DNA of 64,000 bases from Lutibacter sp. (GTDB taxonomy: Bacteria; Bacteroidota; Bacteroidia; Flavobacteriales; Flavobacteriaceae): positions 1-64,000 of the forward strand of contig JAUXPH010000022.1 in NCBI GenBank assembly GCA_030683995.1, written 5' to 3'. The notes under the pieces were generated by a model. The model saw only the letters and a list, made by a program, of their open reading frames with translations. It ran no database searches and had not been told where the DNA came from. The translations under genes were made by a program, and so were the position numbers. This document shows positions 1-64,000 of this stretch, piece by piece (within the stretch, counting starts at the first letter, position 1; each line of letters starts with the position of its first letter).

Positions 1-445
1 CTTTAAGTTTATTCACCAGCCAAAAAATCCCGGCATCGAAAGCGCCGGTTAAGCTCATAATGCCTATCAATCCGCCAATAATCAACACCAAAAATATGAT
101 GTCTGAAGCCGCGATAATTCCTTTAATAGGCGACTGCACAAACTCAAAAAAACCTTGTGAATTTGCGGCTGTTTCTTTGTAGGTATTTGGAATGCTTATG
201 GGTTTTGTGATGGCGCCATCCGTAAATTTTTTTAAGGGAATTTTAATATTAAGTTCATCTAAAGCAGATTGTTCGGCGGGAATCACATTCGATTCCCCCA
301 TGCTTTTCCGTATAAAAGTATTGTCGGTGGCATTGTAAGCCAAGGTGTCATATTTTCCTGAAGGAACAACCCACGTTAAAACGGCAACAAGTGCGGCGAT
401 AACCAGCAAAATGGTTTGTGCGCTAGGGAATTTCAATTTTCTCAT
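1..445 (-). CDS. YfcC family membrane transporter, N-terminal part
   Basis: The window holds 148 codons from the start; the rest lies beyond the left edge. The protein begins MRKLKFPSAQT and has a first membrane segment at about residues 11-28 (ending WVVPSG), a polar loop of about 80 residues, then a second hydrophobic segment at about 110-135 with IIGGLIGIM. This start-loop-helix pattern and the LTWVVPSGKYD stretch match the YfcC/DcuC-like family of inner-membrane carriers, which includes putative dicarboxylate and basic amino acid antiporters. The substrate cannot be read from the sequence. The ATG at 443-445 is preceded by AT-rich DNA. Confidence 0.7.
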   Translation of the reverse strand, partial: MRKLKFPSAQTILLVIAALVAVLTWVVPSGKYDTLAYNATDNTFIRKSMGESNVIPAEQSALDELNIKIPLKKFTDGAITKPISIPNTYKETAANSQGFFEFVQSPIKGIIAASDIIFLVLIIGGLIGIMSLTGAFDAGIFWLVNKLK

Positions 446-614
446 TTACAATTGTTACTTTAGAAATTAATAAAGTTTTCGATAAATGTTGGGTAACATT
501 CCAAAGGTTTATTTTGGTTTTGTAAATCTAATATTTAAAATGATACGTTAATACGCGTTTTGAAAAATGATGAAATTATAAAAGTGAACCAGGTGAAATA
601 TTTTTAATTAAGTT

Positions 615-1091
615 TTATTCTGTGTCATTTGAAGCGAGCACCTTAAATGTCAGCTCTTTTTTATCGTTTAGCCGATATTCATAAATGGATCTTCCCTGAA
701 TATGCCCGTCACTATAATCGGCAATGACCCATCTATTTCCGAGTAATTGAATTTTTCCAAAGCTCATAGTTCCGCCTAAAACGGCATCCGAAGGAATTAA
801 GTCGGTTCTTTTTTTGAGTGCTTTTTCAACAAATTCTTCAGGATTGGCAATTCCCTGTCTGGTAAAATGAGCACCATTGAAATCTTTATCAAACCAGTTA
901 TTTTCTGCTGATTGGTTTGTATTTATTAAAGAATCGTTTAAACTTTTTAGAAGGACAATTTCCTTTTCCAAAGAGTCGTTTTTTAAGGTTAACTGCGCTT
1001 TAATATCAGGTAAATTTTCAGATTTAGTGACTTCATCTTTACAGGAAAGGGCTAAAAAGCCAACAATTAATAAAATCGATATTTTTCTCAT
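615..1091 (-). CDS. hypothetical lipoprotein
   Basis: This is a 158-residue protein that I cannot assign to a named family. It starts with a lipoprotein signal, with the lipobox LALSC placing the lipidated cysteine at residue 17. A heptad-like stretch follows at about residues 28-60 (repeated leucine, lysine and glutamate), probably a short coiled coil, and then a compact domain of about 90 residues with no recognised motif. It is probably anchored in the periplasmic or outer membrane leaflet. It stands alone, with non-coding gaps on both sides. Confidence 0.6.
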   Translation of the reverse strand: MRKISILLIVGFLALSCKDEVTKSENLPDIKAQLTLKNDSLEKEIVLLKSLNDSLINTNQSAENNWFDKDFNGAHFTRQGIANPEEFVEKALKKRTDLIPSDAVLGGTMSFGKIQLLGNRWVIADYSDGHIQGRSIYEYRLNDKKELTFKVLASNDTE

Positions 1092-1181
1092 TTTATTTTG
1101 AATTTAGAGCAATTGCTTGCGTTTAAAACGTAATGTGTTTTAATTTATTTCACAAAGAGACTGAGCCATTTGTGATGATTT

Positions 1182-1676
1182 TTAATTTTTCAATTCATAT
1201 TCAATTTCATCATCCGGCAAGTCGGTCAATTTGATAAAGTTGAGCCGTTCAAGAAGTTTTACGGCTTGGTTGTTTTGTTTGGAAGTAACTGCCCAAATGC
1301 GGTTTAGACCTATATTTTTCAATCCGAAGTCTATTGTCAATTGCATCGCGTTGGTCATAAAACCTTGACCTCTGTATTGAGGCAGCAATACACAGCCCAA
1401 CTCGCCGTCGCCCTTGTTAAGTCCGCGATAATAACCGCAGGTTCCTACTATTTTATTTGATGAAATAGCCTCAATTCCCCAATGAATGGAATTTCCTTCA
1501 TCATAATCCTTGTCTATTTTCGCCTGCATTTCAATCGCTTGCTCCACATTTTTTGCCTGTTTGGCATCATAGAATGAAATTTCAAGAAGATCATTCAAAT
1601 CGGATGCAATAATTTGTCGCAACCTAATTTTTTCATCAGAAATAATGGGAAAATCTTGGTATGGCGGCAGATTCAT
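1182..1676 (-). CDS. GNAT family N-acetyltransferase (RimJ/RimL-like)
   Basis: At 164 residues this is the usual length for a GNAT enzyme, which transfers an acetyl group from acetyl-CoA to an amine. The N-terminus carries the RimJ/RimL-like IRLRQIIASDLNDL. The central strand and acetyl-CoA loop are visible as GELGCVLLPQYRGQGF (Q/RxxGxG/A motif), and the C-terminal part has NRIWAVTSKQNNQAVKLLERLNF, typical of the subgroup that acts on protein N-termini or small amines. The substrate is unknown. It lies 39 bp downstream of the penicillin-binding protein gene on the same strand, so the two may be co-transcribed. Confidence 0.85.
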   Translation of the reverse strand: MNLPPYQDFPIISDEKIRLRQIIASDLNDLLEISFYDAKQAKNVEQAIEMQAKIDKDYDEGNSIHWGIEAISSNKIVGTCGYYRGLNKGDGELGCVLLPQYRGQGFMTNAMQLTIDFGLKNIGLNRIWAVTSKQNNQAVKLLERLNFIKLTDLPDDEIEYELKN

Positions 1677-1715
1677 GGTCTAAGATTTAAAGGCTTGTCA
1701 AATTTAATAAAATCA

Positions 1716-3863
1716 TTAATTAAACAACCTTCTAAAAAAACCTTTAATTCCGGTTTGGCGGTAGGGATCGCATTGCATATCGTCATAAATATAAAACGGA
1801 ATTGCAAACGGGGTTAGGAATTGTTTTCTCAATTTTGCGTCGTTTTCAATGCCGCGAAGCACATTTCCCGCAATAGGCAATGCCAATGAAGATCCAGAGC
1901 CCTGACTGCTGTAAAAGTGAACATCGGGTGTGCTGGCGCCCACCCAGGTTCCTATCACCATATCGGGCGTATAGGCAATAAACCAAGCGTCGGAATAATT
2001 TTGTGCTGTACCTGTTTTACCGGCAATATCAGCGTTAACGCCATATTGGTTTCGTATTCTGGTTCCTGTTCCGTTATTTATGGCCTTTTCTAAGATTGCA
2101 GTAATCATTTGGCTTGTTTTTACGCTGAATACTTTTTCAAACTTGGCAGCTTCTCTTTCGTACAATATTTTTCCGTTGGCATCGGTTATTTTATCAATCA
2201 TCACCGGATCGGTGGTTTGCCCTTTATTGGCAAAAGCACCATACGCGCTCACAATTTCAACCAAAGATAAATCGAGCGTGCCCAAAGCCATGGATGGCGC
2301 ATTGTCCTTTATTTTGGGAAAATTTAGTTTGTTGCAGGTATTGAGCAGCTTTTGCCTGCCCACCTTAAAATACAAATCAACCGTTGGCACGTTCATAGAG
2401 TGCGTTAACGAATACCACAAAGCAACCGTGCTGTCCTGTGTAAATTTATGGTCAAAATTTTTGGGTGCCCAATTTTTGTATTCCGAATAAACTTTTTCTT
2501 CATTTGTTAAATAATTGCAGGGTTCAAAATCGTTTTCAAATGCTGTGGCATACAAAATAGGTTTAAACGCCGAAGCAATTTGCCGGTGAGATTGTACCAT
2601 ATCAAAAGGAAGTTTTCTAAAATCGTTGCCGCCAACCCAGGTAATAACGGCACCATTTTTTGGATTGGTGATCAATACTGCAGCATTCAGCATTTTATAA
2701 TAATGCCATAAACTGTCTATTTTACTCATTTTTTTTGTGGTGACCCCATTCCAGTCAAATACTTCAATAGTTCTTTTTTCCTTGTCTTTTTTTGAAGCAT
2801 TTGCCTGTTTTTTTAACCATTCTTTTTTAAAATTATGGTTTTCAAGTTCTCTGTCCAGCACTTTTTGCATTGCTGCCAAATGCTTTTTGATGCCATCCAT
2901 AGCCATGTTCTGAACCTGCATATTTAGGGTGGTGTAAATTTTAAGTCCGTCTGTTTCAAGATTGTATTGCTTGCCGTTTTCGTCTTTAAGATCTGCCAGC
3001 AACTCCAAACTTTTTTTCTTTACCTGATGTACAAAGTAGCCAGCGGGCGCATTTAAAGTGGCGTTTTCATAGTTCAATTTTAACGGTAATTTTTGTAGAC
3101 TGTCAGCTTCTTTTTCTGTCAAATATCCTTGTTTTCCCATTAAATTTAACACCATATTTCTGCGTTCCACGGAATTTTTGGGATTCAAGCGCGGATTAAA
3201 AGTGGTGTTTGCTTTTAACAATCCCACCAAAACAGCCGATTCTTCCACCTTTAATTTGTTGGCCGGTTTGTTAAAATACCTTTGGGAAGCGGTTTCCACG
3301 CCGTAAAGATTTTCACCAAAAGGAACGGAATTAAGGTACAGCAATAAAAGTTCTTCTTTGGTAAACATATTCTCCATACGCGCCGCAATAATAATCTCCT
3401 TAATTTTATTTACGGGCATACTCAACACGCTGAAATTACTTCTTCCATATAAATTTTTAACCAGTTGTTGGGTTAAAGTGCTTCCGCCGCCTTTATTGTC
3501 GCGCATCAAAATACTTTTAAAAAAAACACGAATATAGCTTTGAATGTCGTAGCCTTTGTGGGTGAAGAAACGCTTGTCTTCTGTGGCAATCAGTGCGTTT
3601 TTAAGATGATCGGGCACTTCATTCCAGGCAATATTGGTGCGATTTTCCGCAAAATATTTCCCTATGAGAATGTTGTCGGAAGAAATCACTTGTGTTGCTT
3701 CCTGATTGCTGATGGCAGCCAAAGTCGCTTTGTTAGGCAATGATCCAAAAACGCCTGCGTATACGGCAAAAAAGAACAGGATGCTAAACAAAATGAGCGA
3801 TGAAATCGCTATTAAAAAGTATTTCAGGTATTTTTTAAAAATAGGGTTTTCCAGGAACTGCAT
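1716..3863 (-). CDS. class A penicillin-binding protein (bifunctional transglycosylase/transpeptidase)
   Basis: This 715-residue enzyme polymerises and cross-links peptidoglycan at the outer face of the inner membrane. A single N-terminal membrane anchor lies at residues 15-36. The glycosyltransferase domain (about 60-240) shows the catalytic glutamate E95 in ATEDKRFF and the GGGSTLTQQLVKNLYGR motif. The transpeptidase domain shows the serine and lysine of SAFK at 431-434, SMN at 489-491 and KTGT at 616-619. All catalytic motifs are intact. Residues 310-395 form a lysine-rich linker. Length and motif spacing fit PBP1A-type proteins of Bacteroidota. Confidence 0.95.
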   Translation of the reverse strand: MQFLENPIFKKYLKYFLIAISSLILFSILFFFAVYAGVFGSLPNKATLAAISNQEATQVISSDNILIGKYFAENRTNIAWNEVPDHLKNALIATEDKRFFTHKGYDIQSYIRVFFKSILMRDNKGGGSTLTQQLVKNLYGRSNFSVLSMPVNKIKEIIIAARMENMFTKEELLLLYLNSVPFGENLYGVETASQRYFNKPANKLKVEESAVLVGLLKANTTFNPRLNPKNSVERRNMVLNLMGKQGYLTEKEADSLQKLPLKLNYENATLNAPAGYFVHQVKKKSLELLADLKDENGKQYNLETDGLKIYTTLNMQVQNMAMDGIKKHLAAMQKVLDRELENHNFKKEWLKKQANASKKDKEKRTIEVFDWNGVTTKKMSKIDSLWHYYKMLNAAVLITNPKNGAVITWVGGNDFRKLPFDMVQSHRQIASAFKPILYATAFENDFEPCNYLTNEEKVYSEYKNWAPKNFDHKFTQDSTVALWYSLTHSMNVPTVDLYFKVGRQKLLNTCNKLNFPKIKDNAPSMALGTLDLSLVEIVSAYGAFANKGQTTDPVMIDKITDANGKILYEREAAKFEKVFSVKTSQMITAILEKAINNGTGTRIRNQYGVNADIAGKTGTAQNYSDAWFIAYTPDMVIGTWVGASTPDVHFYSSQGSGSSLALPIAGNVLRGIENDAKLRKQFLTPFAIPFYIYDDMQCDPYRQTGIKGFFRRLFN

Positions 3864-3979
3864 ACATCAAGGGCTATAAAGTGATAAATTTAAGCTAAAT
3901 ATCTTAGAAATGACCACAAATTATAATCTGAACACTTTTTGCTGCCGTCTAACTTCCTTAAAACAAAATCAGAGGACTC

Positions 3980-4210
3980 ACAGGTAACGAAGGACTGAAC
4001 GTGAATCTCTTTGAAATTAGAATAGGAATACACCTTGGTATAGCCTATTCATAAAGTAGAGGATAGCCTTAGTTGGTGAAAAGAGCAGCTAATGTGACGA
4101 TTTACGAACCGCCGTATACGAGACCCGTACGTACGGTGGTGTGAGACCTGCCTGCCGGCAAGGCAGGGGCGCACTCCGTTCCTAATTAGGGGCGGAGCCG
4201 TCTACTCGAT
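3980..4210 (+). mobile_element. group II intron remnant (domains V and VI, no reverse transcriptase)
   Basis: Positions 4106-4143 fold into a domain V-like hairpin. ACCGCCGTA pairs with TACGGTGGT over nine base pairs, followed by a two-base CG bulge and an inner TACG/CGTA stem. A second hairpin (CTCCGTTCCT/AGGGGCGGAG around an AATT loop, 4174-4197) resembles domain VI, and the segment ends CTACTCGAT at 4210, a typical group II intron 3' end. The upstream stretch from about 3980 resembles intron RNA core from memory only. No maturase or reverse transcriptase ORF is present, and a GC-rich CCTGCCGGCAAGGCAGG repeat interrupts the region between the two domains. Domain V is the well-supported part; the 5' limit is a guess. 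Confidence 0.55.
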
Positions 4211-4261
4211 TAGCGGTAGTTTATTTGTTTTTCTTTTCAGTCACCAGAAGGTTGTCTAGGC

Positions 4262-5056
4262 CTAGCCACTTGTTTCTTTTTTGCTATTTGCAGTTAAAGT
4301 CAATAAAATTAAAAGAACTGTGAAGCTTCCTAAAAAAGTCATGAGCTGATTTAACGAACCAACAACTTCAGTGAGTGGCTGAATTTGGTTGTACTCGTCA
4401 AGTAATTTCTTTATTAATTCATTTAAGGAATGGAATGAACCTGCTAAAAGCAATGGCCAACCATTTTTTCTATCTTTCATGAAAAAGAGAAGTCCTATAA
4501 ATAAACAAACATAACGACCTGTTACCCCAGCAGTTTCGAATCTATAGAAAGTTTCTGGGCCTTCAATTTTAAATTGAGGAACAAAACTAATCAGTGTAAA
4601 AAATAGAGCTATCCCCAAAAATACTATAGCAGTACTTAAAAGAAAGGCTCCGTGCAGCTTTCTTTGTTTTTTGAATATAAATGCCAACACTATTAAAAAT
4701 CCAATTTCTATAGTTACCATAACATTTTGCACAATCAAAAAATCACCTTGACCGGAAGTTAAACCTTTGTAAGCTGAATGGACAGACAAAAGTGCGATAG
4801 TAGCTACTAACAAAGGACCAATAAACAAAATTGATAATCCTATTTTACGGTGAATTAAATATTTTTTCTTTTCGATAAGGGTGAGTTGATATAGCAACAA
4901 AAGCAACCAAATAAAATTGGTTATAACATGAAGGTGGTGATATAGGTTAGGATTTGAATCAACTCCAAAATAGATGTTCCAAAATCCTGTAATAGTTAAT
5001 AATATTACAATTAATATTAGTAAATATTCAAGAACATATTTTTTAAAATTTTTCAT
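4262..5056 (-). CDS. multi-pass membrane protein of unknown function
   Basis: The protein is 264 residues long with about seven or eight hydrophobic segments. Conserved-looking histidines sit at membrane edges: YHHLHVITNF near residue 40, IHRKIG near 70 and KLHGAF near 133. Pairs of this kind can ligate haem or metal in small integral membrane proteins, and the HRKxG pattern recalls DUF2306-like proteins, but I cannot make a firm assignment. It sits alone between the group II intron remnant and the attC-like inverted repeat, which suggests it arrived as accessory DNA. Confidence 0.6.
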   Translation of the reverse strand: MKNFKKYVLEYLLILIVILLTITGFWNIYFGVDSNPNLYHHLHVITNFIWLLLLLYQLTLIEKKKYLIHRKIGLSILFIGPLLVATIALLSVHSAYKGLTSGQGDFLIVQNVMVTIEIGFLIVLAFIFKKQRKLHGAFLLSTAIVFLGIALFFTLISFVPQFKIEGPETFYRFETAGVTGRYVCLFIGLLFFMKDRKNGWPLLLAGSFHSLNELIKKLLDEYNQIQPLTEVVGSLNQLMTFLGSFTVLLILLTLTANSKKETSG

Positions 5057-5110
5057 TTATTGTTTCGGTTAGCGTTTGACTATTTGCTGTCGCTAGCTGG
5101 TTTAAAATTA

Positions 5111-5245
5111 CCGCTAACGTTTTGCAGCTACAAGAAGTTGGCGATTTTTACCACAAAACTTCATACGAAGCACACACTTCAAATTTACGAAAAACTGTCA
5201 TACGAAGCACTGAACCGCCAATTTCTTGTAGGTGCTGTTATAAGC
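5111..5245. repeat. attC-like imperfect inverted repeat
   Basis: The left arm 5111-5143 (CCGCTAACG to TTGGCG) and right arm 5215-5245 (CCGCCAATTTCTTG to TTATAAGC) are imperfect reverse complements over about 30 bp. They enclose about 70 bp that holds two direct copies of TCATACGAAGCAC (5161-5173 and 5198-5210). CTAAC near one end and GTTATAAGC at the other resemble the outer core sites of integron attC elements, although the match to the classical GTTRRRY core is not exact. The gap 5057-5467 holds no convincing gene. No integron integrase occurs in the window. Confidence 0.4.
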
Positions 5246-5467
5246 TGGCCTTCTGTCTATCGAGGTTGTTAAGTCGTTGTCTGCTGTGGGTTTTGCTGTC
5301 GAGTTAAGATGGTGTCGGCTGTGAGGTAGCGGTTTTAAAAATTTTATAAGGGAAGGGAATTTTAAAAAATAATTTTTCTTAGGTGGGAGAGGTGGAAGCT
5401 CTTTTGTAATTTTTGGTCTGTGCGTTGGCTTGTGCGAATTGCAAATGTGCTTACACCTGTGGGGTGG

Positions 5468-6184
5468 TTATTTGTTCTCGGTCCAATAGTAGCTGTCGGG
5501 GTAAATTCTTTTTCCAAAAATAGCTGTCCCAACTCGAATAATTGTTGCACCTTCTTCAATAGCCGTTTCAAGGTCGTTACTCATTCCCATTGATAATTCA
5601 TTAACAGAAATATCTTTTTGCAACATTTTATCTTGTATTGCTCTCAGCAAGCGAAAACATTTCCTTACTCGCTCTTTTTCTGCTGAGAAAAGCCCGATGG
5701 TCATTAGTCCTTTTATATTAAGTCGGTCAAGTTGCTTTACTTGTAGAGCAAAGTCCAACGCCAATTCGGGGGTAATACCAAATTTGCTTTCTTCATAGGA
5801 TGTGTTTACTTGTATAAAAACATCGATAATTTTGTTATCAAACTCTAAACGCTTTTGCAATTTATTAGCTAATTCAATTCTGTCAACCGATTGTATGCAG
5901 TCGGCAAATTTGATAACTTCCTTGATTTTATTTGATTGTAAATGTCCGATGAAATGTGTTTGATGCGGAATAGCTTTGAGTTTTTCAGCCTTTTCAATTA
6001 GTTCCTGCACTTTGTTTTCACCAATCAGGGTTTCTCCTGTTTCAAGAGCTATTTTTATATTCTCGGCTGAAACAGTTTTTGTTGCTAACAGAAGTTTAAT
6101 TCCATTTGCGTTTCTACCCGAATACTCAGCTGCATTTTTTATTCTGCTTTTAATCGTGGCTATATTCACAATGATTAAACTCAT
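5468..6184 (-). CDS. YggS/PROSC family PLP homeostasis protein
   Basis: The protein is 238 residues from the chosen start. It belongs to the pyridoxal phosphate-binding YggS family (PLPBP), which buffers the cofactor and affects amino acid pools rather than catalysing a known reaction. The cofactor lysine is in LLLATKTVS near residue 34. Other signatures are IGENKVQEL, HFIGHLQSNK, LSMGMSNDLETAI and RVGTAIFG. The ATG at 6184 overlaps the TGA of the upstream marR gene as ATGA, implying translational coupling; a start eight codons upstream is possible but would run further into marR. It is the last gene of a four-gene operon. A core chromosomal copy is usual in this phylum, so this may be a second one. 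Confidence 0.9.
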   Translation of the reverse strand: MSLIIVNIATIKSRIKNAAEYSGRNANGIKLLLATKTVSAENIKIALETGETLIGENKVQELIEKAEKLKAIPHQTHFIGHLQSNKIKEVIKFADCIQSVDRIELANKLQKRLEFDNKIIDVFIQVNTSYEESKFGITPELALDFALQVKQLDRLNIKGLMTIGLFSAEKERVRKCFRLLRAIQDKMLQKDISVNELSMGMSNDLETAIEEGATIIRVGTAIFGKRIYPDSYYWTENK

Positions 6185-6786
6185 ACTTGTAATTCGTGTT
6201 CGGGACAATCAACTCTCAATTCACTTTCCGCAAGTCGGCTTTTTAAAAGCTTGCAGTAATGAATACCCTTGTCAACCTGATAATTTGAACAAGTGAAACA
6301 CATTCGTTGAATGGTAATGATACCTGATTTGTTCAGGTCATAAATCAATTTAAGCAATCCGTTAAGCATTATAGTTTTCTGTTCTTCGGTCAATTTTTCA
6401 AGAGGTTGCTCAATGGAAGAAGCAAAAAAGGATGCTTTTTTGGCTATTTTTTTTCCTTCAGTTGTTAGGGAAAGTGAATAACTTCTTGTATCTATTGGGT
6501 CAGTTTTTTTGGCGAATAAATCTTTTGCAAGCAATACTTTTACACTATCGCTTATGGTGGCTTTGGTCATATTGAACTCATCTGCCAAATACCCTACTTT
6601 GCATTTTTCTTGCGAATGAAAATAGACGAAAATCAAAATCTGAATTTGGATAGGACTCAATGAATTTTCTTTGCTTTCATTCCAAAGCAAAACTCTAAAT
6701 GCTTCCGAAATTCGCTCCAAAGCCACTACAATTCGGCTTTCAATTTTTTGATTTTGTTCGTCTAAATTGAATGATGAATATTTCAT
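6181..6786 (-). CDS. MarR family transcriptional regulator with C-terminal cysteine cluster
   Basis: The protein is 201 residues, longer than the 140-160 usual for MarR. The winged helix-turn-helix occupies about 45-120 (YLADEFNMTKATISDSVKVLL, with the wing DPIDTRSYSLSLT). Residues from about 160 form an added tail with CFTC, HYC and DCPEH, four cysteines and two histidines that could bind zinc or an iron-sulfur cluster, or sense oxidants. Its start overlaps the upstream stop and its stop overlaps the yggS start, both as ATGA. The likely operator is the GTTAGGATTCCT element at three promoters, including that of its own operon; this link is inferred. Confidence 0.88.
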   Translation of the reverse strand: MKYSSFNLDEQNQKIESRIVVALERISEAFRVLLWNESKENSLSPIQIQILIFVYFHSQEKCKVGYLADEFNMTKATISDSVKVLLAKDLFAKKTDPIDTRSYSLSLTTEGKKIAKKASFFASSIEQPLEKLTEEQKTIMLNGLLKLIYDLNKSGIITIQRMCFTCSNYQVDKGIHYCKLLKSRLAESELRVDCPEHELQV

Positions 6787-7139
6787 ATTATTTTAATTTT
6801 AGCCACATAAACCCACGCCTTTTTGCCCGACTTAAAAGTCTCAAGTATTCTATGGTATTGACTTACTTCATATTTGTCGGTTTCAGCAAGTTCAGTTTCT
6901 GTAAGCTCAAATATTACACCATCAATAAAATCACTTTGATTGTCTGATTTTACAGCGATTGGATGATACTCAAGTTGGCTTTTAGCAAGAACTGTTGAAT
7001 CGGTAATTTGTAAGTTCTCAATTTTATATCCTGTCAATTTATCTTGCTCACCTTTTAGGATACGACCGTAATTATAAAGCTGAACTTTCTCTAACTGTAT
7101 AGTGCCGTAAGAAAAAAGCAAATGGATTGTTTCTTTCAT
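6783..7139 (-). CDS. gamma-glutamylcyclotransferase-fold protein
   Basis: The protein is 118 residues. The N-terminal FSYGTI glycine loop and the GVIFELTETELAETDKYE stretch are the hallmarks of the GGCT/AIG2-like fold, whose members cyclise or cleave gamma-glutamyl amines. The usual catalytic acid is plausibly one of the glutamates in the second motif. The ATG at 7139 overlaps the stop of the upstream DUF2024 gene as ATGA, which is why I prefer it over a start two codons earlier. Enzyme activity and substrate are not determinable. Its place among redox-type genes could suit glutathione-like or gamma-glutamyl thiol metabolism, but that is inference. Confidence 0.8.
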   Translation of the reverse strand: MKETIHLLFSYGTIQLEKVQLYNYGRILKGEQDKLTGYKIENLQITDSTVLAKSQLEYHPIAVKSDNQSDFIDGVIFELTETELAETDKYEVSQYHRILETFKSGKKAWVYVAKIKII

Positions 7140-7486
7140 TCGCAATTTTCCATTTCAATGATGAAATATCCCTTTTGTTTGATTTCTGTTTCCCATTGTG
7201 GTTTGACACTTTCAATGTGGCAAAACCTACACTCTTTTGATGATAAGGGTTGTCCGTCTTGTCCTTTGTTTTTTAGATAATCTTTGCCATAACCGTAAAT
7301 TATGGTTGTATCTCTAATTTCTTGCGGTGCAATGATGTCGAAGTGCATTATGCTACCGTCTTTTTTGGTTACATAAGTGTCCCAAACTGCTACTTTCATT
7401 TTTGTTTCTTTTTTATTGTTTGATTGAGCCTTGATAGTTGTGCATATCAATAAGGTAAGGGCAATCAATATTGTTATTTGTTTCAT
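7136..7486 (-). CDS. DUF2024 family protein with an N-terminal signal peptide
   Basis: The protein is 116 residues. Residues 30-116 match the DUF2024 family (MKVAVWDTYVTKKDG, HFDIIAP, SSKECRFCHIE, GYFIIEMENC). The function of the family is unknown. Here an export signal precedes it: MKQITILIALTLLICTTIKAQ, then a short lysine-rich linker. The internal methionine at residue 30 is where I would expect an ordinary family member to start. The ATG at 7486 is favoured because an upstream alternative would overlap the promoter at 7508-7515. It is the first gene of the DUF2024-GGCT-MarR-YggS operon. Confidence 0.75.
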   Translation of the reverse strand: MKQITILIALTLLICTTIKAQSNNKKETKMKVAVWDTYVTKKDGSIMHFDIIAPQEIRDTTIIYGYGKDYLKNKGQDGQPLSSKECRFCHIESVKPQWETEIKQKGYFIIEMENCE

Positions 7487-7507
7487 TTTGAAAAAATAAA
7501 AACCTTG

Positions 7508-7539
7508 CAAAGATAGGAATCCTAACTTTACAAGGCAAA
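7508..7539 (-). promoter_or_regulatory. promoter with GTTAGGATTCCT operator, DUF2024-marR operon
   Basis: On the minus strand a -33 TTTG (7536-7539) and a -7 TATCTTTG (7508-7515) are 20 nt apart. The spacer holds TGTAAAGTTAGGATTCCTA, including the palindrome TAGGAATCCTA at 7514-7524. The same element occurs at the two other island promoters. A regulator bound there would cover the core promoter, as expected of a MarR repressor. Confidence 0.7.
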
Positions 7540-7544
7540 TAAAA

Positions 7545-8282
7545 TTACTTTACTTTGTAGGGTAAAGATAAATTTCCACTGGCTACTGAATACACTTTGT
7601 AAACGCCAAGCATAGGTTTGTCTCCCCCACCGTGTCCACCATCACCGCCTGTATTTACTTGCATAAAAGCAGCAACTCCGTCATAAGAAAAATCGGTTTT
7701 ATTGTTCATTCGATAATCAGGAACAACAACTCTAATTGTGTTTCCCTTTGTGATGACTTGAAAACCTGGTGAATCCATATACATTGGCATTCCCGGATTT
7801 GTTGGGGGCAATACAACAGTTGTATCTTTGGGGTCAAACTGTTTTACAGCCAAACCGCCTTCCACACGTTTATCTTCGGTCAAAATCACCCAATGCGGAT
7901 GCCAAATAATACCGTCATTAGCAAAATTGCGGTCTGAGTTTTCATCCCAAAGCGGTGTATCGTCAAAGTCAGGGTGTGAAGTTAGGGCAAGTGCTACAAT
8001 ACCTTCTGTGTCGCCAAAGCCAACATCAGTAGGTTTTAGCGTAGTTGGAAATACATAACCCAATACAGGTGCTCCATTGAGTTGACCAACTGGTGTCGGT
8101 GTTGTTTTTCCTGCTGTTCCCTTTACGATAATTTCCCAAATTGTCGCACCAATTTCAGGTGAATGTTTTACGCTTACCTTTTTGATTTGAAAGTCGTCAT
8201 TGTTGTAGTTTCCGCATTTGTCGCAGGCAAAACTTTGAACTGCAAACAAGGAAGCTCCGAGAAGAAGAAATAAATGTTTCAT
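7545..8282 (-). CDS. secreted protein of unknown function
   Basis: The protein is 245 residues. A signal peptide (MKHLFLLLGASLFAVQSFA) is followed at once by CDKCG, a CxxC-type pair at the mature N-terminus that could hold a metal or redox centre. The mature part is mostly beta-type sequence, with HPHWVILTEDKRVEGG near residue 130 and a glycine and histidine-rich loop GGDGGHGGGDKP near 220. I do not recognise the family. It has its own promoter with two copies of the island operator, so it probably belongs to the MarR-controlled set and acts in the periplasm. Confidence 0.65.
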   Translation of the reverse strand: MKHLFLLLGASLFAVQSFACDKCGNYNNDDFQIKKVSVKHSPEIGATIWEIIVKGTAGKTTPTPVGQLNGAPVLGYVFPTTLKPTDVGFGDTEGIVALALTSHPDFDDTPLWDENSDRNFANDGIIWHPHWVILTEDKRVEGGLAVKQFDPKDTTVVLPPTNPGMPMYMDSPGFQVITKGNTIRVVVPDYRMNNKTDFSYDGVAAFMQVNTGGDGGHGGGDKPMLGVYKVYSVASGNLSLPYKVK

Positions 8283-8310
8283 TTTTTTTTAAATTTTAAA
8301 TGGTTAAAAT

Positions 8311-8359
8311 GTAAGTTAGGAATCCTTTTAAATTAGGAATCCTAACTTACATTATGAAA
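8311..8359 (-). promoter_or_regulatory. promoter with double GTTAGGATTCCT operator, secreted protein gene
   Basis: A -33-like TTTC (8356-8359) and a -7-like TAATTTAA (8328-8335) are 20 nt apart on the minus strand. Two AGGAATCC cores lie at 8318-8325 and 8335-8342, and their outer flanks GTAAGTTAGGA (8311-8321) and TCCTAACTTAC (8340-8350) form a perfect inverted pair. One copy fills the promoter spacer and the other overlaps the transcription start. Confidence 0.65.
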
Positions 8360-8364
8360 TTTTT

Positions 8365-8598
8365 TTAGCCTTTAACGTCAACCATAGACGCTCCAAAATT
8401 GAGGTGAAGCACATTTCCGTTTGGAGTAAGCAATGCAGGAACAGATTTTACACCTGCTTTTTCTGCTTCTGCAATTCGATTTCGGTCTTCACCAATGTGA
8501 ACGATTTCTACATTGGTAGCACCAATAAGATTAACGATGTCGTGTTCTGCACTGATGCACACGGGACATCCTGCGTGATAGAAAATTGATTTTGCCAT
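8365..8598 (-). CDS. thioredoxin-fold protein with CPVC motif
   Basis: The protein is only 77 residues, shorter than a typical thioredoxin. It has FYHAGCPVCISAEHD near the N-terminus, giving a CxxC redox pair, and GVKSVPALLTPNG, where the cis-proline expected of the thioredoxin fold is visible. It resembles short glutaredoxin-like or thioredoxin-like reductants. No signal peptide is visible, so it is probably cytoplasmic. It has its own operator-bearing promoter and so is likely co-regulated with the neighbouring secreted CxxC protein and the MarR operon. Confidence 0.75.
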   Translation of the reverse strand: MAKSIFYHAGCPVCISAEHDIVNLIGATNVEIVHIGEDRNRIAEAEKAGVKSVPALLTPNGNVLHLNFGASMVDVKG

Positions 8599-8640
8599 TT
8601 AATTAATGATTTAAATTGTTGTTTGGCATTATTGCCGTTG

Positions 8641-8671
8641 CAAATATAGTAAGGAATCCTAACATTACAAT
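8641..8671 (-). promoter_or_regulatory. promoter with GTTAGGATTCCT operator, thioredoxin-fold gene
   Basis: On the minus strand the -7 box is TATATTTG (8641-8648). A TTG at 8668-8670 lies 19 nt upstream. The spacer carries TGTAATGTTAGGATTCCTTA, nearly the same as the other two island operators. Confidence 0.65.
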
Positions 8672-9387
8672 AAATTTTGAGATTTTTTTTCAAAAAAGTT
8701 TCATTCAATTGAGATACAATGAATTAAATTACTCAAAAAAGGGTAGGTCAATTGGCTCTTTTGCGAAACTTGGGTTGTGGGCGGGCTTGTGCGGTTTTGC
8801 AAATGTGCCAATGTGCGGCTGGCTAAAATTATTTTTTAAAATGTGCGGTGGGAAAATTTTAAAACTTTTTGGGTCGGCTTGAGTGTTGGCAAACTGGTCA
8901 GGTCGGTGTCGAGTTACAGCGGAATTGTCAACCGAGTTTTTGTCGCCCGAAAGTTTGTTTGGAAGTCAAAAGTCTGGTCGTTTTGGTGTCCGTCTTACGT
9001 TTGCACGGTCGTCTTTTAGGCTTGCTTATAACTTATTTATACCAGCCACAAAATGGCTACAATCCACCCAATTAGGGCTGGCTTTGTGCCATAAAATGGC
9101 TTCTTTATTATATAGCTAATATACATATTTTTGTTACAAATCAAAAGGGCTATTTATTTGCTGCAAACCTATTGTCAATCCTTAAGCCACAAAACCTTCT
9201 TATACTTATTTCTTTGGAAATATAAGAAAGGAAGTTTTGGTTGCCCAGAAGTTGAATTGATTGGTTAGTTTTGAGTTTATGCTATATGATTCATTCCCTT
9301 TAAAATATTCTTTAAATGAACCTAAATCATCTTAATAAAGAATAAGGACATAAGTCTCTTTTCTCTATTATCTTCTCTTTATTCTAT
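8672..9387. other. non-coding island edge
   Basis: I see no convincing gene in this stretch. At 8766-9060 it is unusually rich in GTGCGG, GGGCGG and GTCGG words, unlike the surrounding AT-rich DNA. Part of it (CTTGTGCGgTTTTGCAAATGTGC, near 8788) resembles 5429-5453 on the other side of the regulon. Short reading frames here have no family features. It may be the degraded boundary of the inserted segment. Confidence 0.4.
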
Positions 9388-10002
9388 TTAAAAAAGTCCG
9401 TTTATCTGGGCGTCGATTTTGTTGATTACGGAATACAAATCTTCCGGATTGTCCACAAAATTTAATTTGTCAACATCAATAATCAGTAAATTTCCTTTGG
9501 TGTATTTGGTAATCCAGGCTTCGTAGCGTTCATTCAATCGGCTTAAATAATCAATGCTGATGGAGTTTTCGTATTCGCGTCCACGTTTGTGGATTTGCCC
9601 AACCAAAGTTGGAATGGTGGCTCTTAAATAAATCAATAAATCGGGCGGGGAAACCAAACGTTCCATCAATTCAAACAAAGATTCATAATTCACATAATCG
9701 CGGTTGGTCATCAAGCCCATGGCATGAAGGTTGGGCGCAAAAATTCGGGCATCTTCATAAATGGTTCTGTCCTGAATCAAGTTTTTGCCGCTTTCACGTA
9801 TTTCCAATATTTGGCGAAATCGGCTGTTTAGGAAATAAACCTGCAAATTAAACGACCAGCGTTCCATTTCGGCGTAGAAATCATCTAAATAGGGATTCTC
9901 TTCAACAGATTCATAATGGGGTTCCCAATTGTAATGTTTGGCTAACAGTTTGGTCAGGGTGGTTTTACCTGCGCCAATATTACCGGCAATTGCTACGTGC
10001 AT
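9388..10002 (-). CDS. deoxynucleoside kinase
   Basis: The protein is 204 residues, a usual length for deoxyadenosine/deoxyguanosine/deoxycytidine kinases, which phosphorylate salvaged deoxynucleosides with ATP. The P-loop GNIGAGKTT is at residues 7-15. The substrate-binding MERWSFNLQVYFL, the DRT motif in IQDRTIYED and the lid arginines in IHKRGREYE follow in the expected order. Base specificity cannot be told by eye. It is a single gene on the minus strand, separated from the response regulator by a 77 bp gap. Confidence 0.93.
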   Translation of the reverse strand: MHVAIAGNIGAGKTTLTKLLAKHYNWEPHYESVEENPYLDDFYAEMERWSFNLQVYFLNSRFRQILEIRESGKNLIQDRTIYEDARIFAPNLHAMGLMTNRDYVNYESLFELMERLVSPPDLLIYLRATIPTLVGQIHKRGREYENSISIDYLSRLNERYEAWITKYTKGNLLIIDVDKLNFVDNPEDLYSVINKIDAQINGLF

Positions 10003-10079
10003 AGTTAAATTTTAAGTGAATTTGAAAAAAGCTAATTTACTTAAATTTTTTATGTTTTTACAACACAAATTTAAGCGCT

Positions 10080-10760
10080 TTAAAAAATTAACTTATAACC
10101 GTAGCCGCGAACGTTAATAATTTGGATGGAAGGATCGTCTTTTAGTTTTTTTCGAAGCTTGGTAATAAAAACGTCCATGCTTCGCGCATTGAAGAAATCA
10201 TCGTCTCCCCACAATTTTTTCAGGATAAAAGAGCGGTCCAAAACCTGATTTTTATGCTGAATTAAATGAGATAACAATTCTGATTCCCGGTGTGTCAAAG
10301 TTTCAATATTGCCATTCAAAACAAGCGTCTGGTTTTTAACATTGAATAGATAATCGCCAATTTTAATGACTTCGTTGCCATTTTCATAATCGCCTCTTTT
10401 TAGAAGCGCGTTGATGCGAACGATCAATTCTTCCATGCTGAAAGGTTTTCTTAAATAGTCGTTTCCGCCCAAATTAAAGCCTTCAACAACGTCTTCCGTT
10501 TGCGATTTTGCTGTTAAAAATATGATGGGAATATCGGGATTTTCTTTTCTGATTTCTTTGGCAAGCGTAAATCCGTCTTTTTTTGGCATCATCACGTCCA
10601 GCACCAACAACAGCGGATTTTCGCGTTTGTAAGTGGCGTAAGCAATTTCGCCATCGGCACAAAGCAGCACTTCAAAATTTCGGGTTTCTAAACTTTCCTT
10701 AATTATTTGTCCTAAAGAAGGTTCATCTTCGGCCAGCAATATTTTTACGGGATTAGGCAT
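10080..10760 (-). CDS. OmpR-type response regulator (RprY-like)
   Basis: The protein is about 226 residues. The receiver domain (about 1-120) shows the acidic pair in LLAEDE, the phosphoacceptor aspartate in LLVLDVMMPKKDG, and the TAK and DYLRKPF signatures. The C-terminal half is an OmpR-type winged helix (LTHRESELLSHL, NVRGYGYKL). I chose the ATG at 10760; the frame stays open to a TTG four codons upstream. It overlaps the 3' end of the kinase gene by 8 bp, so the two are co-translated. The pair resembles RprXY of Bacteroides. The divergent GLPGLI gene beyond the kinase is a plausible target. Confidence 0.92.
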   Translation of the reverse strand: MPNPVKILLAEDEPSLGQIIKESLETRNFEVLLCADGEIAYATYKRENPLLLVLDVMMPKKDGFTLAKEIRKENPDIPIIFLTAKSQTEDVVEGFNLGGNDYLRKPFSMEELIVRINALLKRGDYENGNEVIKIGDYLFNVKNQTLVLNGNIETLTHRESELLSHLIQHKNQVLDRSFILKKLWGDDDFFNARSMDVFITKLRKKLKDDPSIQIINVRGYGYKLIF

Positions 10761-12216
10761 TTGGCAATTCAATTTTAAACAAGGTAGCGTTTTTTACATC
10801 GTAAACAATGGAAATGGTTCCGCCGTGTTTTTCAATAATATTTTTGGTGTAATACAAGCCAATTCCAAAACCTTTTACATTGTGCGTATTTCCTGTGGGA
10901 ATGCGGTAAAACTGTTCAAAAATTTTGTCCTTATGATTTTTTGGAATGCCGTTTCCGCTGTCTTGAACGGTGATGCAAACGCGCTTTTTTAACGAAAACA
11001 ATTCCACAGTAATTGTTTTTCCGCCGTATTTCAGCGCATTGTCAAGAATGTTTCCAATGGCATTTCCAAAGTGAAATTTATCCACATTTAAAACAGCATC
11101 TCCAATGTTATTTTTGAAGTTGATGGTTTTTTCAGGAGCAGCTATTTTATAATTTGCAATCACGTGCTCAATAAGTTCGGCAATAACAATAGGTTGTTTG
11201 CTCAGCGCCAGCTGTTGGTGCGTTAAGGCGGCTGTTTCCAATATTTTTTCGACCATCACATTTAAACTGGCCACTTGTGAATTGGCGATGGAAATATATT
11301 TTTCGGCCTTTACTTTATCATCCAAAGCATTAAAATTTTTCATCGCTTCCAGTGCAGTTGAAATGGTGGCAATGGGCGTTTTAAATTCGTGGGTAATGTT
11401 GTTGATTAAATCGTTTTTAACTTCTGCCAGCTGTTTTTGTTTGTAAATGGTTTTTAACAAATACACCAAACTCGCGATAATGCTGATCGACAAAATCAGC
11501 GACAATAAAATACTGATGAAGGAATTTTTCAGTAAAATGGCTGTTTCATTGGTAAACCGAAGTTCCAAATGGCTTCTGTGCGGTAAATAAGTAGATTTTG
11601 AAACAACCGTCAAATGCTTTTCGGGAAAATTCTCAAGTTGGTAGTCGATGGTTTTTTTGTCGAAATTGTCATCCGATTTCCACTGATAATAATCGTAAGT
11701 CATTCCGTAATCAATGCTAATATGGGTACGTTTGAGTTCTTCAGCCAAATATTTATCTAATTTCTGAAGATCTAAAGTATCTCTTGAAATAGAGATAAAA
11801 ACCTTGGAAATTAAACTGTCAATATTTTTTGGAATTACGTGGTCTGGCGTAAAAAAAGCATGATTTCTTTGGCTGTTGATGAATAAAGGTTTTTGATTTT
11901 TTTGCTTTGCGATATTTTGTAACGTGCTGTCCACTTTTTTTCGCAAACCCCATTTGCTATTGGTGCTCACCACAATAGTGTCTAACTGGTCTTTAGAATT
12001 TTTTGAATTGGGAGACGTGAAAGTAATAATCCCCGATTTGGTTAAATTGGCAAAATAGGCTTCCACAGAATTGTCCAAACTTAATTGCACTTTACTGATT
12101 AAATTTTGCTTGTTTAGCTCATATTCACGGTAATTCCAATACACCTGAACCGCAATGGTGGTAAATATGGTAACGCCAATAAAATAAACAACCCATTTGT
12201 AGTTTTTCTTATCCAT
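10753..12216 (-). CDS. sensor histidine kinase (RprX-like)
   Basis: The protein is 487 residues. It has a membrane helix at about 8-26, a periplasmic domain of about 215 residues, a second helix near 245-267, then HisKA with the phosphorylated histidine in NNITHEFKTPIATI, and an HATPase domain with DNALKYGG and GFGIGLYY. The ATG at 12216 is chosen because a -7-like TAACTTTG (12222-12229) lies just upstream, which would give a very short or absent leader. An earlier start 16 codons upstream would cover that box. It is partnered with the overlapping response regulator. Confidence 0.9.
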   Translation of the reverse strand: MDKKNYKWVVYFIGVTIFTTIAVQVYWNYREYELNKQNLISKVQLSLDNSVEAYFANLTKSGIITFTSPNSKNSKDQLDTIVVSTNSKWGLRKKVDSTLQNIAKQKNQKPLFINSQRNHAFFTPDHVIPKNIDSLISKVFISISRDTLDLQKLDKYLAEELKRTHISIDYGMTYDYYQWKSDDNFDKKTIDYQLENFPEKHLTVVSKSTYLPHRSHLELRFTNETAILLKNSFISILLSLILSISIIASLVYLLKTIYKQKQLAEVKNDLINNITHEFKTPIATISTALEAMKNFNALDDKVKAEKYISIANSQVASLNVMVEKILETAALTHQQLALSKQPIVIAELIEHVIANYKIAAPEKTINFKNNIGDAVLNVDKFHFGNAIGNILDNALKYGGKTITVELFSLKKRVCITVQDSGNGIPKNHKDKIFEQFYRIPTGNTHNVKGFGIGLYYTKNIIEKHGGTISIVYDVKNATLFKIELPNA

Positions 12217-12340
12217 AATCACAAAGTTAACTACATAAATTGGTTTATAATAATCGCTTAACAATCGTTAACACTAATTAACTGAATGGTATTTTATTAG
12301 CGTGTATATTTGTTGGGAAAAATAACTAAAATCGTGTAAA

Positions 12341-13213
12341 ATGATAAATATGCTATTAAAAATTATGATACTGGTTTTTTTGTTAGTTCAAACTGCTTTA
12401 AGCGCCCAGGATTTTCAGGGAAGCGCGGTTTACCAAACAAAAACAAAAGTTGATATCGATTTGGCGGCTTCGGGAATTCCGGCTGACAGGATCAAGCGGA
12501 TTGAGGAAATGATGAAAAACCAAATGGAAAAAACCTATATTTTGACATTTGACAAAACGGCTTCTGTTTATAAAGAAGAAGTAAAATTGGATCAAGGTGC
12601 TGCTAGTGGCGGTCCGGGAATGCGTTTTGCCATGATGGGCGGCGGCGCTTCAGGAAAATATTATAAAAATACGCAAACAAAAACATCAGCCAAAGAAAAT
12701 GAGTTCAGCGGCAAAAACTTCCTGATTAAAGATGCATTAAAAACCTACGAATGGAAAATGGAGCAGGAAACCAAAATGATTGGCAATAACTTGTGTTTTA
12801 AAGCAACAACCATTATTGAAATGCCTGCAAATGCGAACAGTTTCTCTTTCGGAAGACAAAATAATAACAATAGCGAAACCAAGAAAGAAGAAGAAGAAAA
12901 AATAGAATTGGTTCCTGTTACCGCTTGGTACAGTATGGACATTCCCGTGAGTCACGGCCCCGGAGATTATTGGGGATTGCCGGGTTTAATCTTGGAAATC
13001 AATGCCGGAAACACCCAAATTATGGCCACGAAAATTGTGATGAATCCCAAAGAAAAATCCGATATCAGTGAGCCAAACAAAGGGAAAGTGATGACCCAAA
13101 AAGAATATGACGTGATGTTGAAAGAAAAAATGAAAGAAATGCAGGAACGTTTTTCTAACGAGCGCCAAAAAAGTGGCGGTACAGGTTCTGGGATGCATAT
13201 GAGGGTTAATTAA
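12341..13213 (+). CDS. GLPGLI family protein
   Basis: The protein is 290 residues with an N-terminal signal peptide ending near ALSAQ. The family signature is seen as GDYWGLPGLILEIN near residue 210. GLPGLI proteins are exported proteins of Bacteroidota with no known biochemical role, often encoded beside TonB-receptor-like barrels, as here. The C-terminal third is rich in lysine, glutamate and methionine (MKEKMKEMQERF region). A -7 box TATATTTG at 12305-12312 precedes the gene. It is divergent from the RprX-like kinase gene and followed by the barrel gene 137 bp downstream. Confidence 0.88.
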   Translation: MINMLLKIMILVFLLVQTALSAQDFQGSAVYQTKTKVDIDLAASGIPADRIKRIEEMMKNQMEKTYILTFDKTASVYKEEVKLDQGAASGGPGMRFAMMGGGASGKYYKNTQTKTSAKENEFSGKNFLIKDALKTYEWKMEQETKMIGNNLCFKATTIIEMPANANSFSFGRQNNNNSETKKEEEEKIELVPVTAWYSMDIPVSHGPGDYWGLPGLILEINAGNTQIMATKIVMNPKEKSDISEPNKGKVMTQKEYDVMLKEKMKEMQERFSNERQKSGGTGSGMHMRVN

Positions 13214-13350
13214 CCAAATAGGTTTCACTACAATAAATTTCAATATTTTTGAATTCATAAATTAGCGAATTTCCCTTTCCTTAGGAAAAAAATTGGGGAT
13301 AGGAAAATAATTTAAAATCCAACATTCAACATTCAACCGATCATTCTTAA

Positions 13351-16017
13351 ATGAAAAAATCATTAACTTTCCTCGTTACCATTATATTCCCTTTTGTCAT
13401 TTTCTCACAATCCATAAAATTGGAAGGGATCGTTAAAGACAAAGCCGACAAGCCTTTGGAAATGGCAAATGTGATCGCTTTTAAAAAAGACACCAACATT
13501 CTGCAGTCCTATTCCATCACCGATTCAAAAGGAAATTACAGGTTAAGTCTGGATCAAAATGAAGCTTATACTTTAAAAGTAAGTTATTTGGGTTTCAACA
13601 CAAAAAATGTGGAAATTTCTGTTGGAAAATCAGCAGCCGATATTTCCCAAAATATTGTGTTGGAGGAATCCAACGAAGCCTTAAATGAAATATCAATCAC
13701 CTATGAAATGCCGGTGAAAATTGTGGGCGATACCATCGTCTACAACGCAGATTCGTTTACTTCGGGAAAAGAAAAAAAGCTGGAAGACGTACTCAAAAAA
13801 TTACCTGGAATAGACATTGATGCCAACGGCGAAGTGGAAGTGGAAGGAAAAAAAGTGCAAAAAGTATTGGTGGAAGGAAAAGAATTTTTCGACGGTGATT
13901 CAAAATTGGCAACACAAAATATTCCCGCAAGTGCCATTGATAAAGTGCAGGTGCTTAAAAATTACAACGAAGTTTCAGGAATGCGCGGCGTTACCAACAA
14001 TGAAGATAACATTGTTATCAACATCAAATTAAAGCAAGGGAAAAAACGATTTTGGTTTGGGGAAGTGAATGCCGGCGCTGGCGATAATGAAAAATATACG
14101 GCAAAACCAAAACTGTTTTATTACAGTCCGGAAAAAAGCATCAACCTTTTGGCCGATTTCAACAATATTGGCGAAGCGCCATTTACCATGCGCGATTATT
14201 TCAGGTTTACCGGCGGTTTGCGTAGCGGAATGGGCGGAAGTGGCACCAGTTTTAACGTGTCATCGGGCGGATTGGGTTTTTTAACCGCACAAAACAATCG
14301 GGCACAGGAAATCACTTCAAAATTTGGTGCGTTAAATTTTAGTATGGCGCCCAAAAAAACCATCGATTTTAATGGTTTTGCCATCGTAAACGATTCAAAA
14401 ACAGATATGTTTACGCAGTCAAATACCGTTTACAACAAATTAAATATTACCGATATTAGTGAAACTTCAGCAACGCAAGGCAGTAAATTGGGGATGTTAA
14501 AATTCAGCACAACCTATAAACCAACCAATGATGTGCACATCAGTTATGATATTTTCGGAAAACTGTCCGAACAAACCGAAATGCTCGACGTCACTTCAAC
14601 CCGACGAAGCGCCGATGCTTACAAAGAAGAAAAACCGGCGACCTTGAACCAGAATTTCAATTTGTATTACACCATCAACGACAAAAATATTTTCGCTGCC
14701 GAATTGCAGCATCTTTATGAAAAGGACAAGCCTTTGTACAATTCTTTGGCAACTTCACAGCCGTTTGAAATAATTCCGTCCAACAATGCCGAAGCCATTA
14801 TCGACCTTATCCAGAATAAAAAAACAAGCACCAATAAACTGGATGCGAAGTTGGATTATTACTATTTGTTATCGCCAAAAAGCAATATCAACATCACGTT
14901 GGGAAGCACGTTGAGCGACCAAAATTTAACATCGGGAATTTTCCAAAATTTAAGCGACGGCAGTGTGCTTCAATTTAATGATGAGCAGTTGAAAAATGAA
15001 GTGAATTATAATTTTTTCGATTTGTTTTTAGGACTTCATTATAAAGTGGTTTCGGGAAAATTCACTTTTAATCCTGGCGTAAGTTTGCACCAATACATCA
15101 CAAAAGACAACCAATTAGGGACGGAAATTAACAAGAACCAAACAAAATTATTGCCAGATTTGTATGCGAGTTTACAGTTAAAATCATCAGAAAGTTTGCG
15201 TTTCAATTATTCCATTTCCACCCAGTTTTCCGACATCAATAAAATTGCGGAAGGCTTTATGTTGTCCAATTACAATTCTTTGACGCGCGGAAATAGACTC
15301 TTGGAAAATGCGTTGTACCATCGTTATTCCTTAAATTATTTTAGTTTCAGCATGTTTTCATTCACCAATGTAAATGCGTCGGTGAACTACAATAAAAAAG
15401 TAGACGGCGTAAAAAATAGCACAGAATTGATTGGGGTGGACCAAATTTCGTATCCAATAAATTCAAATTTGGCCGATGAAACGTTTTCTGCAAACCTAAG
15501 GTATGGCAAAACATACAGCCGATATAAAACAAATTTCAGGGCAAATTTTTCAAATGCAACATTCAACAATACGGTAAATAATGAGGAAATAAAGTCGAAA
15601 TCACTTTCACACAGTTACCAGGCAAGTGTGGGAAGTAAATTTAAAAATGCGCCAAATTTTGAGGTGGGGTACGAAAAATCATTCTCTGAATATTCAAAAA
15701 CGGGCAGTACTACCGACAGGCCTTTCGCAAATATAGAAATCGGGTTTTTGAAAAACTTCATTTTAACGGCCGATTACAGTTATTACAATTACAAAAACGA
15801 TGATAATACGGTGAAAAACACCTATTCATTTTTAAATGCAAACCTGTATTATCAGCAAAAAAACAGCAAGTGGGAATTTAAAATTTCGGCGAACAATTTA
15901 ACCAACAACATGTCGATGAACACCGACAGTTACAATGAAATATCGGACAGCAATACCACTTCCCTGTACTTTATTCAGCCAAGATTGTACCTGTTTTCAG
16001 TGAAATATAATTTGTAG
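13351..16017 (+). CDS. outer membrane beta-barrel protein with CarboxypepD_reg-like domain
   Basis: The protein is 888 residues. A signal peptide (MKKSLTFLVTIIFPFVIFSQ) is followed by a carboxypeptidase-regulatory-like beta sandwich at about 22-105 (LEGIVKDKADKPLEMANV), a plug-like domain at about 115-225 with LEDVLKKLPGIDIDANGEV, and then a long beta-barrel ending in an aromatic-rich strand (LYLFSVKYNL). This is the layout of TonB-receptor-like proteins of the OMP_b-brl_3 type. Many of these lack a clear TonB box, and I do not see one. The cargo is unknown. Pairing with the GLPGLI gene just upstream is common in this phylum. Confidence 0.88.
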   Translation: MKKSLTFLVTIIFPFVIFSQSIKLEGIVKDKADKPLEMANVIAFKKDTNILQSYSITDSKGNYRLSLDQNEAYTLKVSYLGFNTKNVEISVGKSAADISQNIVLEESNEALNEISITYEMPVKIVGDTIVYNADSFTSGKEKKLEDVLKKLPGIDIDANGEVEVEGKKVQKVLVEGKEFFDGDSKLATQNIPASAIDKVQVLKNYNEVSGMRGVTNNEDNIVINIKLKQGKKRFWFGEVNAGAGDNEKYTAKPKLFYYSPEKSINLLADFNNIGEAPFTMRDYFRFTGGLRSGMGGSGTSFNVSSGGLGFLTAQNNRAQEITSKFGALNFSMAPKKTIDFNGFAIVNDSKTDMFTQSNTVYNKLNITDISETSATQGSKLGMLKFSTTYKPTNDVHISYDIFGKLSEQTEMLDVTSTRRSADAYKEEKPATLNQNFNLYYTINDKNIFAAELQHLYEKDKPLYNSLATSQPFEIIPSNNAEAIIDLIQNKKTSTNKLDAKLDYYYLLSPKSNINITLGSTLSDQNLTSGIFQNLSDGSVLQFNDEQLKNEVNYNFFDLFLGLHYKVVSGKFTFNPGVSLHQYITKDNQLGTEINKNQTKLLPDLYASLQLKSSESLRFNYSISTQFSDINKIAEGFMLSNYNSLTRGNRLLENALYHRYSLNYFSFSMFSFTNVNASVNYNKKVDGVKNSTELIGVDQISYPINSNLADETFSANLRYGKTYSRYKTNFRANFSNATFNNTVNNEEIKSKSLSHSYQASVGSKFKNAPNFEVGYEKSFSEYSKTGSTTDRPFANIEIGFLKNFILTADYSYYNYKNDDNTVKNTYSFLNANLYYQQKNSKWEFKISANNLTNNMSMNTDSYNEISDSNTTSLYFIQPRLYLFSVKYNL

Positions 16018-16190
16018 GGCCTGCCTGCCGGCAGGCAAGCTTGCCGCCTTTTTGGTGGGCGTTTCCCGCCAGCTGGTGGGACGGGCTTTTCGTTCCAAAC
16101 TATTTATGGGTGAAAAACCGCTAAAAAGAATGAGTTTACCCTGACGGACCCGATAGCTATCGGGTCGAAGGGCAATCCCTAACGCAAAAC
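16018..16190. repeat. REP-like intergenic element, copy 1, with CCCGATAGCTATCGGG palindrome
   Basis: The stretch runs from the TGCCTGCCGGCAGGCA hairpin through CCCGCCAGCTGGTGGG and CGGGCTTTTCGTT to AATCCCTAACGCAAA. The same end sequences bound the copies near 26388, 28918, 34134 and 63439. The 16-bp palindrome CCCGATAGCTATCGGG lies at 16149-16164. Its position between two convergent genes suggests it could also help end transcription. Confidence 0.65.
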
Positions 16191-16232
16191 GATTTACGAT
16201 TTACGATTTTTGATTTACGATTTTTTTAATTT

Positions 16233-16279
16233 AAACCTGAAACCTGAAACCTAAAACCTGAAACCTGAAACCTGAAACT
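16233..16279. repeat. heptamer tandem repeat (AAACCTG)
   Basis: Six consecutive units of AAACCTG (the third is AAACCTA) run directly downstream of repeated GATTTACGATTT words. The array lies at the 3' end of the CBM48 gene, outside coding sequence. Confidence 0.8.
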
Positions 16280-16288
16280 TTTTTCAAA

Positions 16289-16585
16289 TTAAAGATTGAG
16301 AACCCCATTTTCACCGGCGGCAAAATCATTCCATAAATAATCGTCGGCTTCTTCGTCGTTTACGTAATCACCGTCAACGGCATATCTAAATTCGTACGAT
16401 TGCCCTTTTTGTAAATCCACAGTTCCTTTGAAAGTGCCGTTTTTTAATTTTTTTAATGGATCGGATTTCGCATTCCAATGATTAAAATCACCAATTACCG
16501 ACACGTTATTTGCATCTTTCGCAACAATGCTGAAAGTTACTTTGCAATTGGATTTATTTTTTAAGTACTGTTTTTTAATTGCCAT
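16289..16585 (-). CDS. isoamylase early-set (CBM48-like) domain protein
   Basis: The protein is 98 residues, essentially a single CBM48-type immunoglobulin fold. Signs are VTFSIVAKDANNVSVIGDFNHWN followed by LKKLKNGTFKGTVDL and YEFRYAVDGDYVNDEEAD, the carbohydrate-binding core seen at the N-terminus of glycogen branching enzymes. There is no catalytic domain. Stand-alone proteins of this type are common in Bacteroidota and are thought to bind glycogen or alpha-glucan. It is a single gene, convergent with the barrel gene. Confidence 0.88.
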   Translation of the reverse strand: MAIKKQYLKNKSNCKVTFSIVAKDANNVSVIGDFNHWNAKSDPLKKLKNGTFKGTVDLQKGQSYEFRYAVDGDYVNDEEADDYLWNDFAAGENGVLNL

Positions 16586-16813
16586 AATTCATAGTTTATA
16601 TTTTATGTAAAAATAGCAAACAATTTCATTAAATCCTCAAAAGCAATAAATTGTAACAAAGAATTGGCATTTTGTTAATTTTGAATTTATAAACTTATGA
16701 TAATCAAAATTTTTATCAGAAGAAATTTTAAGAATAATAATTCAAAAAACCAGTTGAAAACCGTATTAAAATCCAACTAAAATCGTTAATTTAGGCCATT
16801 AAATCCTTAAAAT

Positions 16814-18670
16814 ATGGATTTTCCGATTAAAAACCAAACAATGAAAATCTCCTTGAAATCTAAAATAATACTTGGTTACATCTTTAACTTTATTGTTATT
16901 ATGTCGCTTGGAATAATTTATTGGAATCAAATTTTGCCTGAAACACCCCTTTTGTGGGATTGGATTTCCTTAGCTTTAATTGCACTTTCTGTGGGAATGT
17001 TAACCGTTGTTTATTTTTTCATTCGGACGCAACTCAAAGCAAAAAATGCAGCTGAAATGGAATCTTTAGAGAACCGTAAATTGCTGCAATCAATTATTGA
17101 TAACACCACCAATGCTATTTCCGTCAAAAAAATAAATGGTGAATATTTGCTGATCAATAAACAATATGAAACCATCTACAAGTTGAAGGATGAAGATATC
17201 AAGGGCAAAACCGACCACGATTTTTTGCCTAAGGAAACGGCCGACAGGTATCGCAGTACAGATTTGGAAGCCGTAAAATTGGAAAAGGAAATTCAGGTGG
17301 AAGAAGTCCTTGAACAATCGGACGGCTTGCATACCTATTTGGCCGTTAAATTTCCTTTGTTTGATGCGGCACACAGGGTTTTTGCTGTGGGAACGATTGC
17401 TACGGACATCACCGAAAGAATCAACTCCCAAAAATTGTTGGTGGCTGGAAATACGTTTTTTAATCTTTCAAGAGACATGCTAATTATTTCATCAAACGAT
17501 ACCTTTATAAAAGTTAATCCGGCAACCACAAAAATATTGGGATACACCGAGCAGGAGCTTTTGGGCAAACCGTTTATGTCATTCGTTTACCCCAAAGACA
17601 TAGATTCCACCATGCAGGAAGTTTCAAAACTTCAATCGGGCGTCATCACCGCTAATTTCGAAAACCGATTTGTGTGTAAAGACGGTTCTTTAAAATGGCT
17701 GAACTGGACAACGTACCCAGATGTTGAAACCGGACTTTTATATGCGGTGGCAAGAGATGTTACGGCCAATAAGGAATATGAAGAATCATTGAAAGGCGCT
17801 GATACTTTTTTCAATATGTCAGTAGATATTTTGGTTGTCGCTTCTAAAAACAAGTTCATGAAAATAAATCCTTCACTAAGTAAGGTTTTGGGATATAGTG
17901 ACTTGGAATTAATAAGCCAGCCTTTCACAACGTATATTTTTCCTGAAGATTTGGCCGCCACAGAAAAAGCCATTGAAGAACTTCAAAAAGGAACGCCCAT
18001 GGTAAATTTTGAAAACCGATGGGTGTGCAAAGACGGCGATATTAAGTGGCTGTCGTGGACAGCAACAATTGATGCCTCCACAGGAATATTATATGCCATT
18101 GCCCGTGATATTACAGCCCAATTAAAACTTGAAGAAGAGGAACAGGCGGCGGTGAACGATTTATATGAAAATGAACAGAAATTAAACTTGATTTTGGAGA
18201 ATATCAGTGATGGCGTTATTGTTGCAAATTCCGACAAAAAAGTAATTTTGGCAAATAATATGGCAAATGAAATGTTTGGAACAGATGATGACTCTAAGAT
18301 TTCCGCCAATTTTTCCGAGCATTTCGAATTGTATTTTCCCGACGGAAAAACAGTATTTCCAACACAAAAACTTCCAGTGGAGCGCGCTTTGGCAGGAGAA
18401 CCTACCGATGATGTGGATGTGATTATCTGGAATCCTCAATTGCAACAAAAGAAAAGAGTTTTATTAAGCGGAAGGCCTATATTGGACCAGCAAAATCAAG
18501 TGGTTGCCGCTGTAATCACCATTAAAGACATTACCAAATACAGAAATTTGGAAGAGGAATTAAAAAGAACAGAGCTCAAATACCGCAGTTTAATTGGTTT
18601 CAGAAAAGATGATGGCCTCAAAGAATCCGACGAAAAGAGTGGAGATAAAGCATCCGATAAAAAAGTATAA
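16814..18670 (+). CDS. membrane-anchored PAS-repeat protein without a visible output domain
   Basis: The protein is 618 residues. Two membrane helices lie at about 18-38 and 48-69, followed by four PAS domains at about 85-210, 213-335, 337-460 and 475-595. The second and third PAS are close tandem copies (FFNLSRDMLIISSN against FFNMSVDILVVASK, both with FENRxVCKDG). The protein ends in a charged tail rich in lysine, aspartate and serine instead of a histidine kinase, GGDEF or other effector. It may signal through a partner, or be the front part of a split sensor. An alternative ATG nine codons downstream also precedes the membrane anchor. No partner kinase lies next to it. Confidence 0.78.
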   Translation: MDFPIKNQTMKISLKSKIILGYIFNFIVIMSLGIIYWNQILPETPLLWDWISLALIALSVGMLTVVYFFIRTQLKAKNAAEMESLENRKLLQSIIDNTTNAISVKKINGEYLLINKQYETIYKLKDEDIKGKTDHDFLPKETADRYRSTDLEAVKLEKEIQVEEVLEQSDGLHTYLAVKFPLFDAAHRVFAVGTIATDITERINSQKLLVAGNTFFNLSRDMLIISSNDTFIKVNPATTKILGYTEQELLGKPFMSFVYPKDIDSTMQEVSKLQSGVITANFENRFVCKDGSLKWLNWTTYPDVETGLLYAVARDVTANKEYEESLKGADTFFNMSVDILVVASKNKFMKINPSLSKVLGYSDLELISQPFTTYIFPEDLAATEKAIEELQKGTPMVNFENRWVCKDGDIKWLSWTATIDASTGILYAIARDITAQLKLEEEEQAAVNDLYENEQKLNLILENISDGVIVANSDKKVILANNMANEMFGTDDDSKISANFSEHFELYFPDGKTVFPTQKLPVERALAGEPTDDVDVIIWNPQLQQKKRVLLSGRPILDQQNQVVAAVITIKDITKYRNLEEELKRTELKYRSLIGFRKDDGLKESDEKSGDKASDKKV

Positions 18671-18751
18671 TATTCCTGACAAGGGGATTTATTCCCTTGG
18701 AGAAAAAGCATTTAATATTTAACATCAATTTACAGCAACAAAAACACCCAA

Positions 18752-19948
18752 ATGATTCTAATTGACCAGCCCTACATCTCTTCATATTTGCTCCAAACTA
18801 TCAAAGAAAACCATCTTGAAATTGTGTCCACCGATGCGGCGAGAGCAATAATTTCTGATGATTCACTAAACTGGATTTCAGAAAATGAAGCTGCGGAATT
18901 TATTAAAAAAAATCCAAACTCGCCACTTTACACCAACTCCGAAAATACCATCAGGTGGATTGAAAAAAATCTGGTTTCCACAAAATTGCCAAGCCAAATC
19001 CAGGTTTTCAAAAACAAAATAAAGTTTCGTGAATTGCTGAAAGATCTATTCCCTGATTACTTTTTTAAAGGAATCAAATTTGAGGAATTGCAGCATTTAT
19101 CCATAGAGAACATAAAATTTCCGTTCATCATAAAACCGGCGGTTGGATTTTTCAGTTTGGGTGTCCATAAAGTGGACAATCCCGAAGAATGGCCTGCCAT
19201 TTTGAACAAAATTACCAATGATATTGTTGAAATGAGGAGCTTTTACCCAAATGAAGTGGTGGATACTTCTAATTTTATCTTGGAAGAATGCATTGAAGGT
19301 GAAGAATATGCGATGGATTGTTATTTCAACAAAGAAGGAAAACCTGTCATTCTCTCTATTTTACACCACCGATTTTCAACAGGAAAAGATGTTAACGACC
19401 GGGTTTATACCACTTCTGAGGAAATTATTGAAAGGCATTTGCCAAAAATGCAACTATTTCTGGATTCGCTTGGTGCACTTGCCAAATTGAAAAATTTTCC
19501 TTTTCACGTGGAGGTACGCATTGATAAAAAAGGAGTTGTAATTCCCATAGAAGTCAATCCTATGCGATTTGGCGGCTGGTGCACCACGGCCGATTTGTCT
19601 TATTTTGCCTACGGATTTAATTCTTACCAATATTTTTTGAACGGCACGAAACCAAACTGGAATGAACTGTTTAAAATGGGAAAAAATAAAAAATACAGCC
19701 TTATTTTGCTGGATAACAATTCGGGAATTCCCGAAAACAAAATTGCATCTTTTGATTACGATTTGCTTTTGTCAGACTTTGAAAATCCGATGGAATTGAG
19801 GAAAGTGGATTTCAATGAGTATCCTTTTTTTGGGATGGTTTTCGTCGAAACAAGCCTTGGAAACGAAAAGGAACTCGATCAAATTCTAACTTCAGATTTG
19901 AAGAAATATATTAAAGTGAAAAATAACCAATCAAAGATGTCTTCTTAA
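18752..19948 (+). CDS. ATP-grasp domain protein
   Basis: The protein is 398 residues. The ATP-grasp core is seen in FPFIIKPAVGFFSLGV near residue 130 (nucleotide-binding lysine), ILEECIEGEEYAMDCYF near 180, and the metal-binding IPIEVNPMRFGGWCTTAD near 270. ATP-grasp enzymes join a carboxylate to an amine or thiol through an acyl phosphate. The substrate is unknown. It follows the PAS protein after 81 bp, in which an AAGGGGATTTATTCCCTT hairpin sits. A similar hairpin occurs at 34072-34091. Confidence 0.82.
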   Translation: MILIDQPYISSYLLQTIKENHLEIVSTDAARAIISDDSLNWISENEAAEFIKKNPNSPLYTNSENTIRWIEKNLVSTKLPSQIQVFKNKIKFRELLKDLFPDYFFKGIKFEELQHLSIENIKFPFIIKPAVGFFSLGVHKVDNPEEWPAILNKITNDIVEMRSFYPNEVVDTSNFILEECIEGEEYAMDCYFNKEGKPVILSILHHRFSTGKDVNDRVYTTSEEIIERHLPKMQLFLDSLGALAKLKNFPFHVEVRIDKKGVVIPIEVNPMRFGGWCTTADLSYFAYGFNSYQYFLNGTKPNWNELFKMGKNKKYSLILLDNNSGIPENKIASFDYDLLLSDFENPMELRKVDFNEYPFFGMVFVETSLGNEKELDQILTSDLKKYIKVKNNQSKMSS

Positions 19949-20118
19949 AATACTCATATTTTAATCGCAAGGATTGCCAGGATTTTCGCAAGGGACGCAA
20001 TGTGCATAATTTAAAACTTAACACATTGCGAACATTGCGCCTTCTTTGCGAACGTTGCGGTTAAACTGATTTTTAAGTGAATTTCCTTATAAATATTGTT
20101 TGAATTTAAAATTTCTTT

Positions 20119-23100
20119 CTAATTATGTCCGGCACCGCAGCATTCCTGCACCATAAAACTGTTGCTTTCTTCGTGCCAAGGAAACGAGGCGTTGTATTTG
20201 TTGTTTTCCCAATAAAATTGCGCACGTGTTTTAGGTTCGTTGCCCACTTCATTCATCGTATTGCTGTCGTACAACCTTCCGTTTGCCATGGTGTAAATCA
20301 GGCTGTTTGAGTTTAGGATATTTTCCAAAGGATTTTTCTCCAAAACCAGCAAATCGGCCATTTTACCAACTTTTAACGACCCGATATCTTTCCCTGCGCC
20401 AATATAATTTGCGGCATTGATGGTGGCAGTTTTTAAAGCTTCCAAATTGCTCATGCCGCCTTGTTGAATGCTCCATAATTCCCAATGCGCGCCCATTCCC
20501 TGCAATTGTCCGTGGGCTCCCAAATTCACTTTTACGCCATTATCTGCCAAAGCTTTTACCGTTTTTGAAGTGAGCACATGGCTATTGTCGTATTCTTCAT
20601 CGGGAATCATCATCCGGTGTCGGGAACGCGCATCAATAATGCTTCTTGGCGTAAATTGCAGCAATTTTTCATTTTCCCAAACATTCGTTTTTTGATACCA
20701 ATAAATTTCAGCATTAAGTCCGCCATAATTTACAATCAACGTTGGCGTATAACCAACTTCACTGGCGCCCCAAAGTTCAAGAACATCTTTATAAACCGGC
20801 GCAACGGGAATGTTATGTTCAATGCCGGTGTGGCCATCAATAACCATCGTTAAGTTATGAAAAAAGGTGGAGCCGCCTTCGGGAACCACATTGATTCCTT
20901 CTTCACGGGCAGCCTGTAACACTTGCTGGCGTTGGTCGCGGCGCGGTTGGTTGTAACTTTTTACCGAAAGCGCCCCAAAAGCTTTTGTTCTTTTAATACT
21001 TGAACGCGCATCGTCCAAATTATTGATCACCGCTTTGAAATCGCCTTCGGCGCCATAAAGAATATAACCGGTTGAGTAAAGGCGAGGCCCAACCAAGGCA
21101 CCGCTTTTAATCATTTCCACAAGCGAAAAAATAGTTTCGGTATTGGCTGACGGATCATGGGAAGTGGTTACGCCATAAGCCAAATTTGCATAAAATTGCC
21201 AGTTTTGCTGGGTGGTCAATCCGTAGCGGAAACCGCCAACGTGTGCGTGCGCATCTACGATGCCTGGCATCAGGGTTTTTCCGGCAACATCGTAAATTTT
21301 TGCATTGTTTGGAATGGCAACTTCCGAAGCTTTTCCGATGGCTTCTATGCGGTTTTGGTTGATGACAATGCTGCCGTTTTCAATCACTTCATCACCTTCC
21401 ATCGTGATAATTCTGGCATTTGTGAAAGCGATGCTGCCCTTTGGCTTGTCCACTTTCGATGTTAATCCAATCGCAATGCCTTTGGATGCAGGTTCTTCCA
21501 CTTTTTCGGGAGAATCCGGTAAAAATGTAAAACGGTCTTTGAGCTCATTTTTAAAATAGGTGTCGCCAAGCGTCCACATCACTTGTTTGCTGTTGGCCGA
21601 CCAATGCAGGTTAATTCCTGCATCTTTTGCCAGTATTGAAACCGGAACCGCCGTGGATTTATTGTCTAAATCTGCCGTTTGGCCGTTGATGTTAAGCGGC
21701 GCCAAATACACTTTGTGCAAATGTGAAAAGGCAATCCAGCTATTATCCGGACTCGGAACCAGCCTGTTTGCATATTTGGACTGAATATGGGTACGTTCGT
21801 CTTTTCCGTTTAAATCGACACTTTTTAGCGCTTTGGTGAGTTCTCCAAAGAAAGCGCCTCCTGTTTGATAAAAAATACGTTTTCCGTCTTTGGTAAATGT
21901 TGGGTATTCCCCATTTTTACTGATAAATTTCTGATTACCGCCTGATGCGGTCATTGTATAAATACCCGGATTTTTAGTAAAAGAATGTCCTTGGTCGTTG
22001 TTACCGGCTTCTTTTCTAAATACTATATTTTGGCCATCAGAAGAAAAAGTAGGTGTTCTAAAAATGCCTTTTTCAGAAGTTATTTTTGTTGAATTGCCTC
22101 CGGAAACCGAAATTTTTCTGATGGTTCCTAGCTCTAAATCGTTCCAGGTCACAAAAGCAATTTCTTTTCCGTTTGGCGAAAAAGCAGGTTCCGCTTCAAA
22201 ATCGGTTCCTGAAGTCAGTCTTTTTGGCGTGCCGTTGGGTACGTTTTTTGTCCACAAATATCCTAAAGCCCTAAAAACAATTGTTTTTCCATCGGGTGAA
22301 GTAACCGCATCCCGAATCATTTTTACATCAAACTCAGTATCATCAACCGGTGTTTCAAAATGAACCCTTTCCGCGATGTCAATAGCCACATCAACGGTAA
22401 AAGGAATTTCGGAAACAGTGCTGGATTTGATGTTCACTTTTTGAAATTTTCCCTTTGACCAAATCACAATTTCTTCGTTGTTGGGCATCCAGTTAAAATT
22501 TGGATACACGCCAAAAATGGCCCAGGAAGTTTGCTGGTCTTTGTTTAAATCGTCATAAACAGGCCATTCTTCCCCGGTTTGTAAATTGTGAATGTATAAA
22601 ACGGTTTTGGTTCTTACTCTTTTAACAAAAGCCAGTAATTTTCCGTCTCTGGAAAGTTGAGGTCGTGCGGCACCGCCTGGTCCGCCAGTAATATTTTCAA
22701 TTTCTCCGGTTTCAAAGTCGTAGCGTTTTATGGCATAAATTTGCTTATTTGCGTCTTTGTTGTATTCAAATACGCTTCCCGATGTGATGTCTTCGTCATA
22801 ATACATATACTTTCCGTCGGGCGAAATTACGGGCTCATTGATGTCTTTTTGGTCGTTTCTTTTTTTGATCAATTGCACGCCGGTTCCGCCAGAAATATGG
22901 TATTGCCAAATTTCTCCCGCGCCTAATGAACGTTCTGATGTAAAGTGTTTACGGGCCACCAAATAATTGCCATTTGGCATCCACGAGGCATTGTTCAACA
23001 ATTTAAAATCCTCTTTGGTGATTTGCTTGGCGTTGTTTCCGTTGGCATCCATCACCCAAATATTATCGCCTCCGCCGGCATCGCTGGTAAAGGAAATGCG

Positions 23101-23409
23101 TTTTCCGTCGAAACTGAAACGCGGTTGTAATTCATAGGGAATTCCAGTGCGAAGCGCTGTTGCTTTTCCGCCTGAAATGGGCATACTGTAAATATCTCCC
23201 AACAAGTCAAAAACGATCGTTTTTCCGTCCGGACTTACGTCCAAATTCATCCAGGTTCCTTCATTGGTACTGAAATTATGGGTTTTGTAATTAAAAGTTG
23301 GGCCAGGGTTTGCAACATCCCATTTTGGAGTTTCTTTTGGGATTTCCTGTGAATAGCTTATAAAAGTGAGCGTGGCAGCAAATAGCGCAGAAAAATATTT
23401 TTTGGTCAT
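20119..23409 (-). CDS. secreted TolB-like propeller and amidohydrolase fusion
   Basis: The protein is about 1096 residues from the ATG at 23409, which starts a clear signal peptide (MTKKYFSALFAATLTFISYSQ). An open extension 13 codons upstream lacks signal features. The N-terminal two thirds are WD40/PD40-like repeats (SPDGKTIVFDLLGDIYSM, SPDGKYMYYDED, SPNGKEIAFVTWND). From about residue 670 an amidohydrolase domain follows, with the metal-binding VDAHAHVGG, GIEHNIP, GAHGQLQGMG and the late KMADLLVLEKNPL motif. Proteins of this layout are common in Bacteroidota and are presumed periplasmic hydrolases; the substrate is unknown. The C-terminus ends in the unusual QECCGAGHN. Confidence 0.9.
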   Translation of the reverse strand: MTKKYFSALFAATLTFISYSQEIPKETPKWDVANPGPTFNYKTHNFSTNEGTWMNLDVSPDGKTIVFDLLGDIYSMPISGGKATALRTGIPYELQPRFSFDGKRISFTSDAGGGDNIWVMDANGNNAKQITKEDFKLLNNASWMPNGNYLVARKHFTSERSLGAGEIWQYHISGGTGVQLIKKRNDQKDINEPVISPDGKYMYYDEDITSGSVFEYNKDANKQIYAIKRYDFETGEIENITGGPGGAARPQLSRDGKLLAFVKRVRTKTVLYIHNLQTGEEWPVYDDLNKDQQTSWAIFGVYPNFNWMPNNEEIVIWSKGKFQKVNIKSSTVSEIPFTVDVAIDIAERVHFETPVDDTEFDVKMIRDAVTSPDGKTIVFRALGYLWTKNVPNGTPKRLTSGTDFEAEPAFSPNGKEIAFVTWNDLELGTIRKISVSGGNSTKITSEKGIFRTPTFSSDGQNIVFRKEAGNNDQGHSFTKNPGIYTMTASGGNQKFISKNGEYPTFTKDGKRIFYQTGGAFFGELTKALKSVDLNGKDERTHIQSKYANRLVPSPDNSWIAFSHLHKVYLAPLNINGQTADLDNKSTAVPVSILAKDAGINLHWSANSKQVMWTLGDTYFKNELKDRFTFLPDSPEKVEEPASKGIAIGLTSKVDKPKGSIAFTNARIITMEGDEVIENGSIVINQNRIEAIGKASEVAIPNNAKIYDVAGKTLMPGIVDAHAHVGGFRYGLTTQQNWQFYANLAYGVTTSHDPSANTETIFSLVEMIKSGALVGPRLYSTGYILYGAEGDFKAVINNLDDARSSIKRTKAFGALSVKSYNQPRRDQRQQVLQAAREEGINVVPEGGSTFFHNLTMVIDGHTGIEHNIPVAPVYKDVLELWGASEVGYTPTLIVNYGGLNAEIYWYQKTNVWENEKLLQFTPRSIIDARSRHRMMIPDEEYDNSHVLTSKTVKALADNGVKVNLGAHGQLQGMGAHWELWSIQQGGMSNLEALKTATINAANYIGAGKDIGSLKVGKMADLLVLEKNPLENILNSNSLIYTMANGRLYDSNTMNEVGNEPKTRAQFYWENNKYNASFPWHEESNSFMVQECCGAGHN

Positions 23410-23601
23410 TTTATGAATTTTTTTTATTGCCGAAGGTTGAAAATCCATCAGCGTAAATTTTTGCTAAATATAAACAAATTCAGATTATCTGATAATTAAT
23501 CAGTAAATTTATAAGCTTTAAAATGAAAAATATAATTGGGGAAAGAACCCCTTGAAATGGTTAAGAACCAGAAGATATTAACTAAAAAAAATACCTCAAA
23601 A

Positions 23602-23934
23602 ATGGGAAAAAATGAATTTGACAAAGGGATAAAATTCTCTTTCAACGATAGCATTGCGTATGCAGAAAATGCCGTGGTAAGCAAACAAATACTTAAAAAA
23701 GAAACCGGCAATATCACATTGTTTGCGTTTGACAAAGGCGAAGGACTGAGCGAACACACCACGCCGTTTGATGCGGTTGTTTTTGTGGTTGACGGGAAAG
23801 CTGATATAATCATCGACGGAAAATCAAATATTCTGGAAGCCGGTGGAACCATTATTATGCCGGCGAATGTGCGCCACGCCTTACAGGCAGTCGAAAAATT
23901 TAAAATGGTGCTGACTATGATTCGCGGCAATTAA
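23602..23934 (+). CDS. cupin domain protein
   Basis: The protein is 110 residues from the chosen ATG, a single cupin barrel. Visible signatures are GEGLSEHTTPFDAVVFVVDGKADIIIDGK (first cupin motif with its histidine) and GGTIIMPANVRHAL (second motif). Small cupins of this type may bind a metal and small ligand; no reaction can be named. Upstream in-frame codons exist (an ATG at 23557 and a TTG at 23536), but homologous small cupins start near the chosen position. It precedes a hemerythrin-like gene by 51 bp on the same strand. Confidence 0.82.
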   Translation: MGKNEFDKGIKFSFNDSIAYAENAVVSKQILKKETGNITLFAFDKGEGLSEHTTPFDAVVFVVDGKADIIIDGKSNILEAGGTIIMPANVRHALQAVEKFKMVLTMIRGN

Positions 23935-23985
23935 ACAGCGTTTCAGTTACTACAACTAATTTATAAACGAATTCCACTGATAATT

Positions 23986-24438
23986 ATGGCGATAAAAAGG
24001 CATTTGGCATTACAGGAATATTCAAAAGACCACCATCAGGCATTGCTGCTCTGCTGGAAAATTCAAGTCGGATTTTCAAAAGGAATTGCTGCGGAGCGGA
24101 TAAAAGCTTATTCCGATTGGTTTTATGAAAATCATATTCTGGAGCATTTTCAAAAGGAAGAAAAATATATGTTTCCGGTGCTTGGCAGTGAACATAAACT
24201 GATTGTTCAGGCATTGGAAGAACACAAAATATTGCTGGCGCTTTTTACCGATACTGCACAAATTGAAGATTCTTTAAAGCAAATTCAAACCCTGTTGAAA
24301 GCCCACATTCGCTTTGAAGAGCAAATATTATTCAATGAAATTCAAAGTGCTGCAACACCGCAGGAGTTGGAAAAAATTGCGCAATTTCACAAAGACGAAA
24401 AATATGTGGACAATTTGAATGATGTTTTTTGGAAATAA
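23986..24438 (+). CDS. hemerythrin-like HHE domain protein
   Basis: The protein is 150 residues, a four-helix-bundle HHE cation-binding domain. Potential iron ligands follow the expected order: KDHHQAL near residue 16, NHILEHFQKEEKYMF near 47-60, LEEHKILL near 77 and HIRFEEQILF near 105. Members bind a di-iron centre and may handle oxygen, NO or iron. It is followed nine bases later by hutD, so the two are probably co-transcribed with the cupin gene. Confidence 0.88.
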   Translation: MAIKRHLALQEYSKDHHQALLLCWKIQVGFSKGIAAERIKAYSDWFYENHILEHFQKEEKYMFPVLGSEHKLIVQALEEHKILLALFTDTAQIEDSLKQIQTLLKAHIRFEEQILFNEIQSAATPQELEKIAQFHKDEKYVDNLNDVFWK

Positions 24439-24447
24439 ATTTTATCA

Positions 24448-25029
24448 ATGAAAATTGACATTCTAAAGGCGGCGGATTTTAAAACCACGAAATGGGCGGG
24501 AGGAAGCACCACCGAATTGTTCATTTATCCACCAACATCAAATTATGAGAGCCGTAATTTTGATTTTAGAATCAGCTCCGCTACCGTGGAAATTGAGCAA
24601 TCTGATTTCACAAAACTTCCTGAAATTTCTCGCCAATTAATGGTTTTGTCGGGAAGCATTAAAGTGTCGCATAAAAATCATCACGCGATTCAATTGCATA
24701 AAAATGAGATCGATTCATTTGAAGGCAATTGGGAAACTTCCGCCGTCGGAACCTGTGTCGATTTTAACTTGATGACCAAAGGCAATACCAAGGGAAAAAT
24801 TTCGTCAGCTTGTGTTTCAGAAGATAAAACCTTGAATTTTCAGATGGAATCAACTTGTGAATTCCTTATTTTTTATGCGTACGAAGGAAAATTGCAAGTA
24901 GATTTTAGTTCAGAAAAGCGAAATTTAAATCAGGGAGAATTACTGGTGATTCAGCATCCAACCAATGAAGTTGTTAAACTGCAAAGTTCAGAAAATTGCG
25001 CAATGGCTGTTGTGCATATTTATAAATAA
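24448..25029 (+). CDS. HutD/Ves family protein
   Basis: The protein is 193 residues. The HutD/Ves bicupin signatures are TTKWAGGSTTELFIYPP near the start, FDFRISSATVEIEQSDF, the RQLMVLSG stretch and FEGNWETSAVGTCVDFNLM. The family is linked to histidine utilisation or cold shock in some bacteria; its biochemistry is not settled. No hut genes are nearby. A shared terminator hairpin follows at 25030-25055. Confidence 0.88.
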   Translation: MKIDILKAADFKTTKWAGGSTTELFIYPPTSNYESRNFDFRISSATVEIEQSDFTKLPEISRQLMVLSGSIKVSHKNHHAIQLHKNEIDSFEGNWETSAVGTCVDFNLMTKGNTKGKISSACVSEDKTLNFQMESTCEFLIFYAYEGKLQVDFSSEKRNLNQGELLVIQHPTNEVVKLQSSENCAMAVVHIYK

Positions 25030-25055
25030 AAAAGCCCCAATTTCTTGAGGCTTTT
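25030..25055. terminator. bidirectional terminator between hutD and metK
   Basis: AAAAGCC and GGCTTTT pair across 25030-25036 and 25049-25055, with an inner CAA/TTG extension. The A-rich and T-rich flanks give U-tracts on both strands, fitting the convergent genes on either side. Confidence 0.7.
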
Positions 25056-25084
25056 ACGTTAATTCAATATAAATTCATTGTCTT

Positions 25085-26341
25085 TTACAAGCCAAAAGCA
25101 GCTTTAACTTGAGGTACAAAATCCAGTTTTTCCCAGGTAAAAAGCTCTGCGTCAATGGTGATTTCGGTGCCGTCAACATTCAGAAATGTTTTTTTGACAA
25201 CCTCGTTTTTTCGTCCCATATGTCCGTAAGCCGCAGTTTCCAAATAAATTGGATTGCGCAATTTTAAACGTTCTTCAATAAAGGCCGGACGCATATCAAA
25301 AAGTTTTTCAACAATAACGGCAATTTCGCCATCCGATTTTTTTACTTTTGATGTTCCGTAGGTATTTACATAAATCGCCATAGGTTCTGCAACGCCAATA
25401 GCATAGGAAACCTGCACCAAAATTTCATCTGCAACACCGGCTGCGACTAAATTTTTAGCAATATGACGTGTGGCATACGCACCGCTTCTGTCCACTTTAC
25501 TTGGGTCTTTTCCTGAAAATGCGCCACCGCCGTGTGCGCCTTTTCCGCCGTAAGTGTCCACTATAATTTTTCTGCCCGTCAATCCGGTATCACCGTGCGG
25601 TCCGCCAATCACAAACTTACCGGTCGGATTTACGTGATAAATAATATCGTCATTAAACAACGCTTGCAAGCCTTTCGGTAATTTGGCAACCATTCTCGGA
25701 ATTAAAACAGCGATCACGTCGCTTTTAATTTTAGCCAGCATCGCTTCATCGGTTGGACCAAAGTCGTCGTGTTGCGTGGAAACCACAATGGTGTTGATTC
25801 TCACGGGAACATTGTCATCAGAATATTCAATGGTGACCTGACTTTTGGAATCTGGACGCAAATACGTGATTTCTTTATTTTCCCTGCGCAATTCAGCCAG
25901 TTCAAATAATATTTTATGACTTAAATCCAAGGCCAACGGCATATAATTTTCGGTTTCGTTGGTGGCGTAACCAAACATCATTCCCTGGTCGCCGGCGCCT
26001 TGATCTTCTTTAATGGCACGGTCAACACCCTGATTAATATCGGGAGATTGCTCGTGAATGGCCGAAAATATGCCGCACGAATTTCCGTCGAACATATAAT
26101 CGCTTTTGGTGTATCCAATATTATTGATGACGTCTCTGGCTATTTTTTGAACATCCAAGTACGTTTTCGATTTTACTTCTCCCGCCAAAACCACTTGCCC
26201 GGTAGTCACCAATGTTTCACAGGCAACTTTCGAATCGCGGTCAAAAGCCAAAAAATTATCGACCAAAGCGTCTGAAATTTGATCGGCAACTTTATCTGGG
26301 TGTCCTTCTGAAACAGATTCGGACGTAAATAAATATGACAT
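25085..26341 (-). CDS. metK: S-adenosylmethionine synthetase
   Basis: The protein is 418 residues, the usual length, and makes SAM from methionine and ATP. The signatures are complete: [15 protein letters not shown] near residue 10, [12 protein letters not shown] near 116, [20 protein letters not shown] near 250, and [16 protein letters not shown] near 285. It is divergent from metY across a 785-bp region that carries a REP element and the two leader attenuators of metY. I see no SAM riboswitch and no clear operator in front of metK itself. Confidence 0.97.
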
Positions 26342-26387
26342 AATTTTTTTAGTTATTTTAGGTTTAATCTTATAAACACAGCCATTT

Positions 26388-26525
26388 CGGTGGGCGTTAC
26401 CCGCCGGCTGGCGGGTCGGGCTTTTCGTTACAATCCGTCATTGCGAGCGGAGCGTGGCAATCTGTTGAACATATTGCTGAATAAACTCGCAATGCCGGGA
26501 TTTTCACTTTAATCCCTAACGCAAA
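26388..26525. repeat. REP-like intergenic element, copy 2
   Basis: It begins GGTGGGCGTTACCCGCCGGCTGGCGGGTCGGGCTTTTCGTTA in type, with the CCCGCC/GGCGGG hairpin, and ends AATCCCTAACGCAAA at 26511-26525. The inside carries CGTCATTGCGAGCGGAGCGTGGCAATC-type sequence, a word seen in many intergenic repeats of this phylum. The rest of the gap up to 26740 holds nothing I recognise. Confidence 0.6.
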
Positions 26526-26738
26526 TACTGTTGTAAATAGAACTTAGCCTTATATTATTAATTAAAATTGAGGAAGCTGTTTGGTTGCGTTGGTCGCTAA
26601 AGAAGTAAATAATTACTGCTTTAGCATTTTTTAACGAGGTTGCAATCAGTTCAAATTTTTCCTCCTGAAATTCAGTCAGCAAATTTAGGAAAACTAAAAA
26701 TTATAACATGCAAAAAATGATTTTTATTTAAAAAAAAC

Positions 26739-26768
26739 TTGCACGTTAAAAAAATGTGATTACATTTG
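26739..26768 (+). promoter_or_regulatory. promoter of the metY leader
   Basis: A -33 TTG (26739-26741) is followed after 19 nt by a perfect -7 box TACATTTG (26761-26768). Transcription would start about 5 nt on, some 15 nt ahead of the first leader ORF. Confidence 0.7.
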
Positions 26769-26788
26769 TGGCATCAAAAAAACAAAAA

Positions 26789-26857
26789 ATGACCATAAAA
26801 TTGAACAATATGATGTGTATGATGTGTAAAATTTACGCGGAGTGCTCTATTGTTTAA
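26789..26857 (+). CDS. Met/Cys-rich leader peptide 1 of metY
   Basis: This short ORF encodes 22 residues from ATG to TAA and has MMCMMC at residues 8-13 plus a third cysteine at 19, so seven of 22 codons are Met (including the start) or Cys after the first few residues. It lies about 15 nt after the predicted transcription start and is followed 24 nt later by an intrinsic terminator. In the gap between stall site and terminator, 26838-26846 can pair with the left arm of the terminator. This is the classical layout of a leader-peptide attenuator sensing charged tRNA-Met and tRNA-Cys. The reading is inferred from sequence alone. Confidence 0.75.
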   Translation: MTIKLNNMMCMMCKIYAECSIV

Positions 26858-26881
26858 AATTCAATAATATATAAAACAATT

Positions 26882-26912
26882 AAAAGCCTCTGAATTTTCA
26901 GAGGCTTTTTTT
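26882..26912 (+). terminator. terminator of metY attenuator 1
   Basis: A 12-bp perfect stem, AAAAGCCTCTGA pairing with TCAGAGGCTTTT around an ATTT loop, is followed by a run of T. It is a strong intrinsic terminator lying upstream of its target gene. A competing pairing of CGGAG-t-GCT (26838-26846) with AGCCTCTG (26885-26892) gives an 8-bp antiterminator with one bulged base. Confidence 0.85.
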
Positions 26913-26927
26913 ATAACCAACACCAAA

Positions 26928-27020
26928 ATGAACTTAAAATTCCAATTTTCGAAATCTGTAATTTGTTGTATGCAAATGCAAATGATGCAAATCATCATGA
27001 AAAGATATTGCCTAAACTGA
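26928..27020 (+). CDS. Met/Cys-rich leader peptide 2 of metY
   Basis: This is a second leader ORF of 30 residues, starting 15 nt after terminator 1. Residues 13-20 read CCMQMQMM, with a further Met at 24 and Cys at 28. The stop is TGA at 27018-27020, and a second terminator starts 26 nt later. The two leaders do not look like a recent duplication, since their sequences differ apart from Met/Cys enrichment and layout. A second attenuator in series would tighten control of metY by Met and Cys supply. I did not find a convincing antiterminator here by eye. Confidence 0.72.
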   Translation: MNLKFQFSKSVICCMQMQMMQIIMKRYCLN

Positions 27021-27046
27021 TTGGAATAAAAAAATCTATAACGATT

Positions 27047-27087
27047 AAAGTCCCTTTGGTAATATCTAAATCCAAAGGGACTTTTTT
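27047..27087 (+). terminator. terminator of metY attenuator 2
   Basis: AAAGTCCCTTTGG (27047-27059) pairs perfectly with CCAAAGGGACTTT (27072-27084) around a 12-nt loop, followed by T residues. It lies 40 nt before the metY start codon. Confidence 0.85.
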
Positions 27088-27126
27088 ATTTCAAAAACTA
27101 ATATAAAAATATTAAAACATAAAAAA

Positions 27127-28410
27127 ATGAGCACACAAAAATTTTCAACACAAGCATTGCACGCAGGACACGACATTACCAAAAATGGAGGAACCAGAGC
27201 CGTTCCAATTTACCAAACCACTTCATATGTTTTTCACAATTCGGAACATGCCGCCAATCTTTTTGGACTTGCCGAAGCAGGTTTTATCTACACACGTTTA
27301 AACAATCCGACCAACGATATTTTGGAGCAACGCCTTGCAGCGCTTGAAGGCGGCATTGGCGCTGTGGTTACAGCATCGGGAACGGCTGCAATTGCAACGG
27401 CATTATTGGTTTTGCTGAAAGCTGGCGACCATATTGTGGCTTCGAACAGTTTATATGGCGGCACGTATAATTTATTTAGCGTGACCTTGCCAAGACTGGG
27501 AATCACCACCACTTTTGTGGATCCTTCAAATCCCGAAAATTTCACCAAAGCAACCCAAGCAAACACCCGGGTTTTCTTTGCGGAAAGTTTGGGAAATCCT
27601 AAATTGGATATCTTGGATTTGAAAGCGATTTCTGCGGAAGCCAAAGCCAATAAAGTGCCTTTTATTGTCGATAATACTGTCGCTACGCCTTATTTGCTGA
27701 ACCCAATTGCGCACGGGGCTAATATTGTGATTCACTCGTTGACCAAATACATTTCAGGAAACGGAACATCTCTTGGCGGCGCAATTGTAGATGCCGGAAA
27801 CTTTGACTGGACCAGCGGAAAATTCTCTGAATTTACCGAACCTTCTGCCGGTTATCATGGATTGGTGTATCACGAAGCCTTGGGAAATGCCGCTTTTATT
27901 GCCAAAGTTCGTATTGAAGGTTTGCGCGATTACGGCGCGGCTTTGAGTCCGTTTAATGCTTTCCAGATAATTCAGGGATTGGAAACCTTGCCGATCCGTA
28001 TTAAAAAACACAGTGAAAATGCTTTGGCGTTGGCCGAATGGCTGGAAAATCAGCAGGAAGTTTCCTGGGTGAATTATCCCGGATTGAAATCGAGCAAATA
28101 CTATGATTTAGGTCAGAAATATTTGCCGGAAGGACAAAGCGGCGTGGTGACTTTTGGCTTGAAGGGCGGATTTGAAGCAGCCAAAACCGTGGCCGACGAA
28201 ACCAAATTATTCTCGCTTTTGGCCAATATCGGCGACACCAAATCATTGATCATCCATCCGGCAAGCACCACGCACCAACAATTGTCTGATAAAGAACAAG
28301 TGGCAACCGGCGTTTCAAAAGATTTAATCCGACTTTCAGTGGGGATTGAAGATATCGAAGATTTAAAAGCCGATTTAAAAGCGGTATTTAAAAACCTTAA
28401 AACAGCATAA
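27127..28410 (+). CDS. metY: O-acetylhomoserine sulfhydrylase (MetY)
   Basis: The protein is 427 residues, a PLP enzyme of the Cys/Met metabolism family that makes homocysteine from O-acetylhomoserine and sulfide. Typical MetY features are the start FSTQALHAGHD, the YTRLNNPTND motif, ASGTAAIATALL, and the cofactor lysine in IHSLTKYISGNGTSLGG near residue 209. The 427-residue length and the extra segment around 220-245 separate MetY from the shorter MetB/MetZ type. Two tandem leader attenuators precede it. An OsmC-like gene follows after 2 bp and is probably co-transcribed. Confidence 0.95.
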   Translation: MSTQKFSTQALHAGHDITKNGGTRAVPIYQTTSYVFHNSEHAANLFGLAEAGFIYTRLNNPTNDILEQRLAALEGGIGAVVTASGTAAIATALLVLLKAGDHIVASNSLYGGTYNLFSVTLPRLGITTTFVDPSNPENFTKATQANTRVFFAESLGNPKLDILDLKAISAEAKANKVPFIVDNTVATPYLLNPIAHGANIVIHSLTKYISGNGTSLGGAIVDAGNFDWTSGKFSEFTEPSAGYHGLVYHEALGNAAFIAKVRIEGLRDYGAALSPFNAFQIIQGLETLPIRIKKHSENALALAEWLENQQEVSWVNYPGLKSSKYYDLGQKYLPEGQSGVVTFGLKGGFEAAKTVADETKLFSLLANIGDTKSLIIHPASTTHQQLSDKEQVATGVSKDLIRLSVGIEDIEDLKADLKAVFKNLKTA

Positions 28411-28412
28411 TA

Positions 28413-28871
28413 ATGAGTTTAGTTAATATAAAAGTATCAGGAAATTCAACACCTAACGAGCAGTTTGTGGTGAATGCACAAAATTTTAAAATAAGAATCG
28501 GCGAAAACCAAAACAATCCTGAATTAGAAGCACCGTGTCCAGTTGAATATATTCTGGCAGGCTTTGCAGGATGTTTGAATATTGTTGGAGGCATCGTTGC
28601 CAAGGAGCTGAACATTGAAATAAAATCGCTTAATATAGAAATTTCAGGAGCACTGGATGTGGATAAATATTTGGGTGCGTCAACAAAAGAACGGGCAGGT
28701 TTTCAGACAATTGAAGTTGCTGTAAAACCAATTTCGAATGCTTCCGAAGAGGAACTTAAAAAATGGATTGCTATTGTGGAAAGCCGTTGTCCAGTTCAAG
28801 ACAATCTTTTTAATCATACACCAATTTCTTTGAATATGGTGCAAGAATTACAGGTTGCGGCATTTGGGTGA
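28413..28871 (+). CDS. OsmC family protein
   Basis: The protein is 152 residues. OsmC/YhfA-type signatures are the paired cysteines in CPVEYILAGFAGCLNIVGG (near residues 41 and 53) and the late ESRCPVQDNLF with a further catalytic-type cysteine. OsmC-like proteins are thiol peroxidases acting on organic hydroperoxides, though the role of many subgroup members is unclear. Co-transcription with metY suggests a sulfur-linked job. Confidence 0.85.
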   Translation: MSLVNIKVSGNSTPNEQFVVNAQNFKIRIGENQNNPELEAPCPVEYILAGFAGCLNIVGGIVAKELNIEIKSLNIEISGALDVDKYLGASTKERAGFQTIEVAVKPISNASEEELKKWIAIVESRCPVQDNLFNHTPISLNMVQELQVAAFG

Positions 28872-28917
28872 TTTGTAAAAAGATGCCTTAAATGAATTAT
28901 GAATTTCGAAATGAAGC

Positions 28918-29042
28918 TGCATTAGGGATTGCAGTGGAAAACCTTTTTTGATTCGCCTTTTTTGGCGAAGTAAAAAAGTTTGCAACGAAAAGCCCGGCCC
29001 GCCAGCTGGCGGGAAATGCCCTCCAAAATGGCGGGCAGGCCC
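28918..29042. repeat. REP-like intergenic element, copy 3 (reverse orientation)
   Basis: It reads TGCATTAGGGATTGCAGTG, CCTTTTTTGATTCGCC, AACGAAAAGCCCGGCCCGCC, then an AGCTGGCGGG hairpin and GCGGGCAGGC. It is the reverse orientation of copies 1, 2 and 5. It lies between the OsmC gene and the metX riboswitch. Confidence 0.65.
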
Positions 29043-29173
29043 AAAATAACAATGAAAGCAAATTTTTTGATTTTTTAAACGAAATGTGGCGATTTGTTAA
29101 ATTAATTAAAAGTATTGTTTAAGAAAAATTTAATGCATTAATTTGCGGTTCAGTTCATAAACGTATTGAAAAG

Positions 29174-29271
29174 TGTTATTAAGAAAGGCAGAGGGATTAG
29201 ACCCGTTGAAGCCTTAGCAACCCTTTGCCCGGCAAAGAAGGTGCTAAATTCTACCAAATTGGATAGATAAC
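29174..29271 (+). ncRNA. SAM-I (S-box) riboswitch aptamer upstream of metX
   Basis: The aptamer core is recognisable: P1 from GTTAT (29174-29178) with ATAAC (29267-29271), the conserved GAGGGATTAGACCC, GTTGAAGCC, TTAGCAACC, a CTTTGCC/GGCAAAG stem and AAGGTGCTAAATTC. Binding of SAM should switch off the metX-thrA-metZ transcript. Just downstream, GCCTTTCTTAA (29299-29309) is perfectly complementary to TTAAGAAAGGC (29178-29188) inside the aptamer, so the two could form a competing 11-bp helix. There is no clear U-tract terminator, so the level of control is not evident. Confidence 0.88.
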
Positions 29272-29370
29272 AAACCGAAATTACTGCTCGTAAATTTTGC
29301 CTTTCTTAAATAATGCTGTCAATAAATGTTGGATCAAAAATTTTGATTTGGCCATTTTAAAATAGTATTG

Positions 29371-30345
29371 ATGAATTCATTAAAATACATAACGGTACCC
29401 GATTTTGCTTCCGAAGACGGAAAAATAACCGCGGATGTGAAGCTTTCTTACCAATTGTTTGGGCAGGAATTGCATTCGGCGCCGGTGGTGTTGATCAACC
29501 ATGCGTTGACCGGAAATTCGGATGTGGCAGGTGAAAACGGCTGGTGGAAAAGCATTGTGGGTGATTCAAAATTGATCGATACCAAAAAATATACGGTGAT
29601 GGCTTTCGACATTCCCGGAAACGGCTATAAAACCACCGAAATTTTATTTGAATATAATGCATTTTCGGCCTATGACATTGCAAAACTTTTTGGTTTGGCC
29701 GTGCAGCAATTACAAATTCCAAAACTGTATGCCGCTATCGGCAGTTCGTTGGGCGGCGGAATTGCCTGGGAAATGGCTATTTTATTTCCAAATCTGATTG
29801 AAAATTTAATTCCGGTGGCTTCCGACTGGAAAGCGTCGGACTGGATTTTAGGTCATAACAAAGTGCAATTTCAAATTTTGGAAAATTCAAAAAAACCGTT
29901 GCACGACGCACGGATGATGGCGATGCTTTTTTACAGGAGTCCGGCCTCATTTCAGTCGCGTTTTAACAGAACGGTAAACACAAATTTGGGCATGTACAAT
30001 ATTGAAAGCTGGCTGTTGCACCACGGAAAAAAACTGGAAAGCCGTTTTACGTTGCACGCTTACAAAGTGATGACGCACTTGCTGAGTTCCGTTGATATTT
30101 CGAAAAAATTTGACAGTATTGAAGAGGCTTTGGAGCAGCTGAAATCGAAAGTGATTATGATTGGCATCGACTCCGATTTGTTTTTCGGTGCCCAGGACAA
30201 TAAAGAAACAGCAAAAATATTGCTTCAGAAAAACAAGGAAGCAGTGTATAAAGAAATCAAATCCATTCACGGTCACGATGCGTTTTTAATTGAATTTGAA
30301 CAATTGGTGGAAGCATTGAGTGACGTTTTTAAATATAAAATATGA
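29371..30345 (+). CDS. metX: homoserine O-acetyltransferase family protein (MetX-like)
   Basis: The protein is 324 residues, an alpha/beta hydrolase fold enzyme of the MetX family, which acylates homoserine from acyl-CoA. Visible features are NHALTGNSDVAG with GWW, the nucleophile elbow IGSSLGGGIAWE (the family usually has GGSMGG), and GIDSDLFF and HGHDAFL holding the acid and histidine. The changed elbow and shorter length suggest a divergent subgroup typical of Bacteroidota. The start is the ATG at 29371 (the codon before it in frame is TTG). The stop overlaps the aspartokinase start as ATGA. A SAM-I riboswitch lies upstream. Confidence 0.88.
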   Translation: MNSLKYITVPDFASEDGKITADVKLSYQLFGQELHSAPVVLINHALTGNSDVAGENGWWKSIVGDSKLIDTKKYTVMAFDIPGNGYKTTEILFEYNAFSAYDIAKLFGLAVQQLQIPKLYAAIGSSLGGGIAWEMAILFPNLIENLIPVASDWKASDWILGHNKVQFQILENSKKPLHDARMMAMLFYRSPASFQSRFNRTVNTNLGMYNIESWLLHHGKKLESRFTLHAYKVMTHLLSSVDISKKFDSIEEALEQLKSKVIMIGIDSDLFFGAQDNKETAKILLQKNKEAVYKEIKSIHGHDAFLIEFEQLVEALSDVFKYKI

Positions 30346-32759
30346 TAGTTGTAAAATTTGGAGGAAAATCTCTGGCAAACGGAATGGGTTTAAAACACAC
30401 CTTGGCCATTGTTGAAAATAAAATAAAAAACGGGGAGAAAATTGCCATTGTGGTTTCTGCAAGAGGCGAAACTACCGACCATTTAGAGTCTATTTTGGAA
30501 AAAGCCAAAAACGATTTGCCGTATTTGGAGGAGTTTGAAGCGCTAAAAAAATACCAGAAAGTTGGTGGCGAAGGCGTTGATTTGTCGGCAGAATTTAAAC
30601 TGCTTGACGAGATTTTCAGAGGCGTTAATTTGTTGGGCGATTACAGCGAAAAAGTGAAAGACCAGGTGCTTTCACAAGGGGAAATCCTTTCGGGAAAATT
30701 CATTGCCCATTTGCTGAATAAAAAAGGGATTAAAGCCAATTTTGTGGATTCAAGAACGCTTATAAAAACCAACAACCAATTTGGAAAAGCGTTGCCTTTT
30801 GAATCGGTTTCCGAAGAAAACGTGATTGCGCATTTTCAACAGCACAATGGAGACACCATTCAGGTAATTACCGGATTTATAGCCTCAAACTTGCAAGGCG
30901 AAACCACCACGTTGGGAAGAAACGGCAGCAATTATACCGCAGCGCTGATCGCCAATTATTTGAATGCGAAAGAGCTTCAGAATTACACGCACGTGAACGG
31001 AATTTATACCGCAAATCCAGATTTGGTGGAGAATTCCCAAATCATTGAAAAACTCACCTATCAGGAAGCCAATGAACTGGCGAATTTTGGCGCGAATATT
31101 CTGCACGCAAAAACGATCATTCCATTAATCGAAAAAAATATTCCTTTACGAATTTTAAACACTTTTAATGCTGAAAATAAAGGAACGTTAATCGGTTCGG
31201 AAACGGAACAGGGCGGCATAAAATCTTTGACGGTGCAGGATGATGTGGCATTGGTGAATTTAATCGGGCGCGGATTGTTGGGAAAAGTGGGCGTGGACGG
31301 CCGAATTTTTACCGCTTTGGCCAAGGAAAATATCAGCGTAAGCATCATTTCACAAGGTTCTTCGGAACGGGGAATCGGATTTATTGTAGATGCTAAAAAC
31401 GGATACAAAGCAAAAATGGTCTTGGAAAATGAGTTCAAAAATGAATTTCAGACCAAGGATATCAGCCAAATTTATGTGACCGAAAATGTTTCGGTGATTT
31501 CTATCATCGGGCAAAGTTTGCATTCTTTTAACGAGCCTTATGGCGCGTTGATAAAAAATCATGTGACACCAATATTGATAAATAACACAGTGACTGGGGC
31601 GAATGTTTGCCTGGTGGTGAAAAAATCGGATTTAAACAAAGCGGTGAACGTGATTCACAGTGAAATCTTCGGAATTTCAAAACGGATCAACATCGCCATT
31701 TTTGGGAAAGGTTTGGTGGGCGGCACTTTGATTGATCAAATTTTAAAAAGCCATGCAACCATATTAAAACGAAAAAACATCCATTTGAACATTTTTGCGG
31801 TGGCCAATTCCACTAAAGTATTGTTCGACAAGAACGGAATTTCAGAAAATTGGGCCAAGGAATTTGATCAAAATGCGCTTCAAAATTATACGGTTAAGGA
31901 TGTGATTGACTTTGCGGAGAAAAACCATCTGGAAAATTTAATTGCGGTGGACAATACAGCCAGTGCGCAGTTTGTTGACAATTATATCGATTTGGCGGAA
32001 AACGGATTCGATTTAATTTCTTCCAACAAAATCGCCAATACCAAGTCGTACGCGTTTTACAAAGCGCTTAGGCAAACCATAAAAGACAATAAGAAATCCT
32101 ATTTATACGAAACCAATGTTGGCGCCGGTTTACCATTGATTGACACCATTAAACTGTTGCATGATTCAGGCGAAAATATTACCTGTATTCGTGGCGTTTT
32201 CTCAGGTTCACTCAGTTATTTGTTCAATAATTTTTCGATTGAAAATCGGCCTTTTAGCGACATATTGCAGGAAGCCATCAACCAAGGTTTTACGGAACCC
32301 GATCCGCGTGAGGATTTATGCGGAAATGATGTTGGAAGAAAACTGCTGATTTTAGCAAGGGAACTCGATTTGCAAAATGAACTTGCAGACGTAACCATTG
32401 AAAATTTAATCCCGGAAAATTTAAGATCCGGAACCGCCGATTCATTTTTGAAAAGATTGGGGGAAATGAACGCGCATTTTCAGAAAATAAAAGAGGATCA
32501 AAAACCAAATCATGTGTTGCGTTATATCGGTGAAATTTCGGGCGATTTGCAACAAGATAAAGGTAATTTGGAAGTGAAACTAGTTTCGGTGCCAAGCAAC
32601 AGCGCACTCGGACAAATACAGGGCGCCGATGCAATTTTTGAAATTTATACCGAATCTTATGGCGAAAAACCGCTCGTAATTCAGGGCGCTGGAGCAGGAG
32701 CAGCAGTAACCGCCCGAGGCGTTTTCGGCGATATTTTAAGATTGGCGGATAAAAATTAA
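30342..32759 (+). CDS. thrA: bifunctional aspartokinase/homoserine dehydrogenase I
   Basis: The protein is 805 residues, the standard length for the fused ThrA type. It starts the pathway to homoserine by phosphorylating aspartate and also performs the last reduction. The kinase part has MIVVKFGGKSLANG and TLGRNGSNYTAALIA, then ACT domains at about 300-455 (VALVNLIGRG, VSVISIIG). The dehydrogenase half starts near 460 with INIAIFGKGLVGGTL, and later shows SSNKIAN and EPDPREDLCGNDVGRKLLIL. It is translationally coupled to metX and followed by metZ, so the operon makes activated homoserine for sulfhydrylation. Confidence 0.96.
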   Translation: MIVVKFGGKSLANGMGLKHTLAIVENKIKNGEKIAIVVSARGETTDHLESILEKAKNDLPYLEEFEALKKYQKVGGEGVDLSAEFKLLDEIFRGVNLLGDYSEKVKDQVLSQGEILSGKFIAHLLNKKGIKANFVDSRTLIKTNNQFGKALPFESVSEENVIAHFQQHNGDTIQVITGFIASNLQGETTTLGRNGSNYTAALIANYLNAKELQNYTHVNGIYTANPDLVENSQIIEKLTYQEANELANFGANILHAKTIIPLIEKNIPLRILNTFNAENKGTLIGSETEQGGIKSLTVQDDVALVNLIGRGLLGKVGVDGRIFTALAKENISVSIISQGSSERGIGFIVDAKNGYKAKMVLENEFKNEFQTKDISQIYVTENVSVISIIGQSLHSFNEPYGALIKNHVTPILINNTVTGANVCLVVKKSDLNKAVNVIHSEIFGISKRINIAIFGKGLVGGTLIDQILKSHATILKRKNIHLNIFAVANSTKVLFDKNGISENWAKEFDQNALQNYTVKDVIDFAEKNHLENLIAVDNTASAQFVDNYIDLAENGFDLISSNKIANTKSYAFYKALRQTIKDNKKSYLYETNVGAGLPLIDTIKLLHDSGENITCIRGVFSGSLSYLFNNFSIENRPFSDILQEAINQGFTEPDPREDLCGNDVGRKLLILARELDLQNELADVTIENLIPENLRSGTADSFLKRLGEMNAHFQKIKEDQKPNHVLRYIGEISGDLQQDKGNLEVKLVSVPSNSALGQIQGADAIFEIYTESYGEKPLVIQGAGAGAAVTARGVFGDILRLADKN

Positions 32760-32795
32760 ATGAGAATAGAGAAAAAAGAGAAGAGAAAAAAGACA

Positions 32796-32830
32796 AACCA
32801 ACAACCAACAACCAACAACCAACAACCAAC
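32796..32830. repeat. heptamer tandem repeat (AACCAAC) before metZ
   Basis: Five perfect units of AACCAAC end 3 bp before the metZ start codon region, in the 74-bp gap between thrA and metZ. Changes in copy number would alter the spacing just upstream of the start. Confidence 0.85.
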
Positions 32831-32833
32831 AAA

Positions 32834-34003
32834 ATGAGCGACAAAAATTTCGAAACCGAAGCCATCAGAAACCAAATGGAGCGTTCCCAATTTCAGGAGC
32901 ATTCAACGCCTTTGTACTTAACTTCAAGTTTTGTGTTTGAAGATGCCGAAGAGATGCGCGCAGCTTTCAGTGAAGAAAATGAACGAAACATTTATTCCCG
33001 TTTCAGCAATCCGAACACGACCGAATTTACCGATAAAGTTGTGCAAATGGAAGGCGCTGAAGCCGGTTATGCATTTGCAACCGGAATGGCAGCGGTATTT
33101 TCGACCTTTGCGGCTTTGTTAAATAGCGGCGATCATATTGTTTCGGCACGCTCGGTTTTTGGATCCACGCATACGTTGTTTACCAAGTATTTTCCGAAAT
33201 GGCAAATTGAAACTTCATATTTCGACATTAACAATCCGGACGAGATTGAATCTTTAATTAGGCCTTCAACCAAAATATTGTATGCAGAATCGCCTACCAA
33301 TCCCGGTGTGGACATTATCGATTTGGAATTGTTGGGAAATATTGCCATAAAGCACAATTTGTTGCTGGTGATCGACAATTGTTTTGCAACACCATACATT
33401 CAACAGCCCATAAAATTTGGAGCTGATTTGGTGATTCATTCGGCTACAAAACTCATGGACGGACAAGGGCGTGTTTTGGGCGGCGTGGTGGTTGGAAAAG
33501 CCGAATTGGTGCGTGAAATTTATTTATTTGCGAGAAATACGGGTCCGGCATTGTCGCCTTTTAACGCCTGGGTGTTGAGTAAAAGTTTGGAGACCTTGGC
33601 GGTTCGGGTGGAAAAACATTGTGAAAATGCGTTGAAAGTTGCTGAATTTTTGGAAAGCCATGACAAAATTGAAAAAGTGAAATATCCATTTTTGATTTCA
33701 CATCCGCAATATGAAATTGCCAAAAAGCAAATGAAACTGGGCGGAAATATCATTGCGGTTGAGGTAAAAGGCGGACTGGAAGCAGGAAGGAATTTTTTAA
33801 ATGCGCTTAAAATGTGCTCTTTGTCGGCGAATCTCGGCGATACCCGAACCATTGTTACGCATCCGGCCTCAACCACGCACAGCAAACTTTCATCGGAGGA
33901 GCAATTGGCGGCAGGAATTACGCCTGGTTTGGTTAGGATTTCAGTTGGTTTGGAGCATGTTGAAGATATTATTCAGGATATTGATGCGGCGTTGATAAGT
34001 TAG
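32834..34003 (+). CDS. metZ: O-succinylhomoserine sulfhydrylase / trans-sulfuration enzyme (MetZ-like)
   Basis: The protein is 389 residues, a Cys/Met PLP enzyme of the shorter type. Signatures are EHSTPLYLTSSFVFEDAEEM at the N-terminus, YSRFSNPNTTEF, ATGMAAVFSTFAALL, and the cofactor lysine in IHSATKLMDGQGRVLGG near 207. It most resembles MetZ (sulfhydrylation of O-acylhomoserine) and less likely cystathionine gamma-synthase. MetY earlier in the window catalyses a similar step, so the strain appears to have two sulfhydrylases. It is the last gene of the metX operon. Confidence 0.85.
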   Translation: MSDKNFETEAIRNQMERSQFQEHSTPLYLTSSFVFEDAEEMRAAFSEENERNIYSRFSNPNTTEFTDKVVQMEGAEAGYAFATGMAAVFSTFAALLNSGDHIVSARSVFGSTHTLFTKYFPKWQIETSYFDINNPDEIESLIRPSTKILYAESPTNPGVDIIDLELLGNIAIKHNLLLVIDNCFATPYIQQPIKFGADLVIHSATKLMDGQGRVLGGVVVGKAELVREIYLFARNTGPALSPFNAWVLSKSLETLAVRVEKHCENALKVAEFLESHDKIEKVKYPFLISHPQYEIAKKQMKLGGNIIAVEVKGGLEAGRNFLNALKMCSLSANLGDTRTIVTHPASTTHSKLSSEEQLAAGITPGLVRISVGLEHVEDIIQDIDAALIS

Positions 34004-34005
34004 AT

Positions 34006-34021
34006 CCCGATAGCTATCGGG
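34006..34021. repeat. palindrome CCCGATAGCTATCGGG
   Basis: It is a perfect 16-bp palindrome directly after the metZ stop codon, identical to 16149-16164 and 63669-63684. In RNA it would form a short hairpin. It may be the core of a dispersed repeat. Confidence 0.8.
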
Positions 34022-34133
34022 ACCGAAGACCGAAGTCAAGGAGAGTGAGTAAGTCATTATGATTTATCAACAAGGGGATAAATCCCCTTGGCGCGATTTT
34101 GAAATAATTTTTAATACTCATAATTAATTGAAT

Positions 34134-34254
34134 TCGCGTTAGGGGTTGCAGTGTAAAACCTTTTTGATTTGCCTTTTGGCGAAGAAAAAAGTTTGGAACG
34201 AAAAACCCGACCTGCCTACCGGCAGGCAGGCCTGCCAGTTGGCGGGGAACGCCA
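34134..34254. repeat. REP-like intergenic element, copy 4 (reverse orientation)
   Basis: It reads GCGTTAGGGGTTGCAGTGTAAAACC, GATTTGCCTTTTGGCGAAG, GGAACGAAAAACCCGACC, then a TGCCTACCGGCAGGCA-type hairpin and CCAGTTGGCGGGGAACGCC. It is in the same orientation as copy 3. Just before it, AAGGGGATAAATCCCCTT (34073-34090) forms a hairpin also seen at 18679. Confidence 0.65.
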
Positions 34255-34311
34255 AAAAAAATAACATCAACGCTAATAATGTTAAATAATTAAATTACAT
34301 CAATCTATTAG

Positions 34312-34351
34312 CCTATCGAATTGGTAGAGTATTAAAAAAAATGTATTTTTG
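34312..34351 (+). promoter_or_regulatory. promoter of the sulfate assimilation operon with candidate operator
   Basis: The -7 box TATTTTTG lies at 34344-34351, with a -33 TTG at 34321-34323, 20 nt upstream. Overlapping the -33 is an imperfect inverted repeat, CTATC-GAATT-GGTAG, near 34313-34327. Its position suits a sulfur-responsive regulator, but the protein is unknown. Confidence 0.55.
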
Positions 34352-34385
34352 TTGCCAATAAAAAGATTTAGCACAGCAAATATAT

Positions 34386-34655
34386 ATGATAATAGATCAA
34401 ATTATAACTTCATCAAAAGGTACTGCAGAAATAGGGTTGGAGGCCGACATAAAATCGGAAAAACCGATTCGCAGCATTGTGAAAGCAATAAGTTGGAGGG
34501 TTGTGGGGACCGTGGATACCATGATTATTTCCTGGTTTATTACCGGAGAACTAAGCATGGCGCTCACAATAGGATCCATTGAGGTGATTACCAAAATGGT
34601 GCTTTACTATGGCCACGAGCGCATTTGGAATTTAATAAAATGGAGAAAACAATGA
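34386..34655 (+). CDS. DUF2061 membrane protein
   Basis: The protein is 89 residues. Residues 32-89 match DUF2061 (VKAISWRVVGTVDTMIISWF, then KMVLYYGHERIWNLIKW), a small two-helix membrane domain. It is often encoded with sulfate assimilation genes, as here: its stop codon overlaps the start of cysH as ATGA. The function is not known; a role in sulfate or sulfite movement is a guess. It is the first gene of the cys operon. Confidence 0.88.
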   Translation: MIIDQIITSSKGTAEIGLEADIKSEKPIRSIVKAISWRVVGTVDTMIISWFITGELSMALTIGSIEVITKMVLYYGHERIWNLIKWRKQ

Positions 34656-35269
34656 GAAATTTAGATTTGGAACAGATAAATAAGGAACTGGAAAAGAAAT
34701 CGCCCGAAGAAATTGTAAGCTGGGCATTGTCGATTGCTTCAGAACCTTTGGTTACCACGAATTTCAGGCCGTATGAAGTGGCTATTTTATATGCCTGCAC
34801 CAAAGTTAAAAAGGATTTAAAGGTAATTTGGTGCGATACAGGCTATAATACGCCGCAAACGTATGCGCATGCCAATGAATTAATTGAAAAATTGGGTTTA
34901 AATGTGCATTTGTATGTGCCAAAACAAACTGCGGAACATCGGAATGTGACCATGGGAATTCCGCAAATTGAGGACCCGATGCATCAAATTTTTACGGAAC
35001 AAGTGAAGCTGGAACCTTTTAACAGAGCGATGGCAGAACACAAACCCGATGTTTGGTTTACCAACTTGCGCAAAGGTCAAACGGCTTTCAGGGACAATAT
35101 TGGCATTGTTTCCATAAGTAAAGACGGTGTTTTGAAAGTGAGCCCTTTTTACCATTGGTCGGATGAACAGCTAGACAACTATTTAAGATTGTACCAATTG
35201 CCAAACGAATTCACCTATTTCGATCCAACAAAAGTGTTGGAAAACAGAGAATGCGGTTTGCATTCATAA
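34652..35269 (+). CDS. cysH: phosphoadenylyl-sulfate/adenylyl-sulfate reductase
   Basis: The protein is 205 residues from the ATG at 34652, which overlaps the DUF2061 stop. A further start nine codons upstream would overlap more. It reduces activated sulfate to sulfite, using a catalytic cysteine in the C-terminal ECGLH. Binding motifs are VIWCDTGYNTPQTY and TNLRKGQTAFRDN. It lacks the paired cysteines that hold the [4Fe-4S] cluster of APS reductases, so by that rule it should use PAPS. However, no APS kinase gene is present in the window. It is followed by cysD after 10 bp. Confidence 0.9.
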   Translation: MRNLDLEQINKELEKKSPEEIVSWALSIASEPLVTTNFRPYEVAILYACTKVKKDLKVIWCDTGYNTPQTYAHANELIEKLGLNVHLYVPKQTAEHRNVTMGIPQIEDPMHQIFTEQVKLEPFNRAMAEHKPDVWFTNLRKGQTAFRDNIGIVSISKDGVLKVSPFYHWSDEQLDNYLRLYQLPNEFTYFDPTKVLENRECGLHS

Positions 35270-35279
35270 AACAGATAAA

Positions 35280-36179
35280 ATGACAGAGAAATTATTAATA
35301 AACGCACTTGAAAACGAAGCAATTTATATTTTTAGGGAAGTTGCGGCACAATTTGAAAAACCGGTATTGTTATTTTCCGGCGGAAAAGATTCCATAACCT
35401 TGGTTCGATTGGCCCAAAAAGCTTTCTATCCGGCAAAAATTCCTTTTCCGTTGATGCACATTGATACCGGACATAATTTTCCGGAAACAATCGAGTTTCG
35501 TGACAAACTGGTTGCGGAATTGGGATTGGAATTGATTGTAAGAAATGTGCAGGATTCCATAGATCAGGGAAAAGTGAAGGAAGAATCGGGTCGATATTCC
35601 AGCAGAAATGTATTGCAGACAACCACTCTATTGGATGCCATTGAGGAATTTAAATTTGATGCCTGTATTGGCGGCGCACGAAGAGATGAAGAGAAAGCGA
35701 GAGCGAAAGAACGTATTTTTTCTGTTCGTGACGATTTTGGCCAGTGGGATGAAAAAAATCAGCGGCCGGAATTGTTCGATATGCTGAACGGACAAATTCA
35801 GCTCGGACAAAATGTACGTGTTTTTCCTATTTCAAACTGGACAGAATTAGACGTGTGGACTTATATTGAAAATGAAGATTTGGAGATTCCATCTATCTAT
35901 TTTGCGCACAAACGTGATATATTTATGAGAGACGGACTTATTTGGTCAGCATCGGAACACGTGTTTAAAGATGATGAAGAAGAAGTGGAAGAACGCATGG
36001 TTCGTTTTAGGACTGTGGGCGATATGAGTTGTACTGCGGCAGTGGATTCTTATGCAGCAACCATTCGCGAAGTGGTTGCGGAAATCAGGGATTCAAGCAT
36101 TTCTGAACGTGGCGCCAGAATAGACGACAAACGTTCTGAAGCCGCGATGGAAAAACGAAAACAACAGGGGTATTTTTAG
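35280..36179 (+). CDS. cysD: sulfate adenylyltransferase small subunit
   Basis: The protein is 299 residues, standard for CysD. It forms APS from ATP and sulfate together with the GTPase CysN. Signs are the PP-loop FSGGKDSITLVRLA near residue 32, PLMHIDTGHNFPETIEFRD, GGARRDEEKARAKER, and FPISNWTELDVW. The C-terminal SERGARIDDKRSEAAMEKRK-type tail is typical. It sits between cysH and cysN, 10 bp after the former. Confidence 0.96.
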   Translation: MTEKLLINALENEAIYIFREVAAQFEKPVLLFSGGKDSITLVRLAQKAFYPAKIPFPLMHIDTGHNFPETIEFRDKLVAELGLELIVRNVQDSIDQGKVKEESGRYSSRNVLQTTTLLDAIEEFKFDACIGGARRDEEKARAKERIFSVRDDFGQWDEKNQRPELFDMLNGQIQLGQNVRVFPISNWTELDVWTYIENEDLEIPSIYFAHKRDIFMRDGLIWSASEHVFKDDEEEVEERMVRFRTVGDMSCTAAVDSYAATIREVVAEIRDSSISERGARIDDKRSEAAMEKRKQQGYF

Positions 36180-36270
36180 GCCGCCTAAAATTGATAGCGG
36201 GTATTAAAAAAGTTAAATGATAATAAATAATAAAAAATATTCCTTCCTTCGGGGAGGTTAGGAGGGACTT

Positions 36271-37518
36271 ATGGAAGTTTTAAAAATAGCAACGGCAGGA
36301 AGTGTGGACGACGGTAAAAGTACCTTGATCGGAAGGTTGTTGTACGACACAAAATCGTTAACCGACGATAAATTGGAGGCCATTGAACACAGCAGCAAGA
36401 AAAAAGGATACGATTATTTGGATTTTTCTTTAGCAACAGACGGCTTGGTCGCCGAACGTGAACAGGGAATCACCATTGATGTGGCCCATATTTATTTTTC
36501 AACAAAAACAAGAAGTTATATCATTGCCGATACGCCCGGCCATGTGGAATACACCAGAAATATGGTTACCGGCGCTTCAACGTCGCAAGTTGCCATTATT
36601 TTGATAGATGCGCGTCGTGGCGTGATTGAGCAAACTTATCGTCACTTTTTTATCAATAATTTATTGCGGATTAAAAGTGTGATTGTGGCGGTGAATAAAA
36701 TGGATTTGGTGAATTTTTCAGAAGAAAGATACAATGAAATTAAGGCTGATTTTGAAAAACTGGTTGAAAAAAGCGATTATGAAGACCAAAACATCACTTA
36801 TATTCCAGTTAGTGCGCTAAAAGGCGACAATGTGGTGGATAAATCGGATGCGATGCCTTGGTTTGGCGGACAAACATTGTTAGAATATTTGGAGAAACTG
36901 GATACCGTAAATATTTATAACCGAGGCAAAATGCGCTTTCCGGTGCAGTATGTCATTCGTCCGAAAACAGAAGAATTCCACGATTTCAGGGGTTATGCCG
37001 GCAAAGTTTATGGCGGAGATATCAATGTGGGCGACGAAGTTGTGGTGCTTCCGTCTGAAACAAGAACCAAAGTCAAAGAAATTTATTTCAACGATAAAAA
37101 ATACCAAAGTGCCGCAAGAAGGTCTTCCATTTCCATCACTTTAGAAAACAACGTGAATGTGAGCAGGGGCGATATGATTGTAAAAGCAAAAGAATTGCCA
37201 AGAATCGAAAAAGCATTTACGGCCACCGTTTCCTGGATGGATGGCAGGCCATTGTTGCCGGGCTCAAAATACACCTTGCAACATGGCGTAAATAAAGTAA
37301 TCGCTAAAGTCAGTGCCATAAATCATAAAATACATCCTGATTTTTCAGGGGTTGAGAACGATGTCAGCAGTTTAAATATGAATGATATTGCTTCGGTTTC
37401 GTTCCAATTGAACAAACCAATTTTTTTCGATGCCTTTAAAGAACACCGAACAAACGGCTCTTTTATCTTGATAGACCAACAAACAAATAATACCGCAGGG
37501 GTTGGGTTTATTGAATAG
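36271..37518 (+). CDS. cysN: sulfate adenylyltransferase subunit 1 (GTPase)
   Basis: The protein is 415 residues, a translation-factor-like GTPase that couples GTP hydrolysis to APS formation by CysD. G1 is GSVDDGKSTLIGRLLYD near residue 10, G3 is DTPGHVEYTRNM, and G4 is VNKMDLV. Two beta-barrel domains follow. There is no C-terminal APS kinase domain, so it is not a CysNC fusion. The 91-bp gap after cysD holds a GC-rich GGGGAGGTTAGGAGGG stretch just before the ATG. Confidence 0.96.
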   Translation: MEVLKIATAGSVDDGKSTLIGRLLYDTKSLTDDKLEAIEHSSKKKGYDYLDFSLATDGLVAEREQGITIDVAHIYFSTKTRSYIIADTPGHVEYTRNMVTGASTSQVAIILIDARRGVIEQTYRHFFINNLLRIKSVIVAVNKMDLVNFSEERYNEIKADFEKLVEKSDYEDQNITYIPVSALKGDNVVDKSDAMPWFGGQTLLEYLEKLDTVNIYNRGKMRFPVQYVIRPKTEEFHDFRGYAGKVYGGDINVGDEVVVLPSETRTKVKEIYFNDKKYQSAARRSSISITLENNVNVSRGDMIVKAKELPRIEKAFTATVSWMDGRPLLPGSKYTLQHGVNKVIAKVSAINHKIHPDFSGVENDVSSLNMNDIASVSFQLNKPIFFDAFKEHRTNGSFILIDQQTNNTAGVGFIE

Positions 37519-37531
37519 GCCAGCGCGTTAA

Positions 37532-37554
37532 AAAAATGTTCAGTGAACATTTTT
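37532..37554. terminator. AT-rich hairpin after cysN
   Basis: AAAAATGTTCA and TGAACATTTTT form a perfect 11-bp inverted repeat around a single G. It is likely a terminator, although its low GC makes it weak. The remaining gap to 37812 holds only the CTCCCTTTCCTTAGGAAAGGG-type repeat, which also appears near 13271. Confidence 0.5.
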
Positions 37555-37812
37555 AGCGATAGGGCCAGGTGGCGCGATGGCGAAATTAATGTTGGAAAGG
37601 GTACTAAAAGTTAAAAAATAATTTGGCACCATCTTGTGAAAATAGTTCTCCCTTTAGGGTTGGGGAAAAAACTATTTTAACTAAAAAACAAACTCCCTTT
37701 CCTTAGGAAAGGGCTGGGAATAGGAAAAAAAATCAAAAACATATAATAAAATTTAATCTAAACAACCTATGAAATAGGGAATCATTTTCTACTAACATAA
37801 AATCAAAATACC

Positions 37813-39918
37813 ATGCAAAGTTTCAGAACCGAAATCGAGAATCCGATTGTCGAGAAGGACATTATTGACCTTGAAAAAAAAATCAGTCTTTATTACGAAG
37901 GAAAAATTGACGATGCACGCTTCAGAAGTCTGCGTTTGGCTCGCGGCGTTTACGGACAGCGTCAGTTTGGCGTGCAGATGATCCGGATTAAATTGCCTTA
38001 CGGGAAAATTTCAGGGGAACAATTGCACAGAATTTCGGCGGTTTCGGATGAATATTCTCGAGGAAGGCTGCACATTACCACAAGGCAGGACATCCAAATT
38101 CACCACGTGAGTTTAGACAGAACGCCCGAGCTTTGGGCTGAATTGGAAAAAGATGATATTACCTTGCGAGAAGCCTGTGGCAACACGGTTAGAAACGTAA
38201 CCGCTTCGGAAACTGCGGGTATTGATATCAATGAACCTTTTGATGTTTCTCCTTATGCACAAGCGGCTTTTGAGTTCTTTTTAAGGAATCCCATTTGTCA
38301 GGAATTGGGACGGAAATTCAAGATTTCATTTTCCGCGACCGATGAAGATACCGCCCTGAGTTTTATGCACGATTTGGGTTTTATCGCCAAAATTAAGGCC
38401 AGTGAAATCGGATTTAAAGTGATGCTTGGCGGCGGTTTGGGTTCACAAGCCCGTTTGGCCGACACCTTGTATGAGTTTTTGCCGGCCGATAAAATAATTC
38501 CGGTTACGGAAGCTGTTTTGAGGGTTTTCGACCGATATGGTGAACGCGCAAAAAGAGCACGGGCGCGATTGAAATTTTTGGTGAAAGAAATCGGTTTGGA
38601 TGCCTTTGTGCAATTGGTTTCAGAAGAACAAAAAGCATTGTCCAATCAAACTTTTAAAATAGACACTTCCAACTATCAAAATGAAATTACAATTCAACAA
38701 CTGGAAATTCCTTCAGTAAAAATTGAAAATGAAGGACAATATAATGTATGGAAATTAACCAATGTGATTCCGCAGAAACAAAAAGGATTCTATGCCATCG
38801 GAATTAAAGTCCACTTGGGCGATTTCTATACCGATAAAGCACGTTTGCTGGCCGATTTGGTTCAGAAATATGCAGCCAACGAATTGCGCCTGACCTTGCG
38901 TCAAAATATATTGATTCCTCATGTAAAAGAGGCACTGTTGCCTTTCTTTTATGCAGAACTTAACAAACTGGGTTACGCGGAATCGGGTTACAACGGTATT
39001 TTCGACATCACTTCTTGTCCGGGAACCGACACCTGTAATCTGGGAATTGCAAGCAGCACGGGAATCACCCGAGAATTGGAAAAAGTGTTGAAAAATGAGT
39101 ATCCGCAGTTTGCCGCCAATAAGGAAATCACCATAAAAATAAGTGGTTGCATGAATTCTTGCGGACAGCATACGATGGCACATATAGGTTTTCAGGGAAT
39201 GACCATCAAGTCCGGGAAATTGGTTGCTCCGGCTTTGCAGGTGCTTTTGGGCGGTGGCGTTTTAGGAAATGGTGCAGGAAGAATTGCCGATAAAGTGATC
39301 AAAGTGCCAAGCAAAAGAGGTCCGGATGCGTTGCGGGCGATTTTAAATGATTTGGAATTGAATCGTGGTGAGGGAGAATCTTTTTTAGATTATTACGACA
39401 AACATGGCGAAATTTATTTTTACAATTTGTTGAAACCGCTGGCCGACAGTTCAAATTTGCAGGAAAGCGATTTTACGGATTGGGGAAGTGAAGAGCCGTT
39501 TGAAATGGCCGTTGGCGTTGGTGAATGCGCGGGTGTTGTGATCGATTTGGTGGCGACTTTGTTGTTGGACAGTGAAGAGAAAATTGAAAATGCGGCTGAA
39601 GCTTTAAAATTAAATCAGTTTGCCGACAGTATTTATTATTCCTACACCAGTTTAGTGAATACCGCCAAAGCTTTGTTGCTGACCAAAGACAAAACCACCA
39701 ATACACAAGCCGGAATTGTTTCGGAATTTGAAGCGCTTTTTGCGGAGGATATTGTGTTGGAAAGTCCGTTTTCTGAATTTGTGTATCAAATTCAAAACAA
39801 CGAGCCAACCAAGGAATTTGCCCAAAAATATTTAGATGATGCACAATTATTCTATAAAAAAGCAACAGCACTTCGAACTAAAATTTTAAACGATGAAACG
39901 AGCATAACGAATCTTTGA
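37813..39918 (+). CDS. siroheme sulfite reductase with C-terminal HEPN-like domain
   Basis: The protein is 701 residues. The first 530 or so form a nitrite/sulfite reductase: ferredoxin-like half domains (QFGVQMIRIKLPYGKISGEQ, SRGRLHITTRQDIQIHH), and the cluster and siroheme cysteines in TSCPGTDTCNLG and SGCMNSCGQH. The last 140 residues are helical (FEMAVGVGECAGVV, then LVNTAKALLL) and look like a HEPN-type helical domain known to be attached to these reductases in Bacteroidota. It should reduce sulfite to sulfide with six electrons. The ferredoxin reductase and ferredoxin genes downstream point to ferredoxin as donor. Confidence 0.92.
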   Translation: MQSFRTEIENPIVEKDIIDLEKKISLYYEGKIDDARFRSLRLARGVYGQRQFGVQMIRIKLPYGKISGEQLHRISAVSDEYSRGRLHITTRQDIQIHHVSLDRTPELWAELEKDDITLREACGNTVRNVTASETAGIDINEPFDVSPYAQAAFEFFLRNPICQELGRKFKISFSATDEDTALSFMHDLGFIAKIKASEIGFKVMLGGGLGSQARLADTLYEFLPADKIIPVTEAVLRVFDRYGERAKRARARLKFLVKEIGLDAFVQLVSEEQKALSNQTFKIDTSNYQNEITIQQLEIPSVKIENEGQYNVWKLTNVIPQKQKGFYAIGIKVHLGDFYTDKARLLADLVQKYAANELRLTLRQNILIPHVKEALLPFFYAELNKLGYAESGYNGIFDITSCPGTDTCNLGIASSTGITRELEKVLKNEYPQFAANKEITIKISGCMNSCGQHTMAHIGFQGMTIKSGKLVAPALQVLLGGGVLGNGAGRIADKVIKVPSKRGPDALRAILNDLELNRGEGESFLDYYDKHGEIYFYNLLKPLADSSNLQESDFTDWGSEEPFEMAVGVGECAGVVIDLVATLLLDSEEKIENAAEALKLNQFADSIYYSYTSLVNTAKALLLTKDKTTNTQAGIVSEFEALFAEDIVLESPFSEFVYQIQNNEPTKEFAQKYLDDAQLFYKKATALRTKILNDETSITNL

Positions 39919-39980
39919 TACAAAATAGAATGATTAATGGCGAACAGCAGCTGTACCGCTAAAAAAATAAAATTAAACAG

Positions 39981-40754
39981 ATGAAAGCGAATAAGAATCC
40001 GAAAGTAACCTTGGTTGGCGCCGGTCCGGGAGATCCGGAATTGATTACCGTGAAAGGCGTTAATGCGCTGATGAAAGCAAATGTTGTTTTATATGACGCC
40101 TTGGTTTGCAGAGAATTGCTGAAATATGCGCCGGCCGCAAAAAAAATATTTGTGGGAAAACGCAAGGGATTTCACAGCCATTCCCAGGACGAAATAAATG
40201 AACTGATGGTGAAATACGCTTTTCAATACGGAAATGCTGTTCGCTTAAAAGGCGGCGATCCTTTTGTTTTTGGACGCGGTGCGGAAGAAATTGATCATCT
40301 CGAATCCTTTGGTATTGAAACCGAGGTTATTCCCGGAATTTCTTCTGCAATGGCAGTGCCTGCAAGTCAGGGAATCGCCCTCACAAAAAGAGGAATTGCC
40401 GAAAGTTTTTGGGTCATCACCGGCACCACATCCGACAGAAATTTGTCGAACGATGTGTTTTTGGCGGCGCAGTCAACCGCAACCATCGTTATTTTAATGG
40501 GAATGAGCAAACTCAGCGAGATTGTGGCAATCTTCAATAAATTTGAAAAAGGCGAAGTGCCAACCGCGATTATCCAAAACGGAACCACAAAAAACGAGAA
40601 AATTGGTGTGGGCACCATCGATTCTATTTTGGAAGTCGTTGATGCCCAAAAACTGGCTTCTCCGGCAATCATTGTCATCGGGGAAGTGGTGAAACACAGC
40701 GCAAAATTACGTGCGTTTTATGAAGAAATAGTACTGAAACATCAATCAGCATAA
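39981..40754 (+). CDS. cobA: uroporphyrinogen-III C-methyltransferase, sulfate cluster copy
   Basis: The protein is 257 residues, an SAM-dependent enzyme that makes precorrin-2 for siroheme. Signatures are VTLVGAGPGDPELITVKG near the N-terminus, VRLKGGDPFVFGRGAEE near 85, and VIPGISSAMAVPASQGIALT near 112. It lies directly after the sulfite reductase, which needs siroheme. A second copy is at 56940, in the nitrate cluster, and the later oxidation and iron insertion steps are handled by the Met8-like gene at 42262. Confidence 0.94.
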   Translation: MKANKNPKVTLVGAGPGDPELITVKGVNALMKANVVLYDALVCRELLKYAPAAKKIFVGKRKGFHSHSQDEINELMVKYAFQYGNAVRLKGGDPFVFGRGAEEIDHLESFGIETEVIPGISSAMAVPASQGIALTKRGIAESFWVITGTTSDRNLSNDVFLAAQSTATIVILMGMSKLSEIVAIFNKFEKGEVPTAIIQNGTTKNEKIGVGTIDSILEVVDAQKLASPAIIVIGEVVKHSAKLRAFYEEIVLKHQSA

Positions 40755-40764
40755 AATATAACGT

Positions 40765-40789
40765 TTTATTTAGAATCAATCTAAATAAA
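40765..40789. promoter_or_regulatory. perfect palindrome resembling a Fur-family box
   Basis: TTTATTTAGA and TCTAAATAAA form a perfect 10-bp inverted repeat around ATCAA, 46 bp before the ferredoxin-NADP reductase start. The TTTAGA-N-TCTAAA core looks like boxes bound by Fur-type regulators. A TTTG at 40800-40803 may be part of its -7. It could tie electron-carrier synthesis to iron. The regulator is inferred. Confidence 0.45.
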
Positions 40790-40835
40790 AAGACGAAATT
40801 TGCATTTTTAAACGATTACTACTACTACTAAAAAA

Positions 40836-41888
40836 ATGATTAAAACAGATATTTTAATTATCGGAGCGGGCCCTGTTGGGTTGTTTACCGTGTTTGAGGC
40901 AGGTTTGCTGAAGCTTCGATGTCACCTCATTGATGCATTGCCTTATGCGGGCGGACAATGTGCCGAAATTTATCCCAAAAAACCGATTTATGATATTCCT
41001 GCCTATCCGGAAATTTTGGCTGGAGATCTGATTCAAAATTTGGAGCAACAAATTGCGCCATTCGAGCCAACCTACACGTTGGGGGAAAGAGCAGAAACCA
41101 TCGATAAACTGGCAGATGGCAATTTTAAGGTAACCTCCAATAAAGGAACGGAACACAGTGCGGCCGCAGTGATTATCGCTGGCGGATTGGGCTCCTTTGA
41201 ACCAAGAAAACCACCCATTGCAGGCATTTCGGATTATGAAGATCGCGGTGTGAACTATATGATTAAAGATCCTGAAACTTACAGAAATAAAAGCGTCGTA
41301 ATTTCCGGTGGCGGAGATTCTGCGCTGGATTGGACCATTTTTTTGGCCAACGTGGCAAGTGAAGTGATTCTGGTGCATCGAAAAAATGAATTTAGAGGTG
41401 CGCTGGATTCCGTGGAAAAAGTTGCGGAACTCGCCAAAAATGGAAAAATAAAACTGATTACCGAAGCGGAAGTTACAGAAATTAAAGGTAACGGAAAGTT
41501 GGAATCGGTTGTCGTAAACCATTCAAAAGAAGGAAATATTGAAGTGCCTTGCGATTATTTTATTCCATTATTCGGATTGTTGCCCAAATTGGGACCCATT
41601 GCAAACTGGGGACTGGAGATTGAAAAAAATGCCATAAAAGTGAACAATGCGCTGGATTACAGCACCAATATTCCGGGTATTTTTGCGGTGGGCGATGTAA
41701 ATACCTATCCGGGAAAACTGAAATTGATCTTATGCGGATTTCACGAAGCCACCATTGCAGTGCAATTTGCCTACAATATTGTAAATCCGGGTAAAAAATA
41801 TTTAATGAAATACACCACGGTTAACGGAATTACGGGTTTCAACGGTGAAACCAAAAAATCCGAAAAAGCGGTCGTAAAAAGTATATAA
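40836..41888 (+). CDS. thioredoxin-reductase-like ferredoxin-NADP reductase
   Basis: The protein is 350 residues with two dinucleotide-binding motifs: GAGPVGLFTVFEAG for FAD near residue 10, and ISGGGDSALDWTIFL for NADPH near 155. The FAVGDVNTYPGK stretch is near 280. It lacks the CxxC of true thioredoxin reductase, which fits the TrxR-like ferredoxin-NADP reductases of Bacteroidota and Firmicutes. It is followed one base later by a [2Fe-2S] ferredoxin gene, so the pair probably feeds electrons from NADPH to the sulfite reductase. Confidence 0.92.
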   Translation: MIKTDILIIGAGPVGLFTVFEAGLLKLRCHLIDALPYAGGQCAEIYPKKPIYDIPAYPEILAGDLIQNLEQQIAPFEPTYTLGERAETIDKLADGNFKVTSNKGTEHSAAAVIIAGGLGSFEPRKPPIAGISDYEDRGVNYMIKDPETYRNKSVVISGGGDSALDWTIFLANVASEVILVHRKNEFRGALDSVEKVAELAKNGKIKLITEAEVTEIKGNGKLESVVVNHSKEGNIEVPCDYFIPLFGLLPKLGPIANWGLEIEKNAIKVNNALDYSTNIPGIFAVGDVNTYPGKLKLILCGFHEATIAVQFAYNIVNPGKKYLMKYTTVNGITGFNGETKKSEKAVVKSI

Positions 41889-41889
41889 G

Positions 41890-42210
41890 ATGTCAGATAT
41901 AAAAATAAAAATTAAAGACAGGTTTGGCGTAAATCATTTGTTGGATGCCCCAACCGATATGGCCATGAATATTATGGAATTGTGTAAAGCGTACGATTTG
42001 CCGGTTGAAGGCACTTGCGGCGGAATGGCCATGTGTGCTTCGTGCCAGTGTTACGTGCATTCCAACCACGAATTGTCGGAAAGAGGGGAAGCGGAAGAAG
42101 ATATGTTGGATCAGGCATTTTTTGTGAAAGAAAACAGCCGTTTGGGATGTCAGTTGTATCTTTCCATAGAAATGGACGGACTCGAATTGGAATTGGCGCC
42201 GGAAAGCTAA
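41890..42210 (+). CDS. [2Fe-2S] ferredoxin
   Basis: The protein is 106 residues. The adrenodoxin-type cluster is held by cysteines in EGTCGGMAMCASCQCYV (C-x5-C-x2-C) near residues 41-49 and a fourth in SRLGCQLYL near 87. The gene follows the reductase by 1 bp, and the two are surely co-transcribed. It is the probable electron donor to the siroheme sulfite reductase. Confidence 0.93.
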   Translation: MSDIKIKIKDRFGVNHLLDAPTDMAMNIMELCKAYDLPVEGTCGGMAMCASCQCYVHSNHELSERGEAEEDMLDQAFFVKENSRLGCQLYLSIEMDGLELELAPES

Positions 42211-42261
42211 GCCAAAACTTTGTATATTAGTGATGCCTATTCAATTTTTAAATCAGTTAGT

Positions 42262-42843
42262 ATGGAACAAAACGAATTATACCCCATTTTTTTAAAAGTT
42301 TCCGAACTTGAAGTGCTTATTGTTGGCGGGGGAAATGTGGGTTTGGAAAAACTGGTTTTTCTGTTAAAATCAAGTCCGAATGCCAAAGTCACCATCGTTT
42401 CCATCAATTTTTTGCCCGAGTTAATCACCTTGGCAAAAAAACACAAGGTTGAAATGATAGAAGCTGCGTATGCGTTTTCTTTTCTAAAAGGAAAACACAT
42501 CGTTATCGCCGCAACCGACCATATTGAAGTCAATATTCAGGTGTATAAAGATTGCAAACAACAGAATGTTTTGGTGAATGTGGCCGACAATCCGCCATAC
42601 TGCGATTTTTATATGGGCGGCATCGTCACCAAAGGCAACATTAAAATTGCCATTTCAACCAACGGAAAATCGCCGACCTTGGCAAAACGATTGCGACAGT
42701 TTTTTGAAGAGGTGATTCCTGATGACATTGATGAGCTTGCAGAAAATCTAAATTCCTTTCGGAATAAAATTAAATGTGATTTAAAGGAAAAGGTTGATAT
42801 TTTGAATAATTTAACTAAGGGAATAATTGATAAAACGACGTAG
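42262..42843 (+). CDS. precorrin-2 dehydrogenase / sirohydrochlorin ferrochelatase
   Basis: The protein is 193 residues from the ATG at 42262 (MEQNELYPIFLKV), chosen over an open start 14 codons upstream. It has the Rossmann motif LIVGGGNVGLEKLVFLL, then VNVADNPPYCDFYMGG and ISTNGKSPTLAKRLRQFFEE, the marks of the Met8/CysG N-terminal family. It oxidises precorrin-2 and inserts iron to form siroheme. It is the last gene of the sulfate operon and serves both the sulfite and nitrite reductases. Confidence 0.92.
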   Translation: MEQNELYPIFLKVSELEVLIVGGGNVGLEKLVFLLKSSPNAKVTIVSINFLPELITLAKKHKVEMIEAAYAFSFLKGKHIVIAATDHIEVNIQVYKDCKQQNVLVNVADNPPYCDFYMGGIVTKGNIKIAISTNGKSPTLAKRLRQFFEEVIPDDIDELAENLNSFRNKIKCDLKEKVDILNNLTKGIIDKTT

Positions 42844-42860
42844 ATAATTTACGTCGTTTT
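42832..42860. terminator. bidirectional terminator between siroheme synthase and rubredoxin-domain gene
   Basis: AAAACGACGTA and TACGTCGTTTT (42832-42842 and 42850-42860) form a perfect 11-bp stem. The stop codon of the upstream gene lies inside it. A-rich and T-rich ends give U-tracts to both convergent transcripts. Confidence 0.8.
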
Positions 42861-42863
42861 AAT

Positions 42864-44291
42864 TTAAATTTTTACCAATTTATAAGCATCTTTTGGAGCC
42901 TCACATAACGGGCATTTATAATTTAATGGCAGGTCCTTAAACAAAACTCCAGCTTCAACCATATCGTTTTGGTCTCCATAATCTGAGTCATAAACCGTTA
43001 AACAGTCTTTGCATTGGTAAACTTCTTTTTCAATTTTTGGTTCCATATTTGAATTTTCATCCAAATCCGCAGTTTCTTCACCAAGTTGCCCAAAATACAA
43101 CTTGCTTAGTTCCATTAACAAGCCCGGCAATTCCGTTTTGTCCACATCTTGTGCATAAATTAAGTATTCCCGAGAGTTGGGATTGAAATTTTTGCAGTAT
43201 AAAACATTATAAGTAGGCCTGACCTGATATTCTTTAATGATTGTTGGAATTGGATTTTTTTCTATAACCGCAGAAGTAAAGTAATTTTCATTTTTTACGC
43301 TTTCAGTAATTCCAAAATTTAAACCGTAGGTGCTTATGTCGTTTTGATCAAAATTTCTCACTATGAATTTTTTTAATTCTAGCGCGTCTTTATCGTCAAC
43401 AGGTAAATGCCAATTTAATTCTAATGAAGAATGTCTTACATTTATTCCTTTTTTACCTAGGAGTTTTTCTAAATTAAGTTTGTATTTTTTATTTATTCCT
43501 TTTATGATAAAAGATTTCCATGGGGTGATACAAATTTTGCCAACGCCGCTTTCTAAACAAAAATCACAAAATTCTTTTAAGAATGCTAAATCATATTCGT
43601 TATTTCTCCAATACAATCCCAGCCAATAATCATTGACATCCATTTTATTCATGCCTTCATAATAAGGAAATGGGTGAAATGGAATTACTAGTTTTTTTTC
43701 AATAGTTCGGCTATTTGTTTCAATTTTTTCATTTATTAATTCAAACAATAAATTAATATCGGAAGTTTCTTCATAAAATTCTTCAATTGCTTGAGCTATT
43801 TTTGGGATATCCCAACTGTAAATCAGCACCGGATAATCGACTTCAGTTTCCCAGTTTGGCAACTTTAAATTTAAATGCCAATAGTCTTCATTTTCTGAGG
43901 CAATAAAATTTATTTGCCCATTGTAAAGTGGAACCAATTGTTGTTTTGGGTCGGTGATGTTGACTTTTAAAGTTGGATTATATCTGAATTGTTCCAGGAT
44001 ATATAAATAAGTTGAGCCTTTTAACCATGGTGTTGCGGGAAAAATATCGGCAGAGACATAGGAACAAACTATATTTTGAAAATTCTGTTTTGGGTTCTTT
44101 TCAATGATAAAATTCGGATATTGGTCTATTATTTCATTATTGGATTCTTTATATGGAAATAAGATGTCTTGGCGTGATCCAAATTTTAGGGTTGCTAAAC
44201 CTAAACTTTCAACCATACGAATAATTTGTTTTAATTCACCAGGCGACAGAACCCCTCCTTTTATATAAACACGTTGCAATTTATTTTTCAT
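42864..44291 (-). CDS. siroheme-reductase-like protein fused to a C-terminal rubredoxin
   Basis: The protein is 475 residues. Residues 421-475 are a rubredoxin: YQCKDCLTVYDSDYGD and YKCPLCEAPKDAY give the two CxxC iron ligands. The front 400 residues resemble the ferredoxin-like half domains of sulfite/nitrite reductases (GVLSPGELKQIIRMVESLGLATLKFGSRQDI). I do not find the usual CxxxxxC and CxxxC set that holds siroheme and the 4Fe-4S cluster. It lies 7 bp after the nitrate reductase gene, so the two are co-transcribed. It is probably an electron carrier or assembly partner for that enzyme. The catalytic role is unknown. Confidence 0.8.
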   Translation of the reverse strand: MKNKLQRVYIKGGVLSPGELKQIIRMVESLGLATLKFGSRQDILFPYKESNNEIIDQYPNFIIEKNPKQNFQNIVCSYVSADIFPATPWLKGSTYLYILEQFRYNPTLKVNITDPKQQLVPLYNGQINFIASENEDYWHLNLKLPNWETEVDYPVLIYSWDIPKIAQAIEEFYEETSDINLLFELINEKIETNSRTIEKKLVIPFHPFPYYEGMNKMDVNDYWLGLYWRNNEYDLAFLKEFCDFCLESGVGKICITPWKSFIIKGINKKYKLNLEKLLGKKGINVRHSSLELNWHLPVDDKDALELKKFIVRNFDQNDISTYGLNFGITESVKNENYFTSAVIEKNPIPTIIKEYQVRPTYNVLYCKNFNPNSREYLIYAQDVDKTELPGLLMELSKLYFGQLGEETADLDENSNMEPKIEKEVYQCKDCLTVYDSDYGDQNDMVEAGVLFKDLPLNYKCPLCEAPKDAYKLVKI

Positions 44292-44298
44292 AACGAAA

Positions 44299-47200
44299 TT
44301 ATTTTGTTTTTAACAGAATTTCATTTATTTCGGGTTTACAGCTTCCACATCCTAATCCTGCCCCGGTTTTTGAACACAATTCGTTAAAATCCGTAAAGCC
44401 CTTCTGGATCATTTCCTTCAAGTTCCCGTCTCCAACTTGACTGCAGGAACAAACTAATTTTCCCAATACCGGAATAGTGCTGCTTTTACCCCGTAACAAT
44501 TCCGTTCGTTTTTCTGAAAGTTCAATCTTATCTTCTATAAATCGTTTAAATTCTGCAAATTCATGTTTATCACCCATTAAAATTGCACCAACCAATAAAT
44601 CATTTTTGACTATGCATTTTTTATAAAAATGTTGGGAAACGTCTTTTAAAATTATTTCCTCGTAGGAAGAATCGTTTTTTGGGGTGCTTACCATTCCGAT
44701 ACTGCACAAATCAAGATCATCAAATTTTAAGATGTTCATTAAAACAGAGCCTTTATAAATACTGCTTAAATCCCCTAAAATAAATTTTGCGGCAATTTCT
44801 GCTTGTTGTTCCGCCGCTGAAGTAATGCCAAACAAAGAATTCTCAAATTCAGCAATTTCTCCCAAAGCAAAAATTTCTGGATTGCTGGTTTGTAAATATT
44901 GGTTTACAATTACGCCACGTGTATGTTTTATGCCTGCGCTTTTTGCCAATTCAATATTTGGCAGAGTTCCTATTGCGTAGACTATTGCATTTGCATTTAT
45001 GATTTTACCTGTTTTTAAAGTAATGTAGAGCTTTTTAGGCACTGTTTCATCATCAAAAACAGTGCTAACCTCATTGTCGAAATAAATTTGAATTCCTCTT
45101 GCTTGTATGTTTTCGGACAATAAAGTACTGGCTACCCTGTCTAATTGACGTTCCATCAACCTTGGAGCTCTTTGTACTATGGAAATATTGATATTTTTCT
45201 TGTTAAGCGAAGCGGCCAACTCTAAACCCAGCAGACCACCACCAACAATAACAACATGTTGCTCTTTTTCCGGAAATCCAGTGCTTTTCAGGTAATCTCT
45301 CAAGTTATCTGCATCCACTTTATTGCGCATTGTAAATCGTCCAGATAAGTGAAGCGGGACGTAATTTGGCACAAAGGCGCTGCTTCCAGTTGCCATGATT
45401 AATAAATCATAAGCATGTTTTTCATTATTGCTGTCAATAATATATTTTTTTTCAGAATTTATCTTATTTATTTGTACACCTTTATACAGTTGAAGTCGTA
45501 ATTTTTCTACCTCCCCTTTTTTTAATTTTTGAAGTTGTTCCCAGGTTAACTCTTCATTTATATATTCAGGAAGCAGCACTCTATTGTAAAAGGGATCATT
45601 TTCTTTTGAAAAGATTAAAATTTCATCGGTTAAATTATGGGTTCTATAGGTTTGAACAAATCTATAAGCGGCGGCGCCTGCCCCTATGACACAAATTTTT
45701 TGTTTTTGTTTTTTATATTTTACAACTTGAACGGCAGAGAACTTGAAATCGGGTTCTTTTGAAATTGGGTCAATTAAATTATTGGTTAAGTTGTTCGCTC
45801 TTCCAAAGTCATTTCCCTGCACTTTTCCCCAATGCATGGGTAAAAATACCACGCCATATTTTATGTTGAAATTGAGTTTAACTTTCACCCTTACAATACC
45901 TCTGTTATTATAAATATCAACCATATCACCATCATTTAGATCTCTTTCCAAGCCATCAATCTTATTCATTTCAAGATATGGAGAAGGGATATGTGTCGTT
46001 AACCGATTGACTTTGCCGGTTCTGGTTCTGGTATGCCACTGATCTCGAATTCGACCAGTTGTCAGAATTAAAGGGAATGCTTCAGTAATGGGTTCCGAAT
46101 GGTTCAAAATATATTGGGGAACATTAAAATGGGTTTTTTTGTCGGCATTGTCAAATTCTTTATTTTCGAACAGGCGAGGGGTTCCCGGATGCGTATCATA
46201 TGGCACCGGCCATTGAAAGCTTCCTTCTTCGATCAATCTTTTATGCGATAACCCTGAAATGTCAATATTTGTTCCTTTGGTCAGTGCGCAGTGTTCATCA
46301 TAAATTTCGCTGGAATTTTCATAGTCAAAGCCTTGAAAATTCATTTTTTTGGCAAATTTCCATAATATTTCAGCATCAGGAAGCGCTTCTCCGGGAGCCT
46401 CAATTATTTTTGGCAGGTAGCTGATTCTTCGCTCAGAGTTTGTCATTGTGCCATCTTTTTCGGCCCAGCCGGCTGCTGGCAACAATAAATCGGCATATTT
46501 TGTGGTTTCCGAATTATGGGAAATTTCTTGCACAACCACAAATTTTGCTTTTTCTAATGCCCTTTCAATTTTTTTTGAATTGGGTAAACTCACAACAGGA
46601 TTGGTGCAAATTATCCAAATTGCTTTCAATCTTCCGCTGTCAAGCGCATCGAACATTTCAGTTGCGGACAATCCGGGCTTGGGAGAAATTGGTTCACTTC
46701 CCCAAAAATTTGCAACATCAACTCTATCTTGTTCATTTAATAAGTTTTTATGCGCGGCCAATAAATTTGCCATTCCGCCAACTTCACGGCCTCCCATTGC
46801 GTTTGGCTGTCCGGTTAAAGAAAATGGCCCAGAACCTGGTTTGCCAATATGGCCAGTCATTAAACTCAAGTTAATCAGCGAAACATTTTTGTCAACCCCA
46901 ATAATGCTCTGATTCAATCCCATCGCCCACATATTGATAAAACCTGTGGATTTGGCTATGTAACTTGCGGCTTTTTTAATGTCGCTTAATTCAACCCCAC
47001 AAATTTTTGAAGCTTCCCTTAAAGAAGTTTGATATACGTGCGTTTTAAAATTATCAATTCCGGATGTATGGTGTTTAATAAAGTAATTGTTGATATTATT
47101 TCTGTCAAATAAGCGCCTTGCAATGGCATTATAAAGCACAATATCTGTTCCCGGATTTATTTGTAAATGTAAATCGGCTATTGAAGTTGTTTGGGTTTTT

Positions 47201-47817
47201 CGAGGATCAACAACAATAATTTTAACATTTGGATTCTCAAGTTTGTGTTTTTCTATTCTTCTGAATAAAATTGGATGGCACCAAGCGGGGTTAGCGCCGG
47301 CAATTAAAAAACAATTTGCCAATTCAATATCATCATAGCTGATTGGAACGGAATCATCACCTAAAGTTTTTTTGTATCCCGCAACAGCGCTGCTCATGCA
47401 AAGCCTTGAATTGGTGTCTATATTGTTGGTGCCAATAAAACCTTTGGTTAATTTGTTTACGATATAGTATTCTTCGGTTAGGCATTGGCCGGATACGTAG
47501 AATGCAACACTGTCCGGTCCATATTTTTTTATGATACTTTTAAAAACGGCGGCAGCTCTTTCTAATGCGGTATCCCAGGAAACTTTTATTAGCGGATGAT
47601 TTTTGCTCCACTTCATTTCAGGATAAAAAATTCTGTCTGAAGTATCCTGAACCACGTAATTTAAGTTCATTCCTTTAGAGCAAAGCATGCCTTTATTCAC
47701 CGGATAATCCGGATCCCCTAATACCGAAATATGTCCATTTGAGTCTTGATTGACTAAAATTCCGCAACCTACCCCGCAATAAGAGCATATCGTTTTATGT
47801 GGTTTTGAAATTGGCAT
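44299..47817 (-). CDS. nasC: assimilatory nitrate reductase, molybdopterin domain fused to NirB-like FAD oxidoreductase and BFD domain
   Basis: The protein is 1172 residues from the ATG at 47817 (MPISKPHKTICSYCGVGCG). An open start 17 codons upstream would begin close to the promoter. Part one (about 1-700) is a Mo-bisPGD reductase with the N-terminal 4Fe-4S cysteines ICSYCGVGC and MLCSKGM and the IAGANPAWCHPI region. Part two (about 705-1100) is an NAD(P)/FAD oxidoreductase like the NirB front half (ICVIGAGAAAYRF, VIVGGGLLGLELAASL). The last 60 residues are a BFD-type [2Fe-2S] domain (VCSCSQVGDGN, GAGLGCGSCKPE). It should reduce nitrate to nitrite with electrons from NAD(P)H in one chain. 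Confidence 0.93.
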   Translation of the reverse strand: MPISKPHKTICSYCGVGCGILVNQDSNGHISVLGDPDYPVNKGMLCSKGMNLNYVVQDTSDRIFYPEMKWSKNHPLIKVSWDTALERAAAVFKSIIKKYGPDSVAFYVSGQCLTEEYYIVNKLTKGFIGTNNIDTNSRLCMSSAVAGYKKTLGDDSVPISYDDIELANCFLIAGANPAWCHPILFRRIEKHKLENPNVKIIVVDPRKTQTTSIADLHLQINPGTDIVLYNAIARRLFDRNNINNYFIKHHTSGIDNFKTHVYQTSLREASKICGVELSDIKKAASYIAKSTGFINMWAMGLNQSIIGVDKNVSLINLSLMTGHIGKPGSGPFSLTGQPNAMGGREVGGMANLLAAHKNLLNEQDRVDVANFWGSEPISPKPGLSATEMFDALDSGRLKAIWIICTNPVVSLPNSKKIERALEKAKFVVVQEISHNSETTKYADLLLPAAGWAEKDGTMTNSERRISYLPKIIEAPGEALPDAEILWKFAKKMNFQGFDYENSSEIYDEHCALTKGTNIDISGLSHKRLIEEGSFQWPVPYDTHPGTPRLFENKEFDNADKKTHFNVPQYILNHSEPITEAFPLILTTGRIRDQWHTRTRTGKVNRLTTHIPSPYLEMNKIDGLERDLNDGDMVDIYNNRGIVRVKVKLNFNIKYGVVFLPMHWGKVQGNDFGRANNLTNNLIDPISKEPDFKFSAVQVVKYKKQKQKICVIGAGAAAYRFVQTYRTHNLTDEILIFSKENDPFYNRVLLPEYINEELTWEQLQKLKKGEVEKLRLQLYKGVQINKINSEKKYIIDSNNEKHAYDLLIMATGSSAFVPNYVPLHLSGRFTMRNKVDADNLRDYLKSTGFPEKEQHVVIVGGGLLGLELAASLNKKNINISIVQRAPRLMERQLDRVASTLLSENIQARGIQIYFDNEVSTVFDDETVPKKLYITLKTGKIINANAIVYAIGTLPNIELAKSAGIKHTRGVIVNQYLQTSNPEIFALGEIAEFENSLFGITSAAEQQAEIAAKFILGDLSSIYKGSVLMNILKFDDLDLCSIGMVSTPKNDSSYEEIILKDVSQHFYKKCIVKNDLLVGAILMGDKHEFAEFKRFIEDKIELSEKRTELLRGKSSTIPVLGKLVCSCSQVGDGNLKEMIQKGFTDFNELCSKTGAGLGCGSCKPEINEILLKTK

Positions 47818-47856
47818 TCTTAATGGTTTAAGATATTTAAGTTTATAAAGATATTG

Positions 47857-47898
47857 CAAAAATAACAAATTGCGTATAAATACGTAATAAAATACGTA
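47857..47898 (-). promoter_or_regulatory. nasC promoter with TACGTA sites
   Basis: The minus-strand -7 box is TATTTTTG (47857-47864). Upstream lie a 7-2-7 inverted repeat TGCGTAT-AA-ATACGTA (47871-47886) and an overlapping TACGTAATAAAATACGTA palindrome (47881-47898). A TTTG -33 is missing at the expected distance, where TACG is found instead, so help from a bound activator is likely. Confidence 0.6.
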
Positions 47899-47944
47899 TT
47901 TATTTTTTTGGATGAAGAAAATCAGTGCTGTTTAATCGCAATTT

Positions 47945-48625
47945 TTAAATAAGTTCGAATTCTTTTGCGATTGTGGAAAGCTCAATTAAATTTTTAACAT
48001 TTAACTTTTTCATCAAGTTAAATCGGTGAGTTTCAATTGTTCTTTTGCTTTTGTCCAGTTTTTCTGAAATTTCTTTATTTGTTTTTCCCAATAGAATTAA
48101 GTGAAGAATCTCTATTTCTTTTTTGGTAAGATTGTGTGTGTCTTTTGAGGTATTTGAATTTATTTCAGATGGAGAACCAGTAACTGGATAGTTTGATTTT
48201 TTTAATAAATTATTAACTATAATGTTACTGAGGTCACCGCTAAAATACTTTTCGCCATTGTAAACAGTGTAGATTGCTTTTAAAATCTCTGATTTGCTTG
48301 AATCCTTTAAAAGATAGCCCATCGCTTTTGCTTCAATGGATTCCAGAATATATTCTTCCGAATCATGCATTGATAAAACAATTGACTTTGTTTTTGTTGG
48401 TTTTTTGTTAATTATTTTTAAAGCTTCAATGCCATTCATTTCGGGCATTCTAACATCTATAATTAAGAGATCCGGTTGTTTTTCTTCAACAAGCTTAATG
48501 GCTTCCAAACCGTTCGATCCTTCGCCAACCACCACTAAATTTTCTTCATCTTCTAAAAGATATTTTATGCCGTCTCTAACAATTGCGTGGTCATCAACCA
48601 AAACTATGGTAATTTGTTCTTTCAA
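47945..48625 (-). CDS. NarL-type LuxR-family response regulator
   Basis: The protein is 226 residues. The receiver domain has VLVDDHAIVRDG and the phosphoacceptor aspartate in LLIIDVRMPEMNG; the LuxR helix-turn-helix is LTKKEIEILHLILLGKTNKEISEKL and KRTIETHRFNLMKKLNV. It begins at a TTG; no ATG exists before the receiver. The NarX-like kinase at 61384 is the obvious partner, though it lies 13 kb away. A TACGTATAAAATACGTA palindrome abuts its own -7 box, so it may regulate itself. Confidence 0.9.
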   Translation of the reverse strand: MKEQITIVLVDDHAIVRDGIKYLLEDEENLVVVGEGSNGLEAIKLVEEKQPDLLIIDVRMPEMNGIEALKIINKKPTKTKSIVLSMHDSEEYILESIEAKAMGYLLKDSSKSEILKAIYTVYNGEKYFSGDLSNIIVNNLLKKSNYPVTGSPSEINSNTSKDTHNLTKKEIEILHLILLGKTNKEISEKLDKSKRTIETHRFNLMKKLNVKNLIELSTIAKEFELI

Positions 48626-48648
48626 AAGAATTATTTTAATAATTTACA

Positions 48649-48671
48649 CGAAGATACGTATAAAATACGTA
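48649..48671 (-). promoter_or_regulatory. response regulator promoter with TACGTA palindrome
   Basis: On the minus strand the -7-like TATCTTCG (48649-48656) is directly joined, with a 2-nt overlap, to TACGTATTTTATACGTA (48655-48671), a 7-3-7 inverted repeat. The layout is the same as at narK and nirB. Confidence 0.6.
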
Positions 48672-48726
48672 ATTGACATATACTTAAAGATCGTTTATTT
48701 TTTATTCAAAAGGCCGGATTTTAGGG

Positions 48727-48779
48727 AAAGTCAGATTTTGGTGAGCCTGAGCACTTCATAACTACCAAAACCCGACTTT
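48727..48779. terminator. hairpin terminator after the transporter operon
   Basis: AAAGTCAGATTTTGGT (48727-48742) pairs with ACCAAAACCCGACTTT (48764-48779), sixteen positions with two G-U type mismatches, around a 21-nt loop. It lies between the porin stop and the response regulator promoter and probably ends the porin transcript. Confidence 0.6.
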
Positions 48780-48805
48780 TAAATATCCTTCAAATAAATT
48801 TTATA

Positions 48806-50053
48806 TTATAGAAATTTAGGTTTTATCACCAACATAACCCAAGCCCAATTTTGGCTGTAGGAAGCTAAATTTTCGCTTACCCCTTTCAGTTCGTACATGC
48901 CGTCGCTTGCGAACATTTGAGAATAGCCGGCTACTAATGAATATCCTTTGAATTTTTTTGAATAAACTAAATCCACTTCTGTCCCCAATGATTTTTCACC
49001 GTTTGGCAAAGCTTGTTCCCCAGAGAAATTTAATGCTTTTATTAACAAATTGGTGTCCTTGTTAAGGTAGATATTCAGGCTTGCATGAACATCGATCAGT
49101 CCAATGGTGTTGGCATGGTTTCCTACATAAAAATAATCCATAAATCCGTTGAATTTGTGGTTCGTTCCATACAAAGGAAAGAAGGCTCCTGTTTCTCCTG
49201 CATTCTTGTTGTTGCCGCTTATTATTTCTGCGCCAAGCTCTAGCGTGATTTTTTCGGAGGTTTTATATGAAAAATCTAGACTTGCCAAATAAGCGCCTTT
49301 TACATCAACCTCACCTTGTCTTTTGCCCGATTGTAAAAATACGTTGGCGGATGCCCCAAACTTGCCTTTTTTATAATTTAAATGAGTTCCAATGGTTTGT
49401 AGGTAGCTGAGATTGTCGGTTTCCTGAAACCCATTGTTTAATAGCAATAAACTGCCTGAAAAAGAATTCCAACTATTTTTTAGATAGGCATATTGCATCG
49501 TTTTATATGAAAAAAATCCTGTGGTATTGTACATATTTCCAACGGATTGAAATCCGGATATGTTGTCGTAATCCTGGTTAAACGCCAATCCTAAATCAAA
49601 TGTAAATTTGTCTTTATTGTATTTAAGAATTGCCGCATCATGATTCCTGCCTTGTTGCGCCCAATCTAATCCGCCCATAATTCTTTGGTCATCATAAGAA
49701 ATTTCTTGCCTGCCTAGCTTTATCATCATGTTGCTGCCTAGTTTAAGGTCTGCCCATGCCTGAAAAATGGCAAAGGTGTTATTTTTGTCTTCTGGCAGAA
49801 GTTGTCTGTTTTCTCCCCAAACTATGACGTCCTGCAAACTTACAAAAAGATTGTAGCCTTCGGATTTATAGCCAAAATTCAAACGAGCTCTTGTCGAAAT
49901 TCCAAAACCTGGCTCTTGGTCTTCCAGAATTAAATTTCCGTAACCGTTTCTGTATTCTGCTCTTGGCCTAAATTCTCCTTCCGCAGAAAATTGTGCGTTG
50001 CTGCTTAATGTCAGTAAAAACAGGGTCGTAAAAAGTGTAAAATTAATTTTCAT
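48806..50053 (-). CDS. alginate-export-like outer membrane porin
   Basis: The protein is 415 residues. A signal peptide (MKINFTLFTTLFLLTLSSNAQ) is followed by a beta-barrel with alternating aromatic strands, for example FRPRAEYRNGYGNL, LGRQEISYDDQRIMGG and a C-terminal strand ending in WVMLVIKPKFL. The layout resembles the alginate_exp family of outer membrane channels. It is the last gene of the transporter operon, so it probably lets nitrate or nitrite cross the outer membrane. Confidence 0.82.
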   Translation of the reverse strand: MKINFTLFTTLFLLTLSSNAQFSAEGEFRPRAEYRNGYGNLILEDQEPGFGISTRARLNFGYKSEGYNLFVSLQDVIVWGENRQLLPEDKNNTFAIFQAWADLKLGSNMMIKLGRQEISYDDQRIMGGLDWAQQGRNHDAAILKYNKDKFTFDLGLAFNQDYDNISGFQSVGNMYNTTGFFSYKTMQYAYLKNSWNSFSGSLLLLNNGFQETDNLSYLQTIGTHLNYKKGKFGASANVFLQSGKRQGEVDVKGAYLASLDFSYKTSEKITLELGAEIISGNNKNAGETGAFFPLYGTNHKFNGFMDYFYVGNHANTIGLIDVHASLNIYLNKDTNLLIKALNFSGEQALPNGEKSLGTEVDLVYSKKFKGYSLVAGYSQMFASDGMYELKGVSENLASYSQNWAWVMLVIKPKFL

Positions 50054-50083
50054 TATAGTTCATTTTAGTTGTTAATAGTTTTG

Positions 50084-50914
50084 TCAATGTTCGAGAAAGT
50101 CGATTAAGTGCTTCCTATATTTATAATAATCGCTGTGTTCAATAATTGTTTTTCTGTTTCTTGGCCTATTAAATTCAATGTTTAAAATATCGCCAATTTT
50201 GGCACTTGGACCGCTGGTCATCATAACAACCCGATCCGCTAAAAAGATGGCTTCATCCACATCATGTGTTATCATGACTGCAGTAATTTTTTCTTTATTC
50301 CAAATATCAATAAGGACGTCCTGCAGTTCGCCTCTGGTTAAGGAATCCAGCATTCCAAAAGGCTCATCTAACAATAAAATTTTAGGTTTAATGGCGAAAG
50401 CCCTGGCAATTCCAACACGTTGTTGCATTCCCTGAGATAGTTCCGCAGGTTTTTTATGGAAGGATCCTTCCAAGCCAACTTTACTTAAATAATATTTGCA
50501 GATTGCTTCTCGTTCTTTATTGTTGGCGTGCGGAAAAACTTGCCTAACTCCCAACATAACGTTTTCCATTGCGGTTAACCAAGGCATTAAACTTGGGGAT
50601 TGAAAAATAACGCCTCTGTCGGGGCCAGGGCCTTTTATTGGATTTCCGGATACCGAAATTTTTCCGTCAGAAGTTGGGATTAATCCTGCAATCATTGAAA
50701 GCGCAGTAGTTTTTCCGCAACCCGAATGCCCTATTATGGTCACAAACTCTTCTTTTTTTATTTGAAGATTTAAATTTTCAAGCACCACATAATCTCCTTT
50801 TGGTGTTGGATATACTTTTTTTAAATTTTGAAGCTCCAATATTAATGGAGAAGTATATTTAATTCCATTTTCAAGATCAAAATCTGAATTTATAGTTTGA
50901 ACTTTTGTTCCCAT
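50084..50914 (-). CDS. nrtD: nitrate/sulfonate-type ABC transporter ATP-binding protein 2
   Basis: The protein is 276 residues. The Walker A is [16 protein letters not shown] near residue 58, the signature motif is [15 protein letters not shown], and Walker B is [12 protein letters not shown]. It belongs to the NrtD/SsuB/TauB group that energises nitrate, bicarbonate, sulfonate or taurine import. The neighbour genes point to nitrate. It follows nrtC after a 27-bp gap. It lacks the periplasmic-type C-terminal domain found in some cyanobacterial NrtC proteins. Confidence 0.9.
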
Positions 50915-50941
50915 ATTTTTAATTTTTGATGATGAATTTTT

Positions 50942-51778
50942 TTAATAAAAAGTTTTAGGCTCAATGTCAGGAAGTTGGTATTCTATAGAATTTGCCGTAA
51001 TTCTTTCTTGCCCTATTTCCATAAGATATTCCATAATTTGATTTCGAATTTTTTTAAACTCGAGATTGTCATTTAATAAAGTTTTATTTCTGGGACGTTC
51101 AATGTTGATTTTAAATTCAGGACCCAAAGTGGCATTTGGACCGGGACGGAGCGGAATAATTCTGTCAGCCATATATATGCCTTCATCAATATTATTTGTA
51201 ATTAATAATGCCGTGCGCTTGTCGTTATTCCAAATATTCAAAATTTCATCCTGAAGATTTCCGCGGGTCAATGCATCTAAAGCGCCTAATGGTTCATCCA
51301 TAATAATCATTTCGGGATCCATGGCCAATGCCCTTGCAATTGCAACTCTTTGTCGCATTCCTCCCGATAATTCTTTAGGTTTTTTGTGAATCGAGGCTGT
51401 AAGGTTTACAGTCTCTATATATGCTTTCGCGCGTTCTTCCCTAAATTTTTTACTGGCTTTTGGAAAGGTTTCCTTTAGGGCAACACTAATATTTTGATAC
51501 ACTGTGAGCCAAGGCAATAAGGAGTAGTTTTGAAAAATTACACCCCGCTCCCGACTTGTGTCTACTACTGGATTTCCCTTAAATAATATTTCTCCGCTTG
51601 TTGGTTTCAACAAGCCATTAATAATGTTTACCAAAGTTGTTTTTCCGCTTCCCGAAAAACCCACTATTGCCACAAACTCGCCTTCTTCAATATGTAAATT
51701 GATATTTGAGAGCACTTCATTTGCGTTTTCGCCTTGTCCGTAAGTTTTATTGATATTGTTTAATTCTAAATAGGCCAT
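50942..51778 (-). CDS. nrtC: nitrate/sulfonate-type ABC transporter ATP-binding protein 1
   Basis: The protein is 278 residues. It has Walker A GFSGSGKTTLVNIING near residue 40, the signature LSGGMRQRVAIARALAMD and Walker B MIIMDEPLGALD. It is close to the neighbouring second ATPase but not the same, so the transporter probably uses a heterodimer of the two, as in cyanobacterial NrtCD. No nitrate-binding domain is fused to its end. It lies between the permease gene and nrtD. Confidence 0.9.
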   Translation of the reverse strand: MAYLELNNINKTYGQGENANEVLSNINLHIEEGEFVAIVGFSGSGKTTLVNIINGLLKPTSGEILFKGNPVVDTSRERGVIFQNYSLLPWLTVYQNISVALKETFPKASKKFREERAKAYIETVNLTASIHKKPKELSGGMRQRVAIARALAMDPEMIIMDEPLGALDALTRGNLQDEILNIWNNDKRTALLITNNIDEGIYMADRIIPLRPGPNATLGPEFKINIERPRNKTLLNDNLEFKKIRNQIMEYLMEIGQERITANSIEYQLPDIEPKTFY

Positions 51779-51800
51779 ATTTTTATGTTTTTAGTTCCCC

Positions 51801-52892
51801 TTAATTTTTGTTGAAGGAGACAAATTTTTGGATGGTTAACATCACCCTGTCCAATAAAAATCCGATGATTCCAATAACAAACATGGCAACAATAATTTTT
51901 GAGTTGGAATCATTTGCGCCGTTTTGAAATTCTTCCCAAACAAAGGAACCTAAACCAGGGCTTTGGGCTAATAACTCAATGGCGATCAGAACCATCCAAG
52001 CTACTGAAAGCGTAATTCTTAAGCCTGTAAAAATTAAAGGCAACGAGGAAGGCAAAACCACTTTAAAAACTTTTTGCACAGGCCCTAATTTTAAAACTTT
52101 TGCCACATTAATAATGTCTTTATCCACTGTGGAAACACCCATAACAGTGTTTACCAATGTTGCCCACATGGAGCATAAACCAACACTTATAAATGATATT
52201 ATAAATGAACTGTCGATGTCAGAATCCTTTGTGATTGTTTTTACAACCATAAAAACCAACAACAGCCAAACCACAGGAGAAACAGGTTTAAAAATTTGAA
52301 TGATCCAGTTGATTGAACTTCTTAATGTTTCACTTAATCCGATAACGACACCAGTTGGAACCGCAATAAAAATTGCCAATAAAAAACCGGCGAAAACAGT
52401 TTTGAGACTTGTTCCAATTTGATCGACAAATGATGGTCTTCCTGTATAGACCAATGACTTTTTTCCCGCTTTTTTCCTTTGTTTGTTCAGTTCGGCTGTT
52501 TTTTCAATAAATGCTTTTTTATCGGCATTAATAATTTTGTGGTCTTTTAACAGTGAGTAAAAAGAATATTTTACTTGAGAAGGGGTGGGAAATGTATTTG
52601 GTTGGCATTTTATGGCGCCTGACTCAATGCACAACTTCATTTCATCTGCAGCCTCCTGTCCTTGCTCCTTGAATGCTTTTTCAATTCTGTAATTGGCTTC
52701 AATATTAAATAGGGCATCTGAGCCTTGTTGCCAAATCAACAGAAAAAGTAAAATTGATGCCAATGGGGCCACTATTTTTTTTAGGATTAGTGTAATATTT
52801 TTCTTGGTTTCTTCTCCTTTTGACAATCGAATTATTGGTTCTAAAAATCCAAGTCCAATAAAACGCACCAATTTTATTAATTTATCGCTCAT
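51801..52892 (-). CDS. nrtB: nitrate-type ABC transporter permease
   Basis: The protein is 363 residues. One helix lies near residues 35-52, then a polar loop of about 100 residues, then the core permease with the family motif (EAA-like) VAKVLKLGPVQKVFKVVLPSSLPLIFTGLRI. The long loop between helix one and the core (residues 55-165, with KHKIINADKKAFIEKTAELNK) is longer than in most SsuC-like permeases. It lies 22 bp before nrtC and 71 bp after the substrate-binding gene. Confidence 0.9.
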   Translation of the reverse strand: MSDKLIKLVRFIGLGFLEPIIRLSKGEETKKNITLILKKIVAPLASILLFLLIWQQGSDALFNIEANYRIEKAFKEQGQEAADEMKLCIESGAIKCQPNTFPTPSQVKYSFYSLLKDHKIINADKKAFIEKTAELNKQRKKAGKKSLVYTGRPSFVDQIGTSLKTVFAGFLLAIFIAVPTGVVIGLSETLRSSINWIIQIFKPVSPVVWLLLVFMVVKTITKDSDIDSSFIISFISVGLCSMWATLVNTVMGVSTVDKDIINVAKVLKLGPVQKVFKVVLPSSLPLIFTGLRITLSVAWMVLIAIELLAQSPGLGSFVWEEFQNGANDSNSKIIVAMFVIGIIGFLLDRVMLTIQKFVSFNKN

Positions 52893-52963
52893 TTTTAAAG
52901 GTTTTTACAGTCACTTATTTTTTTGTGACGCTCATTATATTATCAGGAACAGAAGCTAATTTT

Positions 52964-54352
52964 TTAATTTTTATTTCCAATTTTAAAACTGTTGATGTAA
53001 CCTATTGGGTCTTTTCCGTCATATTTATTACCGTCAATAAAATCTGCAGTAACTGGTTTGTAACCGTCGGTAATTGGGACATCACTTGCAGGAATTTTAC
53101 CTTCGGCAACTAATAGGCCGGCGGCTTTTTCCCAGATATCAGGTCGGTATATTTCTTTAATTTTCGAAGCGTACCAAGCTGCTGGTTTTGACTCTGGAAT
53201 TTGTCCCCAACGCCTCATTTGGGTTAAAAACCAAATGCCATCGGAATAAAAAGGATAGGTTGCATGATATCTATAAAACACGTTAAAGTCGGGCATTGAG
53301 CGTTTGTCACCTTTTTCAAATTCGAATGTTCCTGTCATTGAATTTGCAAGCACAACCTCATCGGCGCCAACATACTGGGCCATCGACAAAATTTTAACGG
53401 CTTCTTCCCTGTTTCCTGGAGTGTCTAACCATTTTCCTGCCCTAATCAATGCTTTTGTGATTGCTATGGCCGTATTCGGATTTTCTTCAACAAATTTTTT
53501 TGTCAGCACAAATACTTTTTCAGGATTGTTTTTCCAGATATCATAGTTTGTGACCACAGGAACACCAATACCTTTAAAAACGGCCTGTTGGTTCCAAGGT
53601 TCCCCTACACAATAGCCATGAATTGTTCCTGTTTCAAGAGTTGCCGGCATTTGTGGCGGCGGCGTAACCGACAACAATACTTCAGCATCTATTTGTCCTT
53701 GAATATTTTCTTTTGTGTAAAATCCGGGGTGAATTCCCGCGGCTGCCAACCAATATCTCACTTCGTAGTTGTGTGTTGAGACCGGAAATACCATTCCCAT
53801 TTTAAATGCTTTACCGGAAGCTTTATATTCTTTAATAACTGGTTTTAAAGCATCTGCTTTAATTGGATGAACAGGTTTTCCGTCATCTCCAAGGGGAATA
53901 TTTGGTTTCATTTTGCTCCAAACGTCATTTGAAACGGTGATTCCGTTACCGTTTAAATCCATGGAAAATGCAGTAACCAATTCTGCTTGTCTTCCAAAAC
54001 CGGCACCTGCCGCAATTGGCTGACCTGCCAACATATGTGCGCCATCCAATTGTCCGTCAATGACTCTATCTAAAATGTTTTTCCAATTAGATTGTGCTTC
54101 AACGGATACAAATAATCCTTCGTCTTCAAAAAAACCTTTTTCTTTTGCAATGGCTATAGGAGCCATATCCGTTAATTTAATAAACCCAAATGTAAGTTAA
54201 GGTTTCTCTAAAATTAATGGTAGAGTTTTGAATGTGTTGGCTGTAATTTCTGAAGAAATTCCTTTTTCTTCTTTTTTCGTTTCCGGACTTCCGCAAGAAC
54301 CTATTGAAAGTAAAGCAACCAGTGACAATGTTTTAAATAATGTTGATTTCAT
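52964..54352 (-). CDS. nrtA: nitrate-binding lipoprotein NrtA, interrupted by an in-frame TAA
   Basis: The reading frame from ATG 54352 encodes a lipoprotein signal ([20 protein letters not shown], cysteine at 20), then a polar linker. At codon 52 (54197-54199) it meets TAA. After it the same frame continues without interruption as [15 protein letters not shown], the usual start of mature NrtA, through 400 more codons to 52964. The downstream part has all the look of an intact periplasmic nitrate-binding protein ([35 protein letters not shown]). An internal ATG at 54166 would give a protein without a signal. This is either a nonsense mutation, a sequencing error or a read-through site. If real, import by this ABC system is probably impaired. 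Confidence 0.88.
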
Positions 54353-54379
54353 GTTTTTTGTTTTTAGGTTAAACACAAT

Positions 54380-54412
54380 TACGTATTAATACTTAAGTAT
54401 ATCGCAAAGATA
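54380..54412 (-). promoter_or_regulatory. nrtA promoter with TACGTA site
   Basis: The -7 box is TATCTTTG on the minus strand (54405-54412). Just past the predicted start lies TACGTAT-TA-ATACTTA (54380-54395), a near-perfect 7-2-7 repeat. A further TAAGTATGTATT lies upstream at 54413-54424. Confidence 0.55.
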
Positions 54413-54537
54413 TAAGTATGTATTGAAGATAAATATGATAATCGGTTGTTTGGAATAGGTTTTTGTGTAGGAATAAATATGGGATATCCCATAAAAATTA
54501 GCTAATTAATTGAAAGTAAGTGCAATATGAAAAAAAC

Positions 54538-54572
54538 AAATACCTAGAAAAAATTTATCCTTCTAGGTATTT
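54538..54572 (-). terminator. terminator after the FNR-like gene
   Basis: AAATACCTAGAA pairs with TTCTAGGTATTT over 12 bp, and on the minus strand a run of T follows. It separates the narK-fnr transcript from the nrtA promoter. Confidence 0.85.
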
Positions 54573-54591
54573 GCTTTGGTGTCAGTAAAAT

Positions 54592-55305
54592 TTAACTGTT
54601 TAAATAATAATGGTGTTCAGAAATTTCCTTTTTTAATTTTTGGACATCAACGATTGAGACCCTTTTGCCTTTTGTAATAATATGGAGTTCTTGTTTTAGG
54701 GAAGAAATAGTTCTTATGACTTGCTCGTCGGTTGTGCCGGCAAAACCGGCTATTTCTTTTCGGCTAAGTTGTAAGTTTAGGTAATTCTTTTGATTTTCTC
54801 CAAATTTTCTATGAATATAAAGAAGTGTGTCAATTACTTTTTCGCGAACCGTCATTTGTGCGGTTGTTTTCACTTTTGTTTCTGAGCGATTTAATTCTTC
54901 GGCATAAAAAATCATCAATTCATAGGTTAATTTCGGGATTGAATTGAACATTTCATTTAAGGTTTCAGTCGTAAAATTGCACAAAACTGTATTTTCAAGG
55001 GCAACTGCACTTATTGAATAAGTTTTGCTGATTCCAAAACCTCTGTGGCCAATTATTTCGCCGTCTTGCACAAACCTTAAAATTTGCTCTCTTCCATAAA
55101 TGCCTGTTTTTAAAACTTTTGCTTTTCCTTTATGAATAAAAAACAATCCATTTATTGGGGCTCCTTCCATAATAAATTGTTGCCCTTTTTTACATGCGAT
55201 GGTGTTTTTATTCCTGATGATTATTTTTGCAATATCAGAAGTCACACTCCTCTTTATGAGGCAGTTTAAATTTTGGCAGGTATTGCAATCAGTTTTAAAA
55301 GTCAA
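54592..55305 (-). CDS. FNR-like transcriptional regulator
   Basis: The protein is 237 residues of the Crp/Fnr family: a cyclic-nucleotide-type beta-barrel at about 30-145 and a helix-turn-helix near 190-215 (SRKEIAGFAGTTDEQVIRTIS). The N-terminus has CNTCQNLNC (C7, C10, C15), and a fourth cysteine sits in ENTVLCNFTTETL. That segment aligns with the region of E. coli FNR that contains its fourth ligand C122, so a [4Fe-4S] centre that senses oxygen or NO is plausible. Translation starts at a TTG. It lies 17 bp after narK and is probably co-transcribed with it. Confidence 0.88.
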   Translation of the reverse strand: MTFKTDCNTCQNLNCLIKRSVTSDIAKIIIRNKNTIACKKGQQFIMEGAPINGLFFIHKGKAKVLKTGIYGREQILRFVQDGEIIGHRGFGISKTYSISAVALENTVLCNFTTETLNEMFNSIPKLTYELMIFYAEELNRSETKVKTTAQMTVREKVIDTLLYIHRKFGENQKNYLNLQLSRKEIAGFAGTTDEQVIRTISSLKQELHIITKGKRVSIVDVQKLKKEISEHHYYLNS

Positions 55306-55322
55306 AATGGATAGTTTATCTA

Positions 55323-56741
55323 TTATTTATCCGCAAAAACAAGTTTTTCGTCAGCGGTATTTATTTCTATGCTCACTTCTTTGTCGCTCATGGAAAATTT
55401 AATGGTAAGCGTAATTGCTGCGACTATAAGTATTAAAATTCCTATAATTAGGTATCCGCTTGAAATTGCTGATGCAGAAGCAGAAGTCTGGGCTGCCTTT
55501 ACAACTTCATCGCTTAAGCCATAGTTGGCTGCAATAGCCGATTTTTCGGCGATGGCAGATTTCGATTTTAAAAGCATGGCCGCTAAAAATGCGCCCACGT
55601 TTCCTCCGGCCCCAACAATGCCCGATATTGTTCCGATGGCTTTTTTATTGATGAAAGGCACAACAGAGAACGTTGCTCCTTCAGCCATTTGAACTGTTAA
55701 GCTGAAGGCCACTAAAAAAATGATCCCAAAAGACAATATGGTGATGCTTGAAAATGTGATCAGCATGATTCCTTCCAATGAAAGGATCATCGCCAAAAAC
55801 AAAATGCGTCCTCTTAAACCATAAGTTTTCCCAAATTTATCTCCAAGAAAACCGCCCAATGTTCTCGCAAAAATATTCATTAACGCAAAAGACAGCACAA
55901 TGTTTCCTGCTGTGACTCGTTTTATTTTGAAGGTATTTTGAAGGTAGTCATCCATAGTGCCGTAAACCGTTAATTCTATTCCAAAGCAAGCCGCATATAC
56001 TAAAAATAATATCCAAACCCGGTAATCTCTCAATACTTCCAAAAATCCAATTTGATCTTTTTTGGAAGAGGATAATTCCCCTTTTTTTCTTAATTCTTTA
56101 TAATTTCCTTTGGGCGTATCTTGCGTAAAAAAGTAATAAACTATCCCCATTATAAAACAGGTGACGCCTGCTATGATCATTGAATATCTCCAAGCGTCGG
56201 TTTCTGCGATCCCAAAACTTACAACGGCCGCAGCAATTAAAGGCATTCCAAGTCTGTTGGCGCCACCGCCTAAATTTCCCCAACCTGCTGAAGTTGCGTT
56301 GGCTGTTCCAACTATATTTGGCGCAAACATTAAAGAGGTGTGTACTTGCGTAATTACAAATGATGCTCCCAGAAAACCAATAAACAGTCTGCAAACCATA
56401 AACTGTAATGGCGTTTGAACGAACCCTATCAGAATTACGGGAATGGCCCCTAATAAAAGTAGCCATGTATAGCATAAGCGCGGACCGTATTTGTCGCACA
56501 ATTTGCCTATTAACAATCGGGCAAAAACGGTTCCTGAAACGGCCAAAATAATTGAATTCCATTTTTGATCAGGCGTTAAACCTAAATCTCGAATAACATC
56601 GGGCATAAATGGAACAATTCCAAACCACGCAAAAAAACAAAGAAAAAAGGCAATCGATGTTATCCAGAAAGTTTGGGTTGGGATTTCTTTAAAATTTAAT
56701 AATTCTAATTTGGTGGATTTTTTAATTGTCATTGCTTTCAT
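55323..56741 (-). CDS. narK: NarK/NasA-type nitrate transporter
   Basis: The protein is 472 residues, an MFS carrier of the NNP (nitrate/nitrite porter) family with about 12 membrane segments. The nitrate signature GWGNLGGG appears near residue 156, followed by the second signature-like GIVGAGGNVGAFLAAML near 385. LLIGKLCDKYGPR is the MFS loop motif near 75. It brings nitrate in or moves nitrite out. The operon partner is the FNR-like gene. Two 7-2-7 TACGTA-type sites lie upstream. Confidence 0.92.
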   Translation of the reverse strand: MKAMTIKKSTKLELLNFKEIPTQTFWITSIAFFLCFFAWFGIVPFMPDVIRDLGLTPDQKWNSIILAVSGTVFARLLIGKLCDKYGPRLCYTWLLLLGAIPVILIGFVQTPLQFMVCRLFIGFLGASFVITQVHTSLMFAPNIVGTANATSAGWGNLGGGANRLGMPLIAAAVVSFGIAETDAWRYSMIIAGVTCFIMGIVYYFFTQDTPKGNYKELRKKGELSSSKKDQIGFLEVLRDYRVWILFLVYAACFGIELTVYGTMDDYLQNTFKIKRVTAGNIVLSFALMNIFARTLGGFLGDKFGKTYGLRGRILFLAMILSLEGIMLITFSSITILSFGIIFLVAFSLTVQMAEGATFSVVPFINKKAIGTISGIVGAGGNVGAFLAAMLLKSKSAIAEKSAIAANYGLSDEVVKAAQTSASASAISSGYLIIGILILIVAAITLTIKFSMSDKEVSIEINTADEKLVFADK

Positions 56742-56760
56742 AATGTGCGTTTAATAAAAG

Positions 56761-56813
56761 CAAAAATACGTATTAATACGTAATAAAAAAATAAAACTAA
56801 GTATTTTGCGTAA
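56761..56813 (-). promoter_or_regulatory. narK promoter with two 7-2-7 sites
   Basis: The -7 box TATTTTTG (56761-56768) is joined to a perfect palindrome TACGTATTAATACGTA (56767-56782). A second copy, TAAGTAT-TT-TGCGTAA, is at 56798-56813, centred 31 bp further upstream. Confidence 0.65.
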
Positions 56814-56939
56814 TTTTATGGTATCTTTAATTTATACTGCGTTTAAATTTGAATTATTAAAATTGATGCTTTATTTTTTTGGAAATTTTGATTTTTACGG
56901 AATAAATTTTTAAGCTGTTGCCAAGATTTCTGAAGATAA

Positions 56940-57716
56940 TTAAAAGGAAGCGCCTAACACTCGTTGAATTTCTTCATCTAAAAATGAGGTGTGATCAGCA
57001 ACAACATCTCCTATTACAATGATTCCAGGAAGTGTGTAATCAATTTTATCAATGGTATTTTTGTAATTATGAATCGTGTCAATTACAATCTTTTCGTTTG
57101 GAAGCGTTCCATTTTGAATAATGGCAAACGGCGTAAATTTATGTCTGTGTTTTTTTACTTCAGCCATAATAAAAGCAAAGTTACGCAGACCCATTAAAAT
57201 CACTAAAGTAGCTGTTGATTGTGAGGCCAAAGCAATGTCTCTAGAGATCTCGCCTGAAGAGGTTGTTCCTGTAATTACCCAAAAACTTTCGCTGCTATTT
57301 CGTTTTGTCAACGGAATTCCTTGTGAAGCGGGAACGGCCAATGCGCTGCTTATTCCCGGAATAATTTCTGTGGCAATATTATGTGATTCAACATAACTTA
57401 TCTCTTCGCTTCCTCTTCCAAACACAAAAGGGTCTCCTCCCTTTAATCGCACCACATGGCCATAAAACAATGCCTTTTCGACCAATAATTCATTTATTTC
57501 TTGTTGAGAAAATGCATGGTTGTTAAATAGTTTTCCAACATAAATGCAAGGGGTTCCTTTTTTTGCAAATGAAAGTATTTCCGGATTAACTAAAGCATCG
57601 TACAATATGATGTCTGCATTTTTAATTGCCTTCAATCCTTTTAGGGTCATAAGCTCAATGTCTCCAGGGCCTGCGCCTACTAAAGTTACTTTTGGGAAGA
57701 TGTTGCCGGTTACCAT
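56940..57716 (-). CDS. cobA: uroporphyrinogen-III C-methyltransferase, nitrate cluster copy
   Basis: The protein is 258 residues and has the same motifs as the copy at 39981: VTLVGAGPGDIELMTLKG, VRLKGGDPFVFGRGSEE and IIPGISSALAVPASQGIPLT. It is divergent from nirB and shares a regulatory region with it, so it probably supplies siroheme when nitrate is used. The two copies clearly differ in sequence, so the duplication is not recent. Confidence 0.93.
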   Translation of the reverse strand: MVTGNIFPKVTLVGAGPGDIELMTLKGLKAIKNADIILYDALVNPEILSFAKKGTPCIYVGKLFNNHAFSQQEINELLVEKALFYGHVVRLKGGDPFVFGRGSEEISYVESHNIATEIIPGISSALAVPASQGIPLTKRNSSESFWVITGTTSSGEISRDIALASQSTATLVILMGLRNFAFIMAEVKKHRHKFTPFAIIQNGTLPNEKIVIDTIHNYKNTIDKIDYTLPGIIVIGDVVADHTSFLDEEIQRVLGASF

Positions 57717-57755
57717 ACTTAATGGTGTTTTAAGGTTGTTAATATATGTGTTTCA

Positions 57756-57816
57756 CAAAAGTACGTAAAAAATATTTATAATACGTAGTTTTATTAAGTA
57801 AAAATACTTAGATTTG
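57756..57816. promoter_or_regulatory. divergent cobA/nirB control region
   Basis: The -7 box for cobA is TACTTTTG on the minus strand (57756-57763), and for nirB TAGATTTG on the plus strand (57809-57816). A palindrome TAAGTAA-AA-ATACTTA (57795-57810) abuts the nirB -7. Half sites TACGTA at 57762 and ATACGTA at 57781 lie next to the cobA -7. Confidence 0.65.
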
Positions 57817-57842
57817 TCAAAATATATTAAAATGATAATGGC

Positions 57843-60365
57843 ATGAAGACTATTTTAGTAATTGGAAATGGCATGGTAGGTTATAAATTTTGTGAAAAAT
57901 TTGTGGCAAAAGACGCTTCAAAGAATTTTAAATTAATTGTTTTTGGTGAAGAACCAAGACCGGCTTACAACCGGGTTCATTTAAGTGAGTTTTTTGAAAA
58001 TGGCGATGCAAAAGCGCTTGAAATGGCTCCCCGAAATTGGTATGAAGAAAACGAAATCGAATTGATAACCAATGAAATGGTAACCAACATTGATAGAGCC
58101 TCCAAAACAATAACCACTTTAAAGGGAAAATCCTATGGATATGATTATTTAGTTTTGGCAACTGGCTCTTCTGCATTTGTTCCTTCAATTCAGGGGATAG
58201 AGAAACAAGGTGTTTTTGTTTATAGAACCATTGAAGATTTAGAAGCAATATTGGCTTATGCAGACGGGATAAAAAAGAACGCTTCCTCAAAACCAAAGGC
58301 AGCCGTGCTGGGTGGTGGCTTGTTAGGGTTGGAAGCGGCTAAAGCGGTAATGGATATGGGTTTAGAACCTCATGTGGTTGAATTTGCCACAAAATTAATG
58401 CCGCGGCAATTAGATATAAGAAGCAGTAAAGTCCTTCAATCTAAATTAGAAAATTTAGGTATAAATATTCATTTGGGGAAAGCGACCAATCAAATTTTAG
58501 GAAATGCAGCCATTACAGGTTTGGAGTTTGGAGCAAGCGATAAAATTGATGTTGAGATGCTGGTTATTTCTGCAGGAATCAGGCCCCGCGATGAATTGGG
58601 AAATGCTTGTGGTTTGCAAATGGGAGAGCGTGGCGGAATTGTTGTAAACAACAAAATGCAAACTTCTGATCCAGATATTTATGCCATTGGGGAAGTTGCA
58701 CTTTATAACAATATGATTTTTGGTTTAGTGGCTCCAGGTTATGAAATGGCCGATGTTGCTGCTGAACAACTTTTGGGGAATAGCGATAAATTAATGAGCG
58801 AGGCTATCGACATGTCCACAAAGCTCAAATTGATTGGCGTTGACGTAGCGAGTTTTGGAGAGCCATTTATGCCTGTTCAAATGGGACATTCAATCTTGTT
58901 TGAGAATAAAACCAAAGATTTATACAAGAGAATTAATGTAAGTCACGACGGCAAAAAATTATTGGGAGGCATTTTAATTGGTGATGTTTCTGATTACAAT
59001 ATGTTTCATCAAATTTATTTAAACGGAATGCCAATTCCCGAAAATGCGGAAGAGTTAATTCTGGGAAGCCGAAATGAAGGAGGTTCCTCATTTGGAAGCT
59101 CAATGGATCTACCTGATACCGCCCAAGTTTGTTCATGTGAAAGAATTTCAAAAGGCACAATTTGCGATTCCATAAAAAACGGAGTCTGTAATAGTCTGGA
59201 AGATGTTATTGCCATGACCAAAGCAACAACAAATTGTGGAGGTTGCAAACCAATGGTGGTGGATTTGGTGAACCAGACATTAAAATCACTTGGAAAAGAG
59301 GTTAAAGAAAACATTTGCGATCATTTTGGTTATACACGCCAAGAATTATACAGTATTCTTAAGATCAAAAAAATCGCAACTTTTAATGAAGCTTTGGATG
59401 CTTGCGGAAATGGAGGCGGTTGTGAAATTTGCAAGCCGTTGGTTGCCTCAATATTCGCGAGTTTATATAATGACACTGCCAATAAAGAGGTTGCTATCCA
59501 AGATTCGAACGATCGATTTTTGGCCAATATTCAAAGGAACGGAACTTATTCTGTGGTTCCTCGAATTCCTGGAGGCGAGATTACGCCAGATAAATTAATG
59601 GCCATTGGCCAAGTTGGAAAAAAATATAATTTGTACACAAAAATTACAGGTGGCCAGCGAATTGATTTGTTTGGTGCCCAGTTAAATGATTTGCCTGCAA
59701 TTTGGAAAGAATTAATTGATGCCGGTTTTGAAAGTGGGCATGCTTACGGTAAATCGTTGCGTACTGTTAAAAGTTGCGTTGGTTCATCCTGGTGCCGATA
59801 CGGCTTGGATGAAAGCGTTGGTTTTGCGATTGCTTTGGAAAACCGGTATAAAGGATTGCGCTCTCCCCATAAAATTAAAGGAGGTGTTTCCGGATGTATC
59901 AGAGAATGTGCAGAAGCTCGCGGCAAGGATTTCGGATTGATAGCAGTTGAGGGCGGATGGAACCTTTATGTTTGCGGAAATGGAGGCGCAACGCCAAAAC
60001 ATGCAATATTGCTTGCTGAACAAATTGACAATGCGACTTGCATGAAATATTTAGACAGATTTTTAATGTATTACATAAGAACTGCCGCTCCATTAATGAG
60101 AACGGCAACTTGGTTGGATAAATTGGAGGGTGGCATTGAACAGCTTAAAAACATTGTTATAAATGACAGTTTAAATCTTGCCATTGAATTAGAGGAAGAA
60201 ATGCAATTTTTAGTGGAAGCTTATAAATGTGAGTGGAAACAAGCAATTGAAAACGATGAAATGAAAAGTAGGTTTAAGCATTTTGTGAATTCAGAGGAGA
60301 GTGACAATAATATGGCATTTGTGCCAATGAGGGATCAATATATGCCAAAACCTTGGGGGAACTAA
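57843..60365 (+). CDS. nirB: NADH-dependent nitrite reductase large subunit
   Basis: The protein is 840 residues. An FAD/NAD oxidoreductase domain at about 1-400 (LVIGNGMVGYKF, AVLGGGLLGLEAAKAV) is followed by two BFD-like [2Fe-2S] domains (VCSCERISKGTICDS, TTNCGGCKPM, then GGGCEICKP). The siroheme part has the ferredoxin-like half domain and the cluster cysteines in KSCVGSSWCRYG and GVSGCIRECAEARG. It reduces nitrite to ammonia with NADH. It heads the operon nirB-nirD-DUF4202-sensor kinase. Confidence 0.96.
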   Translation: MKTILVIGNGMVGYKFCEKFVAKDASKNFKLIVFGEEPRPAYNRVHLSEFFENGDAKALEMAPRNWYEENEIELITNEMVTNIDRASKTITTLKGKSYGYDYLVLATGSSAFVPSIQGIEKQGVFVYRTIEDLEAILAYADGIKKNASSKPKAAVLGGGLLGLEAAKAVMDMGLEPHVVEFATKLMPRQLDIRSSKVLQSKLENLGINIHLGKATNQILGNAAITGLEFGASDKIDVEMLVISAGIRPRDELGNACGLQMGERGGIVVNNKMQTSDPDIYAIGEVALYNNMIFGLVAPGYEMADVAAEQLLGNSDKLMSEAIDMSTKLKLIGVDVASFGEPFMPVQMGHSILFENKTKDLYKRINVSHDGKKLLGGILIGDVSDYNMFHQIYLNGMPIPENAEELILGSRNEGGSSFGSSMDLPDTAQVCSCERISKGTICDSIKNGVCNSLEDVIAMTKATTNCGGCKPMVVDLVNQTLKSLGKEVKENICDHFGYTRQELYSILKIKKIATFNEALDACGNGGGCEICKPLVASIFASLYNDTANKEVAIQDSNDRFLANIQRNGTYSVVPRIPGGEITPDKLMAIGQVGKKYNLYTKITGGQRIDLFGAQLNDLPAIWKELIDAGFESGHAYGKSLRTVKSCVGSSWCRYGLDESVGFAIALENRYKGLRSPHKIKGGVSGCIRECAEARGKDFGLIAVEGGWNLYVCGNGGATPKHAILLAEQIDNATCMKYLDRFLMYYIRTAAPLMRTATWLDKLEGGIEQLKNIVINDSLNLAIELEEEMQFLVEAYKCEWKQAIENDEMKSRFKHFVNSEESDNNMAFVPMRDQYMPKPWGN

Positions 60366-60382
60366 CATAAAATTTAAGTAAA

Positions 60383-60760
60383 ATGGAATCAATTTTTATG
60401 AATTATAAAACAACAAATATAAGTGACGTCAATGTTTGGTTTAAGGCAACCTCGGTAGATGAATTTCCTGATGATGGCGGGGTTTGCGTAAAATATAAAA
60501 ATAAGCAAATTGCCGTTTTTAACTTTCAGCGAAAAGGTGGTTGGTACGCTTGCCAAAACGTTTGTCCGCATAAATTTGAAATGGTGCTTTCCAGAGGTAT
60601 TGTTGGTGACCATAACGGAATACCTAAAGTCGCTTGCCCAATGCATAAAAAAACTTTTTCGTTGGAAACTGGCGAAAATTTAAATGGAGATTTAGACGCG
60701 ATAGCAATTTACCCCGTGAAAATTGAAAACAACTTTGTGTATATCGGATTTTCTGAATAG
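60383..60760 (+). CDS. nirD: nitrite reductase small subunit
   Basis: The protein is 125 residues with a Rieske-like fold. Unlike many NirD proteins it keeps both ligand pairs, CPH in NVCPHKF and CPMH in VACPMHKK, so a [2Fe-2S] centre may be present. It follows nirB by 17 bp. A second possible start five codons on (MNYKTTN) cannot be ruled out. Confidence 0.93.
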   Translation: MESIFMNYKTTNISDVNVWFKATSVDEFPDDGGVCVKYKNKQIAVFNFQRKGGWYACQNVCPHKFEMVLSRGIVGDHNGIPKVACPMHKKTFSLETGENLNGDLDAIAIYPVKIENNFVYIGFSE

Positions 60761-60781
60761 ATTTGAATTTAATTCTCAGAG

Positions 60782-61369
60782 ATGATAAGTACGGAAAAGT
60801 TCAATAAAGCCATTAAATTATTTGATGAAGCAAATGCGTTAGACCCAAATAAAGAAATTTTTAAGGGAAAAGAATACCCAAAAGAGTTGTTATATGCCAT
60901 TCGTATGACAGAAAGGCTGCATAAATTTATGCCCAGCCCATCTGAGGCATTAAAGTTAACGGTACGATGCCAACATATTTGCAGATGGGAAATTCCGAGA
61001 GATTCCTATGAAATGAATAGGGTAGGGTATTTGAAGTGGCGACAAGATTTAAAACATTTTCATTCAAAAAAAGCAACGGATATTTTAATGAAAGTTGGCT
61101 ATGGAGATGAAATGAGGCATCAGGTTGAAAAGCTGCTTTTGAAAAAAGATTTAAAAAAAAGCGCGGAGACCCAAACATTGGAAGATGTGGTTTGTTTGGT
61201 GTTTTTAGAATTTTATTTTTTGAAATTTTCAAAAAAATATGCCGAAGCCAAACTCATAGAAATTGTGCAGAAAACTTGGAAAAAAATGTCTGCTGAGGGT
61301 CATAAAGCAGCGTTAGAATTAGAACTCCCTAAAAAAGCACTCTCTTTAATTTCAAAGGCGCTCAGTTAA
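60782..61369 (+). CDS. DUF4202 family protein
   Basis: The protein is 195 residues, all helical. Recognisable family features are IKLFDEANALDPN, LYAIRMTERLHKFMPSPSEALKLTVRCQHICRWEIPR, and a C-terminal part with several lysine-rich helices. Genes of this family are mostly found in nitrate assimilation clusters, as here. The histidine and arginine-rich RCQHICRW stretch resembles an HD-like site, but no activity is known. It lies between nirD and the kinase gene with gaps of 21 and 14 bp. Confidence 0.85.
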   Translation: MISTEKFNKAIKLFDEANALDPNKEIFKGKEYPKELLYAIRMTERLHKFMPSPSEALKLTVRCQHICRWEIPRDSYEMNRVGYLKWRQDLKHFHSKKATDILMKVGYGDEMRHQVEKLLLKKDLKKSAETQTLEDVVCLVFLEFYFLKFSKKYAEAKLIEIVQKTWKKMSAEGHKAALELELPKKALSLISKALS

Positions 61370-61383
61370 TAAGCTTTACTTTT

Positions 61384-63207
61384 ATGCGCGATAAAAACGT
61401 AGACATACCATTAGAAAAGGCTACCTTCTTTAAATTTAGGAGACTGTACTTAATGGCAATTATGTTAATCGCCGGCACTATTATTATAGTGCAAATATTA
61501 ATACAAAAACATTTAAATTCCCAGTTAAATGATTCCAGTATAATCAATATTTCGGGAAGGCAACGAATGCTCAGCCAAAAATTGATTAAAGAAGTTTTAT
61601 ATTTAAATAATTTCACTGCTGAAGAAGAAAGATTAAACAGGGCTTCCATTATTAAATCAGACAGTAAGGCTTTCTTAAAAGCGCATTTAAATTTACAAGA
61701 TGAATTTAGTGATTTAGGGGCATTGATCCATAGCAATCCAGAAATTAAAGAATTGTTTAAGCAAATTGAGAAATCTCAAAAAGAGATTGTGAACATAAGT
61801 GGTGAGGTTACTGATTTGATACTTGAGAACCCCTTAATTTCATCCGATTCTTTGCAGGTTCATATAAATCAATTAGAAAAGGCCGAGCATCAATTTTTAA
61901 GGATAATGGATGAAATTGTTTTTAAATTTGATGAAATCAGTCAGCAAAAAGTTGAGGATTTAAAACAAAAAGAATATGTTTTGCTGGCAATATCGTTACT
62001 TATACTGTTGTTTGAAATATTATTTTTATTTAAACCAATTTCAATCCATATCAAAAATGTGATTGGAGATCTCATAAAATCAAAAATAGAAACACAGGAA
62101 AATGCTAAAAAAATTGAAGAACTTTATATTGCCAAAGAAGCATCATTACAAGAATTAAAAGGGTTAAATTATGCATTGGACAATGCCGCATTGTTCGCCA
62201 GTGTCGGGCAAGACGGCTCTTTGGTTCATATGAGTAAAAAGTTTAAAAATTTATTGGGTATTGATAAACAAGATATTCACCGGAATTTAGAAGAATTGTT
62301 GTTAATAAATGAAGGGGAGCAACAAACATTAAAAGAACTTTTAAAAGGAAACAGAAGAGCTATATGGATAGGGGAAGTTCAGGTGACCACTGCAAACAAT
62401 GGAATTATATGGTTGGAGATGTCAATTATCCCAATGAACAATGTTAATACCAATCAAAGAGTTTTGGTGTTGTGCAACGATATCAACAAAAGGAAGGAAT
62501 CCCAAAAAGTTATAGATGGTTTAAATGAACGGAGATTTCAGGAACAGGTAGGCATGCAAAAAGTCCAAGCAAGTCAAATTGTTGAGGCTCAGGAAGAAGA
62601 GCGCAAGCGGATAGCCAAAGATATACATGACGGAATTGGACAAATGCTCACCGCCCTAAAGTTTAACATTGAATCAATTAAACCTGCTAATGTTGACACA
62701 ACAACCAATAAAGTTGAAATATTAAAGGCGCTTTTAGGCAATTTAATTAAAGAAGTAAGAACAGTGACCTTTAATTTAACGCCGCCCGAATTGATAGATT
62801 TCGGCATTGTTCCCGCCATAAGTAAATTGGTGGAACAACTGTCGAATTTTACGGAAAAAAACATCTATTTTGAAAATAAAACAGATTTTAAAGGCAGATT
62901 TGATTCCCTGATCGAAACTAATTTATACAGAGTTGTTCAAGAAGCAGTCAATAATGCAATAAAATATGCAGAATCAAATTATATTTTAATTTCAATTAGC
63001 CATTCAGATCAATTATTAAGCATTGTAATTGATGATGACGGGAAAGGTTTTGATGCTCAAAAATTATTAAAAAAAAATAAAGAAGAAGGCATGGGCTTGT
63101 TTTTTATGAGAGAAAGGATAAGTTATATAAACGGCAGAATTTTTATAAATTCTTCAAAAAACAGTGGAACTCGTATCACAATTAACATAAATTTACCCAA
63201 ATCTTAA
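61384..63207 (+). CDS. NarX-like sensor histidine kinase
   Basis: The protein is 607 residues. Membrane helices at about 20-40 and 197-218 enclose a periplasmic helical domain with ISGRQRMLSQKLIKE near residue 56, a signature of the PilJ/NarX nitrate-sensing type. A PAS-like domain is at about 260-380. HisKA_3 has the phosphorylated histidine in AKDIHDGIGQMLTAL near 418, and the ATPase domain has EAVNNAIKYAES and GMGLFFMRERI. It is the last gene of the nirB operon. The NarL-type regulator at 47945 should be its partner. Confidence 0.92.
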   Translation: MRDKNVDIPLEKATFFKFRRLYLMAIMLIAGTIIIVQILIQKHLNSQLNDSSIINISGRQRMLSQKLIKEVLYLNNFTAEEERLNRASIIKSDSKAFLKAHLNLQDEFSDLGALIHSNPEIKELFKQIEKSQKEIVNISGEVTDLILENPLISSDSLQVHINQLEKAEHQFLRIMDEIVFKFDEISQQKVEDLKQKEYVLLAISLLILLFEILFLFKPISIHIKNVIGDLIKSKIETQENAKKIEELYIAKEASLQELKGLNYALDNAALFASVGQDGSLVHMSKKFKNLLGIDKQDIHRNLEELLLINEGEQQTLKELLKGNRRAIWIGEVQVTTANNGIIWLEMSIIPMNNVNTNQRVLVLCNDINKRKESQKVIDGLNERRFQEQVGMQKVQASQIVEAQEEERKRIAKDIHDGIGQMLTALKFNIESIKPANVDTTTNKVEILKALLGNLIKEVRTVTFNLTPPELIDFGIVPAISKLVEQLSNFTEKNIYFENKTDFKGRFDSLIETNLYRVVQEAVNNAIKYAESNYILISISHSDQLLSIVIDDDGKGFDAQKLLKKNKEEGMGLFFMRERISYINGRIFINSSKNSGTRITININLPKS

Positions 63208-63249
63208 ATATTATATAACAATAATTGGTGTTTTAAATCCGTATTGCCT

Positions 63250-63257
63250 TATATTTG
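63250..63257 (+). promoter_or_regulatory. -7 box of the metH leader
   Basis: TATATTTG is a perfect TAnnTTTG box located about 30 nt before the second riboswitch. A TTG-like -33 is not clear at the usual distance. Confidence 0.55.
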
Positions 63258-63286
63258 CAGCCAAGTTCATAAACACAGTGACCACA

Positions 63287-63387
63287 GTTATTAAGAAAGG
63301 CAGAGGGATTAGACCCGTTGAAGCCTTAGCAACCCTTTATTTATAAAGAAGGTGCTACATTCTACCAAAATATTTTGGATAGATAAC
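63287..63387 (+). ncRNA. SAM-I (S-box) riboswitch aptamer upstream of metH
   Basis: The aptamer core is nearly the same as that at 29174: P1 GTTAT (63287-63291) with ATAAC (63383-63387), GAGGGATTAGACCC, GTTGAAGCC, TTAGCAACC, a CTTTAT/ATAAAG stem and AAGGTGCTA. It lies about 390 nt before metH. A REP-like element sits in between, so how it controls metH is unclear. The complementary 11-nt segment present after the first riboswitch is not found here. Confidence 0.88.
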
Positions 63388-63438
63388 GAAGAGACTTTTC
63401 CAGAATTCTTCATGCATTTTTTAATAATTTTATTGGGT

Positions 63439-63540
63439 TTGCCCGCCTTTTTGGAGGGCGTTACCCGCCAGCTGGCGGGTCGGGCTTTTCGCTATATCTT
63501 TTTTTCAAAAAGGATATCGCTTCAATGCCTAACGCAAACT
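63439..63540. repeat. REP-like intergenic element, copy 5
   Basis: It reads TGCCCGCCTTTTTGGAGGGCG, TTACCCGCCAGCTGGCGGG, TCGGGCTTTTCGCT, then an ATATC-T7-CAAAAAGGATAT hairpin and TTCAATGCCTAACGCAAA. It is the most complete copy in the window and gives the limits of the element: GCCCGCC at one end and CCTAACGCAAA at the other. Confidence 0.7.
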
Positions 63541-63775
63541 GATTTACGATTTTAGATTTTAGATTTACGATTTGTTTTAGAATTAAAAATATCGACAAGG
63601 TAAAATTCGTCAATCGTCAATTGTAAATCCAAAATTTTCTTTGCGCCCTTTGCGTATTTTCTTTGCGTCCCGATAGCTATCGGGATTGCGGTTAAATTTT
63701 TTCTTGTTTTTTCGTAAAAAGGCAAAAGCGTGAACTAAAAAATAAAATTTAAAAACACAACAACAACCATCAACA
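63541..63775. other. non-coding leader region before metH
   Basis: I see no gene here. It carries repeated GATTTACGATTTTAGATTT words also seen at 16190-16225, a TTTGCGCCCTTTGCGTATTTTC stretch like that near 20035, and the CCCGATAGCTATCGGG palindrome at 63669-63684. Confidence 0.6.
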
Positions 63776-64000
63776 ATGGGTAACATAAAAGAAGAAATAC
63801 AAAAACGGATATTGGTGCTTGATGGTGCTATGGGAACCATGATTCAGCAATACCGATTTTCTGAAGAAGAATACAGAGGCGAACAGTTTAAAGATTTTCA
63901 CGTTTCCGTAAAAGGAAATAACGATATGCTTTCCATCACCCAGCCTCAAGCCATCAAAGAAATCCACCGAAAATATTTGGAAGCGGGCGCCGACATCATT
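63776..64000 (+). CDS. metH: methionine synthase, N-terminal part
   Basis: The window ends after 75 codons. The start [28 protein letters not shown] matches in type the homocysteine-binding domain of cobalamin-dependent methionine synthase ([10 protein letters not shown] and the NDMLSITQP stretch). In some Bacteroidota this domain is encoded as a separate gene, so it cannot be told whether the rest of MetH is fused. A SAM-I riboswitch precedes it by about 390 nt. Confidence 0.88.

Follow-up and report, generated by a model that had tools for sequence, protein, structure and literature searches.

The trp, his, leu, thr and phe attenuators share a short open reading frame (ORF) enriched in codons for the end product, a terminator, a competing antiterminator, and an early segment that pairs with segment 2, the 5′ strand of the antiterminator. 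Attenuators have been catalogued for his, leu, thr, trp, ilv and phe (accessible part of PMC3766115), and methionine control has been described in terms of SAM or SAH riboswitches, T-boxes and repressors, with classical attenuators catalogued alongside (PMC3766115 and PMC4239095, both accessible only in part). No methionine leader peptide appeared in the available portions of PMC2864571, PMC7366714, PMC6847099, PMC9094748, PMC13236596, PMC4239095 and PMC1273637. In the full-text literature, a scope that leaves out most subscription papers, we found no published methionine leader-peptide attenuator, nor a leader-peptide attenuator before metY.

In Actinobacteria, cysteine leader peptides have been predicted, encoded by short ORFs that contain stretches of Cys codons and precede sulfur genes; no conserved terminator hairpin was reported for them, Rho was suggested, and no RNA structure was predicted upstream of methionine operons (PMC1262725, as far as its available part goes). 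Going by the same partial source, these leaders differ from those described below in having no Met run, in preceding other genes and in belonging to another phylum. The metY leaders also differ from the poly-Cys leaders of mycobacteria in that both ORFs have intrinsic terminators behind them. A 2020 study by Canestrari reportedly deals with the cysteine leader peptides of Actinobacteria. Among Bacteroidetes, the Bacteroid-trp RNA (RF01692) has been listed (PMC2864571, accessible part), and in 2021 strong clues of leader-peptide attenuation before amino-acid biosynthesis operons were reported for F. psychrophilum (PMC9723704). The main text of that article contains no occurrence of methionine; metY may be included in its supplementary Table S7.

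Organisation of the metY locus

We analysed a 64,000-nucleotide stretch of a Lutibacter sp. contig (JAUXPH010000022.1, hereafter the window), in which a methionine and sulfate-assimilation cluster surrounds metY (27127..28410, plus strand; TIGR01326, O-acetylhomoserine sulfhydrylase, 640 bits against a cut-off of 495). The nearest relatives of this copy in the metY tree were from Lutibacter MAGs. On its 3′ side, metY is followed by an OsmC-like gene, a SAM-I riboswitch (29173-29273, Rfam), a MetX-like gene whose best model scores were below its cut-off, a gene for a fused aspartokinase/homoserine dehydrogenase, a second Cys/Met PLP enzyme gene, a CysH-like gene (model score below the cut-off) and the CysD gene. 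A further SAM-I was found at 63285-63389, and the ORF behind it matched MetH models over their first 330 residues; a preliminary description of this DNA had placed SAM-I riboswitches at the neighbouring metX operon and at metH, and both were confirmed. Upstream, metK is divergent from metY, with a minus-strand SAM-II riboswitch in front of it; SAM-II on the minus strand was also observed in 7 of the 19 relatives scanned with Rfam. The elements identified between metK and metY were as follows.

26611-26670, minus strand: SAM-II riboswitch before metK (Rfam match)
26739..26768, plus strand: promoter-like sequence, TTG-19 nt-TACATTTG, read from the letters; promoter function inferred
26789..26857, plus strand: leader ORF 1, 22 codons, MTIKLNNMMCMMCKIYAECSIV, with Met/Cys at codons 8-13 and 19; conserved in relatives
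26801..26810, plus strand: leader 1 segment 1 (TTGAACAATA), with its pairing partner at 26848-26857 (TATTGTTTAA); 10 pairs, shuffle p 0.035
26838..26846, plus strand: leader 1 segment 2 (CGGAGTGCT), antiterminator 5′ strand with one bulged base; from folding and conserved position
26882..26912, plus strand: terminator 1 and U-run, with segment 3 (AGCCTCTG) at 26885-26892; from sequence and conservation
26928..27020, plus strand: leader ORF 2, 30 codons, MNLKFQFSKSVICCMQMQMMQIIMKRYCLN; conserved in relatives
26939..26947, plus strand: leader 2 candidate segment 1 (ATTCCAATT), with its pairing partner at 27019-27027 (GATTGGAAT); shuffle p 0.065
27003..27012, plus strand: leader 2 segment 2 (AGATATTGCC), antiterminator 5′ strand; 10 pairs, shuffle p 0.01, from folding and conservation
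27047..27087, plus strand: terminator 2 and U-run; from sequence and conservation

The box TACATTTG occupies 26761-26768 with a TTG 19 nt on its 5′ side, an arrangement that we take to be the Bacteroidota-type promoter motif. ORF 1 contains seven Met/Cys codons after the start and ORF 2 eight (codons 13-15, 17, 19, 20, 24 and 28). The hairpins of the two terminators (12 and 13 pairs, each with a U-run behind it) begin 24 and 26 nt past the stop codons of ORF 1 and ORF 2, respectively; segment 3 of leader 2 (GGTAATATCT, 27058-27067) forms the top of the 5′ arm and the loop of terminator 2. Both parts of the earlier claim, namely two Met/Cys-rich short ORFs of 22 and 30 residues and an intrinsic terminator within 30 nt of each, were thus borne out.

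None of the leader families in Rfam matched the window above its cut-off. When region 26560-27130 was searched permissively, all matches apart from SAM-II stayed below their gathering score; a Phe_leader match over leader 1 (32.4 bits, gathering score 55) was rejected, and no T-box was present among the 38 matches up to E 5. Between the promoter and metY, no SAM aptamer was detected on the metY strand, the only one nearby being the SAM-II on the opposite strand before metK. The Bacteroid-trp RNA, presumably a trp attenuator, had no match in the window and none in the own genome at E 0.001.

Specificity of the leader ORFs

When the 370 nt upstream of metY were shuffled 2000 times with dinucleotides preserved, two such ORFs never arose and one arose in 0.6% of cases; across the whole window, only two further short ORFs (7302-7376 and 34902-34949) passed a similar filter. 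We then considered the window together with the closest 80 metY loci (the best 80 of at least 522 confirmed; 81 loci in all), using as cluster rule at least five Met/Cys within 10 codons. In this set of the window plus the best 80 of at least 522, at least one clustered ORF was found in 36 out of the 81 loci and two in 26 (0.1% and 0 in shuffles, respectively), and on the opposite strand 3 of the 81 passed an earlier ORF rule.

In the own genome, ORF 1 was the only exact match to the Met/Cys codon pattern, with 14 more matches carrying two or three mismatches. No Met/Cys leaders were present before its seven cysteine-synthase-like genes (PALP loci and flanks), nor was there a second strong match to the covariance model of leader 1 or leader 2, so the device looks metY-specific in this genome. 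In 40 relatives, no genome had a second match to the leader 1 model at E ≤1e-4 (only about 90 candidates scored per genome). Some of the weaker top matches of this model were leaders (L165 and L168); the others were set aside, two as resembling ordinary terminators by eye (L166 and L167) and five as having no Met/Cys ORF at the filter used (L169-L173).

Conservation of the competing pairings

Each leader had an anatomy of the trp type: a late segment of the ORF can pair with the 5′ side of the terminator (2:3), and an early segment with the end of the ORF (1:2). Unlike in classical attenuators, segment 2 lies inside the ORF, Met and Cys are mixed in one leader, and two leaders stand in series. 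The alignment of leader 1 comprised 30 of 37 candidates (L001, L005, L008, L016, L020, L087 and L115 excluded), and that of leader 2 comprised 31 of 42, without other-family leaders and without near-copies or poor fits (L001, L006, L011, L015, L020, L034, L079, L082, L086 and L087); 1:2 pairing in leader 2 was counted in 27 Flavobacterium-type leaders, window excluded.

In the terminators (3:4), 96.3% of the cells were paired in leader 1 (n = 30) and 97.1% in leader 2 (n = 31), with 6 and 8 pairs, respectively, changed on both sides. The antiterminators (2:3), which were absent from the preliminary description, exist and are conserved: 90.0% and 84.0% of cells were paired in leaders 1 and 2, versus at most 61.8% and 56.9% with slid partners. 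Changes on both sides were few (three pairs per leader, in 3 and 5 cells, respectively), and complementarity was kept among the variants GCAGAGG/CCTCTGC, GCAGCG/CGCTGC, AGCGGG/CCCGCT and GTAAAGG/CCTTTGC in leader 1, and TTACCAAAAG/CTTTTGGTAA, AGATATTGCC/GGTAATATCT and GCTATTACCA/TGGTAATAGC in leader 2. The early-to-late pairing (1:2) reached 74.0% and 82.5% versus at most 50.7% and 55.8% with slid partners, with 19 and 26 cells changed on both sides against 7.6 and 10.9 in shuffles (e.g. GTAATAGCAAA/TTTGCTATTAC in L012 and GTAACAGGA/TCCTGTTAC in L007); counted by pairs, leader 1 showed no excess (4 versus 3.6 in shuffles). Taken singly, a shuffle p < 0.05 was reached by 49% of the antiterminator helices (n = 83) and by 28% of the early-to-late ones (n = 81).

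Since the segments were picked on the same sequences, the paired fractions lean towards structure. As far as alignments alone can tell, conservation strongly backs the predicted terminators and moderately backs the other pairings. Individual exceptions were a terminator 2 without a U-run (L078) and a leader 2 without an antiterminator helix (L087). In the window, the leader 1 antiterminator needs a bulge and is not the best contiguous helix; that helix, AAATTTA/TGAATTT, was set aside as lying outside the conserved segment.

Position of the Met/Cys codons and proposed mechanism

The 30 leader 1s contained 114 Met and 69 Cys among 712 codons, and 30 leader 2s (L056 dropped) contained 165 Met and 114 Cys among 872; Cys codons were present in 29 of the former and in all 30 of the latter, and every leader had at least two Met after the start. 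In leader 1, the Met/Cys share was 0.83, 0.77 and 0.56 at 24-29, 18-23 and 12-17 nt before segment 2, and 0.05 and 0.02 at 6-11 and 0-5 nt, respectively. The cluster was further upstream in leader 2 (0.72 at 18-23 nt and 0.13 at 12-17 nt), with Cys codons at the edge (0.47 at 0-5 nt), and this ruler was less sharp than in leader 1. Under an assumed footprint length, a ribosome holding the final codon of the run in its A site would extend approximately to the start of segment 2.

For leader 1 of the window, folding with a ribosome on M11/M12, before segment 4, predicted an antiterminator hairpin of -11.8 kcal/mol, which weakened to -1.7 with the ribosome on C19; for a ribosome at the stop codon, a terminator fold of -17.5 was obtained. 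The leader 2 antiterminator had -14.8 when the ribosome sat on M19 or M20, and was lost when it sat on M24 or C28. A ribosome at the stop codon abolished the antiterminator in all 61 leaders folded. At least one Met or Cys codon at which a stall frees segment 2 was found in 30 out of 30 leader 1s and 31 out of 31 leader 2s, a count that we do not take as proof because it is partly built in by codon choice. The terminator is the more stable equilibrium fold in the window, from which we infer that the switch must be kinetic. Without a ribosome, 16 of 30 leader 1s and 21 of 31 leader 2s were predicted to form 2:3, so untranslated leaders may behave differently from trp.

We consider it very probable that metY is preceded by two trp-type, ribosome-mediated transcription attenuators in series, sensing Met-tRNA and Cys-tRNA; translation, termination and the response itself are inferred. 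A ribosome would translate each leader ORF close behind the RNA polymerase. With Met-tRNA or Cys-tRNA in short supply, it would stall in the Met/Cys run, its front edge just before segment 2; stalling on uncharged tRNA is likewise an inference, as are the kinetics by which free segment 2 would pair with segment 3 (the 5′ side or loop of the terminator) ahead of the synthesis of segment 4 and so allow read-through. With both tRNAs ample, the ribosome would reach the stop codon and mask segment 2, and the 3:4 terminator would stop transcription. In the absence of translation, pairing of the early ORF segment with the ORF end could favour termination in some leaders. Stalls at Met and at Cys would have the same effect, and each leader is therefore expected to signal a shortage of either, although a role for both amino acids, like regulation in the cell, is deduced and not observed. 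Transcription would reach metY only after passing both terminators, their read-through multiplying, and the response should therefore steepen.

The RNA anatomy is silent on what stalls the ribosome, and the same RNA switch could be operated by arrest of the nascent chain, the Met/Cys-rich peptide itself stalling the ribosome according to redox state, metal state or a ligand; peptides rich in Met and Cys could bind metals. A conserved arrest sequence would be expected in that case, whereas leaders differ widely in how Met and Cys are ordered and spaced, and it is the number of these residues and their distance to segment 2 that are kept. Moreover, the leaders stand in a setting of sulfur amino acid synthesis and are replaced elsewhere by a SAM riboswitch. 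We regard peptide arrest as improbable and retain attenuation by charged-tRNA supply.

Distribution of leaders and SAM riboswitches among near relatives

For 19 of the 80 relatives' loci, Rfam scans complemented typing by the ORF rule and by sequence motif. Three states were observed among the 81 loci (window plus the best 80 of at least 522): 38 loci with Met/Cys leaders, 36 with SAM-I, and 7 with SAM-II and metK before metY. With the tests used, and Rfam limited to 19 of the 80, no locus of the 81 paired two device types on the metY strand, and none of the 36 SAM-I loci had a Met/Cys cluster ORF before metY (both for the best 80 of at least 522). SAM-I was called by sequence motif in 32 loci (L043 among them confirmed by Rfam) and by Rfam in four (L030, L041, L061 and L076). 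SAM-II was located upstream on the same strand as metY in L052, L054, L058, L062, L069, L071 and L072; metK sits between SAM-II and metY in L058 and L071, by eye, and the other five show the same metK end. In a quick metY tree, the three states needed three changes, and well-supported branches forced at least two changes for the leader and at least two for SAM-I.

Doubled leaders were present in 31 of the 38 leader loci (best 80 of at least 522), 27 by the main rule and four (L001, L002, L005 and L056) with a longer stretch and a looser rule. Among loci with a single leader, L004, L006, L022 and L032 keep leader 2 and L063 keeps leader 1; in L025, one leader was visible and the locus is cut by the contig end. 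Flavobacterium aquatile is one of the carriers of the tandem leader, and one of the two leaders was present in an F. johnsoniae strain. In F. psychrophilum (L003), the species of PMC9723704, leader 2 is present and the first leader has decayed, its frame having no stop codon and crossing terminator 1.

The reading frames were kept, and third codon positions varied most (0.276, versus 0.189 and 0.130; 15 leader 1 rows), as would also suit small functional proteins, for example in metal or thiol handling, made from the metY transcript in a ratio fixed by the terminators. The lengths and sequences of the ORFs vary, however, every ORF comes with a terminator and complementary segments of its own, single leaders have been lost in some relatives, and no such ORF precedes metY in the 36 SAM-I loci (best 80 of at least 522). 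We give hardly any weight to this explanation compared with a leader-peptide function.

The preliminary description had set SAM-I riboswitches at neighbouring genes against leaders at metY; the contrast proved sharper, as leader and SAM-I swap between lineages at metY itself. SAM-I and SAM-II, at metY or at metK-metY, occupy the same place and act on the same target gene in relatives, but sense SAM and not translation. Swaps of T-box and leader peptide documented at hisS offer a precedent for such a leader/SAM swap (PMC2965389, available part). The pair of Met/Cys attenuators is well supported, with function being inferred. Attenuators of this kind are known, and what is new is the Met/Cys specificity, the serial doubling and the replacement by SAM riboswitches, a prior supplementary listing being possible. 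If this holds, lineages differ in whether the metY step answers protein-synthesis demand or the methyl-donor pool. A Met/Cys attenuator interchangeable with SAM riboswitches at one gene would be a natural experiment on why charged tRNA is read rather than SAM, and the serial doubling one on what a second attenuator adds.

Several loci had additional features. In the F. johnsoniae group (L004, L005, L006 and L032), leader 2 and metY are separated by a small gene (MKTLNSIA...KSLLFQMYD, about 60 codons), which would thus share the same attenuator. L001 and L002 have about 240-250 more bases between terminator 2 and metY than the window, including, in L001, the promoter-like TAAATTTG. The contig titles of L013 and L016 are Bifidobacterium breve and Candidatus Nitrotoga, yet both carry Flavobacterium-like metY loci with leaders and are probably misbinned MAG contigs.

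Leaders in the own genus and in more distant genomes

In the own genus, covariance-model matches to leaders 1 and 2 were found side by side in 21 out of 25 genomes, with E values up to 1.6e-8 for leader 1 and, for leader 2, up to 1.2e-9 in 20 genomes and 5e-4 in G391. Each of these 21 genomes carried metY shortly behind the leaders, on their contig and strand (G391 and G408 with a partial metY match). Neither a metY match at E 1e-100 nor a strong leader match was obtained from the remaining genomes, G394, G398, G402 and G404; two of the four are 62% and 88% complete, and weak leader 2 matches were observed in G394 and G402 (1e-4 and 8e-4). Absence of conservation in relatives had been named beforehand as a refuting outcome; this outcome was not observed, the leaders being kept in 38 of the 81 loci (window plus the best 80 of at least 522) and in 21 of the 21 own-genus genomes with metY. 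At the level of sequence, the layout of ribosome-mediated attenuation originally read at this locus therefore holds, leaders, terminators and antiterminators all being kept in relatives.

The more distant samples comprise only genomes whose metY match was strong enough to fetch. In other families of Bacteroidia, a Met/Cys-clustered ORF was found in 13 out of 32 metY loci (0.3% in shuffles), a 33rd locus (L111) being left out as having no upstream sequence. Outside Bacteroidia, no such ORF was found in the 15 metY loci, 11 of which had the SAM-I motif. Many of the other-family leaders were dominated by Cys, and only in some did we detect a terminator close to the ORF. Loci of this sort, with a Met/Cys ORF before metY and no terminator detected nearby, leave room for leader translation acting without a hairpin RNA switch, e.g. 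through Rho-dependent termination, as suggested for the cysteine leaders of mycobacteria, or through coupling to metY translation. In the window and its relatives, by contrast, strong, covarying intrinsic terminators with competing segments follow both ORFs, and we find a hairpin-free mode very unlikely there, keeping hairpin-based attenuation as the preferred reading.

Two loci of one family (L126 and L127) again had two ORFs, with GTGTCTGGA/TCCAGACAC between the ORF end and the terminator for the second ORF of L127. In one genome from another family of the same order, the leader 1 model (E 7.4e-8) detected the leader MMFMMRNYYAEVFMVKI, which has Met codons only and a CCTCTG terminator; the gene behind it encodes a protein 50% identical to the MetX-like protein of the window, and this genome had no metY match at E 1e-120. 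We lean, with reservations, towards a general class of Met/Cys attenuators in Bacteroidia that would sense either tRNA, form a steep gate when paired before metY, have been swapped in evolution with SAM-I or with SAM-II at metK-metY, and occur elsewhere in the order as a Met-only form before metX.

Finally, two matches to the Flavo-1 RNA (RF01705) were observed in the window, at 28911-29003 and 34131-34216. They lie next to a palindromic, GC-rich stretch (CCCGCCAGCTGGCGGG-like) that, by eye, recurs near 26390-26450 and 63440-63530, and Flavo-1 may belong to a dispersed repeat.
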